A program made the translations under genes and the position numbers. Source: Bacillota bacterium (GTDB lineage Bacteria > Bacillota > Sulfobacillia > Sulfobacillales > JAIMBI01). From it: a DNA stretch of 64,000 bases. Below are positions 1 through 64,000 of this stretch, one piece after another. The first letter of the stretch is position 1; every line of letters begins with the position of its first letter. The notes beneath the pieces were generated by a model. The model was given only the letters and a program-made list of their open reading frames with translations, ran no database searches and was not told the DNA's origin. The DNA lies in the NCBI GenBank assembly GCA_021797815.1, contig JAJZYZ010000001.1, positions 62,001-126,000 on the forward strand, written 5' to 3'.

Positions 1-2
1 TC

Positions 3-146
3 CAGGGAACCGATATGAGTGCCCTCATGGTCGCCGGCATCGTCCCGGTCAGCGTGTCGCCGAGCCTCGAGTTTTTCCTGCCGGGAGTGGGCCTCTTCGG
101 GAGTCCCTGGGGTTCGCACATGCGCATTCAGGGGCCACTCCCGTGA
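3..146 (+). CDS. C-terminal fragment of a hydrophobic (membrane) protein, truncated by window edge
   Basis: Frame 3 is open from the window start: QGTDMSALMVAGIVPVSVSPSLEFFLPGVGLFGSPWGSHMRIQGPLP*. Its stop overlaps the GTG start of the next gene. Confidence 0.45.
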   Translation, partial: QGTDMSALMVAGIVPVSVSPSLEFFLPGVGLFGSPWGSHMRIQGPLP

Positions 147-1024
147 GTCCCGCAGTCGCTCTCGCTGTCCTCCGTCAAACATCGTGCCGCGGCCCTTTAC
201 TTGAGCTGGCACACGGATTCTCCACGACCGTTCTGGTCTCCGCCGACAACATGGTGATCCGCGTGCCGCGCGATGCCGAGAGCGGACGGCGCCTCGAGCG
301 TGAGGTGTTGACGCTCCAGCGTCTCCGTCCGCAGCTCCGCACCGCGATTCCGGGTCCGGCTACATGGTGGCCCGCCGAGGGGCCCAATCGGTTCGGGTTC
401 CTGACCTATCCCCGGGTCGCGGGGCAGGTGCCTGATGGCGATGCCTTCTCGAGCACGGTCTCGGAATGGCTCCCGGACCTGGTCGCCGTATGGGAGGATC
501 TGCGGGCCGTGCATGGGGGACTCGGCGGCCGTAGAGTCGGGGACGGTTCCGCGTGGGTCCAGGATGAGCTTCGGCGAGCGTCCCGCCTTGAACCCCGGCT
601 GGCGGCTTTCCTCACGGCCGGCGAGCGGCATCGATGGCGTCGGTGGTTTGCGACCGAGTCCCGGATTTATGACCGTGTCCCATCGGTGCATGTGAGCCTG
701 GCTCACAAGGATCTGTGGTGGGGCAACCTGCTCTTCACCGAGGCGCACCGGCTTTCCGGCGTGTTGGACTGGGAGTGGGCGGGGCCGGATGATCCGGCTG
801 TCGACCTTGCCGGCCTGCGGGAGGCCGGGCCCGACCTGGTGGACGCCGTCATCCCCGCCTTTGTCGAGCTGTACCCCGAGCCTATTTCCCGGCTGCGGCG
901 GAAAGTGGACGTGATGTGGGCGCTACGCGCGCTGCAGGGTCTCGAGTGGGCTTTCCGTCACGGGGATACGCCTGAGTGGGAAGAGGGGCTCGGGAAGCTT
1001 CGCGCCGGACCGATCTTGGCTTAG
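143..1024 (+). CDS. Aminoglycoside/choline phosphotransferase (APH) family kinase
   Basis: Kinase-like motifs VSLAHKDLWWGNLLF and GVLDWEWAGPDDPAVDLA (Brenner and DxD-type loops of APH). Confidence 0.8.
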   Translation: MSPAVALAVLRQTSCRGPLLELAHGFSTTVLVSADNMVIRVPRDAESGRRLEREVLTLQRLRPQLRTAIPGPATWWPAEGPNRFGFLTYPRVAGQVPDGDAFSSTVSEWLPDLVAVWEDLRAVHGGLGGRRVGDGSAWVQDELRRASRLEPRLAAFLTAGERHRWRRWFATESRIYDRVPSVHVSLAHKDLWWGNLLFTEAHRLSGVLDWEWAGPDDPAVDLAGLREAGPDLVDAVIPAFVELYPEPISRLRRKVDVMWALRALQGLEWAFRHGDTPEWEEGLGKLRAGPILA

Positions 1025-1124
1025 CCGGACCCCGAACTCCTCGGCAGTGACGGCCTGACCGCTCCCGGACATCGGATCCGTCAGGATCCGGCTCCGGTGG
1101 ACGGATGCGGAGCGCCTCCCATGA

Positions 1125-1721
1125 TCATGAGACCGGGCGTACGAGGCGGTGCGCGCCCTCCCGGGGCCGAAAGATGCGCTCGAAGTCACGTTCGTTAGGC
1201 TCCCAAATCGACTGCCAGAGGGCATCCGTGTCTTGGCCAAGCTCCCGCGCCCGCGCGATGCCCTGGGCCGTGGCCCGAACAAGCGGCACGTCTAGCCAGA
1301 TCCGGTAGTCAAGATAACCAAGCTGCCGCGGGTGAAAGAGCCCGACGCCCTCCACGACTAGATATCGGCCCACCGGCCATTCCACCGGAGCGGTCGCCCA
1401 TGACTCCCAATCATCGCAGGCGTCATAGCGGATCTCGGGACATCCCGACGAAAATGGCTCCAGCACCTGCTTTTGTAAACGGACCCGGTCAAACCCATGC
1501 CAGTCGCTCGAACGGTGGAGGAGGGCTGACGTGCCAAACGCGTCCAGCGGGACGACAGGACACTCGAGGCGCCGGGAGAGCGCTCCCGCGAGGGTCGTCT
1601 TGCCGGCCCCGCCGTATCCGGAAATCCCCACCAGGACACGCCCGCGATCGAGGCTTCGGATCGTATCGGCGATGGTGTCGAGCCCGGGCTCGTACCTATA
1701 GTCCACATTCTCTAAGCGCAT
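1125..1721 (-). CDS. Uridine kinase-like P-loop NTPase
   Basis: Walker A GISGYGGAGKTTLAGAL. Start chosen at MRLENVDYRY. Confidence 0.7.
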   Translation of the reverse strand: MRLENVDYRYEPGLDTIADTIRSLDRGRVLVGISGYGGAGKTTLAGALSRRLECPVVPLDAFGTSALLHRSSDWHGFDRVRLQKQVLEPFSSGCPEIRYDACDDWESWATAPVEWPVGRYLVVEGVGLFHPRQLGYLDYRIWLDVPLVRATAQGIARARELGQDTDALWQSIWEPNERDFERIFRPREGAHRLVRPVS

Positions 1722-1997
1722 GCGTCCAGTGTAGCAAGGCCGTTCGGTGCTTTCGTGATGAGGGCGGCCACTCCACCACGGGAGAGAGGCAGGCACGGTC
1801 CACAGCAGTCCCAGCATCTCACCCGAGACCTGCGGCGAGAGGTGCGGGAACGGTCATACGATGAGGATTATCGTCTACCCGCCTTGAGCCTGGCCGGACG
1901 GCAGCGAAGCTTGCCCTGCGAGTGCAGCCGTCCCATCACCGCCGGCATGCGGGCGTCCACCAGCAATCCCTGTGGGGCACTGAACGGTCTTCGGTCC

Positions 1998-2774
1998 TCA
2001 GCTTGTGAGGCGGCGCTCCAGCACCCGCGCGGGCAGGGCCAGCATGATGGCGGTATAGAGGGCAAGCCACAGCACGTCGGCGATGTTGGCGAGGGACACC
2101 TGACCCAGGATGAGGGAGCGTCCAAGATTCACGGCGTGATAGAGGGGAAGCGCGATGATGATGTCCTGGACCGCATGCGGCAGGCGGCCGATGGGGAAAA
2201 AGACGCCGGAGAACAGGAAGAGGGGCGTAATCACGAGCGTGAAGTAATAGAAGAGCTGTTCGTGAGAACGGGCGCTTGCCGCCACCAGAAGGGCCGGTGC
2301 GCCAAACAGCATGCCGCTTAACGCCAGCGGAACCGGCAGCAGCACGGACCACCAGGAATGCACCAGGCCCAGCACCAGGAGCACGAGGAAGAAGACACCG
2401 CCGTAAAGCATGGCGCGGGTCATCTCCCACAGCATCTCGCCGCCCACCACCTCGCTCACCAGAATCGGCGCGGACATCATGCCGCTGTAAAGCTGCGACT
2501 CGTTCAGGCGGTCATAGCCTTCAAACCCCATGTCAAAGGTGACGGCGTTCATGGCCGTCACCATCAGAAGACCCGGGCCGATGAAGTCGATGAATGGATC
2601 GCCGTTCATCTTGGCCACATAGGCGCCGAGTCCGAATCCGAGCGCCATGAGATTGGTGAACGGTTCGCCGAAGTTGAGCAGGATGGAACTCTTGTAGTTC
2701 TTGACCCAGCTCAGGTAGTCGCGATACCAGACCATACGGGCCTGGCGGTTGAAACGCGGCCACACGATGGTCAT
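1998..2774 (-). CDS. ABC-2 type transporter permease (NodJ-like)
   Basis: About six hydrophobic segments, ABC-2/NodJ-like composition. The ATG overlaps the stop of the ATPase gene (ATGA). Confidence 0.85.
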   Translation of the reverse strand: MTIVWPRFNRQARMVWYRDYLSWVKNYKSSILLNFGEPFTNLMALGFGLGAYVAKMNGDPFIDFIGPGLLMVTAMNAVTFDMGFEGYDRLNESQLYSGMMSAPILVSEVVGGEMLWEMTRAMLYGGVFFLVLLVLGLVHSWWSVLLPVPLALSGMLFGAPALLVAASARSHEQLFYYFTLVITPLFLFSGVFFPIGRLPHAVQDIIIALPLYHAVNLGRSLILGQVSLANIADVLWLALYTAIMLALPARVLERRLTS

Positions 2775-3685
2775 TCGCGTAAATCCTTTCCCGTCAGCAG
2801 CAAAAATACGTCTTCGAGCGACGCCGGCCGCACCTGCATCCGCTCGGGTTTCAGGGCTCCCGCAAGGAGCCGGCTCACGACGGCCTCGGCACTGTCGGTC
2901 AACACCGCCAGGGAGTCGCCCCGGGCCTGGACGCGGCCCAGGTTTCCGATCTGCTCTGCGACCACGGTCTCCTCAAGGCCCCAGACTTCCACGGCCTCCC
3001 GTCCGGCGATCCGTTCCACCAGGTCGGCCGGGCTTCCGGCCTCCAGGATGCGGCCGTGGTCCATGACCACGATGTGATCCGCGAGGCGCGCCGCCTCTTC
3101 CATGTAATGGGTGGTGACGATGAGGGTGACGCCGCTCTGGCGAAGCTCATTCAAGCGCGTCCACACGAGAAGACGCGCCTGCGGGTCGAGGCCCGTGGTC
3201 GGCTCGTCCAGCACGAGCAGGCGCGGCCGGCCGATAAGGCCGCGGGCGATGACGAGGCGCCGGCGCATCCCGCCCGAAAGCTCCTTCACCCGGTTCTGGC
3301 GCTTGGCGTAAAGCTGCATGAAGGTGAGAAGCTCCTGGCCGCGCTCCCGCGCCTCCCGACCCGACAGGCCATAGAACCGTCCGTGCAGGACCAGATTCTC
3401 CTCCACCGTCAGCTCCCGGTCGAGGTAGTCCTCCTGCGCCACCACTCCCATCTGCTGCTTGATTCGCACGGCATGGGGATGGGCGGGTATACCGAAAACG
3501 GTCAGGCTGCCGCCGCTGATGGGGCTCTGGCAGCAGATCATACGGATAGTGGTGGACTTGCCGGCGCCGTTCGGCCCGAGAAATGCAAAGCACCGGCCCT
3601 CTTCGACGTCGAAGTCGAGGCCCCGTACTGCTTCGAGGTCGCCGTAGCGCTTCCGCAATCCGCGCGCGGCGACGATGGATGCCAT
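2771..3685 (-). CDS. ABC transporter ATP-binding protein (NodI-like)
   Basis: Walker A GPNGAGKSTT, signature LSGGMRRRL, Walker B LLVLDEPTTGLDP. Start chosen at MASIVAARGLRKRYG. Confidence 0.92.
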   Translation of the reverse strand: MASIVAARGLRKRYGDLEAVRGLDFDVEEGRCFAFLGPNGAGKSTTIRMICCQSPISGGSLTVFGIPAHPHAVRIKQQMGVVAQEDYLDRELTVEENLVLHGRFYGLSGREARERGQELLTFMQLYAKRQNRVKELSGGMRRRLVIARGLIGRPRLLVLDEPTTGLDPQARLLVWTRLNELRQSGVTLIVTTHYMEEAARLADHIVVMDHGRILEAGSPADLVERIAGREAVEVWGLEETVVAEQIGNLGRVQARGDSLAVLTDSAEAVVSRLLAGALKPERMQVRPASLEDVFLLLTGKDLRE

Positions 3686-3993
3686 ATGTTCCCGGCCCTC
3701 CCACAGTGCTGCCTGCGACGTGCGTCGGAAGCGGCCAGGGGCCGGCCGCCGCGACGCGTCTTCATCCTGGTATTGTCCTTGATTCTCCCGGGTTGCGCGA
3801 GGACGATGTCCGGTGTGTCGGCCGGGTCGTGACCACACTTTGATGATTTGAATCGAGAGGGATGGCAAACGGGCATCGGATCCCCAAAATGCTTTACGAT
3901 CAGACGACGAAGGGTGGCGGCCGAGCCGCAGGAAGCGACGACCGACCCTGCCCCCATGCTTCTGAGTCGAGTCCGTAAGGGAGACTACCAAGA

Positions 3994-5514
3994 ATGGCGG
4001 AACGAGAGAACGAAGGCGCCGAGCGCGACGCGAAAACGCGGTCCCAGTTGCACGGCGAGGAGAGTGCCCGGCCAGCACCGACAGATGATCTGGTCACCAC
4101 CAGCCATGTGCTGAAGACACCGTCGGGGGAGCTTCGGTACACGGCCACCGCGGGGCGGGTCGTGCTGCGAGAAGAGGTCCTGGAGGACGGCAAGTGGGTC
4201 GGATTCCAGGCGAAGGCCGAGATGTTTCTCACCGCCTACGTGCTGGAGGGAGCTGACCCGGCGACCCGGCCGGTAACGTTCGCGTTCAACGGCGGGCCGG
4301 GATCTTCGAGCGTCTGGCTTCACCTCGGACTCTTCGGTCCGCGGCGGGTGGTCATGGGAGATGCCGAGGCCCCTCTGCCGCCACCTTGGGGCATCGCCGA
4401 CAACGCCGAGACCCTATTGTCGGTCACCGACCTCGTGTTTATCGACCCGGTGACGACCGGGTATTCACGGGTGGTTGAGGGCGGCAAAGCGGGCGAATAT
4501 CACGGCTTTCAGAAGGACCTGGAGTCGGTTGGCGCCCTCATCCGCCTCTGGACCTCGCGAAACGGACGGTGGTTGTCGCCGAAGTTCCTGGCCGGCGAGT
4601 CCTACGGCACCACTCGCGCGAGCGCCCTGGCTGACCATCTGCAAAAACGCTACGGGTGGTTTCCCAATGGCATCGCCCTCATCTCGTCGGTCATCGATAT
4701 GGGCACCATCCGGTTCACGGAGGGCAACGACGAGCCGGCGGCGCTCTACCTCCCCACGTACGCGGCCATGGCGCACTACCATGGCAGGCTTGGCGACCGG
4801 CCCTGGGATGGGGTGCGGGCGGAGGCGGAAGAGCTGGCGGCGCGCGACTACCCCTGGGGGCTCTCCCGCGGGGCGCGGCTGACGGAGGAGGAGCGCGAGG
4901 AGCTGGCACGGCGAATCGCGGCTGTCACGGGCCTCTCAGAAGATTATGTGAGTCGGGTGAACCTCCGCATCGAGCACCAGCGGTTCTTCCGGGAACTCCT
5001 GCGCGATCGCGGTCAGGTTATCGGACGGCTCGACGGTCGATTTATCGGCTACGAACCGGATGAGGGAGGGGAGAAACCATCCCACGACCCCAGCAACGTG
5101 GCGATCCACGGCCCGTACTCCGGAGCCTTCAACCACTATGTGCGGGAGGAATTGGGCTTTCAGTCCGACCTGCCATACGAGATTCTGACCGGCCGTGTGC
5201 AGCCCTGGAGCTACGCCCAGTTCGAGGGTCGCGCGGTGAGCGTGTCGGCCATGCTGGGCGACGCCATGCGCCATAATCCTCACCTGCGCGTGTATGTCGC
5301 GTGCGGCTACTACGACGGCGCCACGCCCTACTTCGCGGCCGAGCACGCCTTCGCACATGTCTCCATCCCGGAGCACCTGCGCTCAAACATCGCCCTGCAC
5401 TACTATCCGGCCGGGCACATGATGTACGTGCACGAGCCGACTCGCGTCCAGCAGAGCGCCGACCTGGCCGCGTTCATTAAGGAGGCATCCGGGAACCCGG
5501 CGCATCCCGACTGA
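3994..5514 (+). CDS. Serine carboxypeptidase (peptidase S10 family)
   Basis: FNGGPGSSSVWLHLG, LAGESYGTTRA and YYPAGHMMY motifs of S10 peptidases. Confidence 0.9.
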   Translation: MAERENEGAERDAKTRSQLHGEESARPAPTDDLVTTSHVLKTPSGELRYTATAGRVVLREEVLEDGKWVGFQAKAEMFLTAYVLEGADPATRPVTFAFNGGPGSSSVWLHLGLFGPRRVVMGDAEAPLPPPWGIADNAETLLSVTDLVFIDPVTTGYSRVVEGGKAGEYHGFQKDLESVGALIRLWTSRNGRWLSPKFLAGESYGTTRASALADHLQKRYGWFPNGIALISSVIDMGTIRFTEGNDEPAALYLPTYAAMAHYHGRLGDRPWDGVRAEAEELAARDYPWGLSRGARLTEEEREELARRIAAVTGLSEDYVSRVNLRIEHQRFFRELLRDRGQVIGRLDGRFIGYEPDEGGEKPSHDPSNVAIHGPYSGAFNHYVREELGFQSDLPYEILTGRVQPWSYAQFEGRAVSVSAMLGDAMRHNPHLRVYVACGYYDGATPYFAAEHAFAHVSIPEHLRSNIALHYYPAGHMMYVHEPTRVQQSADLAAFIKEASGNPAHPD

Positions 5515-5779
5515 TCGTGGCGACGCCGCTTTATCCGGCCGCCCGGAGTCCTGTCCTCGCAGAAGGTTCGGCGGGTATCGGGATCTGACGGGGACGGCTG
5601 TCGAGCGCGTGTAGAGCGCCGTTAGCTGCGGGAATCCGGTGCTCCCAAGGCCATGACCGGGAGCACCGGGTCGAGGGCGTGCTAGAGCGTCGTGTCGCGG
5701 GCGGAGACGATGGGACGAGGCACGTCGTTGTTTCACTCATGATCTGGTGGCGTACGGGAGACGTTATGAGGCAGGGGGC

Positions 5780-6778
5780 ATGAAAGCCGTGGGAGATCTT
5801 CCCTACCTCGCCTGTCCGCCTCTCGCCGGAGGCGCCTACGGGCGCTGGTTTACCGACACCACCATCTGGAGGCCATACGTGGAGTGGGTCGCCCGCCGGC
5901 ACGCTCTTCCGGCACCCCGGGAGCTCTCTGTTGGAACTCCGGGATCGCACCCCGTATTCGTGACGGCGGACGGTTACGTGGTGAAGTTCTACGCCCCTCA
6001 TTGGCCCTCCGATGCGCGCAGCGAGTCCGCGGTATTTGAGTGCCTCAGGGCCACATCCCTAGCTGCCGTACCGCGTCCAGCCGTGCTGGCGGGCGGCCGA
6101 CTGTTTGCGGGAGGCGAGCCCTGGGCGTGGCCGTACGCGGTCTTTGTCTCGATGAAGGGGCGTGCGCTCGCCGACCTTGGCGCGCACTGGCCGCCATCCG
6201 CCTGGACGACGACGGCCCATGAACTGGGGCGGATCGTTCGGGCCCTGCATGAAGTGCCGCTAGACGACACCGTGCCAGATTTCGCCTCATGGTCGGCGTA
6301 TGAGATGTCCAACCTGCTGCGCACGGCGCCCGAACGACGGCGTCATGAGCTGGCCTGGGCCCGATTGGACTTTGAGAAGTGGGAGGCTCACTGGCACGAG
6401 GTTATTGAACGTGAATGGGCGCGACCGTGTCTCCTGCACGGGGACTTGACCGCGGACCATGTGTTCATTCAGAAGTCGTCCGACGCCGTGCGGATTACGG
6501 GGCTCATCGATTGGGCCGATGCCCTTATCGGTGATCCGGCCTACGAACTCGTGGCCGTCTACGTCGACCTCTTTCGAGGTCAGCGTGACCAGTTTATGGC
6601 TTTCCGGTCCGGGTATGGGGATGGCCCCATGTTTCGACCGACCTGGAAGCGGCGGGCAACAGCCTGGCTGCTCGCATACCGGTTCGATGTCGGGAGCATG
6701 CTCGCCGCCATCCGGCCAGCTCTTTCATCGATCAATAGCTTCCAGGACGTGGAGGAGATCGTCTGGGAAGGATTCTGA
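5780..6778 (+). CDS. Phosphotransferase family protein (APH fold)
   Basis: LLHGDLTADHVFI and ITGLIDWADALIGDPAYELVAVY motifs. Confidence 0.85.
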   Translation: MKAVGDLPYLACPPLAGGAYGRWFTDTTIWRPYVEWVARRHALPAPRELSVGTPGSHPVFVTADGYVVKFYAPHWPSDARSESAVFECLRATSLAAVPRPAVLAGGRLFAGGEPWAWPYAVFVSMKGRALADLGAHWPPSAWTTTAHELGRIVRALHEVPLDDTVPDFASWSAYEMSNLLRTAPERRRHELAWARLDFEKWEAHWHEVIEREWARPCLLHGDLTADHVFIQKSSDAVRITGLIDWADALIGDPAYELVAVYVDLFRGQRDQFMAFRSGYGDGPMFRPTWKRRATAWLLAYRFDVGSMLAAIRPALSSINSFQDVEEIVWEGF

Positions 6779-6819
6779 TGGTCCTTCATGCCATCCACGG
6801 CTTGACCGCTGGCTGGCAG

Positions 6820-7351
6820 CTACGCACCGGGAAGCAACACCTTGACCAGAAGACCCGTTACCAACGCGAACATCACACCGAACGTCCATTGCCACAGGCG
6901 ATAGGAACTATCCATTCGCTGCTCGAGAGCATCGAAGCGGTGGTCGACCACATCGAAGCGTTGCGCCATCCCTTCCGTGCGGCGGTCGGCGGCATCGAAG
7001 CGACTGGTGAGATCCTGGCTCACGCCCTCCAGGCGGCGGTCGACGGCATCGAAGCGACGGGTGAGATCCTGGCTCACGCCCTCCAGGCGGCGGTCGACGG
7101 CATCGAAGCAGCTGGTGAGATCCCGCGTCAGACTCTCGAAGCGGCGGTCAACAGCATCAAACCCACTGGTCAGCCGTTCCCCCATACGCTCAAAATGGTG
7201 GTCAGCCGTGTCAAGCCGCGTACTCACATCCTCCAGACGCTGGAGGATCAGCCAGCTGGCGTCGATCGAACTGGAACCTTTCGCGCGGTCGCCTCCTCGG
7301 GCCCCATGGTCTTCATCAGCAATCATTTGAGCCTCTCGTTCACCTTTCATA
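6820..7351 (-). CDS. Repeat-containing coiled-coil protein with C-terminal transmembrane anchor
   Basis: 18-aa repeats (RFDAVDRRLEGVSQDLTR) followed by YRLWQWTFGVMFALVTGLLVKVLL. Start is approximate (MKGEREAQM). Confidence 0.7.
6979..7194. repeat. Four tandem 54-bp units (last one degenerate) inside the coiled-coil gene
   Basis: Units 6979-7032, 7033-7086, 7087-7140 and 7141-7194, read directly from the sequence. Confidence 0.9.
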
Positions 7352-7846
7352 TGCGAGGTGTGGATTCCATTTCGTCTGTTGTGTCTGGCGCCACACCGAG
7401 GCTGACGCTCATTGGTACTTATGGCCCGCGCCATCCATTTTAAGAACATTCCGGTCGCTTACCAAGATCACTCGTCCGACAAATCACGTCATGTTCATAC
7501 AGAAAAGACCGGATGGACGGCCCCTTTTTATTTGCGAGACGGGAGTGGCGGGGGGACCGGGAGTGGTCGTCGTTCCCGAGAGGAAACGTCTCTAGGCGGG
7601 ACGGTCTGTGGCGCAGGGTGGTGAGAAGTGCAAGCGTCTGAAGAACCGGCTCGCGGTCACGCCCATGACGCGAGGTGGCGGGCGTTTCCGACCATGGGCC
7701 GTCGTGAGCACCATGGCGGGATCGGACGAACGGGAGGAAGGAGAGGGAGCGGCCGGGCGAACCCGCGAAGAGCGCCGCTCTGCCAGGTCGCGCCCAGATC
7801 CACGGCATCGCCTGTCCTGGCAGGTCGGACCCGGCCGGACCTCAGC

Positions 7847-8341
7847 TTAAGATGCGCAGCATGAGCTGTTTAAATAGATGGGCGGCGCGGTGCGAACGAG
7901 GCCGAGCTGACCATAGCAAGCCTCGAGGTGCTCTGCCGCCCCTGGTACACAGGGGCAATTTTCGAGGATAAGCCGGTACCAGAACGCGGCCTCGGCCCAT
8001 CGCTCTCCCGCCTCGGCGCGCTCTGCCCTGGCTTCGTAGATCCACACCGGATGCACGCGGATCGTGAGACGGGAACGGTGCCCCCGGCCGGGCGAGGGCA
8101 GCCATTGCAGAAGATTGAGCGCCTCGAGCCGCCGAAGCGTCTCCTGGGCGGCTCGAAGCGAACAGTCCCAGATGCGGGCCAAATCTGCGAGCGTGACCTC
8201 AAGCTGTCCGAGGCAGACCGAGTCACCGGGGTCGGGCTCTGCCAACGCGGCTACTTTCAAGTACCGCGCCCAGAACACTTCAATCTTCGTGCTCTCCGAT
8301 CCGTTCCTCACCGAGAGACCACCCAGAATCGCCTCCATCAT
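7847..8341 (-). CDS. Winged-helix transcriptional regulator-like protein with BTAD/TPR-like C-terminus
   Basis: LGQLEVTLADLARIWDCSLRAAQETLRRLEALNLLQW helix-turn-helix-like segment, then ERWAEAAFWYRLILENCPCVPGAAEHLEACYGQLG. Confidence 0.55.
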   Translation of the reverse strand: MMEAILGGLSVRNGSESTKIEVFWARYLKVAALAEPDPGDSVCLGQLEVTLADLARIWDCSLRAAQETLRRLEALNLLQWLPSPGRGHRSRLTIRVHPVWIYEARAERAEAGERWAEAAFWYRLILENCPCVPGAAEHLEACYGQLGLVRTAPPIYLNSSCCAS

Positions 8342-8356
8342 GCTGGCGGAAAACGG

Positions 8357-8758
8357 CTAGCAGCAGGCGCTGACCTCGTTCGAGGTCGCCATTATCATAT
8401 CGCGCTCGAGGACCTGGAACACTTCCCAGCGCCGCCCATCGGGATCCGCCGCCCAGACCTTGGTCTGCAGGGAGTGGCAGCAGCGTGTCTCCGTTTCGGA
8501 CCGCGTTGCAAAGCCGGCGCCTTCCAGGCGTGACGCCGCGGCCGACACGTCGGACGCCGTCTCCACTTCAAGTCCGTAGTGGCCGCCCGACGAATCCACA
8601 CTTCCGCTGGCCCCCGTGAGCGCAAGGTTCACGCTCGACGTCAGAAAATGCGTGTACCCGGGAAACGATCGGGTCGGTGCCTCTCCGAGCAAGACTTCAT
8701 AGAAGCGCGCCGACTCATCCAGATTGGCGGACGGCAGGGACAGATGGAGCCTCATCAA
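8357..8758 (-). CDS. ArsI/CadI-like vicinal-oxygen-chelate metalloenzyme
   Basis: HLSLPSANLDESARFYEVLLGEAP, HYGLEVE, ETRCCHSLQTKVWAADPDGRRWEVFQVLE (vicinal cysteines), terminal SACC. Confidence 0.75.
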   Translation of the reverse strand: MMRLHLSLPSANLDESARFYEVLLGEAPTRSFPGYTHFLTSSVNLALTGASGSVDSSGGHYGLEVETASDVSAAASRLEGAGFATRSETETRCCHSLQTKVWAADPDGRRWEVFQVLERDMIMATSNEVSACC

Positions 8759-8982
8759 TTCTCACCTCACCCGCATGGTAGGGCCCGCCGATGAGAGTAA
8801 AAAGTGAGAGATCGCGGGGAAGCCGGCGGGGTTTCGAACGGTCGCGGGGTCGATGGGCGCCGCACGAGGCGCGCCTCAATCCGCGGATGGCCTTCAGGCG
8901 GCCCCTAAAAAAGGGTTCTATCCCGCCGCCGCAACCGGCTTTGCCCGAGTACCCGTTCCGTCACCGAAGTCTGTCGCCCTCC

Positions 8983-10669
8983 CACTAACCCGGCGTTTGC
9001 AGTAACGCCGTACCCGATGTGCCGCAAAGAGGCGCAAATGCCCGTCCGGTGCGGGATAATGGGGTTGTCAGCACGCCATTAGCTCCGCGAAGGAGGGCAC
9101 TTGATAGAGGCATCCTACCACACCGCCTCCCCGTGTTCACTGGACCCTCGGCGACGACCGGATCGCCACGCATGGGGGCGCCCGGCTCCTGTGCGACCTC
9201 GCCGACACGCTCGGCCTCACCCCGGGGCTGTCCGACGCCCTGGCTCCCCTCAAACAGCGTCGCCGCGGGCCTGACCGGGGGCAGGTGCTGACGCATCTCG
9301 CCGTCGCCATCGCGGATGGCGCCACCCGGGTGACGGATATCGACGTCCTGGGCCGGCAGCCCGCAGTCTTCGGGGCGGTGGCCTCGGTCGCCACCACCTG
9401 GCGCACGCTGGAGGCCTTGGATGCCTCGGCGCAGGACGCGGTGGGGCGGGCGCGGGCGGCGGCACGGCGCCGCGCCTGGGCCGCTGGCCTCGACCCCGGG
9501 TTCTACGTGGTGGACATCGATGGCACGTTGGTCACCGCCCACTCCGAGAAGGAAGGCGCGGCCCCCACGTATAAAAGAGGCTTTGGGTTCTATCCGTTGC
9601 TGGCGTTCCTGGATGCGACCGGCGAACCGCTGGCGGGCCTCTTGCGGCCGGGGAATGCCGGCTCAGGGACGGCCGCCGATCACGTGACGGTGCTCGACGC
9701 CGCCCTCGCCCAACTCCCCGTGGATCCGCACGCCCAGGAGGTCATCGTCCGAGCGGACAGCGCCGGCTGTTCCCATGCCTTCCTGGACCATTGTGGGACC
9801 CAGGGTGTGCGCTTCATCGTGGGGCATCCGTTCCCCGAGGACCTCGCCGCCCAGGTCATCGGCGCCCGGGGGATCCGGTGGATCCCCGCCCTCACCGCGG
9901 ATGGGACGGCGGAGCGGGACGTGGGGGAAGTGGCCGAGTTCACGGCTCGGGTGGATCGCACAGGCTGGCCGCCGGGCAGTCGCGTGATTGTGCGGCGGGA
10001 AATCCCGCATCCCGGGGCGCAGCTCCGCTTCACCGACGTCCACGGCTACCGGTACCAGGTGTGTCTCACCAATCTGGAGACCCCGGACATCGCCTTCCTG
10101 GAGGCGCTATACCGCGGCCGGGGCCGGTGTGAGCAAGCCATTCGGGATCTCAAAGCCACCGGGTTGACCCACCTGCCGTCCGCGGGCTTTGCGTTCAACC
10201 AAGCCTGGCTGACCGCGGTGTTGCTGGCGGGGGATCTCCTGGCCTGGACGCGGGGACTCCTGCTGACCGGGGCGCTCCGCCGCGCGACGGCGCCCCGTCT
10301 GCGGTACACGCTGCTCCACACCGCGGGCCGGCTGGTGCGTTCCGCCCGGCGCACGACCGTGCGGCTGCCATGGACCTGGCCCTGGGCGGAGGCGCTGTGC
10401 GGGGCATTCACCCGTTGCGCTCGGTTGGCCGCAGCCATCCCGTGACGCCCCGGTCCGTACCGACCTTCCTCTATTCACCGCCCCAGACCCTCGGCCCTCG
10501 GCCGGGGGGCGGTCGCCTGCGCGCCGACGGGTCCGGCGCTGCGCCACCGCCCGCGCCACGGACCCCATCGTGGCGTTCCCGGCCCCGAACACCCCCAAGA
10601 GGCTGCCTCCTCGACCCTCATAGGGCCCCTTGCAGCCCCTCGCTAGGCTTACTGCAAAGTTTGGGCTAA
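8983..10669 (+). mobile_element. IS1380-family-like insertion sequence
   Basis: Imperfect terminal inverted repeats ctaacccggcgtttgcagtaa (8985-9005) and ttactgcaaagtttgggctaa (10649-10669) flank a DDE transposase. Possible 4-bp target duplication CTCC (8979-8982 / 10670-10673). Confidence 0.75.
9101..10445 (+). pseudogene. IS1380-like transposase with an apparent +1 discontinuity near 9129-9132 (intact frame 9108-10445, track ATG at 9285)
   Basis: VVDIDGTLV, VIVRADSAGCSHAFLDHC and RGRCEQAIRDLK are IS1380-type DDE motifs. AAGGAGG precedes TTG 9101 in a different frame from the body of the protein. Confidence 0.6.
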
Positions 10670-10712
10670 CTCCCCGATCGCAAGCATGACGAGATGGTTT
10701 GGAGCCGGTGGC

Positions 10713-11057
10713 CTACTTCAGCGGCCACACCGTGGCATGCATGCAGAGCCAGGCGCCTTCGTGACGAATGTAGCTGTCGACGTACCGGTTGTAGTGCCCG
10801 GGCCGGGAGCTCGAGCGTGCGGACACGACCGCCGCATCGCCCGCCACGTGAATCACGAGCTGGTCGATTTGAAGCTCCGGCTGAGCGCCTTGTCTAAGCA
10901 TGTCGATGTAGCGGGATCGAGCCACCGGCTCACCCGTGGCTCCGTTCATATAGGCAAACGTTGGGGTGAGGATGGGTTCGAGAAGGTCCCAGGAGCCCTG
11001 GCGCCACGCCTCTATGAACCGGTCGTTGAGCTCTTGCAGCACGCTGATGTCGTCCAT
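10713..11057 (-). CDS. NTF2-like / DUF4440-type protein
   Basis: MDDISVLQELNDRFIEAWRQGSWDLLEPILTPTFAYMNGATGEP...; SD at 11062-11069 on the minus strand. Confidence 0.65.
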   Translation of the reverse strand: MDDISVLQELNDRFIEAWRQGSWDLLEPILTPTFAYMNGATGEPVARSRYIDMLRQGAQPELQIDQLVIHVAGDAAVVSARSSSRPGHYNRYVDSYIRHEGAWLCMHATVWPLK

Positions 11058-11401
11058 GGCCTGTCCTTTCCTCAATCTCTTTGTGTACCGGTCTCTCCCG
11101 CTCTCTATCTCTCAACCGAAACCATCGTGTGACGGCCGCTGTCGCCATACTGGTCCCTCGGGCTACTGCGAGAAAGGTCCAGATACCTCGGTGTGGGAGG
11201 ATCCACCGGGGCCCGATTGCTGAGCATATTTCCCTGTCGCCAGAGGCTAAGGGAGCCGGAGTGGCCGCGACAGGGGTGGTGTGCCCGGCGGCGTGGTGGA
11301 TTTCCCGTGAGCGTGCTGACGCTCCGTACCGGCTGCGCTCGCGAAGGAAGAGGCGGCCTGCTGCCGCAATCCGTAATCTGCCCGCACGGTCGGTGCGGAG
11401 A

Positions 11402-13150
11402 TTAGGGGCGCGAGTCGGGACGATGAGGCGGTGTCGGGTGCGGCTTGGTGGGACCCGCGGGATGACCGCTCGCGTGGGATGGGGGAGCGGGGGACGGTTT
11501 CGAGGACGCCGGTGAGGCCGGCGAGTGCTGCGGGTGCGCCGGAGCGGGATGGCTGCCTGGGAGTGTTGGGGTAACCGGCCCGCTCGTCGCCAGGGATACG
11601 AGCCCTGCGGGAGGCACCGTAAGAGAGTGGCTACCCACCGCGAGCGCGGCCGGACGAGAGCTCATATTCACCGCAAACACGTGGTAGCCGGCGCCACTCG
11701 ACACCTGACCCACAATGAGCGTCGACGTCTCCCAGGTTGTCAGGGTCCCGCCTCCCGCCACGGCATGCAAGAAGGTCGACAGGGCGATACCAGACGGGTA
11801 GAGGGCATTCACGGGCAGCTCCGGCGGGATGCCGTCTCCGACCAGTGCGAAGAGTCCGTACGCGGTGTGCGGGACCGTGTCGACGGGATAGCCGGGCACG
11901 GCCCGGTGGGCCTGTCCATCATAGCTCCACACCACGAGACGGGCGGCGCCAAGCGCCCGCCACAAGATCGCGCTCTCCACCATCGCCGCCCCGTAAACGG
12001 GCCGCGTCGCCTGGGGACCGGGCTGATAGTAGGGATTGAACTCGGTAATCCAGATGGGAAGCGTGGCTGGCCCGGTTGTCGGCAGGTCGGCCCGGAGTTG
12101 ACCGCGGAGCGTCTGGAGCGAGTCGGTGATGTCGGCGGCCAGGCCTGAGAGCAGCCCCGCATCGCTCGCGCTGTGGAAGATCGGATACTCATGCACACTC
12201 ACGAAATTGACGTAGCCCCCGGCCGCCCCAAGGACGGTCCGGTTCCACGCCACGTCATAGGGCGCCGTGCCGGGGTCCATCACCAAGCCCACCAGCATGG
12301 CGGGATCCACCTGGTGAATCGCCGCTGCGATGGCCGCGGCCTGCTGGCCATAATAGGCGGCCGAGGTGCTGGGGTTCAGGTTGGCGGCATAGTCCCAAGA
12401 GCCGTACTCCTCACTGCCAATGACGATGGCATCAATGGGGAGATGGCGCTGAACGATATAGCGGGTGACGGCGGCGGCGTCGGCCGGGGTGCCCCCTCCG
12501 GTCCAGGCCGGGTTCTCGTCGTAGTTGAAGATGAAGAGCCCGCGAGAGCCGGTTGCCTCCAGGATGGACCCCCAGCGGGCAAGTGACACGGCGCCCGCAG
12601 ATCCGGATCGGAACGTGTTGGTGGTCCAGCTCCAGGTGTTGTCATTGGGAAACTGCTGCAGACCGATGCCCAGTTTCTGCAGGGCAGGAGCGGTCGAGGG
12701 AGCATTGAGCTGCTGGTCGTAACTGAAGACATCGACCCCATACTGGAAGCGAGCGATGGACGCTTCGCCCACCAGCGACAGACTCGTGCCGACAGCCGAT
12801 GCGAGCGCCGGACTGCTCGCGGCCGGAACGCTCCCACTCGCCTGGGTGGGTGGCGTGCCCGATGGCCGGGAGGCAGGGGCCCCTGAAGCACCGGTGGTGG
12901 ACGAATGCTCGCGGGGAGCGGGAGAGGACGAGGCCGGAACCAGACCAGGTCCAAAGATCTTTCCGCCCGGGTGCATAGGAGCGGCGGTGGCGGCATGGCG
13001 CGCGCGTGCGCCGGAAACCGGCTCGTTCGGCGCGTGCGCGAGGGTCTCGGAGGCCCAAGAAGGTGTCATTCGAGAAGCCGGTGCCAGCGGATGGCCGAGA
13101 AGGCCGAGGAGCACCAGGACGGCCCCCGGGACCAGATAGGACCGGCGCAT
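11402..13150 (-). CDS. Secreted TIM-barrel glycoside hydrolase-like protein with Pro/Ser/Thr-rich linkers
   Basis: N-terminal signal peptide MRRSYLVPGAVLVLLGLLG. VIGSEEYGSWDYAANLNP and LPIWITEFNPYY resemble acid/base and nucleophile strands of clan GH-A enzymes. C-terminus is proline-rich. Confidence 0.55.
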   Translation of the reverse strand: MRRSYLVPGAVLVLLGLLGHPLAPASRMTPSWASETLAHAPNEPVSGARARHAATAAPMHPGGKIFGPGLVPASSSPAPREHSSTTGASGAPASRPSGTPPTQASGSVPAASSPALASAVGTSLSLVGEASIARFQYGVDVFSYDQQLNAPSTAPALQKLGIGLQQFPNDNTWSWTTNTFRSGSAGAVSLARWGSILEATGSRGLFIFNYDENPAWTGGGTPADAAAVTRYIVQRHLPIDAIVIGSEEYGSWDYAANLNPSTSAAYYGQQAAAIAAAIHQVDPAMLVGLVMDPGTAPYDVAWNRTVLGAAGGYVNFVSVHEYPIFHSASDAGLLSGLAADITDSLQTLRGQLRADLPTTGPATLPIWITEFNPYYQPGPQATRPVYGAAMVESAILWRALGAARLVVWSYDGQAHRAVPGYPVDTVPHTAYGLFALVGDGIPPELPVNALYPSGIALSTFLHAVAGGGTLTTWETSTLIVGQVSSGAGYHVFAVNMSSRPAALAVGSHSLTVPPAGLVSLATSGPVTPTLPGSHPAPAHPQHSPASPASSKPSPAPPSHASGHPAGPTKPHPTPPHRPDSRP

Positions 13151-13423
13151 CTTCGACCACCTCCCGACCTATGCGCGACCAAGCTACCACCGGTGCGGGG
13201 TTGGGGAAGTCTCGATACATGTCTCACCATAATCTCCTGCCCAATCTCATCCTGCCTTCTTGGCCGAGGGAGGCCCAATCCGTTCGGTGTGAGAGGTCCC
13301 GGATTCCGGGGAACGACCCCGCGACGCCTGCGGGCCTTGCCGGCGTTCCCCCGCGCGCAAGAACGAGCGGGCTTCATAACGACGGAGGGTCACACGACGT
13401 TTTTCTCTAGGAGGAGATGCTCT

Positions 13424-14485
13424 GTGCGGCGCCTGCTGGTGCTGATGGCGGTGCTGATGGTGGCCGGCTCCGGGGTCTTGGCCGCCCGTGGGCTCGGAGG
13501 GCGGGGCCACCTCCTGGACCGTCTTGCTGGACATGCGTCGGAGCATTCCCGGGCACGGACCGGACAGGCCTCCGGTGGAGGCCCGCGCCCGGGCTACAAG
13601 ACGGCTAGGATTCTCGGCATGTCCGTGGCGATGCCCGCTGGGTGGCGCGTGAAGGGGATATCAACCTCCAACGGCACCTCTACCTGGACGGCCGAGACAT
13701 CGCTAGGGTTTTTCGTGCAGCTGACCGCAACTCCACTGGGAATGCAAAGTGCCTTTCAGCTTCTGCCGATGTTGCCCGCCAGTGGCGGGCTTCTCCCCCG
13801 CGGCCAGTCCCCGTACGAGTCGACAAGCGTCCAGGGGAGCGAGGCCTCCGAGCAACTTCTGGGGCGGGCGGGCACCTTGTACGGATTCTCCGTACAGGCC
13901 CCCACCCCATCCATCGCGCACCGTGTCTGGGTGAGTTGGATCCATCCCCCCGCGAGCTCGGTGACACAGGCGGTAAAGCACATCGAAGCCGTGCAGAGTG
14001 CGGCCGGCGGCACGGCCTTTCCCGACTATGCTCGAAGCTTCGGCAGCCAGAGGGACGGATGGATCATGGTCGGGGAGGGGGGGTCTGCGGGTCAGGAAGG
14101 GTACGTGCTGTTCGAGACCGGCGACGCAGGCCGCACGTGGAGTCTCGAACGTTACACGACGTGGGCCGGATGCGCCCCCGGGAGCTCGTCCGCGTGCACA
14201 TTTTTGGGACTCGCTGGCTCGCTCAGCATGACGTTTTGGAACAGTCATGACGGTGCCGTGGTTCAGGCCACCATGGTGCTGAATTCTCTCTCTTTCTACC
14301 GCACCCAAAACGGAGGCCGGACATGGATCGCTTCTCGCATCCCGGTGAACCACCCCTCGGACAACGCGGTCATCAACTACCAGAGCGGCCGTCTTATGCT
14401 CACCATCGACTTTTACGGGTCGCATCCGAGCGTGCACGAGGTCAGCACCGACGGCGGCGCCACATGGGTGCGGGCCCCGTCCTAG
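13424..14485 (+). CDS. Secreted protein with BNR/photosystem-II-stability-like repeat region
   Basis: AGGAGG SD then GTG 13424. Signal peptide VRRLLVLMAVLMVAGSGVLA; FETGDAGRTWSLERY, RTQNGGRTWIASRI and VSTDGGATWVRAP (DGGxTW repeats). Confidence 0.65.
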   Translation: MRRLLVLMAVLMVAGSGVLAARGLGGRGHLLDRLAGHASEHSRARTGQASGGGPRPGYKTARILGMSVAMPAGWRVKGISTSNGTSTWTAETSLGFFVQLTATPLGMQSAFQLLPMLPASGGLLPRGQSPYESTSVQGSEASEQLLGRAGTLYGFSVQAPTPSIAHRVWVSWIHPPASSVTQAVKHIEAVQSAAGGTAFPDYARSFGSQRDGWIMVGEGGSAGQEGYVLFETGDAGRTWSLERYTTWAGCAPGSSSACTFLGLAGSLSMTFWNSHDGAVVQATMVLNSLSFYRTQNGGRTWIASRIPVNHPSDNAVINYQSGRLMLTIDFYGSHPSVHEVSTDGGATWVRAPS

Positions 14486-14576
14486 CCGCGGGTTCGACGG
14501 CTGTCTTCCAGGTGGTGGACAAGGCCAGCAACAGCGAGAGCCGCGCCCATGTATGGTATGAGCGGGTGGAGGGCGG

Positions 14577-15161
14577 TCACGGACGAGGGGGCGTTTTCCG
14601 GAAGCTCACTCCGTGAACGCCGACGCCGTAGTGATAGACCATGCTGCCTCCGAGCGTTCCGGTCACCGAGATCATGACCACAGCCGCCACCAGCAGCACC
14701 AGTGACAGTCCTGTGGGGCGCCCACGACCGGATCCCCAGGCCGACCATGCACCGGACGGGCGGTTCGACGACCAGCGGCTGTTGCCTCCGTAGCGTCCGA
14801 CGAGGCGAGCGCCAATCGCCGCCAGCAAGAAGACGCCCGTGAGGATGGCATCGCGTTGATGGGCCGACAGCAGGGCGAATGTGGCTGGCGTCCAGCGGAC
14901 ATATTGCTCGGAAATCACGCCCGCGGCTGCCGCGGCCACACCCGCCAGAAAGCTCAGGATGAGGAGCCAGAAGCTCACACGGTCGTAAAATCTGTCGCGC
15001 GGCTGGGTGATGCGGCCCAAAAGCTCGATAAACAGGCACGCATAGAGGAGCGCAATGGGGAAATGCACCAGCATGGGATGAATCGTCGGCGGCAGGAACC
15101 CTTCGCCAATCCGAATCCACGTGGTGAGAAACCAGCTCCAGATTCCTAAAATCGCTCCCAT
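14577..15161 (-). CDS. DUF2231-type membrane protein
   Basis: PTIHPMLVHFPIALLYACLFIELLGR...; four hydrophobic segments. Confidence 0.75.
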   Translation of the reverse strand: MGAILGIWSWFLTTWIRIGEGFLPPTIHPMLVHFPIALLYACLFIELLGRITQPRDRFYDRVSFWLLILSFLAGVAAAAAGVISEQYVRWTPATFALLSAHQRDAILTGVFLLAAIGARLVGRYGGNSRWSSNRPSGAWSAWGSGRGRPTGLSLVLLVAAVVMISVTGTLGGSMVYHYGVGVHGVSFRKTPPRP

Positions 15162-15650
15162 GCGTCTTTCGGTCCCCCTCAAGGTCTCCGGCCGGCCGGC
15201 ACCCTGCCCTATGATCCCGTCGACATGCGCCCAAGCTGGTGGCCGGGCCCGGCACCGGCGCGGTCACCCCATCCACATGGGTTTCGGACGAAGAACGTCC
15301 AGTTACGAAACAGCCTACACGGACTATGAACCCCGAGGCTACCCCGGGGGTTACCAAACAGCAAGTTAAGTCCATCCAGACGTCGGACTCCGTGGCCGGC
15401 GCAGGAAGCCAAGACCCCCGGTCCGCTCACGCCCTGAAGACGGCCGCGGTCTAGACGGCAGGCGGACCCGCCAGGAGTGGGCAGCCTGCCCACCTCGGGG
15501 GGTGACGGGAGGCACGCTGCCACGCGGCTTCAAGGGGATAGGAGCGCATGACAAAATCGCGGATCTGCCCCTCATGTCCTTGAGAGGAGTTACCCGGAAG
15601 CCTGCACGGGTGACGTCTGGACGTGCAATCGGGGAGAGAGGCTCGCGGGA

Positions 15651-16286
15651 TCAGAGCAGGCCGTGGCGGTGGGCAATCATGACGGCCTCCACCCGATTTT
15701 TGGCGCGGAGCCGGTGAGCGATGTCATTCACGCGGGCCTTCACTGTATTCTCGGAGAGAAAGAGGCGGCGGCCAATCTCCCGGTTGGTGAGCCCTTCCGC
15801 CACCAGCCGCAGCATGTCCAGGTCGTGTGCATTCAGCGGCAGCGCCGGCTCGGTGGAACCCGTCTGGATCCAGTGCATGACGACGTCGGTGGCGCGGGCG
15901 TCAAGCACCGACCCACCGTCCACGATCTTCCGGAGGCTTTGCAGGAGATCGAATCCTTCCACCTCCTTCAAAATGTAGCCGCGGACGCCCAGCCGAATGC
16001 ACGTTTCAATCAGCGCCTCGTCCAGGTAGCTGGTCAGGATCACAAGGGCCGTCCGGAGTCCTTCGTCCCGGACCGCCTGACACAGCGTCGCACCGTCCCG
16101 CCCGCCCATGCGAAGATCGACGAGAGCGAGATCAGGATCCAGGTCCCGGATGACCTGAAGCCCTTCTACGCCGTCCCGCGCCTCGCCGACCACGCGAAAC
16201 TCGTCGGTCTCCTCCAAAATGGAGCGGATGCCGCGCCGCACCACCTCATGGTCGTCGACCAGGACGACGCGGATGGCCTCACTCAT
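15651..16286 (-). CDS. NarL/LuxR-family response regulator
   Basis: VVLVDDHEVVRRGIRSIL receiver and DMLRLVAEGLTNREIGRRLFLSENTVKARVNDI HTH. Confidence 0.93.
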   Translation of the reverse strand: MSEAIRVVLVDDHEVVRRGIRSILEETDEFRVVGEARDGVEGLQVIRDLDPDLALVDLRMGGRDGATLCQAVRDEGLRTALVILTSYLDEALIETCIRLGVRGYILKEVEGFDLLQSLRKIVDGGSVLDARATDVVMHWIQTGSTEPALPLNAHDLDMLRLVAEGLTNREIGRRLFLSENTVKARVNDIAHRLRAKNRVEAVMIAHRHGLL

Positions 16287-17454
16287 GGGGCGCCTTTCGC
16301 GGCAGCTGGACCCGAACCGTCGTGCCCCCCTCATCGTTGCGGAACACCGAGAAGTCGCCCCCGAACTCCTCCACCAGACTGCGCATGGCGTGAAGCCCGT
16401 AGTGGGCGGTGAGTCCCGTCGGCCCGGCCAGGGCGTCGTCGTCGATCCCCTGCCCGGCGTCCTGAATGCTGACAACCAGTGTTTCGCCATCGAATCCGGC
16501 GGCCACAAATGCGACGGAGCTCTGGCTGTGGCGGCGCACGTTGGTGAGCGACTCCGAAATAATCTTCCCGGCGCACGCGGCCAGTGCTCGGGGAACCATG
16601 TCGAGGGATCCACGGGTGACAAGCGTCGTACGGATGCCGCTTTCCTGCTCGAAATGCTGGACCAGGTCCTCGAAGACGAGCGACGCCGGCCGCCCCAGAT
16701 CGGTGTCCTGTGCCAGCGAGAAGATGGCGGCCCGGATTTCGCTGGCTCCCTCCGCCGCCAGCTGCTTGGCGCGGATGAGTCGCTCGATGGCGGCGTGCTG
16801 GTTTGCCCGAAGACCCTTCAGCGCCTGATCCACTTCAATCCCGAGGGCGAAGAGGATCTGGGACACCGAGTCGTGGAGCTGCTGGCTGATGCGGGTTCTC
16901 TCTTTCAGCACGGCCAGTTCCTCGGACTTCGAGTACAGGCGGGCATTGTCAATCGCAATCGCCGCCTGGGTCGAGAATGCGAGCAGAAGTTCCTCGTCTT
17001 CGGTGGTGAAGAGGGCACCCCCGGGTTCGTGGGCCAGAAACAGCGACCCCAGGATCCGGTCCCGCATCGCCAGCGGTACGGCCAGAAACGCTCCCACCGG
17101 TGGATGCCCGGCCGGGGTGCCCACAGACAGCGGGTGCTCCGGCAGCGTGGCTACGCGCAGGGGAGAGCCCGTCTTATGCGGGAGGGCAAAGATCCCGCGC
17201 CCCTCCGGAAAGCCGGCCGGACCGGGCCATCCGGAGACGGTGAAGTACTCATAGCGGCCCGGAGCCTCGGGGTCTAAGACCAACAGACCCCCCATTTCGG
17301 CCCCGATAAGTTCGCGCGCTGCGTCCACCACTGTTTGCAGCAGGGGCTCAAGCGCCATGTGGGACGTGATGCGGGTGCTGACCTCAATCAGGGCATTCAG
17401 TTCCTGGACCTTGCGCCGAAGCATCCGTGTCGGTTCCGGACCGGGTGAGACCAT
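16279..17454 (-). CDS. GAF-domain sensor histidine kinase (HisKA_3 type)
   Basis: RTRISQQLHDSVSQILFALGIEVDQAL H-box, GQGIDDD G-box, GAF region. The stop overlaps the regulator start. Confidence 0.92.
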   Translation of the reverse strand: MVSPGPEPTRMLRRKVQELNALIEVSTRITSHMALEPLLQTVVDAARELIGAEMGGLLVLDPEAPGRYEYFTVSGWPGPAGFPEGRGIFALPHKTGSPLRVATLPEHPLSVGTPAGHPPVGAFLAVPLAMRDRILGSLFLAHEPGGALFTTEDEELLLAFSTQAAIAIDNARLYSKSEELAVLKERTRISQQLHDSVSQILFALGIEVDQALKGLRANQHAAIERLIRAKQLAAEGASEIRAAIFSLAQDTDLGRPASLVFEDLVQHFEQESGIRTTLVTRGSLDMVPRALAACAGKIISESLTNVRRHSQSSVAFVAAGFDGETLVVSIQDAGQGIDDDALAGPTGLTAHYGLHAMRSLVEEFGGDFSVFRNDEGGTTVRVQLPRKAPHE

Positions 17455-17740
17455 GGCGTCACCTCCGTGTGGCACTGTCGGCGGAATACAGTCAACTCGA
17501 AGCGTCTCCGATGAAGTGGCCCAATTGTACCTCCGATTGGATCGGTGGGAAGGATCCGAAAGGATCTGGTGGTCGAGGCCGGAGCGGGCGAGACTGAAAG
17601 CATTGATCGGTCATCGACCCACCCCGATTCCGTCGCCGATCTCTCAGCCATCCGTTGTGGTCGCCCTGTTAAGGTTTTCTGCCCGCTGGCCGCGTCGGGC
17701 CTTCGGGTCACCGGAAAAGAGAAAGGAGCACCGAGGGCCT

Positions 17741-18628
17741 ATGTTCCCGAACGCCTTCGAATATCAATCTCCGACGTCTCTCGACGAAGCCGTGGCGCTT
17801 CTCGTTGAACATGGCTACGAGGCCAAGATCCTGGCCGGGGGCCAGAGCCTCCTGCCGATGATGAAGCTTAGGGTGGCGGCGCCGACGGTCCTGGTGGATC
17901 TCGGGCGCGTGCCGGGCCTTGACGCCCGAACCGAGAACGACCGAGAACTCTCCCTCGGAGCCATGACACGCCATGCGAGTCTCGAGTGGGATGAAGATCT
18001 TTGGGCGCGCTATCCCCTTCTCCGCGAAACGGCCGCCTGGATTGCCGATCCCCTGGTCCGGAATCGGGGCACCATGGCCGGCTCTCTCGCCCACGCGGAC
18101 CCCGCGGCCGACTGGGGAGCCGCGCTTCTCGCCCTGCACGGCTCGGTGACCGTGGACGGGCCGAACGGTTCCCGTCGCGTTGGAGCCGACGACTTCTTCG
18201 TGGACGTCTTCACCACCCGGCTGGAGCCAGACGAGGTGCTGACGGCGGTTCACATCCCCCGCCCCGAGCATGACGTTTTTGCCACCCATCTCAAGCTTGA
18301 ACGGAAGGTGGGCGACTTTGCCGTGGTGGCGGTGTCGCTGCAGGTGGAGATAGACGGTGACGGCCGCATCCGCCGCCCCGGCATCGGTCTCGCCGGGGTC
18401 GGCCCCACGTCGCTGCATGCTACGGCCGCCGCTTCACTCCTCGAAGGACAGCCCCTGTCGTTGGAGCTCATCCGTGAGGCCGCCGCCAAAGCTTCCGCGG
18501 CCACCGATCCGGCTTCTGACCGCCGCGGCAGCGCCGACTTCAAGCGTGACATGGTGCGGCTCTTCGTGGAACGCGGACTCCGCTCGATAGAGAGCCGTTT
18601 CGATGAGGGGCGGCGTCGGAGCGCATAG
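17741..18628 (+). CDS. coxM: Carbon monoxide dehydrogenase medium (FAD) subunit
   Basis: [31 protein letters not shown] and [23 protein letters not shown]. Adjacent to coxS and coxL. Confidence 0.92.
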
Positions 18629-18663
18629 ACCTCTACCCACTTGAAAGGATGGGAGGAAGTCCC

Positions 18664-19158
18664 ATGTTGATTTCCGTAACCGTGAACGGACAGGAACGAA
18701 CGGCAGACGTCGAACCCCGTACGCTCCTTTGCTACCTGGTGCGGGACGAGCTGTCCCTCACCGGCACGCATGTTGGCTGCGACACCACAAGCTGCGGCGC
18801 CTGCACCGTCTTGCTGGACGGCGTGCCGGTCAAGTCCTGCACGGTGCTGGCCGTCCAGGTCGACGGACAGGAGCTCATGACCGTGGAGGGTCTCGAGCAG
18901 GCCGGCGATCTCCATCCTCTCCAGAAGGGGTTCTGGGAGAGCCACGGCTTGCAGTGCGGATTCTGCACCCCCGGCATGCTCATGACCACCTACGCGCTTT
19001 TGGAGCGCAACCCCGACCCGACCGAGGACGAGATCCGCCGGGCCATTTCCGGCAATCTCTGCCGATGCACCGGCTACCAAAACATCGTGAAAGCGGTCCA
19101 GTATGCGGCCCCGCTCGTGCGTGAAAAGCGCGAGGCAGCCAGGGAGGTGGCAAGGTAA
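18664..19158 (+). CDS. coxS: Carbon monoxide dehydrogenase small (2x[2Fe-2S]) subunit
   Basis: [20 protein letters not shown] and CGFCTPGM...[19 protein letters not shown]. Confidence 0.95.
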
Positions 19159-19159
19159 T

Positions 19160-21511
19160 ATGGCTCTCGAAACAACGGAGCTCCGTCCGCTCGGAAAGTC
19201 TATCAAGCGCAAGGAAGACGCCCGCCTGGTCCGCGGGCAGGGCCGCTTTCTGGACGACATCAAGCTCCCTCGCATGCTTTACCTGGCCCTCGTCCGCAGC
19301 CCGTACGCCCACGCCCGCATCGTCGGTATCGACACCGCACGGGCCCGTGCCCTTCCGGGCGTACACCTGGTTCTGACGGGGGAAGACCTCGCGAAGCTTA
19401 ACCTGGCGTGGATGCCGACTCTGGCCGGCGACAAGCAGATGGTGCTGGCCACCGACAAGGTCCTCTTCCAGTACCAGGAGGTGGCGGCCGTCATCGCCGA
19501 CACCCGAGCCCTGGCCGAGGATGGGGCGGCGCTCGTGGAGGTAACATACGATCCCCTGCCCGTGGTAGTAGACCCCCGGCGGGCGCTTGAGCCGGACGCG
19601 CCGGTCCTCCGTGACGACCGGGAGCAGCGGGACAATCACATATTCCACTGGGAGGTGGGGGAGCGCGCCGCCACGGACGAGGCGCTGCGAGCCTCGGCGG
19701 TGGTTGTGAAAGAGAGCATCCGCATGCCGCGGGTGCATCCGGCGCCGGTCGAACCGTGCGGATGCATCGCGGATTATGACGGCGCTATGGGCAAACTCAC
19801 CTGGTACGTCACGTCGCAGGCACCCCACGCCCATCGAACCGTCCTGGCCATGGTGGCCGGCCTGCCCGAGCACAAGATCCACGTCATTTCCCCCGACGTC
19901 GGCGGCGGCTTCGGCAACAAGGTGCCCGTCTTCCCCGGGTACGTGGCGGCCATCGTCGGTTCCATCTCTCTCGGACGGCCGGTGAAGTGGGTCGAGACAC
20001 GCACGGAAAACCTGACCAGCACCAACTTCGCCCGCGATTACTTCATGGACGTCGAGCTTGGGGCGGACGACAAGGGACGCGTCACGGCTCTCAAGGTGAC
20101 GACCGTCGCCGACCACGGCGCCTTTGACGCCGCGGCCGACCCGACGAAGTACCCGGCGGGCCTCTTCAGCATTGTTACGGGCTCCTATGACTTCCCCACC
20201 GCCTTCGCCGAGGTTGACGCCGCTTACACCAACAAGGCCCCCGGGGGCATCGCCTATCGCTGCTCGTTTCGCGTCACCGAAGCCTCGTTCCTCATCGAGC
20301 GGGCGATGAACTCCCTGGCCCTTAAGCTTGGCGTCGACCCGGCGGATCTCCGCTTCCAAAACTTCATAGGGAGCGACCGGTTTCCTTACGACTCGCCGCT
20401 TGGATGGACATACGACAGCGGAAATTACGCGGCCACGCTTAATCGGGCGCTTGACATGATTGACTACCGGGCGCTGCGCCAGGAACAGGCCGAGCGGCGG
20501 GCGCGGGGAGAATTCATGGGCATCGGCATCTCCACCTTCACGGAGATTGTCGGAGCCGGCCCGAGCCAGTCGTTCGACATTCTCGGCATCAAGATGTTCG
20601 ACAGCTGCGAGATTCGCGTACATCCGACCGGCAAGGTCATCGCCCGTCTCGGCACCCGCCATCAGGGTCAGGGACATGAGACCACGTTTGCCCAGATCAT
20701 CGCGGAGGAGCTCGGCCTCAGCACCGAGGACGTGCTGGTGGAGGAAGGCGACACCGACACCGCCCCGTATGGTCTCGGCACATACGCCAGCCGCAGCACC
20801 CCGACTGCCGGGGGCGCCGCGGCTCTGGCTGCGCGGCGGGTGCGCGACAAGGGCCGGAAAATCGCCGCGCATCTCCTGGAAGTGTCGGACGACGAGGTGG
20901 AATGGGACGGCCAGCGATTCTATGCCGCCGGGGCCCCGGAGCACGCCGTGAGCATGGCCGAGGTTTCCCTGGCGGCCTACACCAACCTGCCCGCCGGCAT
21001 GGAACCGGGCCTCGAGGCGACCTTCTACTACGACCCGCCCAATCTCACGTTTCCGAACGGCGCCTATGTGGCGGTAGTCGACATCGACAAGGGCACCGGC
21101 GAGGCCAAGGTGAGGCGGTTTGTGGCCGTTGACGACTGCGGCACGGTTATCAATCCGATGGTGGTGGAGGGACAGATCCACGGCGGGCTCACGGAAGGGT
21201 TCGCCATTGCCTTCATGCAGGAGATTGCGTTTGACGAGGACGGCAACTGCCTCGCCCCCAACTTCACGGAGTATCTCGTGCCGACAGCGGTCGAGGCACC
21301 GAAGTGGGAGACGGACCGCACCGTGACCCCGTCGCCGCACCATCCTATCGGCGCCAAGGGGGTGGGGGAGTCGCCCAACGTGGGCTCACCGGCCGCGTTT
21401 GCGAACGCGGTCATGGATGCGCTCTCGCCGCTTGGGGTCACCAACCTCGACATCCCGCTGTTTCCCTGGAAGATCTGGGAGGTTCTGAGACAGCATGGCG
21501 TGACCGAGTAA
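19160..21511 (+). CDS. coxL: Carbon monoxide dehydrogenase large (Mo-Cu) subunit, form I
   Basis: Form I active-site loop AYRCSFR at 20252-20272; GGFGNKVPVFPGYVA; GAKGVGESPNVGSPAAFANAV. Confidence 0.95.
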   Translation: MALETTELRPLGKSIKRKEDARLVRGQGRFLDDIKLPRMLYLALVRSPYAHARIVGIDTARARALPGVHLVLTGEDLAKLNLAWMPTLAGDKQMVLATDKVLFQYQEVAAVIADTRALAEDGAALVEVTYDPLPVVVDPRRALEPDAPVLRDDREQRDNHIFHWEVGERAATDEALRASAVVVKESIRMPRVHPAPVEPCGCIADYDGAMGKLTWYVTSQAPHAHRTVLAMVAGLPEHKIHVISPDVGGGFGNKVPVFPGYVAAIVGSISLGRPVKWVETRTENLTSTNFARDYFMDVELGADDKGRVTALKVTTVADHGAFDAAADPTKYPAGLFSIVTGSYDFPTAFAEVDAAYTNKAPGGIAYRCSFRVTEASFLIERAMNSLALKLGVDPADLRFQNFIGSDRFPYDSPLGWTYDSGNYAATLNRALDMIDYRALRQEQAERRARGEFMGIGISTFTEIVGAGPSQSFDILGIKMFDSCEIRVHPTGKVIARLGTRHQGQGHETTFAQIIAEELGLSTEDVLVEEGDTDTAPYGLGTYASRSTPTAGGAAALAARRVRDKGRKIAAHLLEVSDDEVEWDGQRFYAAGAPEHAVSMAEVSLAAYTNLPAGMEPGLEATFYYDPPNLTFPNGAYVAVVDIDKGTGEAKVRRFVAVDDCGTVINPMVVEGQIHGGLTEGFAIAFMQEIAFDEDGNCLAPNFTEYLVPTAVEAPKWETDRTVTPSPHHPIGAKGVGESPNVGSPAAFANAVMDALSPLGVTNLDIPLFPWKIWEVLRQHGVTE

Positions 21512-21562
21512 GCGCGTTCACCCGTACAGGCAGACGGGCGGAACAGAAGACCGGAGGAGGCC

Positions 21563-22522
21563 ATGAGACAGACGATCTGGTCCACGATGGCGGCGCTTGA
21601 GGAACAGCGGACCCCGTACGTGCTGGTGACGGTGGTGCGGAGCGTCCGCCCGTCCTCCGCCCGGCCGGGGATGCGGGCGGTCGTAACCGCCGACGGGCGC
21701 ATCGATGGCTTCATCGGCGGACAATGCACCCGGCATCTGGTGCTGGAGATGGCCCGCGAAGTGCTGGCGCGGCGCGATGCCTGCCTGCTGCGGGTCACGA
21801 CCGACCCGGTCCCCAGCTCAGATCCCGGCGTGGTGACACGGCTTATGACCTGCCAGAGCGGCGGGGAGGTGGAGCTCCTGCTGGAACCCCATCTGCCGCC
21901 GCCGGTCCTGGTCATCATCGGCGGCACGCCCATCGCGGACGCGGTCAGAAGTCTCGCCGAGGATCTTGACTACACCGTCCACCAGCACGCGTGGGAGCCG
22001 CCGGAGACACTCGAGGCCCTGTTCGCCCGCGCCCTGTCGGTTGAGGGGGAACGTCCGGCCTATCTCATCGCGAGCCAGGGTGAGTATGACGAAGATGCGC
22101 TCCTGGCTGTGGCCGCGCACCACCCATCCTATGTGGGGGTGGTGGCAAGCCCCCGGCGGGCGGAGCGGCTGCGCGAGGTGTTGATAGAAGCGGGGGCATC
22201 GCCCGAGTTCGTCGAGGCGGTATCGGCCCCGGCCGGTCTTGATCTGGGTGCGGTGAGCCCGGCCGAGGTGGCGCTCAGCATCCTGGCGGAACTGCTGGTG
22301 GTCCGTCGCAGGACGCCTGTCGAAGCCGCACGGCCGGTGGCGCGGGAGGAGGATGTCCGGCCGTCCGCGGTTCTGGATCCGGTCTGCGGGATGACCGTGG
22401 ACCTGAACGCCACACCCCATACGGCCGTCCACCAGGGAACGACGTACGGGTTCTGCGGTCGGGGCTGCCTGCAGGCCTTCTTGCAGGATCCCGCCTCCTA
22501 CGCGGCCCAAAGCGCCCACTAG
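21563..22522 (+). CDS. coxF: XdhC/CoxF-type accessory protein fused to a C-terminal YHS metal-binding domain
   Basis: XdhC-like N-terminus (RPSSARPGMRAVVTADGRIDGFIGGQC) and Rossmann part (YVGVVASPRRAERLREVL), then DPVCGMTVDLNATPHTAVHQGTTYGFCGRGCLQAFLQDPASY. Confidence 0.8.
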   Translation: MRQTIWSTMAALEEQRTPYVLVTVVRSVRPSSARPGMRAVVTADGRIDGFIGGQCTRHLVLEMAREVLARRDACLLRVTTDPVPSSDPGVVTRLMTCQSGGEVELLLEPHLPPPVLVIIGGTPIADAVRSLAEDLDYTVHQHAWEPPETLEALFARALSVEGERPAYLIASQGEYDEDALLAVAAHHPSYVGVVASPRRAERLREVLIEAGASPEFVEAVSAPAGLDLGAVSPAEVALSILAELLVVRRRTPVEAARPVAREEDVRPSAVLDPVCGMTVDLNATPHTAVHQGTTYGFCGRGCLQAFLQDPASYAAQSAH

Positions 22523-22564
22523 GGACAGGGCACGCTGGCCAGCATCGGCACCACGGGTCCCAAC

Positions 22565-22619
22565 GTTCGAAGAAGGTTCGAATATGGGTCGAGGAAGGGT
22601 CGAGGAAGGGTCGAAAAAG
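22565..22619. repeat. Five tandem 11-bp units between coxF and coxG
   Basis: GTTCGAAGAAG / GTTCGAATATG / GGTCGAGGAAG / GGTCGAGGAAG / GGTCGAAAAAG, contiguous. Confidence 0.95.
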
Positions 22620-22632
22620 GAGGGAGCCGCAG

Positions 22633-23109
22633 GTGCACACGTATACCGGAACTCTCGCATTAGAGGCTCCCCTGGAGCGGGTCTACCGCTTCATCACGGC
22701 CGCCGCCGACGTCGGGCCCTGCATGCCCGACGTCGCCTCGGTGGACGTGAAAGACGACACGCACTTCCAGGCCCGCGTCCGGGTGGGCGTGGGACCGGTC
22801 CGCGGTTCTTTTGACCTGAGTGCGGCCATCGTGCCTGACGGGGAGGGGAAATCGGCGGCCCTGGAAGTCCGGGGTGGCGGCATGGGGAGTGGGGTGGACA
22901 TTGCGAGCGAGCTTCAGCTGGCGGAAGTCGCGCCGGGCTCCACGGAACTCCGGTGGGAAGCGCGCGTCACCATCAGTGGACCGCTCGCGGCGTTGGGTGC
23001 GCGGCTCATCGACGGGCAGGCCAAACGCATTACGGCGCAGCTGTTCGACAACATAGAGGCCCGGATCCGACAGCTGTCAGAGGGAGGACCCCGGGAAGTT
23101 GAGGGATAG
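22633..23109 (+). CDS. coxG: CoxG-type SRPBCC protein
   Basis: GTLALEAPLERVYRFITAAADVGPCMPDVASVDVKDDTHFQARVRVGVGPVRGSF; position in the cox operon. Confidence 0.88.
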   Translation: MHTYTGTLALEAPLERVYRFITAAADVGPCMPDVASVDVKDDTHFQARVRVGVGPVRGSFDLSAAIVPDGEGKSAALEVRGGGMGSGVDIASELQLAEVAPGSTELRWEARVTISGPLAALGARLIDGQAKRITAQLFDNIEARIRQLSEGGPREVEG

Positions 23110-23116
23110 CCGGGAA

Positions 23117-23971
23117 ATGGCGGCCGACCGCGTGGACGCCCTGCTCGACCGCCTTCGGCAGGCGAGCTACATCGCGTCGCGAGAGGCGGTAAGCGCCCTC
23201 TATCTCGCGGAGACCCTCGGCCGCCCGCTCCTGGTTGAGGGACCGGCCGGCGTGGGCAAGACCGATCTGGCCCGCGCATGGGCAGCACTCAGCGGACGGG
23301 ATCTTGTGCGTCTGCAGTGTTACGAAGGCATCGATGCCAGTCAGGCGGTCTATGACTGGAATTATCCAAAACAGCTGCTGTCGGCGCGCCTGGCCGCCGA
23401 GGGGACCGATATCGGCGCCCTGTACGGGCCGGGGTTTCTGGTTGAGCGCCCCCTCTTGCAGGCCGTCTCGGCGAGCCCTGCCCCGGTATTGCTGGTGGAC
23501 GAAGTCGATCGGGGCGATGAGGCGATGGAGGCGCTGCTGCTGGAGTTTTTGGGCGAGTCGCAGATTACGATTCCCGAGCTGGGCACGGTGCGGGCCGGGG
23601 AACCGCTGCGGGTCATCCTCACCTCGAACCGGGTGCGGGAGCTGTCAGATGCGCTGCGCCGGCGGTGTCTGTACCTCTGGCTCGACTTCCCGGATGCCGA
23701 GCGCGAAGTTGAAATTATCCGTGTCCGGGCGCCGGAGGTTCCGGGTGTCCTGGCCCGGGCGGTGGCAGACGCGACCCATGCGCTTCGACGCCTCGATTTG
23801 ATAAAGCCCCCGGGCCTGTCCGAGGCCGTCGACTGGGCCCGCGCCCTCAACGCGCTCGGCTTCCACGAGTTGAGCCGGGACGCCGTCGAGGCGACCGCCA
23901 GTGCCGTGGTGAAGACAGCCGAGGACCGGGCCGCCGTGGAACGGCACTTAGGAAGTCATGGACGGCTCTGA
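23117..23971 (+). CDS. coxD: MoxR-type AAA+ ATPase, CoxD
   Basis: EGPAGVGKTDLARAWA Walker A, PAPVLLVDEVDRGDEAMEALLLEFLGE Walker B. Confidence 0.92.
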   Translation: MAADRVDALLDRLRQASYIASREAVSALYLAETLGRPLLVEGPAGVGKTDLARAWAALSGRDLVRLQCYEGIDASQAVYDWNYPKQLLSARLAAEGTDIGALYGPGFLVERPLLQAVSASPAPVLLVDEVDRGDEAMEALLLEFLGESQITIPELGTVRAGEPLRVILTSNRVRELSDALRRRCLYLWLDFPDAEREVEIIRVRAPEVPGVLARAVADATHALRRLDLIKPPGLSEAVDWARALNALGFHELSRDAVEATASAVVKTAEDRAAVERHLGSHGRL

Positions 23972-25076
23972 TCCGGCGGCCGCCCTCGCGAGCTTTTCCC
24001 ACTATCTCCGCCGCCAGGGATTCAGTACCGGCCCGGACGACACCCGGCTCGCTCTTCTGGCGCTCGGGCATTCCCATCTTCTTGACGGCGGTGAGGTTCA
24101 AGACCTGCTGCGGACCGTCTATGCGCGATCGCCGTCCGAGTGGAGCCGCTTTCCCGATCTCTGGACCGCGTATCTCACGGGACGCCGCCCGCGGGCTGTT
24201 CCCCCGCCTCCCCGGACGCTCCCCGAGGGGTCGGGTTCGAAGAGCCGCGAGGAGGCCGGACCGTCCCTCACCCGGCCGGCCGTCACGGGCAGGCGCCTGG
24301 CCTACAGCCCCACCTGGGGGGAGCGCTTTGACGTGCGTCTGGCGACGGGCTCAGAGCTTCTCGGCGTGCGCCAGGCGGCCATCGGCACCCTGGCCGCCCT
24401 TCACCAACACCCGGGAACGCGGCGGGGTGCGCCTGGCCATCCTCTTTTGGATATGCGTCGAACGATGGCGGCCGCCCTGCGCCTCGGCGGAGAGCCCGCC
24501 GTCTGGCACGAACGGCGCCGGCGGCCTCAGCCGCCCGCCATGGTGCTGGTGGTGGACTGTTCGGGATCCATGCGCGAGCATGCGTCCTACCTGCTCACCT
24601 GGGCATGGGCGCTGTCCCGGCTGCCGATCCGGCTCGAGGTGTTCGTGTTTTCCACCGAAGTCATTCGGCTCACCCCGCGCCTCCGCCGTCTGTCGCCCGG
24701 CCAGGACCCGCTGGTCGGGCTTGACGCGCTGTCGGGCGGGACCAAGATCGGGGCGGCGCTCGAGCATATCCTGACCGCCTATCGGGAGCGGCTCGGTCCA
24801 CGGACAACGCTGGCGGTCGCCTCAGACGGGTTCGACTCCGGGGACCAGGCGCTTCTTTCGGTCAGCACGCGGGCGCTTGCGGCCCGCGTCCACTGCCTTA
24901 CCTGGCTCAATCCGGCCGCATCTCAGAAGGGATACCGCCCGCAGTCTGCGGGGATCCGGACCGTTCTGCCCCTCGTGGACCAGCATCTGCCGGTCCACGA
25001 CCGGGCGAGCATGCTGGCCGCTCTGCAGCAAGGGGCATTTCGGAGAACGTTCAAAAGAAGCGCCGCGGACGGATGA
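23958..25076 (+). CDS. coxE: VWA-domain protein CoxE
   Basis: MVLVVDCSGSMREHASYLL MIDAS; overlaps the coxD 3' end by 14 bp. Confidence 0.9.
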   Translation: MDGSDPAAALASFSHYLRRQGFSTGPDDTRLALLALGHSHLLDGGEVQDLLRTVYARSPSEWSRFPDLWTAYLTGRRPRAVPPPPRTLPEGSGSKSREEAGPSLTRPAVTGRRLAYSPTWGERFDVRLATGSELLGVRQAAIGTLAALHQHPGTRRGAPGHPLLDMRRTMAAALRLGGEPAVWHERRRRPQPPAMVLVVDCSGSMREHASYLLTWAWALSRLPIRLEVFVFSTEVIRLTPRLRRLSPGQDPLVGLDALSGGTKIGAALEHILTAYRERLGPRTTLAVASDGFDSGDQALLSVSTRALAARVHCLTWLNPAASQKGYRPQSAGIRTVLPLVDQHLPVHDRASMLAALQQGAFRRTFKRSAADG

Positions 25077-25287
25077 CAGGCGGGAGCCGGTGCCGGTCCA
25101 GCGCGCATTGCCGTGGGCGGCGTCTGGTGTATGAATGAGAGAACAGAAGACAGTGGCCGCAGGTTCGCCAGCCGGGTAATGTCTCCATAGGCGCACCCGT
25201 CAGAAGAGCGGTCCAGGGCTTCGTTGCCCGGTCGCCGTGAGGCCTCGGCGCGGTGCCTCTTTAGGAGACGGACACTCGATGAAGCGA

Positions 25288-25305
25288 GAGACGTGCGAGA
25301 CGTGC
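25288..25305. repeat. 9-bp tandem duplication GAGACGTGC x2 just upstream of the dehydrogenase ribosome-binding site
   Basis: gagacgtgcgagacgtgcgaaagg. Confidence 0.8.
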
Positions 25306-25318
25306 GAAAGGAAAGTCC

Positions 25319-26443
25319 ATGACCGAACCACTCTTGCGAACCCACTGGACCGACCCCGTCACCGGCGTTCACGGGTGGCTCGTGCTTGACCGGGTGCAAA
25401 ATGGACTGGCCGGCGGCGGCATTCGCATGCGACCCGGTCTCACCCCGGCCGAGGTGGAGAGTCTGGCGCGGGTGATGACCCGTAAGCTTCGCATTCTTAA
25501 CTTTGACGCGGGCGGGGCAAAGGCCGGCATTGCCTGCGACCCGGCACGTTCGGACGCGCTTCAGATTCTGGAGCGCTTCTTGACCGTTCATCGCCCGTTC
25601 CTCGCCGAGACATGGGCCACGAGCGAAGATCTGGGCACCCATGAACGCGACATCCTGGCCATCACCGAGCGTCTCGGGCTCCACACATCGGTGCACGCCG
25701 GCCTGATGCACCAGCCCGACCCGGCGGCGGCCGGGGAGCGGCTGGCCCGCATCCTTCAGCTCACGACCTCCGGAATGTCCATCACCGACGCCGTCACCGG
25801 CTATGGGGTGGCGGCGGCGACCGCCCGCTGCCTGAACGCGTTCGGCTGGGAGTCATCGTCCGTGCGCGTGGCGGTGCAGGGCTTCGGCACCGTCGGCGGG
25901 GGCAGCGCCTGGTACCTCGAACAGCTCGGCCTCAGAATCGTGGCGGTGGCGGATCGCGCGGGACTCATCGTCAAGCACGATGGCCTCGACGTGGCTACCC
26001 TCCTGGCCGCCCGCAACCAGTTCGGCGTCGTCGACCGGACGGCGCTTCCCGCGGACTACGAGACGCAACGCGGTGACGAGTGGCTGGAGGTTCCGGCCGA
26101 CGTCCTCATCCCGGCCGCCGTGGCCGGCGCCATCCATGCGGGCAACGCGGACCGTGTGCGTGCGCGTCTTGTGGTTGAGGGGGCGAACCTGCCGGTCACG
26201 GCGGAGGCCGACGCCATCCTCCATCAGCGCGGCGTTGTGGTGGTGCCGGACTTCGTCGCCAATGCCGGCGGAGCCGGTGTTTTTGTGGCCGCCCTCTCGA
26301 ACGACGTGGGGTCGACGGCGGAGGGCGTGCTGGATTACGTGGGCCACACCATCGGGGAGTGGACAGACCGCATCTTGGCCGTCGCGCGGGAGCGGAAGTC
26401 AACCCTCCGGGCGGCGGCGGTGGAGCTCACCGATATCGGGTGA
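25319..26443 (+). CDS. Glu/Leu/Phe/Val dehydrogenase family protein
   Basis: GGGIRMRPGLTPAEVESLARVMTRKLRILNFDAGGAKAGI and VAVQGFGTVGGGSAWYL. Confidence 0.9.
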   Translation: MTEPLLRTHWTDPVTGVHGWLVLDRVQNGLAGGGIRMRPGLTPAEVESLARVMTRKLRILNFDAGGAKAGIACDPARSDALQILERFLTVHRPFLAETWATSEDLGTHERDILAITERLGLHTSVHAGLMHQPDPAAAGERLARILQLTTSGMSITDAVTGYGVAAATARCLNAFGWESSSVRVAVQGFGTVGGGSAWYLEQLGLRIVAVADRAGLIVKHDGLDVATLLAARNQFGVVDRTALPADYETQRGDEWLEVPADVLIPAAVAGAIHAGNADRVRARLVVEGANLPVTAEADAILHQRGVVVVPDFVANAGGAGVFVAALSNDVGSTAEGVLDYVGHTIGEWTDRILAVARERKSTLRAAAVELTDIG

Positions 26444-26449
26444 AGGGCC

Positions 26450-27595
26450 TCACCCGACGCCATCGGACGGCGAGGCGCCTCTCCGAACATTTTCGCGCGC
26501 TCGCAGGCGCATGCCGCGCCTTGTCAACCAGACATTGCGCACGGCCATTATACTTACGGCCGCCCAGGCTAGAAGGGCGATCCACACGAATGCGGCCCCG
26601 ATCGGATGGAGCCCGGAAAATCCCGGCACCCGGGAGAGCGTGGTGGTGGCGGTGGCGTACATGCCGAGCGGGAACACGATGCTCCATTGGGCGGGATGGT
26701 AGCCAATCGGCTCGTGCTCATGCCCGTACTTCCACCAGCCCAGCACCAACAGAAGGGGAATCCACCAGGAACCCCAGGCCCACAAGACCACGGTCAGGCC
26801 TTCCAAGAACGGACGCACCGTCACGAGGGCGGCGCCGGCGTGATGCAGCAATAGGAGCCGGGAGCTTGCCAGCACGGTGATGGCGGTCGCCCCCATGTTG
26901 ATCCAGTAGGGCGGGTCAAGGTCCGCCGCGCGGACCCGGTAAAAAAACAGGCGGTCCATCACGAGGCCGATAAAGACCACGTACAGCATGATGCCCATGG
27001 CCCAAAAGACCAAGGCCGCGAGAAAGAGCGCTTTCCCTGCGTGCGGCAGGTGATCGACCATGGCGCCGAGCCAGGTGGAGAGAGACTCTTCGGCCACGAT
27101 GGCGATGAGCCAGCCGCCGTTGACCATCGTGAGGCGAACACGCCGCCCCACGATGAGAAGAGTGGTCAGGCTGTAGAACAGCACGATCCACAGGAGGCAT
27201 CCGGTTACCCCCAGCGCGAGGCCCAGAAACGGCCGGTGCGCGAACAGAAACCGCACCGCCAGGACGTTGGACGCGGCCACCATCGTGAAGTAACCGAACA
27301 TGCGAGCGGGATTCGTGACATCCTGACGGGTCTCTTCGGTGAAGCGTGCCCCGCGCAGGACATAAGTCACCCAGAGGAAGCCATATGCCGCGGCGCCGAT
27401 CCACATAAGCCCCATGGAGATGGCCGTCTGATGATAGAGATGAAGCGCGGTCGACACGATCTCGGTGGCCATGACGAGGGCAAAGTAGCCGGGGTACAGA
27501 CCCTTCAGGGTGGAATGCGCGCCGGTGGTGCTGGAGGCGCCCTCCGTTCCGCCGGCTTTTAGTGTTGTCGGTGTTCGTGATGGGAAAGCTTCCAT
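26450..27595 (-). CDS. TDT-family (TehA/SLAC1-like) anion transporter
   Basis: About ten hydrophobic segments; LYPGYFALVMATEIVSTALHL N-terminal pattern typical of TDT/C4-dicarboxylate-type transporters. Confidence 0.8.
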   Translation of the reverse strand: MEAFPSRTPTTLKAGGTEGASSTTGAHSTLKGLYPGYFALVMATEIVSTALHLYHQTAISMGLMWIGAAAYGFLWVTYVLRGARFTEETRQDVTNPARMFGYFTMVAASNVLAVRFLFAHRPFLGLALGVTGCLLWIVLFYSLTTLLIVGRRVRLTMVNGGWLIAIVAEESLSTWLGAMVDHLPHAGKALFLAALVFWAMGIMLYVVFIGLVMDRLFFYRVRAADLDPPYWINMGATAITVLASSRLLLLHHAGAALVTVRPFLEGLTVVLWAWGSWWIPLLLVLGWWKYGHEHEPIGYHPAQWSIVFPLGMYATATTTLSRVPGFSGLHPIGAAFVWIALLAWAAVSIMAVRNVWLTRRGMRLRARENVRRGASPSDGVG

Positions 27596-27659
27596 GGGAA
27601 GAACGCCGCCGCCTTTCGTTCCCGTTCTATCTTCTATGGCGCAGCGGCGCCCGCCTAAG

Positions 27660-27675
27660 TGTGATCTGCATCACG
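27660..27675. promoter_or_regulatory. CRP/FNR-family-like palindrome TGTGATCTGCATCACG
   Basis: Fits TGTGA-N6-TCACA at 9 of 10 positions (last base G instead of A); 65 bp upstream of the TDT gene. Confidence 0.6.
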
Positions 27676-27724
27676 ATCAGCCCCATCCCCACGCTCACGC
27701 TCCCCTCCGACTTTCCTTGGTCAT

Positions 27725-27740
27725 CGTGACAATGATCACG
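27725..27740. promoter_or_regulatory. Second CRP/FNR-family-like palindrome CGTGACAATGATCACG
   Basis: CGTGA-N6-TCACG core. Extended 20-mer ATCGTGACAATGATCACGAT is palindromic except for the C/G-facing positions at one pair of its arms and the centre. Confidence 0.6.
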
Positions 27741-27865
27741 ATGTTCCTCGCGGCCTTGCCCCCACTTGAGTAGAGAAGCTCACCCATCGCGCCCGGGCAC
27801 ACGGCCGGGATCGATGTGGACACTGAAGTCCGCGGCACCTACCCCCAAAGAGAGGAGACGAGGGG

Positions 27866-28315
27866 ATGTCCGGTCCCGCCCTCCGTCAGGTTGAGCCGCA
27901 TCGCGCCATTCATGCCGCCATGCGGCATGAACTCCAGGCGACCGTCATGGCTGCCGAAACTCTGTCTCCCGATGGGGACCAGGCCCGGCGGCTGAGACAG
28001 GTGGTCGAGGTGTTTCTGGAACTGGTGGAGACCCGCATCCTGGCGCACGCGCACGAAGAAGAGGCCGGCCTCTATGCGGAGTGGCTTCAGCTTCAGATTC
28101 AGGGCGGTCGGGAGGCGCTCTCCGCCGCGGTCGCGTCTCTGGTCCTCCAGCACAGCATGCTGCGGCAGCTGGCGTCGGACGTCGAGCGGGCCACGGTGGT
28201 TGGCAAGCGCGAGGCCGTGCTGCGCGGAATGCGAGAGTTTCAACGCGTACTGGACGACCACGAGCGCCACGAGGAGGACCTGGTGCGAGAGCTTTTGGAG
28301 ATGGGCGGCGGCTGA
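27866..28315 (+). CDS. Hemerythrin-like (HHE) domain protein
   Basis: HxxH/HE pattern: HRAIHAAMRHEL, ILAHAHEEEAGLY, LQHSMLRQ, DDHERHEEDLV in a four-helix-type sequence. Confidence 0.65.
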   Translation: MSGPALRQVEPHRAIHAAMRHELQATVMAAETLSPDGDQARRLRQVVEVFLELVETRILAHAHEEEAGLYAEWLQLQIQGGREALSAAVASLVLQHSMLRQLASDVERATVVGKREAVLRGMREFQRVLDDHERHEEDLVRELLEMGGG

Positions 28316-28442
28316 GTGCGCGGGCAAGACGAGGACCAGCAAGCGCCGCACCCGAACCGCACCGGATTTTGGGTGTGTGGCCGGACCGGCCGGGCGATTC
28401 ACTACCGATGCGTGGGTGGATGCGGGGGAGGCGACGACGGCT

Positions 28443-28699
28443 ATGACAGACGGGGATAAGACACGGCGCGTCGCGACGGACGATGACATCAGCGATCTCC
28501 TCACTATTCTTCAGTGGCGCTTTGGTCCCGTGTCCGACGAGCTGGCGGCAAAGGTCCGCAAGCTCACTGACGTGAGCCAGATCGACCACCTGATCCTGGC
28601 TGCCGCCAACGCGCCGACGTGGGACGTGGTGGCATCGGAATTGCGTGAGCCCGGCTTTCGCATGACAGGATTTCAATTTGACCCGCACCCGGAGGGGGC

Positions 28700-28709
<10 letters not shown>
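28443..28709 (+). CDS. 88-aa conserved-looking helical protein coupled to narG
   Basis: MTDGDKTRRVATDDDISDLLTILQWRFGPVSDELAAKVRKLTDVSQIDHLILAAANAPTWDVVASELREPGF...; stop overlaps the narG start codons. Loosely DUF4351-like helical pattern. Confidence 0.65.
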
Positions 28710-32384
<3,675 letters not shown>

Positions 32385-32395
<11 letters not shown>

Positions 32396-33923
32396 GGCGC
32401 AGATTGCGATGGTCATGAACCTCGACAAGTGCATCGGATGCCATACCTGCAGCGTGACCTGCAAGAACACCTGGACCAATCGTCCGGGCGCCGAGTATAT
32501 GTGGTTCAACAATGTCGAGACCCGTCCGGGTCCCGGCTATCCCCAGGAATGGGAAGACCAGAAGCGCCGCCGCGGCGGGTGGGTGCTTGACGGTGGCCGG
32601 CTGCGGCTGGCCGCGGGCGGCCCGCTGGAAAAGCTGGCCCACATCTTCTACAATCCGGATCTTCCTCAGATTGACGACTATTACGAGCCCTGGACCTACG
32701 ACTACCAAACTTTGACGGACAGCCCCCGGCGTACGCACCAGCCTGTCGCGCGCCCCCACTCGCTCCTGACGGGTGAGGTCATGGAGCGGCCGGTCTGGGG
32801 CCCGAATTGGGACGACGACCTGGCCGGTGGTCCCGAGATTGCGCCCCGGGATCCCAATCTGAAGCCGCTCATGGAGCATATTGCGCTCGAGTATGAGCAG
32901 GCCTTCATGATGTATCTGCCACGCATCTGCAACCATTGCCTCAATCCCGCCTGTGTGGCCGCGTGCCCTTCCGGCGCGATGTACAAACGGGAAGAGGACG
33001 GCATCGTGCTGGTGGATCAGGATGCGTGCCGCGGCTGGCGCTACTGCGTGAGCGCCTGCCCTTACAAGAAGGTCTACTTCAACTGGAACACGCACAAGGC
33101 GGAGAAGTGCACGTTTTGTTATCCGCGCATCGAGGCCGGTCTTCCGACCGTGTGCTCCGAGACGTGCGTCGGCCGTATCCGGTATCTGGGCCCGGTCTTC
33201 TACGACGCGGATCAGGCGCTGGCCGCCGCCAGTGTGGAGAATCCCCAGGATATCTACGAGGCGCAAAGACGCATCTTTCTGAACCCTCATGACCCGGACG
33301 TGGTGCGCGAGGCGCATCGTCAGGGCATCTCCGACACCTGGATCGAGGCGGCCCAGCGCTCGCCGGTTTACAAGATGGCCGTGGAGTGGCAGATTGCGCT
33401 TCCGCTGCATCCCGAATACCGCACGTTGCCGATGGTGTGGTACGTGCCGCCCTTGAGTCCTATGATGAACCACCTGGCCGACGCCGCCCACATGCCGGCC
33501 GATGCCTTTCTCACGGCCGTGGACAGCATGCGCATCCCCCTTGACTACCTGGCCTCTATCCTGGCCGCCGGCGATGTCGGACCGGTCCGGCGGGCGCTTG
33601 TGCGTCTCAGCGCGATGCGGACCGCCATGCGGGAGAAGAACCTGGGCACTCAGGGCACCGACTGGACGGCAAGCGCCCTCATGACCGAGGCCGGCCTGTC
33701 GGTGGAGCAGCTGGACGCGATGGCGGATCTGCTTGCCGCCGCCAAGTATGACGCGCGGTTCGTGATTCCCACCGGGGACCGGAGTCACGAGGGCAACCTG
33801 GATTACTGGCAGGGAGCGTGCAGCCTGGAAGGGCTGGCCCCAGCCGAAGGCATCGCGCCGCCACGCCGCACGATTCCACTGGAGGTTCACCCCGCGTCGT
33901 CATCACGGGAGGTTGAGCCATGA
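32385..33923 (+). CDS. narH: Respiratory nitrate reductase beta subunit
   Basis: MVMNLDKCIGCHTCSVTCKNTWTNRPGAEYMWFNNVETRPGPGYP, CNHCLNPACVAACPSGAMYKREEDGIVLVDQDACRGWRYCVSACPYKKVYFNW. Confidence 0.97.
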
Positions 33924-34537
33924 CCGAAACCCAGCGGCTCATACTGAAAATCGCCTCCGGGATCCTCGATTATCCCGGTTCCAGCGCGTTCGGGGACCGG
34001 CTCCAAAGGCGGAAGGGGCTGGCCGGAGAGGTTGACCCCCGGCTTCTGGCGGTCATTCAGTCTCTCTTCGGGCCGGGCCCTCTGCAACTGGAGCAGCTTT
34101 ACGTCGAAACGTTTGATTTCAACCCCCGGCACGCCCTCTACGTGACGGCGCAGGAGATGGGCGACGCCCGTGAACGCGGTCAGGCGCTCCTCGAGTGGGC
34201 CGCCCTGTACGGCGCGGCGGGCTATGAGGTTCCCGACGGTCAGCTGGCGGATTACGTGCCCATGCTGCTCGAATTGACCGCCGTCCGGCCGGACGTGGTG
34301 CAACAGGCGTTCATAGACCGCCTGGCGGCGGCCTGCGCCCAGATCGCCGACACCCTGGAGGTCGAGAACCCGTACCGGCCGTTATTTGACCTGATTGTGG
34401 ACACGTTGGGAGGGCAGGGCGGGCAGGAGTCCAACGAGCCACGGCCTGCCCATGACGCGGCCGGGGGTCTCGACGACCTGCCCTATCCGCTCCATTACCC
34501 GGGGACTGAGTCGGAACACGGGAGGGGTGTCTCGTGA
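33920..34537 (+). CDS. narJ: Nitrate reductase delta chaperone
   Basis: YVETFDFNPRHALYVTAQEMGDARERGQALLEW; ATGA overlap with narH. Confidence 0.92.
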   Translation: MTETQRLILKIASGILDYPGSSAFGDRLQRRKGLAGEVDPRLLAVIQSLFGPGPLQLEQLYVETFDFNPRHALYVTAQEMGDARERGQALLEWAALYGAAGYEVPDGQLADYVPMLLELTAVRPDVVQQAFIDRLAAACAQIADTLEVENPYRPLFDLIVDTLGGQGGQESNEPRPAHDAAGGLDDLPYPLHYPGTESEHGRGVS

Positions 34538-35250
34538 ATCAGTTCCTGTGGGTCATCTATCCGTATCTCGCTCTCACTCTCATGATTGTGGGAAGCCTCT
34601 ACCGGTACGCGCACAACCCCATGAGCTGGAGCGCCCGCTCAAGCGAGCTCTTGGAGAAGCGCTGGCTGAAGTGGGGGAGTCTTTTGTTTCACTGGGGCAT
34701 CCTGCTGGTCATCGCGGGCCACGTCGTCGGCCTGTTGGTGCCGCTCGGGGTGTATCAGGCCATCGGGATTTCCGCCTCTTTCTATCACACCAACGCGGAC
34801 ATACTGGGAGGCCTTGCGGGGTTCATGACATGGGTCGGTCTCGCCATCCTGCTTCTGAGGCGGCTCGGCAATGCACGCGTACGGCGCAATTCGAGTCTGT
34901 CGGACTTCGTGGCGCTCGGCCTCCTGTTCATCGTGGTCACGAGCGGCGACTATGTGACCCTGGTGCGCAACACCCTGCTCGGTCCCTACGAATATCGGGC
35001 GACCGTCGGTCCCTGGCTTCGCGGACTTCTGGTGCTGCACCCGGACGCGGCGCTCATGGCGCATGTGCCGGCGGCGTTCCAGGTGCATATCATCCTGGCC
35101 TTTCTGCTGTTCGCCGTGTCCCCCTTCACCCGCCTCGTGCACATCTGGAGCATCCCCCTGGCATATCTGCGCCGGGCGCCCATCCAGTACCGCGACCGGG
35201 CGCAGTACCGCACCCGTGCAGCATCTGACGGCGATCGGGAGGTTCTATAG
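34534..35250 (+). CDS. narI: Nitrate reductase gamma subunit (cytochrome b)
   Basis: FLWVIYPYLALTLMIVGSLYRY, LLFHWGILLVIAGHVVGLL, SPFTRLVHIWSIPLAYLRRAPIQYR. Confidence 0.95.
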   Translation: MNQFLWVIYPYLALTLMIVGSLYRYAHNPMSWSARSSELLEKRWLKWGSLLFHWGILLVIAGHVVGLLVPLGVYQAIGISASFYHTNADILGGLAGFMTWVGLAILLLRRLGNARVRRNSSLSDFVALGLLFIVVTSGDYVTLVRNTLLGPYEYRATVGPWLRGLLVLHPDAALMAHVPAAFQVHIILAFLLFAVSPFTRLVHIWSIPLAYLRRAPIQYRDRAQYRTRAASDGDREVL

Positions 35251-35286
35251 GCGCCGCGTTCCCGTTGACGGACGCACAGCTCTTGG

Positions 35287-37071
35287 TCAGCGCACCAGCG
35301 GAAACAGCACCGGCGCAATGAGGACGGTCAGGACCCACATGATGGCGCTCAGGGGAATGCCGATTTTGAGAAAATCCTGGTATCGGTAGCGTCCGGGCCC
35401 CATGGCCATGATGAAGACTTTGTTGGCCAGTGGTGTCAGCGGGGCTGCGGACAGGGCCACAATCATCGCGATGATGAGGGCGTCCGGCGACCAGTGGTTG
35501 GCCGACGCCATCGAGATGGCAAGCGGTGACAGGACCAGCGCCGCCGCCACATTGCTGATGACCTGGGTCAGGAGCGCGGCCAGCCCGAAGAAGATGGCCA
35601 GTACGGCGTAGGGGCCGAAGGATCCGACCGCGTGCAACAGGAAATGCGCGAGCCCTGCCGTGACTCCGGTGCGGGTGAGCGCCAGGCTTAACGGGGTGAC
35701 CCCGCCTACCAGCATGATGATCCGCCAGTCGACGGCGCGGTACGCGTGGTCCAGCGACAGGATGCCTGTGCCCACCAGTATTCCGATCCCGACGGCCGCC
35801 GCCACCTGGATGGCGAGAAAATTGAAAGCCGCCATGAGCAGCACGCCAACCACCACCGCCACCGCGATGAGACTCTTGTGAGGGAGCGCCGGCGCCGCCT
35901 GCTCGACATCGGCGAACACGAGCAGATCGTCGCTGTTCTGAAGGCGCGAGATGGATTCCGGCGTGCCCATCACCAGCAGGATGTCGCCTGCCTGAATCGG
36001 TATTCTGGGCAGTTCCCGCACCCGCGTGACCCCCTGGCGCAGGATGGCCAGGACCGTCGGCCCGTAACGGACGCGGAAGTTGATGTCGCGAAGCGAGTGG
36101 TTGACCAGACGCGAGCGCTGGGGGACCATCGCCTCCACCACCCGGACATGCTCACTGCGCAGCCGCACGGCCGTGGAGTCGCCCGTCAACTCGAAGCCGT
36201 CTTCCGGGGTCATGTCCACGATGGCCGACACGTCTCCCTGCACGACCAGCCGGTCACCGGCCTGAAGTTTCACCCGCCCGCCCGGGACCATCGGCGGATG
36301 CCCCTCCCGAATGATGCGCAAGACGGTGAGCGAGTGGGTGCGAAGATACGGAACGTCCTGGAGCACATGGCCGATAACCGGGGATTCGTCGCCTACCCAC
36401 AGTTCGCTTAGATAGCTCTTGACCTCGTGGTAGTTGCTGAAAAACTCGGCGTCGCCGCCGGAGTTCTGGTCAGGCAGCAGTCGGACGCCCCACCAGCGCA
36501 TGAAGATAAAGCCCGCCGCGACCAGAATGGCGCCCAGCGGGGTGATACCAAAGAGCGGGATGGGGTGGTAGTGCTTGGAGGCCAGGGCCGCGTTGCCAAT
36601 GATGTTGCCGGCCGAGCCCACCATGCTCAGCAGACCGCCCAGGGCGATCGCAAACGCCAGCGGCATCAACAGGCGATGGAGAGACAGCTTGAGGCGCTGG
36701 CCCATGCGGACCATGGTCGGCAGCAAGATGCTCATGAGCCCGACGTCCGACACGAACGTGGAGGGAATGGGCGGCAGCGTCAGGAGCGCTGTCAGAAGAG
36801 GCGCCTCGCCCCGCCGACCCAGGCGCTCGAACCACTGTGCCATGATCTCGGTGGCCCCGGACCGCCGGAGCCCTTCTCCCAGCACAAACATCTCGGCCAG
36901 AATGATGGCGGCATAAGAGCTGAATCCGGAGAACAGCTGCCCGGTCGGAATCAGACCGAACACACCGACCAGCGACAGCGCCACGACTCCTACGAGGTCG
37001 ATGCGGACGCGTCCCGAGACCAGAAGGACAATGACCACCAGTAAGATGCCGACTGCCATGACTGCCTGCAT
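35287..37071 (-). CDS. SLC13/ArsB-type permease with two TrkA-C-like regulatory domains
   Basis: Multi-TM protein with central RCK-C/TrkA-C-like segments (GRVKLQAGDRLVVQGDVSAI; IPIQAGDILLVMGTPESI). SD GGGAGGTC before ATG. Confidence 0.85.
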   Translation of the reverse strand: MQAVMAVGILLVVIVLLVSGRVRIDLVGVVALSLVGVFGLIPTGQLFSGFSSYAAIILAEMFVLGEGLRRSGATEIMAQWFERLGRRGEAPLLTALLTLPPIPSTFVSDVGLMSILLPTMVRMGQRLKLSLHRLLMPLAFAIALGGLLSMVGSAGNIIGNAALASKHYHPIPLFGITPLGAILVAAGFIFMRWWGVRLLPDQNSGGDAEFFSNYHEVKSYLSELWVGDESPVIGHVLQDVPYLRTHSLTVLRIIREGHPPMVPGGRVKLQAGDRLVVQGDVSAIVDMTPEDGFELTGDSTAVRLRSEHVRVVEAMVPQRSRLVNHSLRDINFRVRYGPTVLAILRQGVTRVRELPRIPIQAGDILLVMGTPESISRLQNSDDLLVFADVEQAAPALPHKSLIAVAVVVGVLLMAAFNFLAIQVAAAVGIGILVGTGILSLDHAYRAVDWRIIMLVGGVTPLSLALTRTGVTAGLAHFLLHAVGSFGPYAVLAIFFGLAALLTQVISNVAAALVLSPLAISMASANHWSPDALIIAMIVALSAAPLTPLANKVFIMAMGPGRYRYQDFLKIGIPLSAIMWVLTVLIAPVLFPLVR

Positions 37072-37592
37072 GTGACCTCCCGGGGCGCCGCCGTGCATGC
37101 GCTGGATTGATCCGGACGCCGTAGAAGCCGATCAAGATAAGAGCCGTTCCTCGTCTCAGCCGCCGCACCCGTCGTCCTGAGCGGCGCCGGCACGGACGTC
37201 TTTGCGCCTTTAGTCCCTGGGGGCGGAGCCGGCGCCGCTCCATCTGAACGCCTGCGCCAGAGCGGCGCGGTGACATTCACCCCTCCCTATACGTTCGGAA
37301 CCGGCTCGGTTTTGTATGGTGTCTCGACTCTCCCTGACGGTCGCTGAGGGGGCGGTGCGCAGATGACCGGAGCGATGGGTGCAAAACCGAAGACGCCCTC
37401 GCGGGGAGTGAAGGAGGCAGCGGCCCCGGACCCGCCAAGGACGGGCAGGGACGTCTTGGCTATCCGCGATGGTGGTGGCATGACGATGCGCGAGATGGGA
37501 GGATGAGAGCGCTGGTCTCGCGCACGCATCGACCAGACGCGACGCCACGACGCGATAATCCTGGAGAAACAGCGTTCGAAGGAGACGAGACC

Positions 37593-38108
37593 GTGCTGCT
37601 GGATCACCGAGCTTTTCGGCGTTTTGTAAATACGGTGGCCATCGTCGGGGTGGCCGTCGGCGATGTTGTCAATGCCATGGCGGCGGAGTGGGCGACGCCC
37701 GTATCTATCGAGCCGCGCCTGCTGGGAGTGTATGTCGGTGACACGCGATACACGGGAGAGCTTATGGAGCAGACCGAAGTCTTTGGCATCAGCCTCCTGA
37801 GCGAGGAGCAGGCGCAGCTGGCGCATCTTCTGGGCAGCTGGAGTGGGCGCGAACTCAACAAGGCCGCCGAAGTCGGCTCCGGGTTCGAATGGGGAGCCGT
37901 GGAGCATGTGCCTCTCATCCGCGGCGCCCAGGCGCAGTACGAATGCCGGGTCCACAGCCGGACGGTGCTGGGCGACCACATCCTGGTGGTGGGGGCCCCG
38001 CGGGCCGCGCGCATCAACGACCAGGCGGCCCCGCTCTTGTACCACGGCGGCACCTATCATCGACTCGGTCCCGTCATCCCCAAGACGGGAGCCAAGCCGG
38101 ACGCGTGA
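37593..38108 (+). CDS. Flavin reductase-like FMN-binding split-barrel protein
   Basis: FRRFVNTVAIVGVAVGDVVNAMAAEWATPVSIEPRLLGVYVG...FGISLLSEEQ pattern. Confidence 0.75.
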   Translation: MLLDHRAFRRFVNTVAIVGVAVGDVVNAMAAEWATPVSIEPRLLGVYVGDTRYTGELMEQTEVFGISLLSEEQAQLAHLLGSWSGRELNKAAEVGSGFEWGAVEHVPLIRGAQAQYECRVHSRTVLGDHILVVGAPRAARINDQAAPLLYHGGTYHRLGPVIPKTGAKPDA

Positions 38109-38649
38109 GCACGGAGAAGGCCGGCAGCATCTGGGCCGCGTGGTGACGGCTCGCTTGTGTCTGGCCGCTCTGGTTTCCGATGGGAGCCGGTCTTACCGGC
38201 GCGCGCGAATGTTGTCGGCGGTCTTACGACCCCGAGGAGTCTCCCGGCAAGCCTTACCCCCTTATGGACGCCCGAAGCCGTCGGGAGGGTTCATAGAGAT
38301 TCCCGCCTCATCTCCCCGCCTGTGGGGGACGGCATGAGACGCACGGGGGATCGAGCAAGGCGTTAGGGGCAGGAGGACCTCCCGTGGCGGCGCGAGTCTG
38401 TCGCGCGCGCCGAGCGACGGAGAGAGGTGCGCGCAACAAGCGCCCATGAGTGCGGCAGTACACCAGTCGGGCTCACCTTGCCATCAGCAATGGTCGGCAC
38501 ATTAGTTCCCACCTGGCCGGGAGGCCCTCCGCAGGCGGCGGGTCTCAGGTGCCGGTCGCTCCCTGTTCCTGGAAGGTAATCGAAAAGTCACGTACCATCG
38601 GATTGCGCTTCGCAGTCGTCCTGGGGTTTTCTTGGGAGAGCGTGATTAG

Positions 38650-39192
38650 ATGCGGTCCCGTCGTCTGAGGCTCGGTGTCGGGGTGGCGTTGGTGCTCATC
38701 GCAGGAGCAACTCTCCTCGTCTGGAGACCGTGGCGTCTCCCGTACGGCGGCCAGGTCGTATGCACCTTCTACCGTGAGAATCCTCAGCCCGGACAGCCAA
38801 CGTGCATCACGTGGGCCCAGGCTGAAAGTCGTTACGGTGCTTGGGCGCGGCGGCCCACATGGCTTCCCGCGGCGACCGAGTGGCAACAGCTCACCGTGGA
38901 CAGGCCGCTGAAGCACCTGGCGTCGCCGCCCATGCTGACCGTTTTGTATCAGCTGCCCCATGGAGCACAGATCCAAGTCCAGGAAACGCCCCTCGCGGTC
39001 ACTGGCGGCGCCGGTCCGCGCGTGCGGGCGAGCCGTCTTGACGGCCAGCGCGTATACGTTTCGGGCTGGGTCAATTGGGGAGTCCGACTGAAGATGATTT
39101 CTTTCGATGTGAAGCATCACGGGTATCAGGTGATGAGCTTCAATACGTCGTGGGCGGACGTGGATGGCGTGGCGGAGAGCCTGATCCGGTAA
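38650..39192 (+). CDS. Membrane-anchored/secreted protein with DUF4367-like C-terminus
   Basis: N-terminal TM RRLRLGVGVALVLIAGATLLVW; C-terminal ISFDVKHHGYQVMSFNTSWADVDGVAESL. Confidence 0.55.
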   Translation: MRSRRLRLGVGVALVLIAGATLLVWRPWRLPYGGQVVCTFYRENPQPGQPTCITWAQAESRYGAWARRPTWLPAATEWQQLTVDRPLKHLASPPMLTVLYQLPHGAQIQVQETPLAVTGGAGPRVRASRLDGQRVYVSGWVNWGVRLKMISFDVKHHGYQVMSFNTSWADVDGVAESLIR

Positions 39193-39311
39193 GGGTCAGT
39201 ACGCCGTCACGTTGGAGCAGCCTTGCCTGTACCTGTCTTGAATGTCCGCCGGGAGACGCGGCGCGATGTTTTCTGTTTCATTTTGGTTGTGTCAGTCGTC
39301 TACATAGGGAA

Positions 39312-39902
39312 GTGGGGAGACTGACTAGGAGACTTCGGGCCTCTCTCAGCGCGGGCCTGGCGTTTATAGCCGTGGCGGGGGGAGGGGTGGTGTGGCGGCT
39401 TCAAGGGTCGCGGGCGAGCGCCCGGCGTGTTTCCGCCTCCATTCAACGTGTGCTGGAAGCGGCCGTGAAACAGTCAGTCCAGATTGTCCCGGTCAAAAGC
39501 GTCCCACTGGCGACCAGCACTCCTCTATCGTCGGTCACGGTCCGTCGATTGGAGGCCTTGCACCAAACCGAGCTCGACAGAATCTTTGCCGGGCACGACT
39601 ACATAAGGCAGCAGATGCTTTACTACACCCATGCACTGCGAGGCGTCATCTGGGAACGGAACAGCGCCATGACCATCTCAGACTTCACGTTCACCTCTCT
39701 TGAAGTCACGAATTTCAACGAGACCGCAACGGCCGCCTTCAGCGCTCTAAGTTCTACCACAAGCGATTTCCGTCCCAGTCCCTCCGATCCGTGGCATGCG
39801 TCTCACATACCCGGGAACTGGGTTGGCACCGCGACGCTTCAGCACACGACGGGCGGCTGGCTGGTTCGGTCCCTCAGGCTGACGGACAAAGATGCCGGAT
39901 AG
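39312..39902 (+). CDS. Hypothetical membrane-anchored protein
   Basis: GTG 39312 in frame; N-terminal TM LRASLSAGLAFIAVAGGGVVW then soluble domain ending GNWVGTATLQHTTGGWLVRSLRL. Confidence 0.45.
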   Translation: MGRLTRRLRASLSAGLAFIAVAGGGVVWRLQGSRASARRVSASIQRVLEAAVKQSVQIVPVKSVPLATSTPLSSVTVRRLEALHQTELDRIFAGHDYIRQQMLYYTHALRGVIWERNSAMTISDFTFTSLEVTNFNETATAAFSALSSTTSDFRPSPSDPWHASHIPGNWVGTATLQHTTGGWLVRSLRLTDKDAG

Positions 39903-39943
39903 CGGCAGGCGAGCCATTTTTTGAAGCGGGGGTTGAATGAAGG

Positions 39944-40180
39944 GTGCCCTTCTCGTTATGGTACGCCGACCATTTTTTTGAAATCTGGACTCCCGTGCTG
40001 TTTCTTGCCCTTGCCGCTCTGGCGTATTGCGTGCATCGTCACGTCAACCGACTAGTCCCGCTCGCGTTGGGGACCGTGGGGGCCATTAGCATTCTCCTGA
40101 TCGCGAGTGCCCTCCTGCATCCCCCCTGCGACGGCCTATATTGGCCACCCCTCGCCCCTTGGGCCTGGCCGGGGTGCTAG
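39944..40180 (+). CDS. Small membrane protein (78 aa)
   Basis: MPFSLWYADHFFEIWTPVLFLALAALAYCVHRHVNRLVPLALGTVGAISILLIASALLHPP, two TM segments. Confidence 0.4.
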   Translation: MPFSLWYADHFFEIWTPVLFLALAALAYCVHRHVNRLVPLALGTVGAISILLIASALLHPPCDGLYWPPLAPWAWPGC

Positions 40181-40912
40181 CTCGCCTATTTGGGACCTCA
40201 TGGTGTTCGGTCTCGCATCATCAGTGGCTCGTGCACTGGCCTGGATGGACCTGAGTGGCTTCGTGTTCCGCGATTCCCCGCCTGCCGTAGACGCGGTCCC
40301 GGCGCGGTTCAACAGGCTCGAGAAAGCCAACCAGGCGGCTAACCCGGCGGTCCGCCAAGCTCCGATCAGGGTCGCGCTCCAGCCTTCCCCGAGGCGAAAG
40401 CAGGTCATTGGGCATGGCAGGGGGTCCAACGGGGTCCCGGCGACACATCGAACACCGGTACCGCGCATCTCTGCCGCGCTGAAGGTCCCCCTCCGCCGAT
40501 GTCCAAGACATCACGCAACGCGGGCGGCCTGGCTTTCCCGCCAGAGCGACTGATGTTGACGTGGGCGATCGCGTGCGACGTGCTTGGAAGACGGCCTGGT
40601 CGGCTGTCAAAGGCACGGTTTTTTGGAGAGCGGCCGCCGTGGCGACGTATGCGCCTGACCCGATACGTGTATCTCATCCGAGGCAGCTCCGGACCCTGAC
40701 ATGATGGGCGATCCCCAACCCCGGCAATTCGCGTGTCCGTCATCGCTGAATCGCCGTGGGCCCGAAAGCAAGGGTTGGCCGGCTTATTCATATCGGGGTC
40801 TCGGGCGTGAGGGCGGATTCGATGGGAAGAGATGCCTCGACGTTTGAGGGAACGAGATGGTCTCGGGGATTCCTGGACCAGACTTCGTGAAGGGGAGCCG
40901 CTGGGTTGTACT

Positions 40913-40926
40913 CTCTATGCATAGAG
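40913..40926. promoter_or_regulatory. Perfect 14-bp palindrome CTCTATGCATAGAG upstream of the VOC gene
   Basis: Self-complementary sequence read directly. Confidence 0.5.
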
Positions 40927-41054
40927 TTCCGCCGGGGGCCGACGACGGGGATATCCTCCCATCGAGGATTCCAAGACGAACACATCCGTGACTCGGTCCG
41001 GCGGTGTACACGGGCTCATCGCCGGGAACACACCGGGGAAGGAGGCGGAGTCCC

Positions 41055-41459
41055 ATGGAATGGGACTGGACCAGGCGCGTCTTTGACCACGTGGATCTGA
41101 ACGTCAGCAACTATCCCGAGAGCGTGCGCTTCTACCAGACGGTACTGGCCGAGCTGGGCATCCCCATGCTCACAGACAACGGCCAGCTGGCGTGCTTTAC
41201 GAATCTCAACCTGCGCCGGAGAAAGCCCGCATCCCGACACGTTCATCTCTGCTTCTTTGCGCGGGCGCGAGAGCAGGTGGACGCGTTTCATTGCGCCGGC
41301 GTCGGGTCGGGCTTCCAGAGCAATGGCGGACCGGGCTACCGAGACTATGCTCCCGGGTACTATGCCGCCTACCTGCTCGACCCGGACGGCAACAACATCG
41401 AGGCGCTCTATCGCGATGAAGGCAACATCGGCCACGATCCTGGGCTCACTCTGCGATGA
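41055..41459 (+). CDS. VOC-family glyoxalase-like protein
   Basis: FDHVDLNVSNYPESVRFYQTVLAELGIPML and GYYAAYLLDPDGNNIEALYR; strong SD aaggagg. Confidence 0.85.
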   Translation: MEWDWTRRVFDHVDLNVSNYPESVRFYQTVLAELGIPMLTDNGQLACFTNLNLRRRKPASRHVHLCFFARAREQVDAFHCAGVGSGFQSNGGPGYRDYAPGYYAAYLLDPDGNNIEALYRDEGNIGHDPGLTLR

Positions 41460-41618
41460 CTCGAGTATGATTCGCCCGCAAGATCCCCACTGGCGCCGCC
41501 CTGCAGGGCGACGAACCCCGATGAACTCGACCGGCCGGTGAGACAAGATCGGGATGAAGCCCGAGCGGCTCCCGGTACCTCCGCGTCCACTGCCCGAGAT
41601 TCGGATGGCCCTCCGCGG

Positions 41619-42413
41619 TCAACCCGGAGGGCGCCAGGACAGGATGGCCGCACGAACCGGCCATGGCGTCCGCCAGAACTCGGGATGGTCCTCGAGGATC
41701 TGTCGGAGGGCGGCTTGCTGGCCGGGCTCGTCCTGATGAAACCGCCGCTTTAGTGATGACTCCGCCTCGTCGAGGCTCGACCATCGCGGTCCCATGACCT
41801 GTTCAAAGATGTGAACGTCGGGGACGATATCCGCCTCGATCAGTGCAGTCAGCAGGCTTTTGAAAGACGCGTCTCCCGCCCGCCGTGCACCGGGAGGCAG
41901 CAGGGGCGCCAGCACGTCGCGGAAGCGTCCCCAGAGCGGATCAACGTGGAGGGCGACCACCACCCGCCGGGTGGCATGTCGCTCCATCGCACGCACAAAG
42001 GCCACGGGGTCGTCCGCAAATTGCAGGACAAAGGCCGCCAGGGCGACTTCGGCTATTCCCGCCGCCTCCGTCGGCCAGGCGTCGGCGATGATTCGCACCC
42101 GATCCCCGACCCCCGCCTCGCGGACATTGCCCTCCAGGTACTGACGCATCATGGGCGAAGGCTCGACGGCTTCCAGGCTGATGCCGCCGCGAGCCAGCGG
42201 CACCGCAAATCGCCCGACGCCGGCGCCGATGTCGAGCACCGTACGCTCTGGGCCTAGACATTCCAAAACCGTCTCCGCTACCGGAGACGGTGCCTCCTGT
42301 TCCCGGTGCATGGCCCGCGACAAGCCCTCGGCCATATCCCTCATCCACGTTTCATCACCATTGTCGGGTCGCCGTCCATCCTTGGGCATGGCGCCACCCC
42401 CCTTGCGGGCCAT
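41619..42413 (-). CDS. SAM-dependent class I methyltransferase
   Basis: TVLDIGAGVGRFAVPLARGGISLEAVEPSPMMRQYL. Confidence 0.88.
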   Translation of the reverse strand: MARKGGGAMPKDGRRPDNGDETWMRDMAEGLSRAMHREQEAPSPVAETVLECLGPERTVLDIGAGVGRFAVPLARGGISLEAVEPSPMMRQYLEGNVREAGVGDRVRIIADAWPTEAAGIAEVALAAFVLQFADDPVAFVRAMERHATRRVVVALHVDPLWGRFRDVLAPLLPPGARRAGDASFKSLLTALIEADIVPDVHIFEQVMGPRWSSLDEAESSLKRRFHQDEPGQQAALRQILEDHPEFWRTPWPVRAAILSWRPPG

Positions 42414-42681
42414 TATACGGCGGCAGTTCCACCCCTCCAGGAACAGATGCTCCGTTTGGCATCCGGGAGCTCTCCGCCATGCGGCTATCCGCGTGGTGTC
42501 ACCGGAACTGGGGGTCTAAGGAAAACCTTAGAGACGCCGACCGCGTCGTTTCGGCGACAGCCTGTCTCTTTCCAGGCGACGAGCCACCAGCGACGCCCTG
42601 CGGGGCCCTCGTGCAGCGCGGCGGCCGCCCCTGCCGCCTTCCCGCGAGAGGATCCGACTGCATCAGGGCGAATCCCACCAC

Positions 42682-43956
42682 GTGAAGAAATCGGAGGATG
42701 GCCGCGGCATGGGGACACCCGCAGCGCCTACTCCCTCTCTCTGGCAGTCGCGACAGTTTCTGTGGTTCGCCGCGGGGAATTTTGGCAACAATTTAGGGGA
42801 TGCCGTGTACGCGGTGGCCCTGCCGCTTCTTATCTACCAGCTCACCCATCAGCTGACGGCCATGAGCGTTATGGCCACCATTTCGCTCGGCCCTCTCATT
42901 TTCGGGCCCGTATTGGGTATCTTCGTCGACCGCTGGTCCCCGGGGCGTCTGGTCGTGCCCTCTCTCATCGTTCAGCTTCTGGCAAGCGTGCTGATTCCTG
43001 TGTTGAACGCCGCCCACGTCCTGTCTATCGACAGCCTCTACGTTCTGGGCGGGCTCATCGAATTTGCCGGCAGCGCCTATCGGAGGAGCTGGATGGCAGC
43101 CCTGCCATGGCTTTTTCCGCGCCGTGCGCCGGAGGCCCGCGTCTCCCTGCAGCACCTGTACGTGGCCACCACGCTCGTCGGCCCTGCGGCCGCCGGCCTT
43201 CTTATCGGCCGGCTCGGCTACATGGGCCTCATGTGGCTCAATGCGGCCACATTCTTGCTGCCCATCGTGGTAACCGCCACCGGTGTGCCGTTTCCGCGTG
43301 GTGCGCGTGGTCCCTCCCCGTCGTCCGTGCACCCGCCGTTCTGGTTGGGTCTTCGCGCGGGCTTTCAGGCTATAAGGAGAGCGCCGCTGCTCCTTCAGGC
43401 CATGGTGGTGCGAGGCGCCCAGAATCTCGTGACGTCGGCCGGGCTGACCACCCTCTTGATGTATGACCTCCGGAGCACGTTTGGGGTATCGTCTGGACGC
43501 GTGAGCCTGATGCTGGTGGCCGGAGGAGCGGGGGGGCTCGTCGGCTCCCTGCTGGCTCCCCGGTGGGGCCGCCGCTCTCTTCGTCTGGTCCTGCCCGCGG
43601 CCAGCCTGGCGGCAGCCGGGGCAGTCTACCTTCTGTTCTGGCCGGTGTGGCAGGTGGTTCCAATCGTTCTGTTTCTCATCGGGCTGGCCGCGATGGGCAT
43701 TTTCACGGTCATCGAGCAGGCGACATTTTACGACGTTCCGCCCGACCAGCTGGGCCGCGTGAGCGGTCTGTTTGGCTTGGGAGCGGGGGTTCCCGCGGTC
43801 CTGAGCCCGATTGTCCTGGCGTTTTTGTCACACGCCCTGACGCTTCCGGGGACGTTTGCGGTCATCGCTGTGTTCCTATCGGTGACCGCCGTGGCCGCCC
43901 TTGCCGTGACGGTCCCAATCCGGCGGCTGCTGTCAGCCCGGTCAGGTCGGGGGTGA
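42682..43956 (+). CDS. MFS transporter
   Basis: 12-TM-like sequence, LWQSRQFLWFAAGNFGNNLGDAVYAVALPLLIYQLT, FGPVLGIFVDRWSPGRLV. Confidence 0.88.
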   Translation: MKKSEDGRGMGTPAAPTPSLWQSRQFLWFAAGNFGNNLGDAVYAVALPLLIYQLTHQLTAMSVMATISLGPLIFGPVLGIFVDRWSPGRLVVPSLIVQLLASVLIPVLNAAHVLSIDSLYVLGGLIEFAGSAYRRSWMAALPWLFPRRAPEARVSLQHLYVATTLVGPAAAGLLIGRLGYMGLMWLNAATFLLPIVVTATGVPFPRGARGPSPSSVHPPFWLGLRAGFQAIRRAPLLLQAMVVRGAQNLVTSAGLTTLLMYDLRSTFGVSSGRVSLMLVAGGAGGLVGSLLAPRWGRRSLRLVLPAASLAAAGAVYLLFWPVWQVVPIVLFLIGLAAMGIFTVIEQATFYDVPPDQLGRVSGLFGLGAGVPAVLSPIVLAFLSHALTLPGTFAVIAVFLSVTAVAALAVTVPIRRLLSARSGRG

Positions 43957-44012
43957 GCGGGCCGCCCGCCAAGAATCAGCTCCTCCGTCAGGTGCTATGG
44001 GCCGCGTACGCG

Positions 44013-44172
44013 CCCCGGCTTTAACGGAGCCGGGGTGCCGTCCGTCCCAAGAGGGTGTGCGGGCTCGCACACCACCATGCACGGCTTTCTTTTCGATACT
44101 CGCACTGCAATCGCATGCGGCGCATGGGATAGGGGTCGGCCACACGGCGCCCTCTCAAATGGCGCCGTGTGG
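44013..44172. other. Cluster of strong hairpins in non-coding DNA downstream of the MFS gene
   Basis: Perfect stems at 44013-44035 (8 bp), 44054-44073 (8 bp), 44114-44126 (5 bp) and 44140-44172 (12 bp). Confidence 0.75.
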
Positions 44173-44181
44173 TCGACGAGC

Positions 44182-44742
44182 TTAGCGCCCGGTGTTCGGG
44201 GTCACTCGGTCGCCGCCCTTGGGAGCCTTCGACACATTTGACGCGCCGTTCCGGTCGCCCGCCGTGAGCGCTCGCGCCATGCGTTGCGAAGGACGCGGCG
44301 TCCGCGGCAGCCGCGCGGCGGGACGTCGCTCGGCCCGGGCCCGTGATTCGCCGGTCCCCGCGGGCGGCGCACGGAGGACAACCCGTCGCACATGCCCCGG
44401 CGATGGGCCGGAACCGGTGCTCATGACCGCCTTTCGAGACTCGTCCGGCACCGGGGGGACGGACACGGGCTTCGCCGCTCGAAGTCGAGACGGCCGGCGT
44501 CGCGCCCTTGGTGTCTCGGCCGCCAGCACCCAGGGAAGTTCGACGCCCTCTTCATGGACGGGGATGCGTCGGCTTCGCTTCATATCGCGTACGAAGATAT
44601 TAGCCTCGGCCATGCATGCCGAGACGACCGCGTTCAGGTACGTCCAGCGCTCTTCGTCGGCGGCCGCATCGAAATCCTGCCAGGCCTGCTGCAACTTGAG
44701 GAATACGGCGGTGGAGGGACCTTCAGTCGTCTGTTCGGCCAT
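44182..44742 (-). CDS. Hypothetical protein with Arg/Pro-rich C-terminal half
   Basis: MAEQTTEGPSTAVFLKLQQAWQDFDAAADEERWTYLNAVVSACMAEANIFVRDMKR...; SD on the minus strand. Confidence 0.5.
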   Translation of the reverse strand: MAEQTTEGPSTAVFLKLQQAWQDFDAAADEERWTYLNAVVSACMAEANIFVRDMKRSRRIPVHEEGVELPWVLAAETPRARRRPSRLRAAKPVSVPPVPDESRKAVMSTGSGPSPGHVRRVVLRAPPAGTGESRARAERRPAARLPRTPRPSQRMARALTAGDRNGASNVSKAPKGGDRVTPNTGR

Positions 44743-45055
44743 GATGTGCTCTCCTGCTCACTGCGAATGAGGTCGTCACTTTGTTGACGTGGCAAGAGTG
44801 TGGCGCCATCCTAGCGCGTCTCGGGGGAAGAGGCAATGGCTTGGGGGTATCCGGGGCGGCCCCATCACGGGCGTGCGTCCGAGATGCTCTGATGACTGGC
44901 CGCGCCCGGTACCTTCCCAGCGGTCCGCCTGGTCGCGGACCTTTCCTGCGCCTGGTGCCGTAGTCTGCGCATCGGCGGTCTCCGCGCCACAGGGCTTTGA
45001 GGGCCGTGGAGTCAGGCGCTGGCTCCCGTCAGGGCATCCGGTTTCGAGGATAGGC

Positions 45056-45223
45056 CTATGCTTTGTAGAGAAATCGAACATAGATGGCCGCCCATACCAA
45101 CACGAGGCCGACGTTCATCATCAGCCGGGCCCACACGTGATGCCGGAAGATCAGTACGTCGACGCCCACGATCACGACAACTAACGCCGCCACAAACAAC
45201 GCAATGGGAAGATTCCGGGGCAT
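45056..45223 (-). CDS. Small two-TM protein (55 aa)
   Basis: MPRNLPIALFVAALVVVIVGVDVLIFRHHVWARLMMNVGLVLVWAAIYVRFLYKA. Confidence 0.6.
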   Translation of the reverse strand: MPRNLPIALFVAALVVVIVGVDVLIFRHHVWARLMMNVGLVLVWAAIYVRFLYKA

Positions 45224-45426
45224 GCTGCTCACCGCCTCTGGAAAGTGGGTTGGCGGATGTCGGTACGGAGGGACTTTCTTCGCACCTGGGTCGCCCTCCT
45301 GCTCACCGCCTGGGTGGTGTCGCCGACGGCGGATACGCCTGCGGGCGCGCCGATGCGGCGGGAGATGGGCGGTCGGCTTCCACCTTTTCCCTGTCCGGTG
45401 GCGTTTTACATCTGGGGGGAAGGATA

Positions 45427-46392
45427 TTGAGCGCGCGGGCCACCGCCTTTTTGGCCGCCTGCGTGATCGGTCTAATCGGGACCGCCTGCGGACCGGTGGC
45501 CACCGCGCCAGGCCGTGCTCCGGAGACAGCGGCCCGGAAAGCCCCGGCCGCTGTGAGTCGCAGGACGGCGCCCCGCTCCGCCGCCCCGAGTCCTTCAGCA
45601 TTTCCCACGCCATCCCCGATTGCACCATCCAAGTGCTACCCCGCCTGGGAAGTGGCGGACCTCCGCGCTGCGAGCACGGTTGTGCCCGAGCAGGCAGCGC
45701 TAACCATCGTCACGGACTACAACGACTACCGGATGACCGTGACGAATCTAGCGGCCTGGTTCGCTAAGACGCAGAAGACAGGCTTGACAGCTTCGTCCCT
45801 TTTGGAGGGATGGCGCTTGCAGCGATTGACGGGTCTCGGTCCCATGGGAAGACTGGATCTCGCACCTCCGGGCACCGCGCCGGAGTCGTTTGGAGGCACC
45901 ACCATCGTGATGGCGCTCTACGCGGCCACTCCAGCACAAACGCAACTTGTGCGCGGCGAAGGGCTTCCTCCGGTCACGGGGCCGATAACGTGGACCGAAG
46001 AACTGCCTCGGGGATCCCACCCGTCCTCCCTGGCAGGTGCCGTAACGACTCTCATTGGGCAGGTAGAGGCAGCGGGAATCGCCGGACTTTCGATAAACGT
46101 TTCGATCTCCGAGCCGCCTGCGCGGCATCTAGGCTACTTCGTGAGCGGATTTGGGTTCAACATGCCTCCCTCAGGGTTCCTCCATCTTTACGGAGGATGT
46201 CCCTCGGGAGGGGGACCTGGCTGGACCATGGGCGAGGTGGGGCGCCTCATCGAACCCCAGTGGATGTATAACGTGTCCAATGCCAACGGAATCGCCCTCG
46301 GCTTGAGACCGGGAGATGTTGTGCTCGACAGTCAAAATGGTGGCCTAGACGTTGCCAATTGGTACTCCACACCCGGCATTGAGATTCCCTGA
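45427..46392 (+). CDS. Putative lipoprotein of unknown function
   Basis: TTG start after ggggggaagg. LSARATAFLAACVIGLIGTAC lipobox followed by Ala/Pro/Ser linker. Confidence 0.55.
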   Translation: MSARATAFLAACVIGLIGTACGPVATAPGRAPETAARKAPAAVSRRTAPRSAAPSPSAFPTPSPIAPSKCYPAWEVADLRAASTVVPEQAALTIVTDYNDYRMTVTNLAAWFAKTQKTGLTASSLLEGWRLQRLTGLGPMGRLDLAPPGTAPESFGGTTIVMALYAATPAQTQLVRGEGLPPVTGPITWTEELPRGSHPSSLAGAVTTLIGQVEAAGIAGLSINVSISEPPARHLGYFVSGFGFNMPPSGFLHLYGGCPSGGGPGWTMGEVGRLIEPQWMYNVSNANGIALGLRPGDVVLDSQNGGLDVANWYSTPGIEIP

Positions 46393-46749
46393 AGCCTCGG
46401 GCCGACGGTCGGCTGTGAGCGCCCCCAGGACCGAATGCGGGAAATCATCGAACGTTGAGCCACGTCCTTACTCGCGAGGGGGATTATGCACGAATCGGGC
46501 GAGTCAAACGCTCGTCTCGAACGCCCGAACATGCGTACCCTTCTACATAAAAAGCCACTGGCGGGCCGTGCTCTCGGGGTATCGGAGGTGCGGAAACCCG
46601 GGGCCGGCCTGGACCCCACGAGATCATGACAGGGACAGCCGCCGGCGTTCATGCAGTGACCGCAACCACAAGCGCGGTCCTGGCGTTTGGCGGAGCGACA
46701 GACCCCATCCGTTCTCCGCTGCCGTGTCCCTCATCGTCGGCGCTGGGAG

Positions 46750-48315
46750 GTGCCGGAGTTGCCGGATCCGTCCAAACCCGCTGGCCGCTCCAGCGCACCC
46801 GCGCCGAGCTCTCCCGCGAGACGTCATGGTGCATGGCGTGCGGCCGCGGTGGCCGTGCTCGTTGCCGGGATCGCCGTCGGCGCGCCCCGGTCTCCGCCCG
46901 GCATTGGTCGCGCTCCCCGGCCGCTGCACCACGCGACTCGCAGTCTGGATCTGGCCCTCGGGGAGGGCGCCGCGCTTTCGCAGAACGCGGTGCCGGTACG
47001 TCTGCCGGTAACGTTGGAGCCGCTGTTCAATCCGACGCGGTACCCTGTTCCGGCGACCCAGACATATTTCCAAACCATGGTGGTGGGACAGGCGTACGCT
47101 CCTCCCCTCACTCCAGCACTGTTCAACTTTCCTCCGGCGGTGCAGCCGGGATCCATCCCGTCAGTGGCGCGCGGAGAGGCGTTCCCGGTGAAACTCAGGG
47201 TTCCCGGCTATGCCGTCATTCTGGGGACCGGCTCGCAGATGGCGGGCCCCGTGTCCCTCACCGCGACCACAGCCCATCTCCTCGGAATCGTTCTGGCCTT
47301 CATTGGCGAGCCGGCCGGGTGGGCTCAGTTGCCTCCCGCGGCCAAACACGTCCCACTGGGCCAGGGCCTTGCCGCCAGCATATATTCGACGCGGCCGGCG
47401 CATGTGCTGGGCGGGACAGCCATTGCGGCCACGATGATCGTCTGGCAGGAAGGGCCGGACATGTATGCTATTTACTCGGTGGGATATAGCACCTCAGCAA
47501 GCGTACTCACGCGACTGGCGCGCAGCATGGCTCGGACTCTCATCATTCGTGTGACGCCGGCCACCTTCCATCTGCGGGAGTTTCTGGACACGAACGTCAG
47601 TTGGTGGAACACGTCCTTTCAGGGACGGTTGAAAACCGAGACGGTTCAGATCCAAAGGGCCGGCACGCCCGGGTATATCCGGCGAGATGATCTGGGAGTC
47701 CGGGTGGAATCGTCTGTGCGGCGGGTGACCGCGCACGTGGCGCCACCGTGGCCGTCACCGTCGCGGGCCGATCCGACTCCGGTGCTGGCACGGGCGCTCC
47801 CGTACCTGAAGTCGATGGGCATCCCCATCCGGCTTCCGGCCTTCGTGCCGCTGCGGTCCGGCCTCTGGCCGCGACTCGACATGAACACGGGCCCGAACAG
47901 CTATGCCGTATTTATTCGGGAGTCGGCCGTCAACCTGCCGCCCAACACGCTGTACGCCATAGGCGTGGGCCTCGGCGCGTGGGTCGGAGAGGTGGAAGGG
48001 TCGCGCCGGCCCATCTCGCCTGCGAACGTGCCGCCCGCTGACGCCGCTCCGCCGGTCCACCAGGATCGGGTCACCGGCAGCTGGCTCCGACGCTATTCAA
48101 AACGGGACTATTACTGGGGTACCGTGATCCTCTCCAACGGGGTGAAGGCCCTGCTGATCGTTGACCTGGCGGGGGACGGCGACCACACCCAGGTGCTGTT
48201 CCGTGAACGTGGCATCTACTACGAGGTAGGAAATTACCATTCGGCCCGCCTGGCTTTGAAAATGGCCGCATCCATGGTGCTGGTGCGAAGTCCGGGCGCA
48301 TCGGCCCGGTCATAG
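46750..48315 (+). CDS. Large secreted/anchored protein of unknown function, DUF4367-like C-terminus
   Basis: TM RAAAVAVLVAGIAVG, then a long soluble region ending in GIYYEVGNYHSARLALKMAASMVLV. Start uncertain (track start TTG 46687). Confidence 0.55.
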   Translation: MPELPDPSKPAGRSSAPAPSSPARRHGAWRAAAVAVLVAGIAVGAPRSPPGIGRAPRPLHHATRSLDLALGEGAALSQNAVPVRLPVTLEPLFNPTRYPVPATQTYFQTMVVGQAYAPPLTPALFNFPPAVQPGSIPSVARGEAFPVKLRVPGYAVILGTGSQMAGPVSLTATTAHLLGIVLAFIGEPAGWAQLPPAAKHVPLGQGLAASIYSTRPAHVLGGTAIAATMIVWQEGPDMYAIYSVGYSTSASVLTRLARSMARTLIIRVTPATFHLREFLDTNVSWWNTSFQGRLKTETVQIQRAGTPGYIRRDDLGVRVESSVRRVTAHVAPPWPSPSRADPTPVLARALPYLKSMGIPIRLPAFVPLRSGLWPRLDMNTGPNSYAVFIRESAVNLPPNTLYAIGVGLGAWVGEVEGSRRPISPANVPPADAAPPVHQDRVTGSWLRRYSKRDYYWGTVILSNGVKALLIVDLAGDGDHTQVLFRERGIYYEVGNYHSARLALKMAASMVLVRSPGASARS

Positions 48316-48825
48316 TCGGGCGGCATGAACCGGCCCCGTATTCGATGGCAGATTGTGGTCGTTTCTAGGTGCACCACGCAACGGGATCGTGAATTTCCCG
48401 CCATTTGGCCCGTGGATTCTACGCGCGGCGCCTTGTAGTCGGGTGTGATAGAAAACGGTTCACCAATGCGCTTGGGTACAGCACCGGTCGGTGCGTAATT
48501 TTTAGAGCCGCGTCCAGAACACCCGTGCTTCCGCAGAGCGGGAGTGCTGTTGATTCCCTGCGCGGACGGGATCCCTTGCGCTCATGCCATGCGACTCATC
48601 ACTTGGACTGCCGGCCGGCCAAGGCTCTCATGCCCGCATGCCCCATGACGAGCGCGTCGGCGAGGCACGTTCGCATGCCGGTCCTAAACGCCTTCTGGAG
48701 CCGGGAGGAGAGTTTGGTCATGTGGTTGGACGGGCGCCGATCGCTTTCTCCGCTCGGTTGTCGTGGCCGGCTCCACAGTCTTCTCGGTGAGGGTTGGCTT
48801 CACCGGACTTTCGGACCACAGCTGC

Positions 48826-48846
48826 CACGTCACCGTAGGTGACGTG
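48826..48846. repeat. Perfect 9-3-9 inverted repeat CACGTCACC-gta-GGTGACGTG
   Basis: Read directly; lies in an ORF-poor interval. Confidence 0.7.
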
Positions 48847-49592
48847 AAGGTCGTTCTGTGAGGTGGTTCTTCACTCCCGGCACCCGGTCCCCATCCTTTC
48901 TGACGGGGTTGTGGCCCCCGGATAGTGCACTTCCGGCCGTGTTTTTCGAGCCCTGGAGGCGCTTGCTCTTCAATGCGCCGAGCGGCGCCGTTCGAGTGGT
49001 CGATAGGGCCTGCCGCTGGGCAGGCGGTGCTGACGGCGATCAGTGGGAAGCAGGCTGGCGGCACTAACGTGCACCTAGAGTTAGAAAGACTCCTCGCTTC
49101 CTCGAACCCGGCCGACCGTCTTTTTAAAAGTTCACTGCCCGCTGAGCGGGTGCAGCTACACGCTGAAGTTGGCGTCAAATCGTGAACAGCCCGAGTGGGA
49201 GACTCCCATCACGCAAAACCGTTGTGCGTCGGTCGCCCCGGTGCATTGGCCTCCACGCCCTTGTTCCGTTTTAGACGTCGGTCGTGAGGCTCGACGACCG
49301 GCGCGTCGGCGCGTCCTCGTTCGCCTGCCGCAGGACGGCGGCAGTTCGGAAGTCCACGCCAATCGCCGAGAGCGTGCATTCGGCAGGCAGCCGGCGCCCG
49401 GATCCTCGCGACCTGACCGGGTTCGACCGGGCAAGCAGGGCTCGGACGCGAGTGTGCCGTATTCCTCCGCCGTGCTGGTGAGGCCAGCGAGGCAGTCCGC
49501 GGGCCGTCGGGGGACTTGGATCTGGCGTCCCCTTGACCGGTTGCAGTCCCTGTAGCGCAGGAGATGCGTGATGACGAAAGGAGTCGCCGAAC

Positions 49593-50387
49593 GTGAACGT
49601 GCAAGGGATGGGACGGCGCCGCCTGCTTCCAGTGATGGCCGTGGCGCTGTTGGCGACGGGGTTGAGTGGGTGTGCATTTGGGGGCGCGCCGGGCGCCGCC
49701 GGACATCCCGGCGCGCGGGGAACCCAGGGTCCCCGGGGTCCCCAGGGACCGATCGGCCTCACCGGTGCGCGGGGGGCGGCCGGCTCGCAAGGGCCGCGTG
49801 GGCTCATGGGGTTTACTGGGCCCGCCGGCCCGACGGGCTTGATAGGACCGACGGGACCCATCGGACCGCGGGGGCTCATGGGGTCCACCGGGGCAACCGG
49901 ACCCACGGGTGCGACGGGGGCAACCGGCCCAACCGGACCCACGGGCGCGACGGGGGCAACCGGGCCAACCGGAGCGACCGGAGCGACGGGGCTCACAGGA
50001 ACATCAGGGGCAACCGGCCCGACCGGTCCGGGCTATACATTCGTGACCGCCACTGGCCTCGCAGGGCCCACCCCGGTTGCGGGGACGACCTACTGGGTGG
50101 ACGTTGAGGTGGCGGTGTCGAGCGGAGCGTCGTCGCTGACCGGGTTTTGCCAGGTCACAGAAATGAGCCTAGTTCAACACTTGCCTGTGGCTTTCTATGG
50201 GAGCATTAATCTGACGGCCTTCACCGGCACCGTCTACCCGGGGTTCTCCGTCGCAGGGGTCCTCAGCGTGCCCAATCTCTTCGGTATTACAACGCCGTTA
50301 CAAATCGGGTGCAGCACGACGTCGGGCAGCCCCATTACGTTAGGGAACGTCACATGGTACATGAGTCCGGTCCAGGTCACCCCGTAA
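49593..50387 (+). CDS. Collagen-like repeat lipoprotein
   Basis: Signal/lipobox [13 protein letters not shown], then about 39 consecutive Gly-X-Y triplets and a roughly 110-aa C-terminal globular domain. Confidence 0.85.
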
Positions 50388-50773
50388 AAGGGTCAGCGGC
50401 CGCGATCACGCACGACCGGAGGGCAGCTGCCGGACGGGATGGGGGTGGGCACCGTCACTCAGGCGGCGGTCTTCCCTCGCCGCGGCGAGGAGCGGATGCG
50501 CCGACGGCCATCCGGGTAGCAGTTCCAGGAGCTCATGTGCGGGCCGTCTAGGTCAGCGCATTGAAGAATGGCCAGTAAAGAGAACGGATAAGAGTCCGGG
50601 ACACCCCGCAGCGCCACCGAAGCTTACGGTGTCGCTCCGTTCTCACGCCCTCGACGGCCTGGCATTTCCCTGGTGACTCGTATTCCAATACCCGGCGTGG
50701 GTCTCGTTGGCGTCGTTTGGTATCCCAGGGGCCGTGTGGGGCAGGCTTCCGTTCGCAATCGCCCGTGGTCGGC

Positions 50774-51337
50774 TCACACGCCGTGGATAAGCGTGTCGGC
50801 ATCCACCACCTGCGCGTAGGTGCCTGAAAGAGCTGCGAGGAAGGCCGCGTGCACCGACGGCGCGGGCACGATCTCCCCCTCATGCCGCAGTTCACGGGTG
50901 GCGCAGGCATCGGCCGCCACCCATACCCGATAGCCGAAATCGGCCGCCTGGCGCACGGTGGCGTCGATGCACATGTGGGTCATCATCCCAACGACGGCTG
51001 CGCTTCCCGCACCCACCCGGTCGAGCACTTCGCGCAGGGACGTGTCGCGGAACGCATTTGGGAAGTGCTTGATGACGACAGGTTCGCCCGGTGCCGGCTG
51101 GACGGCGGGCCACGGCTCTACGCCGCGCGTGCCAGGCAAGAGAAATGCGGAGCCGGGGCGGATGGCCTCATGGTGCACGTGGATGACAGGCCGGTCCGCC
51201 CGGCGGAAGCTTGCCAGGATCTCGCCGGCCCGGTCCGCGGCCCGTTCGGGATCGACGAGTGCCATGTTCCCGCCCGGGAAGTAGTCGCGCTGGATGTCGA
51301 CCACGATGAGGGCATCTGGGAAGTCGGTCACGGTCAT
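50774..51337 (-). CDS. Isochorismatase-like cysteine hydrolase
   Basis: ALIVVDIQRDYFPGG, VVGMMTHMCIDATVRQAADFGYRVWVAADACAT. Confidence 0.88.
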   Translation of the reverse strand: MTVTDFPDALIVVDIQRDYFPGGNMALVDPERAADRAGEILASFRRADRPVIHVHHEAIRPGSAFLLPGTRGVEPWPAVQPAPGEPVVIKHFPNAFRDTSLREVLDRVGAGSAAVVGMMTHMCIDATVRQAADFGYRVWVAADACATRELRHEGEIVPAPSVHAAFLAALSGTYAQVVDADTLIHGV

Positions 51338-51445
51338 GGTTCACATCCCCTTCCGGTGATAGGATCCAGTCTACCGTCTTGAGCAGAGCCCGGGACCGGC
51401 CTGGCCGCGTGCTATAGTCGAGGAGCCAGGAAGGCAGGCGATTCG

Positions 51446-52405
51446 ATGAAACGAATCGGTGTCTTGACCTCCGGGGGCGACGCGCCCGGGATGAACGCCG
51501 CTATCCGGGCCGTGGTGCGCCAGTCGATCTTCCTGGGCTTTCAGGTTGTGGGCATCCGCCGGGGTTTCCAAGGTATCTTTGACGGCCAGATCGAGAGTCT
51601 CGACATCTCATCGGTGGCCGATATCATCAAGCTGGGCGGCACCATTCTCAATACCGGCCGTTCCCGTGCCATGATGGATCCCGCAGGGCCCGAGCTCGGA
51701 GCCCGTCTGCTCGCGGAGGCCGGCATCGATGGTCTCGTGGTCGCAGGAGGCGACGGGAGTCTCCGGGGAGCCGAAAAGCTGTCCACGGCCGGCATACCCA
51801 CGGTCGCCATTCCCGCCACGATTGATAACGACGTGTACGGGGTAGACGCAAGCATCGGCTTCGACACGGCCGTCAACATCGTGGTGGAGGCCATGGATCG
51901 GTTGCGGGACACGGCCAGCGCCCATGAACGCATCTTCGTCATCGAAGTGATGGGACGCGCGTCGGGAGCTATTGCGGTGGCGGCGGGACTCGCGGGCGGC
52001 GCGGAGGCGATTTTGATTCCCGAGGTGCCGGTCGATTACGATTTGATTGCCGATCGGCTCATCAAGAGCCGGGCGCGGGGCAAGCGTCACAGCCTGGTGG
52101 TGGCAGCCGAGGGAGCCGGTGGTGCGCGCCCGGCCGTCGCCGCCATCGCCAGCCGGACCGGATTCGAGGTGCGGATGACCATCTTGGGACATCTGCAGCG
52201 GGGCGGTCCACCCACGGCCGCCGACCGTATACTGGGCGGTCAGCTTGGCTGCCAGGCCGTACAGGGGCTGGCAGGGGGCGCCACCGGCATCCTGGTGGGG
52301 ATTTACCACGGAACCCCGAGAGAGATTCCGCTGGGCGAAGCGGCGAACCGTAAGCAGAACCCTGATCTGGCCCTCGCAGACCTGGCGGAGGTTCTCGCCA
52401 TATGA
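51446..52405 (+). CDS. pfkA: ATP-dependent 6-phosphofructokinase
   Basis: MKRIGVLTSGGDAPGMNAAIRAVVR, GGDGSLRGA, IPATIDNDVYGVDASIGFDTAVN, EVMGRASG. Confidence 0.95.
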   Translation: MKRIGVLTSGGDAPGMNAAIRAVVRQSIFLGFQVVGIRRGFQGIFDGQIESLDISSVADIIKLGGTILNTGRSRAMMDPAGPELGARLLAEAGIDGLVVAGGDGSLRGAEKLSTAGIPTVAIPATIDNDVYGVDASIGFDTAVNIVVEAMDRLRDTASAHERIFVIEVMGRASGAIAVAAGLAGGAEAILIPEVPVDYDLIADRLIKSRARGKRHSLVVAAEGAGGARPAVAAIASRTGFEVRMTILGHLQRGGPPTAADRILGGQLGCQAVQGLAGGATGILVGIYHGTPREIPLGEAANRKQNPDLALADLAEVLAI

Positions 52406-52429
52406 TGCGGGTCGGCAAGTGAGGCAGCA

Positions 52430-52621
52430 ATGACCATATTCGGCTGGGTGTTCGGACTGGGCACGATGGCCATCGGAGTTTGGTTATACCGATACCCGAG
52501 CCGCTACGGGCGTGGGTTTGTCCAGGCGCTCTCCCTCGTCATCATGCTCGGGGGCGTTTACATCATCTGGGTAACTCATATGCTGGCCGGCCACTCCGCC
52601 CTGCATCACGCAATCTTTTGA
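52430..52621 (+). CDS. Small two-TM protein (63 aa)
   Basis: MTIFGWVFGLGTMAIGVWLYRYPSRYGRGFVQALSLVIMLGGVYIIWVTHMLAGHSALHHAIF; between pfkA and the GH4 gene. Confidence 0.6.
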   Translation: MTIFGWVFGLGTMAIGVWLYRYPSRYGRGFVQALSLVIMLGGVYIIWVTHMLAGHSALHHAIF

Positions 52622-52634
52622 GCCGGAGGGCGCG

Positions 52635-53915
52635 GTGAGCGACACCGGGATTCGCGTTGCGGTCGTGGGCGGGGGAAGCTCGTATACGCCCGAGCTGGTG
52701 GATGGGCTTCTAAGTCATGTCGACATTCCCCTGGAACGTATTACGCTCCTTGACATCCCCGAGGGACGCGACAAACAGGATACCGTCGTCCAACTGGCGC
52801 GGCGGATGGCGCGGCGCGCCGGACGGGCCGTCGCGATCGAGGCGACCCTGGACCGGGAGCAGGCACTTTCAGGCGCCGACTTCGTCTGCGCGCAGTATCG
52901 GGTGGGGGGTCTTGCCGCGCGCGTGCGTGACGAGGCCATTCCCCTGGCCCACGGCCGGATCGGTCAGGAGACGGTAGGAGCCGGCGGGTTCTTAAACGCG
53001 CTTCGCACGGTGCCGGTGGCCATTGGCCTCGGCCGGGACGTGGAGCGTCTGTGTCCGGACGCCTGGATCTTGAACTTTACCAACCCGTCGGGTCTCGTCA
53101 CCGAGGCGGTCCTGCGGCACGCATGGCCCCGAACAATCGGACTGTGCAACGTGCCGATGGTGATGGAGCGCACCATCGCTGAGCGCCTCTCCGCGCCGCC
53201 CGGGTCGCTCCGGCTTTCCATGGTCGGCCTTAATCACCTCTCCATCGTGAGGGCTATAGAATTCCAGGGACAGGATATTCTGGCACCCGTCGTGGAAGCT
53301 TTTGCAGCCGGAGGACGCTGGCCAGACGGCCCCGCCATGTCGAGAGCCGACCAGGAGTTCCTGCAGGCGCTCGGCGCGCTGCCCAACAGCTATCTGCGCT
53401 ACTACTGGCTTCCGGATCGGATGCTGGCTGAAGAGCAACGGCGGATGGAGCAGGGCCGCGGCACCCGTGCGGAGGAGGTCTTGCGCATCGAAGCTGAACT
53501 GTTTGCCCGCTATCGCGACCCCGACCTCAGCGAAAAGCCGCCTGAGCTTTCCCTGCGAGGCGGGGCTCTCTACTCCGAGGTGGCGGTGGACGTGCTGGAG
53601 GCGGTCGCACTCGATCGACCACGCGAGATGGTGGTGAATGTGCAAAACCAGAACGCGGTGGCGGAGCTGCCGGCCAACGCCAGCATCGAGGTGTCGTCGA
53701 TCGTAGACGGGCGTGGAGCGCGGGCGCTGGCCCAGGATCCCCTGCCACTGGGGTTTTCTGGCCTGGTCCGGCAGATAAAGGCCTACGAGCAACTGGCCAT
53801 CGAGGCTGCCGTAACGCGAGACCGCGGACGCGCCCTGGAGGCCCTGACGCTGAACCCCCTCGTTGGCGACATCGAGGCGGCGGCCGCGATTTTGAGCGAC
53901 GCGTGGCCGGCATGA
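52635..53915 (+). CDS. GH4 family 6-phospho-beta-glucosidase-like enzyme
   Basis: VAVVGGGSSYTPELVDGLL NAD motif and GLCNVPMVMER (CNVP type active-site Cys) of GH4. Confidence 0.9.
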   Translation: MSDTGIRVAVVGGGSSYTPELVDGLLSHVDIPLERITLLDIPEGRDKQDTVVQLARRMARRAGRAVAIEATLDREQALSGADFVCAQYRVGGLAARVRDEAIPLAHGRIGQETVGAGGFLNALRTVPVAIGLGRDVERLCPDAWILNFTNPSGLVTEAVLRHAWPRTIGLCNVPMVMERTIAERLSAPPGSLRLSMVGLNHLSIVRAIEFQGQDILAPVVEAFAAGGRWPDGPAMSRADQEFLQALGALPNSYLRYYWLPDRMLAEEQRRMEQGRGTRAEEVLRIEAELFARYRDPDLSEKPPELSLRGGALYSEVAVDVLEAVALDRPREMVVNVQNQNAVAELPANASIEVSSIVDGRGARALAQDPLPLGFSGLVRQIKAYEQLAIEAAVTRDRGRALEALTLNPLVGDIEAAAAILSDAWPA

Positions 53916-54916
53916 TGCCTTCGGCGGAGCCACTTTATCTCGGCGTCGACGGCGGAGGCACCAAGACCGAGGCCTGGATTATCGACGCGTCCGGACGTCT
54001 TCGCGGGCAGGGGGCGGGAGGTCCTTCGAACCACCAGGAGTCCGGGCTCGATGCGGCCGTGCGCAGCATCGCTGACGCTCTCAACGGGGCCGCGCGCGCC
54101 GCCGGGTGCCCGCTTGCCAGTGTACGGGGGGCGGCCCTCGGCCTTGCGGGTGCGGACTTCGCCGAAGACGTGGAAAAGCTCCGCCTGGCTCTGAATCCAC
54201 ATCTGGACCCGGTTCCCTATCTGGTCGTGAACGACGGCGACATAGCGCTTCGGGGCGGCTGCCGCTCCGGCGCGGGCGTGGCCGTGGTGGCGGGCACGGG
54301 GACGAACGTGGTGGGCCGTTTCCGCGATGGGGAGACGTTTCAGATCGGGGGCCTTGGCTACGAACTTGGAGACGAGGGGGGCGGCAGTGACCTTGTGCGG
54401 CGCGCCCTCCATCTGGCGTTCCGGGGGGCGGAGGGCCGCGGCGCTCCGACTCTCCTTAGTGAGCTCGCCCTGTCGGCCTTAGGAGTGGAGGACTTCCCGC
54501 AGCTGTCGCGGGCCCTTTATTTTGGCCGCATCACCCGAGAAGACGTGCATGTGCTGGCCCCCCTCGTCTTCATCGCCGCGCGCGAGGGCGACGCGGTGGC
54601 GCAGGATCTCCTGTGCACCAGCGGAATCAGCCTGGGTGAAACAGCCGGGGCAGCCGTCCGGCGGATCGAGGAGCGGGACGGCGCGGGAGTAGAAGTGGTG
54701 CGGGTAGGCTCACTGTGGCTTGGAAACCATCCGTTGTTTGGCGACGGGTTTATGGTGGGGCTGCACCGGCGGGCGCCGGAGGCCGACGTGCACGACCCCG
54801 TCCTGCCGCCGACGGCCGGCGCGGTCTTGATGGCCGCCGCGGCCGACGGTGGGGAAGGGCTGGCCGCGACCATTCGCGAAAGTCTCATACATGACGGGAA
54901 CACGGACGGGAGGTGA
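53903..54916 (+). CDS. BadF/BcrA-type ATPase, N-acetylglucosamine kinase-like
   Basis: LYLGVDGGGTKTEAWIIDASG, VAVVAGTGTNVVGRF, GLGYELGDEGGGSDLVRRAL. Confidence 0.88.
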   Translation: MAGMMPSAEPLYLGVDGGGTKTEAWIIDASGRLRGQGAGGPSNHQESGLDAAVRSIADALNGAARAAGCPLASVRGAALGLAGADFAEDVEKLRLALNPHLDPVPYLVVNDGDIALRGGCRSGAGVAVVAGTGTNVVGRFRDGETFQIGGLGYELGDEGGGSDLVRRALHLAFRGAEGRGAPTLLSELALSALGVEDFPQLSRALYFGRITREDVHVLAPLVFIAAREGDAVAQDLLCTSGISLGETAGAAVRRIEERDGAGVEVVRVGSLWLGNHPLFGDGFMVGLHRRAPEADVHDPVLPPTAGAVLMAAAADGGEGLAATIRESLIHDGNTDGR

Positions 54917-54923
54917 ATGCCGC

Positions 54924-55691
54924 GTGAGTTACAAGACGGTGCCGGGCCGGCCGCCCGCAGATCCTTGGGCCGAGGGCCTCTATGTTCGTGATTGGGAAGC
55001 CTGGCTCGATGACGACGGGCTTCGCTTTGCCTGGATACTGGATGAGGATGAGCGACGGGTGGGCGCGATCCGATGGGTGCAGGACGAGGTCACGCAGGTG
55101 ATTGGCGTCAACGGAGATGAGCCGCCGGTAGAGGCCAGTGAGTATGCGCTGATGTGGGTCAAACCTCGCATCACGCATGTCTACAGCTTTCAGCCAGAGC
55201 TTCTGAGTTTGCTCGGCCGTCAGGGCCTCGAGCTTGAGGCGCAGATCTACCAGTTGAGAGCGCCCCTGGCAGGCCTCGGACAGGGCGAGAGCGATGTCGT
55301 GCCCTTCTCGTCCCAGCATGCCGAGACGGCAGGTCCACTCTACGACAAGATCTTCCGGACCAAGGGCGGACGGCGCACGGTGTTCCAGTACTTTCAGCAG
55401 TTTGACAATGCGAACGGGCTTCTCTTGCGGAACCAGGGACGGCCCGTGGGTCTGTTCGCCGACCGCCTGAACCCGAGCGGAGAGATGGCGGTGGTGTGGC
55501 TCGGGGTCCTGCCCGACCTCCGGCATCAGGGATTCGGCCGGCGGCTCCTGTCGGCGGGCCTGCACGCCCGCCAGGGAGCGGCGTCGGAGGTGGTAGTCCA
55601 GGTGGAGGCCTCCAATGAGGCGGCGCTCAACCTATACGGGCAGTTTCGATTCGAGCGCGAGTGGACGCTCAACCGGGCGCAGCTGGGCTGA
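54924..55691 (+). CDS. GNAT-family N-acetyltransferase
   Basis: MAVVWLGVLPDLRHQGFGRRLLSAGLHARQGAASEVVVQVEASNEAALNLYGQFRF. Confidence 0.85.
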   Translation: MSYKTVPGRPPADPWAEGLYVRDWEAWLDDDGLRFAWILDEDERRVGAIRWVQDEVTQVIGVNGDEPPVEASEYALMWVKPRITHVYSFQPELLSLLGRQGLELEAQIYQLRAPLAGLGQGESDVVPFSSQHAETAGPLYDKIFRTKGGRRTVFQYFQQFDNANGLLLRNQGRPVGLFADRLNPSGEMAVVWLGVLPDLRHQGFGRRLLSAGLHARQGAASEVVVQVEASNEAALNLYGQFRFEREWTLNRAQLG

Positions 55692-55752
55692 GGCGGGACG
55701 ATGATCGGCAGGGCGCGCCCAGAAGAGCGGAAGATGGGAGTTTCAGCGGAGG

Positions 55753-56259
55753 GTGACGAGCACAAGACCGGTTCAGGTGTTAAGGCGGCAGTATGCCGCG
55801 GCAGGAGCGCTCGGGGTTGTGGCGTTTTTGGTCGACCTGGCCGCCGCGCCCCTGTCGGGGCCCTCTAACTGGGCGGGTCTCCTGCTGGAGGTGTTGGCAG
55901 CCGCCACGGCCGCGTGGACAGGTTTTGCGGCGCGGCGGGCCGGCTTGAAACCGGTCTGGCAGGCTGCGGCCGTCGTCCTCGTATACGCCGTACCCTCCGC
56001 ATTGGGAACCCTTTTCAACCCGATTACCTATCGTGACGAACTTGGCTACCTGATGGCCCGGGACAACACCCTGGCCCATTCCATCCTGCGGCTCACCCGG
56101 TCCGAAATAGTTCGAGATGCCCATCTCTACACAAGCTCGACCGCCCATGCGGAGGCGTTTTTCGGAGGAATAGTCTACCGGGTGGTCTTCGGTCTGGTGC
56201 TGGGATGGGTAGGCTCCCTGTTTTACGTCGGGCGTGCAGTTCGGGGCTCGGATGGCTGA
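55753..56259 (+). CDS. Hypothetical four-TM membrane protein
   Basis: Several hydrophobic helices: AAGALGVVAFLVDLAAAPL, LLLEVLAAATAAWTGFAA, FFGGIVYRVVFGLVLGWVGSLFYVG. Confidence 0.6.
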   Translation: MTSTRPVQVLRRQYAAAGALGVVAFLVDLAAAPLSGPSNWAGLLLEVLAAATAAWTGFAARRAGLKPVWQAAAVVLVYAVPSALGTLFNPITYRDELGYLMARDNTLAHSILRLTRSEIVRDAHLYTSSTAHAEAFFGGIVYRVVFGLVLGWVGSLFYVGRAVRGSDG

Positions 56260-56320
56260 CCGGGGGAGGGATCGAACGCGTGACGAAAGAATCCTGCCCG
56301 TAGGGGAAAGGGGCGGACCG

Positions 56321-58021
56321 ATGCTCGACGACAGCCTTTTCAGTTTCGATCAGGTGCAGCGTTCAAGGGAGCTCGGCGGGCGGCACTTTGACTGGGTGGC
56401 CTGGGATCTCCTGCGCCGGAATGCCAACGTGTATGCCGATCGACCGGCGGTGGCCGACACGTGGCTAGGGGATCGCCGGGAATATACGTGGCGGGACGCT
56501 TTCCAGGAGGTCAACACGCTTATCGCCCACCTGCTTGATCAGGGCGTGTGCCGTGGCGACATCATCGTGTCCCAGCTGCCGAACGTGGTGGAAAGTTTCT
56601 TCCTGGATGTGGCCACCTCCAAAATTTCCGCGCAGCACGCCGGTCTTAACATGGACCTTGGCAAGGCAGAGACGCAGGGAGTGGTGCGGAAATTGCACCC
56701 GCGCGTCGTGTTTGTCATGCCCGAGTGGCACGGACACCCTTTCCTCGACTGGTACCGCGAGCTTCAGCCGGAGCTTCCCCGCATGCAGGTCGTGGTGCTG
56801 ACGGAGCCTGGGGAGAAGCCGCCCGATGGGACCACGGCGCTCTACCAGTGGCTCGATGGTCGCATCTGGAGCCGGTTTCAGGAGTCTGACCTCGACTATC
56901 TGAAGCCGTCGCCGCTGGACGTGCACGAGCTTCTGCCGACTGCCGGGACTACCGGGGTCCCCAAGGTGTCGCGGCGAACCACCCTCGACTGGTTTCAGGT
57001 TCACAGTGTCTGCATCGCCGAGCGGGCCGGGCATACCGCCTACGATCGGCGGCTCTTGATAGGCCCCCTGGCCGGCGGATCGGGGCGGCTGTGGGGGGCG
57101 CACACGCCGCTTTATACGGGCGGCAGTGTGCTGTATCTGACGGACTTTGACGAAGAAACCGTGTGTCGACTCACCGAGTCCGAGCGCATAACCATCTGGG
57201 TGTGGAATCCGGCCCTCATCACCCGGGTGGTCACGAGTCCCTTCTTTGAGCAGTACGACCTGTCCAGCCTGCGCATGGTCAGCTATTCGGGCGCGCCGCT
57301 TCCGGGCGAGGCCATCGACCGGCTCATGCAGCGCGGCGTGACGCCCTTCAACGTCTATGGCACGTCGGAAGTGGGCGGCTGCATGAGTCCCATCCTCCCC
57401 GGCATTGACCAGGAACACCTGATGCAGGCGGCGGGCATCCCGTTCGAGGGCTTTGACGTGCCGGTGGTGGACGCGGCCGGCGATCGGCTGCCGCCCGGCG
57501 AAGTGGGCGAGATCTTGATCTGGAACGTCCATCACGGCTACTTCGCGGAGCCGCAGGAGAGTGCCGCCACCTATCACGACACCGAGTACGGCGGCCGCTG
57601 GGAAGGCTATCAGCGCACCGGCGATCTGGGCCTGTATGACCGAGAGGGATATCTCCGCGTCATCGGCCGCAAGAAGGACATGATCCTGCGCGGCGGCCAG
57701 AATATTTTCCCGCGGGAGATCGAGGATCTCCTGAGCCAGCACGAGACGGTGCGCGACATCGCCGTGGTCGGGATGCCTGATGCCGTGATGGGGGAGCGCC
57801 TGTGCGCGTATGTGGTGCCGGTGGCGGGGACGCCGCCCGACGTGTCTTTATTCCAGGAGTTTCTGGCGCAGCGTGGCATCGCCAAGTACAAGTGGCCGGA
57901 GCGGGTCGAGATTCTCGAGGAGATGCCGCTCGGCCCGGGCGGTAAGATTCAAAAGACCGTGCTCCGGGAGCGCATTGCGAAGAAGCTTCACGAGGAGGCG
58001 GAGTCGGGTCGGGGCGACTAG
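56321..58021 (+). CDS. AMP-dependent acyl-CoA synthetase/ligase
   Basis: PTAGTTGVPKVSRR P-loop, YGTSEVGG, YQRTGDLGLYDREGYLRVIGRKKDMILRGGQNIFPREIE, GPGGKIQKTVLR. Confidence 0.92.
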   Translation: MLDDSLFSFDQVQRSRELGGRHFDWVAWDLLRRNANVYADRPAVADTWLGDRREYTWRDAFQEVNTLIAHLLDQGVCRGDIIVSQLPNVVESFFLDVATSKISAQHAGLNMDLGKAETQGVVRKLHPRVVFVMPEWHGHPFLDWYRELQPELPRMQVVVLTEPGEKPPDGTTALYQWLDGRIWSRFQESDLDYLKPSPLDVHELLPTAGTTGVPKVSRRTTLDWFQVHSVCIAERAGHTAYDRRLLIGPLAGGSGRLWGAHTPLYTGGSVLYLTDFDEETVCRLTESERITIWVWNPALITRVVTSPFFEQYDLSSLRMVSYSGAPLPGEAIDRLMQRGVTPFNVYGTSEVGGCMSPILPGIDQEHLMQAAGIPFEGFDVPVVDAAGDRLPPGEVGEILIWNVHHGYFAEPQESAATYHDTEYGGRWEGYQRTGDLGLYDREGYLRVIGRKKDMILRGGQNIFPREIEDLLSQHETVRDIAVVGMPDAVMGERLCAYVVPVAGTPPDVSLFQEFLAQRGIAKYKWPERVEILEEMPLGPGGKIQKTVLRERIAKKLHEEAESGRGD

Positions 58022-58033
58022 GGGGGACGCAGC

Positions 58034-59176
58034 ATGTGGGATGTCGGCGTAATTGGCGGCGGACCGGCGGGCAGCACCGCCGCGCGGCTCCTGGCGGAGA
58101 GCGGGCTTTCGGTCATCCTTCTGGAAGCGGCCACGCATCCGCGGGTGAAACCTTGTGGCGGTGCCCTTACAGACCGCGGGCTCGCCCTGCTGCCCCCCGG
58201 AGGAGAGCGCTTCTTTAAGAATCATCCGCGGCAGTGGACCTATCGGGCCGCCAATCTCCCTCCGGTGACCGTGGGCCGCGACGTGCCTTATTGCCATACG
58301 GTGGTGCGCCGCGACTTTGACCAATTTCTGTTTGAAGAGGCGGCGGCGTCCGGTGCGATCGCGCACGACGGCGAGCGTGTCGCCCAGATTGAATCGAGTC
58401 CGGAGGGGGACGGCTACGTCGTAAAGACGGCGGCCGACCGGTATCCGGTCCGCTATCTGGTGGGTGCCGACGGCGCGAAGGGCATGACGGCGCGGGCACT
58501 CGGCCTCTCCCGCCCGCGAAACGGGGCCGCCCTCGAAATCGAGGCCGAGGCCCGCCCCGAGCTCCTGGAGGCGTACCGCGAGCGCTGCGAGGTCATGGTT
58601 TCCGACACCCCCTGGGGATACTGCTGGGTGATTCCCAAAGGCGACCGCCTGAACGTGGGGGTCGGAAGCTTTCATGCTTCCGGCTTCGCGTGGCGCGAGC
58701 GCCTGCAACGGTATTGTGACGAGATCGGTTTTCGCGCGACAGGGTCGATTCTCGCGCATCCGCTCCCGTACCGGTGGGCGCGGGCGGCGCTCACCCGCGG
58801 GCGCGCCCTCTTGGCCGGCGACGCGGCCGGCCTCATGGATCCGTTTTCGGCGGAAGGCATCTATGCGGCACTCTCGTCGGGAGCGCGCGCCGCACGGGTG
58901 GTCACGGCGGCGGCGGCAACGGGGACCGACCTCAGCGCCTACGATCGGGAGCTTGGCGAACAGGTCTGGCCGGAACTGCAGCGCGCGGGCGTTCTCGCGC
59001 GTCTCTTCTACACGATGCCGGGAGCGTGGTCCCGCCTGTTTATCCGTGACCAGAGTCTCCTTGCCGCCTATCTTGAGGTCCTGGAGGGACGGAGCGGCTA
59101 TGACGCCCTCCTGCGCGCGACCCGCGAGCGCTGGTGGCGGATCGTGCGCCGCGCGCCGCCGGTGTCTGCCTCGTGA
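58034..59176 (+). CDS. Geranylgeranyl reductase family FAD-dependent oxidoreductase
   Basis: DVGVIGGGPAGSTAARLLAESGLSVILLEA, VGADGAKGMTARAL, GRALLAGDAAGLMDPFSAEGIYAALSSG. Confidence 0.9.
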   Translation: MWDVGVIGGGPAGSTAARLLAESGLSVILLEAATHPRVKPCGGALTDRGLALLPPGGERFFKNHPRQWTYRAANLPPVTVGRDVPYCHTVVRRDFDQFLFEEAAASGAIAHDGERVAQIESSPEGDGYVVKTAADRYPVRYLVGADGAKGMTARALGLSRPRNGAALEIEAEARPELLEAYRERCEVMVSDTPWGYCWVIPKGDRLNVGVGSFHASGFAWRERLQRYCDEIGFRATGSILAHPLPYRWARAALTRGRALLAGDAAGLMDPFSAEGIYAALSSGARAARVVTAAAATGTDLSAYDRELGEQVWPELQRAGVLARLFYTMPGAWSRLFIRDQSLLAAYLEVLEGRSGYDALLRATRERWWRIVRRAPPVSAS

Positions 59177-59694
59177 TGGCGGCCGTCCGGCGGGCGGAGG
59201 TGAGCGACATCGCGGCTCTGTCCCGCATCCGGATAGACACCTGGCAGGCGACCTACCGGGGCATCATCCCGGATGCGGTGCTGGACGCGCTTGACCCCGA
59301 GACCACCCGGGCCAGATGGCAGCGAACGCTTGCGGACGGGGCCGGACGAGGACTTTTCGTCTATGTTGTCGAGGATCACGACGGCGTGGAGGGATACGTC
59401 GGAGTTGGCCCGGAGACGGGAGCCGTCAGCGGCCATCCGGGAGAGGTGTACATGCTGTATGTGCACCCCACCTGCCATGGGCGCGGCTACGGGAAGCTCC
59501 TTCTGCGCCAAGGCCTCGCGGACCTGACTGAGCGCGGACTCCTGCCAGCCCTGGTCTGGGTCCTTCACGACAATCCTGCCCGGGCGTTCTACGAACACAT
59601 GGGGGCGCACTTCCTCACCAGCCGGCAGGTGGAGATTGGACAGACGCTCCTCGAGGATGGCTTCAGCTTCCCCGCCAGGCCGGGAGGGGCTTAG
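59176..59694 (+). CDS. GNAT-family N-acetyltransferase
   Basis: VRRAEVSDIAALSRIRIDTWQATYRGIIPDAVL, VYMLYVHPTCHGRGYGKLLL. Confidence 0.88.
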   Translation: MAAVRRAEVSDIAALSRIRIDTWQATYRGIIPDAVLDALDPETTRARWQRTLADGAGRGLFVYVVEDHDGVEGYVGVGPETGAVSGHPGEVYMLYVHPTCHGRGYGKLLLRQGLADLTERGLLPALVWVLHDNPARAFYEHMGAHFLTSRQVEIGQTLLEDGFSFPARPGGA

Positions 59695-59695
59695 C

Positions 59696-60184
59696 GTGCC
59701 AATCTCCCCGTATCTGGCCGGGATCCGCCGCCGCGTCGGCTCGCGCCTCCTGCTCATGCCGAGCGCAGGCGCCGTCATCCGCGATGAGCGGGGGCGGACT
59801 CTCTTTCTGGTGAACCGGGATACCGGCGGATTCATGCTGCCCGGGGGCGCCGTGGACCCCGGGGAGAGTCCGGCGGCGGCCGTGGTGCGGGAGGCGCGCG
59901 AGGAGACAGGGCTCGCGGTCCGTCCGACCCACCTGATGGGGGTGGTGGCGCCGTGGCGCGTGCATTATCCGAACGGCGACCAGGTCGAGTACATGGCGAC
60001 GCTGTTCTTATGCCGGGTCACGGGAGGGGAGATTCACGCCGCCGACGGCGAGGCGTCCGGGTGGGCCTGGTTTCCGCCCGACGAGATCCCACGGCTCGGA
60101 TATCCGCCGGAACTCTGGTCGTGGCGGCCGGGAATGGGGGCCTACTTCGAAAGGATTTGGGAGCCGCCGGAGTCCCGGGAATGA
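59696..60184 (+). CDS. NUDIX hydrolase
   Basis: GGAVDPGESPAAAVVREAREETGL Nudix box (GX5EX7REUXEE). Confidence 0.95.
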   Translation: MPISPYLAGIRRRVGSRLLLMPSAGAVIRDERGRTLFLVNRDTGGFMLPGGAVDPGESPAAAVVREAREETGLAVRPTHLMGVVAPWRVHYPNGDQVEYMATLFLCRVTGGEIHAADGEASGWAWFPPDEIPRLGYPPELWSWRPGMGAYFERIWEPPESRE

Positions 60185-60215
60185 GGGGAGACACAGCCCA
60201 CAGCGTGCGGGGCGG

Positions 60216-60851
60216 CTAGGGGGACGCGGTCTCGCGGACCGGATAGCCGGCCTGAAGCCACGCCATCATCCCGCCCGCCACATTCATCACGTCAAAGCCC
60301 TGGTCCGCCAGAAAGCTGGCGACGGACTGCGACCGGTTGCCGTGAGCGCATACGATGGCATAGCGGCGAGCACGGTCGAGCTTCCTGGTCTCATCGGGCA
60401 CCGTCCCCATCGGCAGCGTGAGGGCGCCGGGAATGACTCCGCTCCGCCACTCGTAGGGTTCACGGACGTCCATCACCACGTACTGGTCGCGTTCCGTAAA
60501 GAGGTGGTCGACGGACAGGTCAGGCACCCGCACCGACGGGAGGCCCGCCTCCGCCCACTCCGTCATCCGCATGACGAGAACAGCCTCGGGAATAAACCCG
60601 GAGTCGTGCAGCGCCTCCCGGCCGGCATCCAGCACGATCTGATTGTCTGACACAAGAGCAAACGGGGGACCCCCGCGGTCCGACAGGAAAGCGGCTACCG
60701 ACGGCCCGAATCCCTGCAGACGGTACGGCGCGGAGACCGATCCCGGCACATGGTCGTGATGAAAGGCCCGGGGCGGCCGGAGGTCTAGGAGCTCAACGCG
60801 GCCGGTCTTCACGTCCTCCCACAGCCCCCGCATCGAGGACGGCTCGGCCAT
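60216..60851 (-). CDS. Tandem rhodanese-domain protein
   Basis: Two rhodanese modules. Second has catalytic loop VCAHGNRS; first has FALVSDNQIVLDAG with no Cys. Confidence 0.88.
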   Translation of the reverse strand: MAEPSSMRGLWEDVKTGRVELLDLRPPRAFHHDHVPGSVSAPYRLQGFGPSVAAFLSDRGGPPFALVSDNQIVLDAGREALHDSGFIPEAVLVMRMTEWAEAGLPSVRVPDLSVDHLFTERDQYVVMDVREPYEWRSGVIPGALTLPMGTVPDETRKLDRARRYAIVCAHGNRSQSVASFLADQGFDVMNVAGGMMAWLQAGYPVRETASP

Positions 60852-61609
60852 CAAGAGGAGCCCGCGGCGCCGAGGTTCAGGGCCCGCACCTTGCGGGCAT
60901 TCTCCGGCGGCGGCTTCAAGAACTTCAACTGTTCGGCGACAAACCGATCCGGGTCGCGCGCCTGCAACAGGGTGTTGTAACGTCGCTCGTAGCCGATGGT
61001 GGAGCAGTACTTGCGCGACATGTAGAGCCCACCGCAATGCGAGGCGCCGAAATGAGCCGGATAGACTTCCACATAGTCCGGAAGCTCCATCAGGCGGTCG
61101 AGGCTCCGGAACTGGGCGCGGGCGGCTTCTTTCACGGCGGCTTCAGACGACTCCCCGAGGTCGGGTCGGCCGACGTCGCCGACGAACAAGACATCGCCCG
61201 TCATCACCAGCCAGGGTTCTCCGCCGCGATCCAGGTCCCGCAGCACCAGACACAGCGAGTCGGGCGTATGACCCGGCATCTCCCACACCTCAACCTCCAC
61301 CGATCCGAGGTGAAAGCGGTCGCCCTCCTTGAGCGGCGCGTAGGCGAAATGAACCGGCGCACGATGCGAGAGCGCGAGGGTGGCCTGCGCCGCCTCGGAA
61401 AGCTCGCGGGCGGCTGACTCGTGGTCGGCGTGGGTGTGCGTGTCGACGACATACGCGATGCTGAGGCCCAGGTCCTGCGCCATCAAGACGTAATGCGCCG
61501 CCGTCTTGGAATGGAGTGGGTCCACCACCAGGGCCTGTCCGGTGAGCTCGTCGCCGACCAGGTAGGAACTGCACCCGGTCATCGTATCTTGGACGGAAGC
61601 CCAGATCAT
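60851..61609 (-). CDS. MBL-fold persulfide dioxygenase-like hydrolase
   Basis: VVDTHTHADHESAARELSEA, GHTPDSLCL, VMTGDVLFVGDVGRPDL; ATG/stop overlap with the rhodanese gene. Confidence 0.88.
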   Translation of the reverse strand: MIWASVQDTMTGCSSYLVGDELTGQALVVDPLHSKTAAHYVLMAQDLGLSIAYVVDTHTHADHESAARELSEAAQATLALSHRAPVHFAYAPLKEGDRFHLGSVEVEVWEMPGHTPDSLCLVLRDLDRGGEPWLVMTGDVLFVGDVGRPDLGESSEAAVKEAARAQFRSLDRLMELPDYVEVYPAHFGASHCGGLYMSRKYCSTIGYERRYNTLLQARDPDRFVAEQLKFLKPPPENARKVRALNLGAAGSS

Positions 61610-61665
61610 GGTGAGTCAGCCTCCTCAATTCCTCCCCTATCCTAGCGAATCTCGCCGCATCCGGC

Positions 61666-62643
61666 TTAGGAAATGCTGAGGACGATTTTCCCGATATTGA
61701 GATTGGACTCCATCCGTTGATGCGCGTCGCGCGCTTCCGTCCAAGGGTACACACGGTCGATGACCGGTGCGAGGCGCCCGGTTTCACACAGCGGCAGCAC
61801 GTGTTGCTTCACCGCCTGGGCGAGCGCCATCTTTTCTTCGGGCGGCCGTGAACGGAGCGAGGTGCCGGTAATCGCCAGACGCTTGCCCATAAGGAGGTCA
61901 AGCGGAACCGTGGCCTGCACCCCGCCGACGGTGCCGACGACAATCTGGCGGCCGCGCCGCGCCAGCACTTGCAGGTTCCGTTCAAAGTAGGAGGCGCCAA
62001 CCAGATCCACGATGCCGTCGACGCCCCGTCCCCCGGTGAATTCGCGACAGACGGCCACAAAGTCTTCGTCGTGATAGTTAACGGCGCGGACGGCTCCCAG
62101 TGTGAGTACGCGGGCGGCCTTCTCCGCCGAGCCGACCGTTCCGATCGGAAACGCGCCCATCGCCGCCAGGAGCTGGACGGCGCTCGAACCGACTCCGCTC
62201 GCTGCGGCATGAACCAGCACCGTATCCCCGACCGCGGCCGGCAGCTGGACCAACGCATCGTAGGCCGTATAGAACACCTCGGGAAAAGCGGCCGCCTGCT
62301 CATAGCTCCAGCCGGTCGGCATAAGAAGAAGGGAACGTTCGGGCACGAGGGCATACTCGGCATACCCGCCACCGGCGACGAGGGCCATGACCCGATCGCC
62401 CGCCTGGAACGCGCCGCTCGGCGCCTGAACCACCTCGCCGGCGACATCGAGCCCCAAGATTTCGTGAGCCGGTTTCGGATCCGGCTCCGGGTAGTGTCCC
62501 ATGCGCTGGAGAAGGTCGGCCCGGTTGAGCGAGGTGGCCCGGACCCGCACCAGTACCTGACCCGGTCCCGGAACCGGATCCGGCACGTCTACGATAGATA
62601 GGACCTCGGGACCCCCGTATTGGCTGAGGGCAATGGCTCGCAT
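61666..62643 (-). CDS. NAD(P)H:quinone oxidoreductase / MDR-family zinc-less alcohol dehydrogenase
   Basis: MRAIALSQYGGPEVLSIVDVPDPVPGPGQVLVRVRATSLNRADLLQRMGHYP, VLVHAAASGVGSSAVQLLAAMG. Confidence 0.92.
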   Translation of the reverse strand: MRAIALSQYGGPEVLSIVDVPDPVPGPGQVLVRVRATSLNRADLLQRMGHYPEPDPKPAHEILGLDVAGEVVQAPSGAFQAGDRVMALVAGGGYAEYALVPERSLLLMPTGWSYEQAAAFPEVFYTAYDALVQLPAAVGDTVLVHAAASGVGSSAVQLLAAMGAFPIGTVGSAEKAARVLTLGAVRAVNYHDEDFVAVCREFTGGRGVDGIVDLVGASYFERNLQVLARRGRQIVVGTVGGVQATVPLDLLMGKRLAITGTSLRSRPPEEKMALAQAVKQHVLPLCETGRLAPVIDRVYPWTEARDAHQRMESNLNIGKIVLSIS

Positions 62644-62834
62644 GCGTATCTCCCGCCTTTCAATCGACCGTCTCGATCGGCACCCGACCCACCCGCCCAA
62701 CGGGAGTGGGAAAGAGGGCCGCGCGCCGTAGTCAAGCTCAGTCTAGAGGCCTCTTCGACAGGTGAACAGAGCGTCGGGGCGGCGAGGGCTTGTTACAATG
62801 ACAGGAGATTTTGGGGTGCCGAAAAGGCACCGGA

Positions 62835-63785
62835 ATGAGGGACCTCCTTGGACTTGGACCACAGGTGGATCCGATGACGGCGTGGACGGCGCTCCCGGCC
62901 GGCGTGTATCCGGCGCTCGCGACCCCGCTTACGGAGACCGGGCGATTATCGGAGGCGGCGCTCGACGCCCTCACCGATCGTGTGATTGACGACGGGGTGA
63001 CGGGGATTGCGGTTCTCGGCTCCACGGGCGAGGTGTCGGGTCTCGCGCCCGAAATGCGGGACGCCGTGCAGCGACGGGTGCAGGAGCGGGCGAATGGGCG
63101 CGTGCCCGTGTTGAGTGGAGTGGCCGACACGGTGGTCGACCGCATCCGGGCCGGGCTCGAGGCGGCAGGAGCAAACGGCATGGCCGCGGCGCTGGTGCCG
63201 CCGCCTTTCTACTATCCGATGGGCCCGTCCGAAGTGGCCCGCTTCTACACGGACCTCGCCGACCGATCTCCCATTCCGCTCGTGCTTTACAACATCCCGC
63301 CCTATACGAAGGTGGAGCTTTCGGTTGAGGTGGTGCGGGATCTGGCGGCCCACCCGCGCATCATCGGTCTCAAAGACTCGGGGGGCCGCTTTCTGTACCT
63401 GCAGGAGCTTCTTTCCGCGACCCGCGGTCAGGCCTTCACGGTTGTGACGGGGTCGGATGAGATGCTGCTGGCGTCGCTGGCGGTGGGAGCCGCCGGGACC
63501 ATCTGCGCGGCCGCCAACGCCGTCGCCCCCTTCCAGGTCGCGATCATCCGCCATTATCAGGCCGGACGTCTTGATGCCGCCCGGAATCTGCAAGAGCGGC
63601 TGATGGCTCTCGTGAATGTCTGCCGGCGCCACGGCGGCTATAAGGCCTGGAAGGCCATCTTGGAGCTTCAGGGATTCACTCCCTGCCGGGTGGCGGCGCC
63701 CTATGAGGATGTGTCAGAAGCGTCGCGGACCGTCTTGCAAGAAGCGCTCCGGGCCCTCGGGTCGGCAGAGGACGTGGGCGCCTGA
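62835..63785 (+). CDS. dapA: Dihydrodipicolinate synthase family lyase
   Basis: GITGIAVLGSTGEVSGL-type motif (GVTGIAVLGSTGEVSGL), PLVLYNIPPYT, IIGLKDSGG Lys motif. Confidence 0.9.
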   Translation: MRDLLGLGPQVDPMTAWTALPAGVYPALATPLTETGRLSEAALDALTDRVIDDGVTGIAVLGSTGEVSGLAPEMRDAVQRRVQERANGRVPVLSGVADTVVDRIRAGLEAAGANGMAAALVPPPFYYPMGPSEVARFYTDLADRSPIPLVLYNIPPYTKVELSVEVVRDLAAHPRIIGLKDSGGRFLYLQELLSATRGQAFTVVTGSDEMLLASLAVGAAGTICAAANAVAPFQVAIIRHYQAGRLDAARNLQERLMALVNVCRRHGGYKAWKAILELQGFTPCRVAAPYEDVSEASRTVLQEALRALGSAEDVGA

Positions 63786-63873
63786 CCGACCATCTGCTCC
63801 GGATGTTCTTTACGAAGGATGACCCGGCAGACCGACGTCATGGCCGCGCCGCGTTGATGGGCAAACGAAAAAT

Positions 63874-63897
63874 CCCCCCGGCCGACCGGGGGGTTTT
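63874..63897. terminator. Bidirectional rho-independent terminator
   Basis: CCCCCCGG-CCGA-CCGGGGGG stem followed by TTTT and preceded by AAAAA; lies between convergent genes. Confidence 0.92.
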
Positions 63898-63905
63898 GAG
63901 TCTCG

Positions 63906-63998
63906 TCAGACGACGGCCTGGGGCCTTATCTTCTCGACCGCGTCCCGAATGTCTTCGAGCTTCACGTACCGGTCGCACGCATTTTCCAGTTCGGCGGC
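63906..63998 (-). CDS. C-terminal fragment of an unidentified protein, truncated by window edge
   Basis: Minus-strand reading ...AAELENACDRYVKLEDIRDAVEKIRPQAVV*. Confidence 0.5.
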   Translation of the reverse strand, partial: AAELENACDRYVKLEDIRDAVEKIRPQAVV

Positions 63999-64000
63999 AA

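Follow-up and report, generated by a model that had tools for sequence, protein, structure and literature searches.

Enzymes of the xanthine oxidase family all need a sulfido ligand on molybdenum, and only form I carbon monoxide dehydrogenase (CODH) carries copper. The published model of how copper reaches the Cu-S-Mo centre consists of motif guesses (phytase, integrin binding) made on a single CoxF without a YHS domain. The DNA analysed here, a stretch of 64,000 nucleotides from a Bacillota bacterium (hereafter the window), contains, immediately after a form I coxL, a gene for an XdhC-type protein that ends in a YHS domain. What would such a domain do in the maturation of CODH? The sequence-only reading of the window had proposed a built-in copper donor. 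We compared the protein with its homologues in order to identify to which family it belongs, which enzymes it accompanies and which role of the YHS domain is the most probable.

The coxF gene, its product and its surroundings

The genes are ordered coxM-S-L-F-G-D-E. Features are as follows, with the basis of each assignment in brackets.

17741..18628, plus strand: coxM, FAD subunit (Pfam FAD_binding_5, CO_deh_flav_C)
18649..19158, plus strand: coxS, [2Fe-2S] subunit (Pfam Fer2, Fer2_2)
19160..21511, plus strand: coxL, large subunit of form I CODH, with AYRCSFR (TIGR02416, motif)
21563..22522, plus strand: coxF, XdhC_CoxI - XdhC_C - YHS fusion protein of 319 aa (ORF, Pfam, tree placement)
21563..22312, plus strand: XdhC part of CoxF, residues 1-250, with Cys55 (GGQC) and Cys97 (MTC-x-S-G-G) (alignments A1 and A2)
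22313..22372, plus strand: flexible linker of CoxF, about residues 251-270 (low pLDDT in the model)
22373..22510, plus strand: YHS domain of CoxF, residues 271-316, with putative metal ligands Asp272, Cys275, Cys298 and Cys302 (PF04945)
22633..23109, plus strand: coxG (Pfam COXG)
23099..23971, plus strand: coxD, MoxR-type AAA ATPase (Pfam AAA_5; NCBIfam MadB_ATPase-like below cut-off)
23958..25076, plus strand: coxE, VWA protein (Pfam VWA_CoxE)

CoxL, which contains AYRCSFR, scores 1214 bits on the NCBIfam equivalog TIGR02416 for aerobic CODH, against a cut-off of 991. The coxF reading frame starts with ATG and has a good ribosome-binding site, GGAGG, close upstream. Its product matches XdhC_CoxI at residues 14-77 (63 bits, cut-off 24), XdhC_C at residues 116-244 (83 bits, cut-off 30) and YHS (PF04945) at residues 271-316 (46.9 bits, gathering cut-off 30.3). 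The YHS sequence, DPVCGM...YGFCGRGCLQAFL, contains Asp272, Cys275, Cys298 and Cys302. The domain search that had been proposed from the sequence alone thus places all three domains above their Pfam cut-offs, and the description of an XdhC-type protein with a three-cysteine YHS domain inside a Mo-Cu CODH operon stands, cox neighbours included. A chance match or an assembly artefact can be excluded, since many independent genomes encode homologues of full length.

AlphaFold predicts a confident fold for the YHS domain (pLDDT about 90) and a flexible linker before it (residues 251-270, pLDDT about 57-60); in 38 fusions for which it was measured this linker is 21-90 aa long. Among solved structures the XdhC-like 2we7/2we8 and 3on5 come nearest, and the fold search gave no confident matches beyond XdhC structures. 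A sequence search of the PDB with the YHS domain returned weak matches at best, for instance to phenol hydroxylase, and no metal-bound structure that backs copper in a YHS domain of the CoxF type.

The surroundings of the operon contain several further genes. A GAF-HisKA_3 sensor kinase and a LuxR-type response regulator, at 15651-17475 and divergent from coxM, are candidate regulators of either cox or nar. The nar cluster, complete for a respiratory nitrate reductase (narG, narH, narJ and narI, at 28700-35250), comes after the cox operon in the same orientation, a hint at possible coupling of CO oxidation to nitrate. Between the two clusters lies a gene for a SLAC1-family anion channel (26450-27595, minus strand), and a small hemerythrin-like protein is encoded at 27866-28315, immediately upstream of narG.

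Affiliation and distribution of the fusion protein

In a quick tree, rooted on CoxI together with further XdhC proteins and leaving several forks open, the protein groups with Oligotropha CoxF in one clade, apart from CoxI/XdhC, on a branch with 99% SH-aLRT support. All aligned relatives retain Cys55 and Cys97 (alignments A1 and A2), and Cys97, in C-x-S-G-G, aligns at the position of M107CPSHGTM, the suspected copper motif of Oligotropha CoxF (PMC4240915). Several related operons also contain a separate CoxI, which lacks a YHS domain. On this comparative evidence the fusion protein is identified as CoxF and a CoxI identity is rejected: where the sequence-only reading had left the position as CoxF or CoxI, the clade and the motif favour the first, and CoxI falls outside that clade.

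CoxF from Oligotropha (Afipia) carboxidovorans OM5 shares with the window's protein the XdhC_CoxI/XdhC_C architecture, the clade, a cysteine at the C-x-S-x-G motif, a place in a form I cox operon and an implication in copper insertion. It differs in its length of 280 aa and in lacking both the YHS domain and C-terminal cysteines, and its operon is ordered coxMSL-D-E-F-G as against coxMSL-F-G-D-E here. The CoxI/XdhC proteins of form II CODH and xanthine dehydrogenase (XDH) have the same XdhC fold, but they carry neither a YHS domain nor C-x-S-x-G and lie on the opposite side of the tree.

When all 61 related genomes were searched, full-length fusions were found in 19, and a search for CoxL identified form I enzymes, 76-100% identical, in exactly the same 19. 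All 19 fusions adjoin their AYRCSFR CoxL. The 61 genomes also contain over 100 further xanthine oxidase-family large subunits, none with a fusion as its neighbour. Fusions are also present in Alicyclobacillus, Chloroflexota, Armatimonadota, Eremiobacterota, the archaeon Halovenus carboxidivorans and others, and matches accompanied by form I CoxL are found on plasmids of Thermomicrobium roseum, Natronorubrum, Deinococcus and Burkholderiales.

So that the fusion itself did not serve as the query, samples of five phyla were searched for form I CoxL and the neighbourhoods scored for CoxF, CoxI and YHS. Counting all loci, including those reached by routes other than the CoxL search, 110 of 121 assessable form I-linked CoxF carry a YHS domain (Bacillota, Chloroflexota, Actinomycetota, haloarchaea, Burkholderiales, Deinococcus and others), a count over related and hence statistically non-independent organisms, made with a YHS profile derived from known fusions that strongly diverged domains could escape. 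Four further CoxF are cut by contig ends and six stretches contain no CoxF. The Chloroflexota sample has a YHS domain on every assessable CoxF (40/40). Across the fusions the three YHS cysteines are retained almost without exception (109/110, 109/110 and 110/110). Among the CoxI/XdhC-type ORFs of the surveyed loci, form II loci included, none of 56 has a YHS domain or the C-x-S-x-G motif. The sequence-only reading had suggested a survey of co-occurrence and would have given up the copper role had the fusion been equally frequent at form II or XDH loci; the fusion instead accompanies the copper-containing form I enzyme (110/121 CoxF versus 0/56 CoxI/XdhC-type proteins), with none detected at form II or XDH-type loci.

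AYACSFR replaces AYRCSFR in the CoxL of some Actinomycetota and Chloroflexota, most of them with a YHS-bearing CoxF; it is frequent among loci L161-L163, L187-L195, L200, L201 and L206, mostly Actinomycetota. Deinococcus sp. AJ005 (L102:7001-8062) has a CoxF with a degenerate YHS domain, in which the first cysteine is replaced by Asp and the second is shifted (FTCANC).

As a reverse check, the Chloroflexota and Actinomycetota samples were searched with the fusion profile for fusions lacking a listed form I CoxL. Candidates in G281, G372, G393, G396 and G418 were rejected, being cox operons cut by contig ends; the one in G155 lies at a contig edge without neighbours, and that in G480 is a decayed fragment. 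An intact YHS-bearing CoxF does occur in a deltaproteobacterial MAG (L064:8001-8975), within a Mo-cofactor biosynthesis cluster. This MAG has no CODH-type large subunit above the cut-off, an exception that may be due to its incompleteness.

Probable gain and losses of the YHS domain

Eleven of the 121 assessable form I CoxF lack the YHS domain, Oligotropha's among them; alphaproteobacterial CoxF, including that of Afipia/Oligotropha OM5, are of this kind. Two YHS-less CoxF (L211:7117-7983 and L212:10231-11154) end in Cys-Cys tails (SSCCHDE and SGCCSG), which one might speculate to be a substitute metal site.

Presence or absence of the domain requires five changes on the tree. Since the outgroup is YHS-less, the most economical history has the domain gained once, at the base of CoxF, and lost about four times, namely in alphaproteobacteria, in one haloarchaeon, in two genomes of the phylum of G066 and in one actinobacterium. 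This reading is provisional, given the quick tree with its open forks and the fact that change counts alone cannot separate gain from loss. The YHS domain is thus probably ancestral to CoxF. With a loss in alphaproteobacteria, Oligotropha CoxF, the only one studied experimentally, appears to be a derived form. The notion of a local fusion does not survive, as both the survey (110/121) and the tree indicate a common, probably ancestral form of CoxF.

Possible roles of the YHS domain in CODH maturation

Disruption of coxF in Oligotropha resulted in a partly sulfurated, copper-free CODH, with CoxE also lost in the mutant (PMC4240915). A YHS domain made an adenylyl cyclase of Mycobacterium phlei responsive to copper (PMC4626032); like the domain studied here it is C-terminal and has an Asp and three Cys, but it is attached to a cyclase and acts as a switch, not as a donor. 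At E <= 0.001 the source genome contains only three other YHS domains, all at the C-terminus of a copper ATPase with HMA and CPC motifs. These are the closest YHS domains in the genome, up to 51% identical and with the same Asp/Cys pattern, although their host is a membrane exporter with three tandem copies.

We consider it probable, at roughly 0.6, that the window's CoxF is the complete and likely ancestral maturation factor of form I CODH, whose tethered YHS domain binds copper and presents it for insertion into the Cu-S-Mo centre. As judged from the literature on XdhC and CoxF, the XdhC part would dock on folded, sulfurated apo-CODH. The tethered C-terminal YHS domain would bind copper through Asp272, Cys275, Cys298 and Cys302 and present it, possibly via Cys97 and Cys55 of the XdhC part, after which Cu(I) would be placed between the Cys of AYRCSFR and the Mo-SH group. 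A role of the domain in copper handling is well supported by its distribution; the identity of the metal as copper and its transfer to CoxL we infer.

The same distribution bears on a role of the YHS cysteines in sulfur handling, as a persulfide relay or in protection of Mo-SH, which would extend the XdhC role. Stabilisation of the sulfurated Mo cofactor is the presumed function of XdhC and has been proposed for CoxF too (PMC4240915). Yet the sulfido ligand is needed throughout the family, and in the surveyed loci the XdhC proteins of form II and XDH type never carry a YHS domain. Since these enzymes need Mo sulfur but no copper, the confinement of the domain to form I points to copper rather than sulfur, and we regard a sulfur role as improbable.

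The strongest alternative, albeit an unlikely one, is that the YHS domain is a structural or metal-sensing module (for Cu, Zn or Fe) and serves to stabilise CoxF or to switch it, for instance so that maturation depends on the supply of copper, but does not deliver the metal atom. Two points agree with it: the sole YHS fusion tested so far, the M. phlei cyclase, is a switch activated by Cu2+ (PMC4626032), and loss of the domain in several lineages suggests an auxiliary role. The strict restriction to form I and the near-invariant cysteines fit a copper-specific role, but would fit a copper switch equally well. A docking module for CoxD, CoxE or CoxL, any metal being only structural, is improbable as well: CoxD, CoxE and CoxF are thought to cooperate (PMC4240915) and the C-terminal position of the domain on a flexible tether would suit docking, but YHS-less CoxF too is accompanied by CoxD and CoxE, so that the domain is unnecessary for that partnership there.

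Copper presentation by the YHS domain has to be reconciled with natural CoxF that lack it. Their existence implies that the domain is not indispensable for copper insertion, the likely reading being that it raises copper capture or efficiency. The earlier claim of a direct metallochaperone must likewise allow for alphaproteobacterial CoxF, which are implicated in copper insertion yet YHS-less. More tentatively, and with the odds somewhat against it, YHS-bearing CoxF could be the donor from which all form I CODH ancestrally obtained their copper, a single protein whose Mo-site chaperone part recognises the sulfurated Mo site and whose tethered Cu(I) domain supplies the copper, the alphaproteobacterial system being a reduced descendant that draws its copper otherwise.

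The separate parts are already known, and the XdhC-YHS architecture is probably visible in Pfam/InterPro. Our literature search, which covered openly accessible papers, found no text that links XdhC, CODH or coxL with YHS. As a recognised metal-binding domain conserved in most lineages other than that of the studied CoxF, the YHS domain is a direct candidate for the copper site, and its presence or absence among CoxF offers natural comparisons with and without it. YHS-bearing CoxF also provides a genomic marker that tells copper-containing from form II enzymes and could, we suggest, aid copper loading in heterologous expression.

The copper ATPase of the source genome, encoded on another contig (L316:6306-9320), has a single HMA domain at its N-terminus and, as an unusual tail, three YHS domains at its C-terminus. 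Relatives also contain long ORFs of this kind that match YHS several times.
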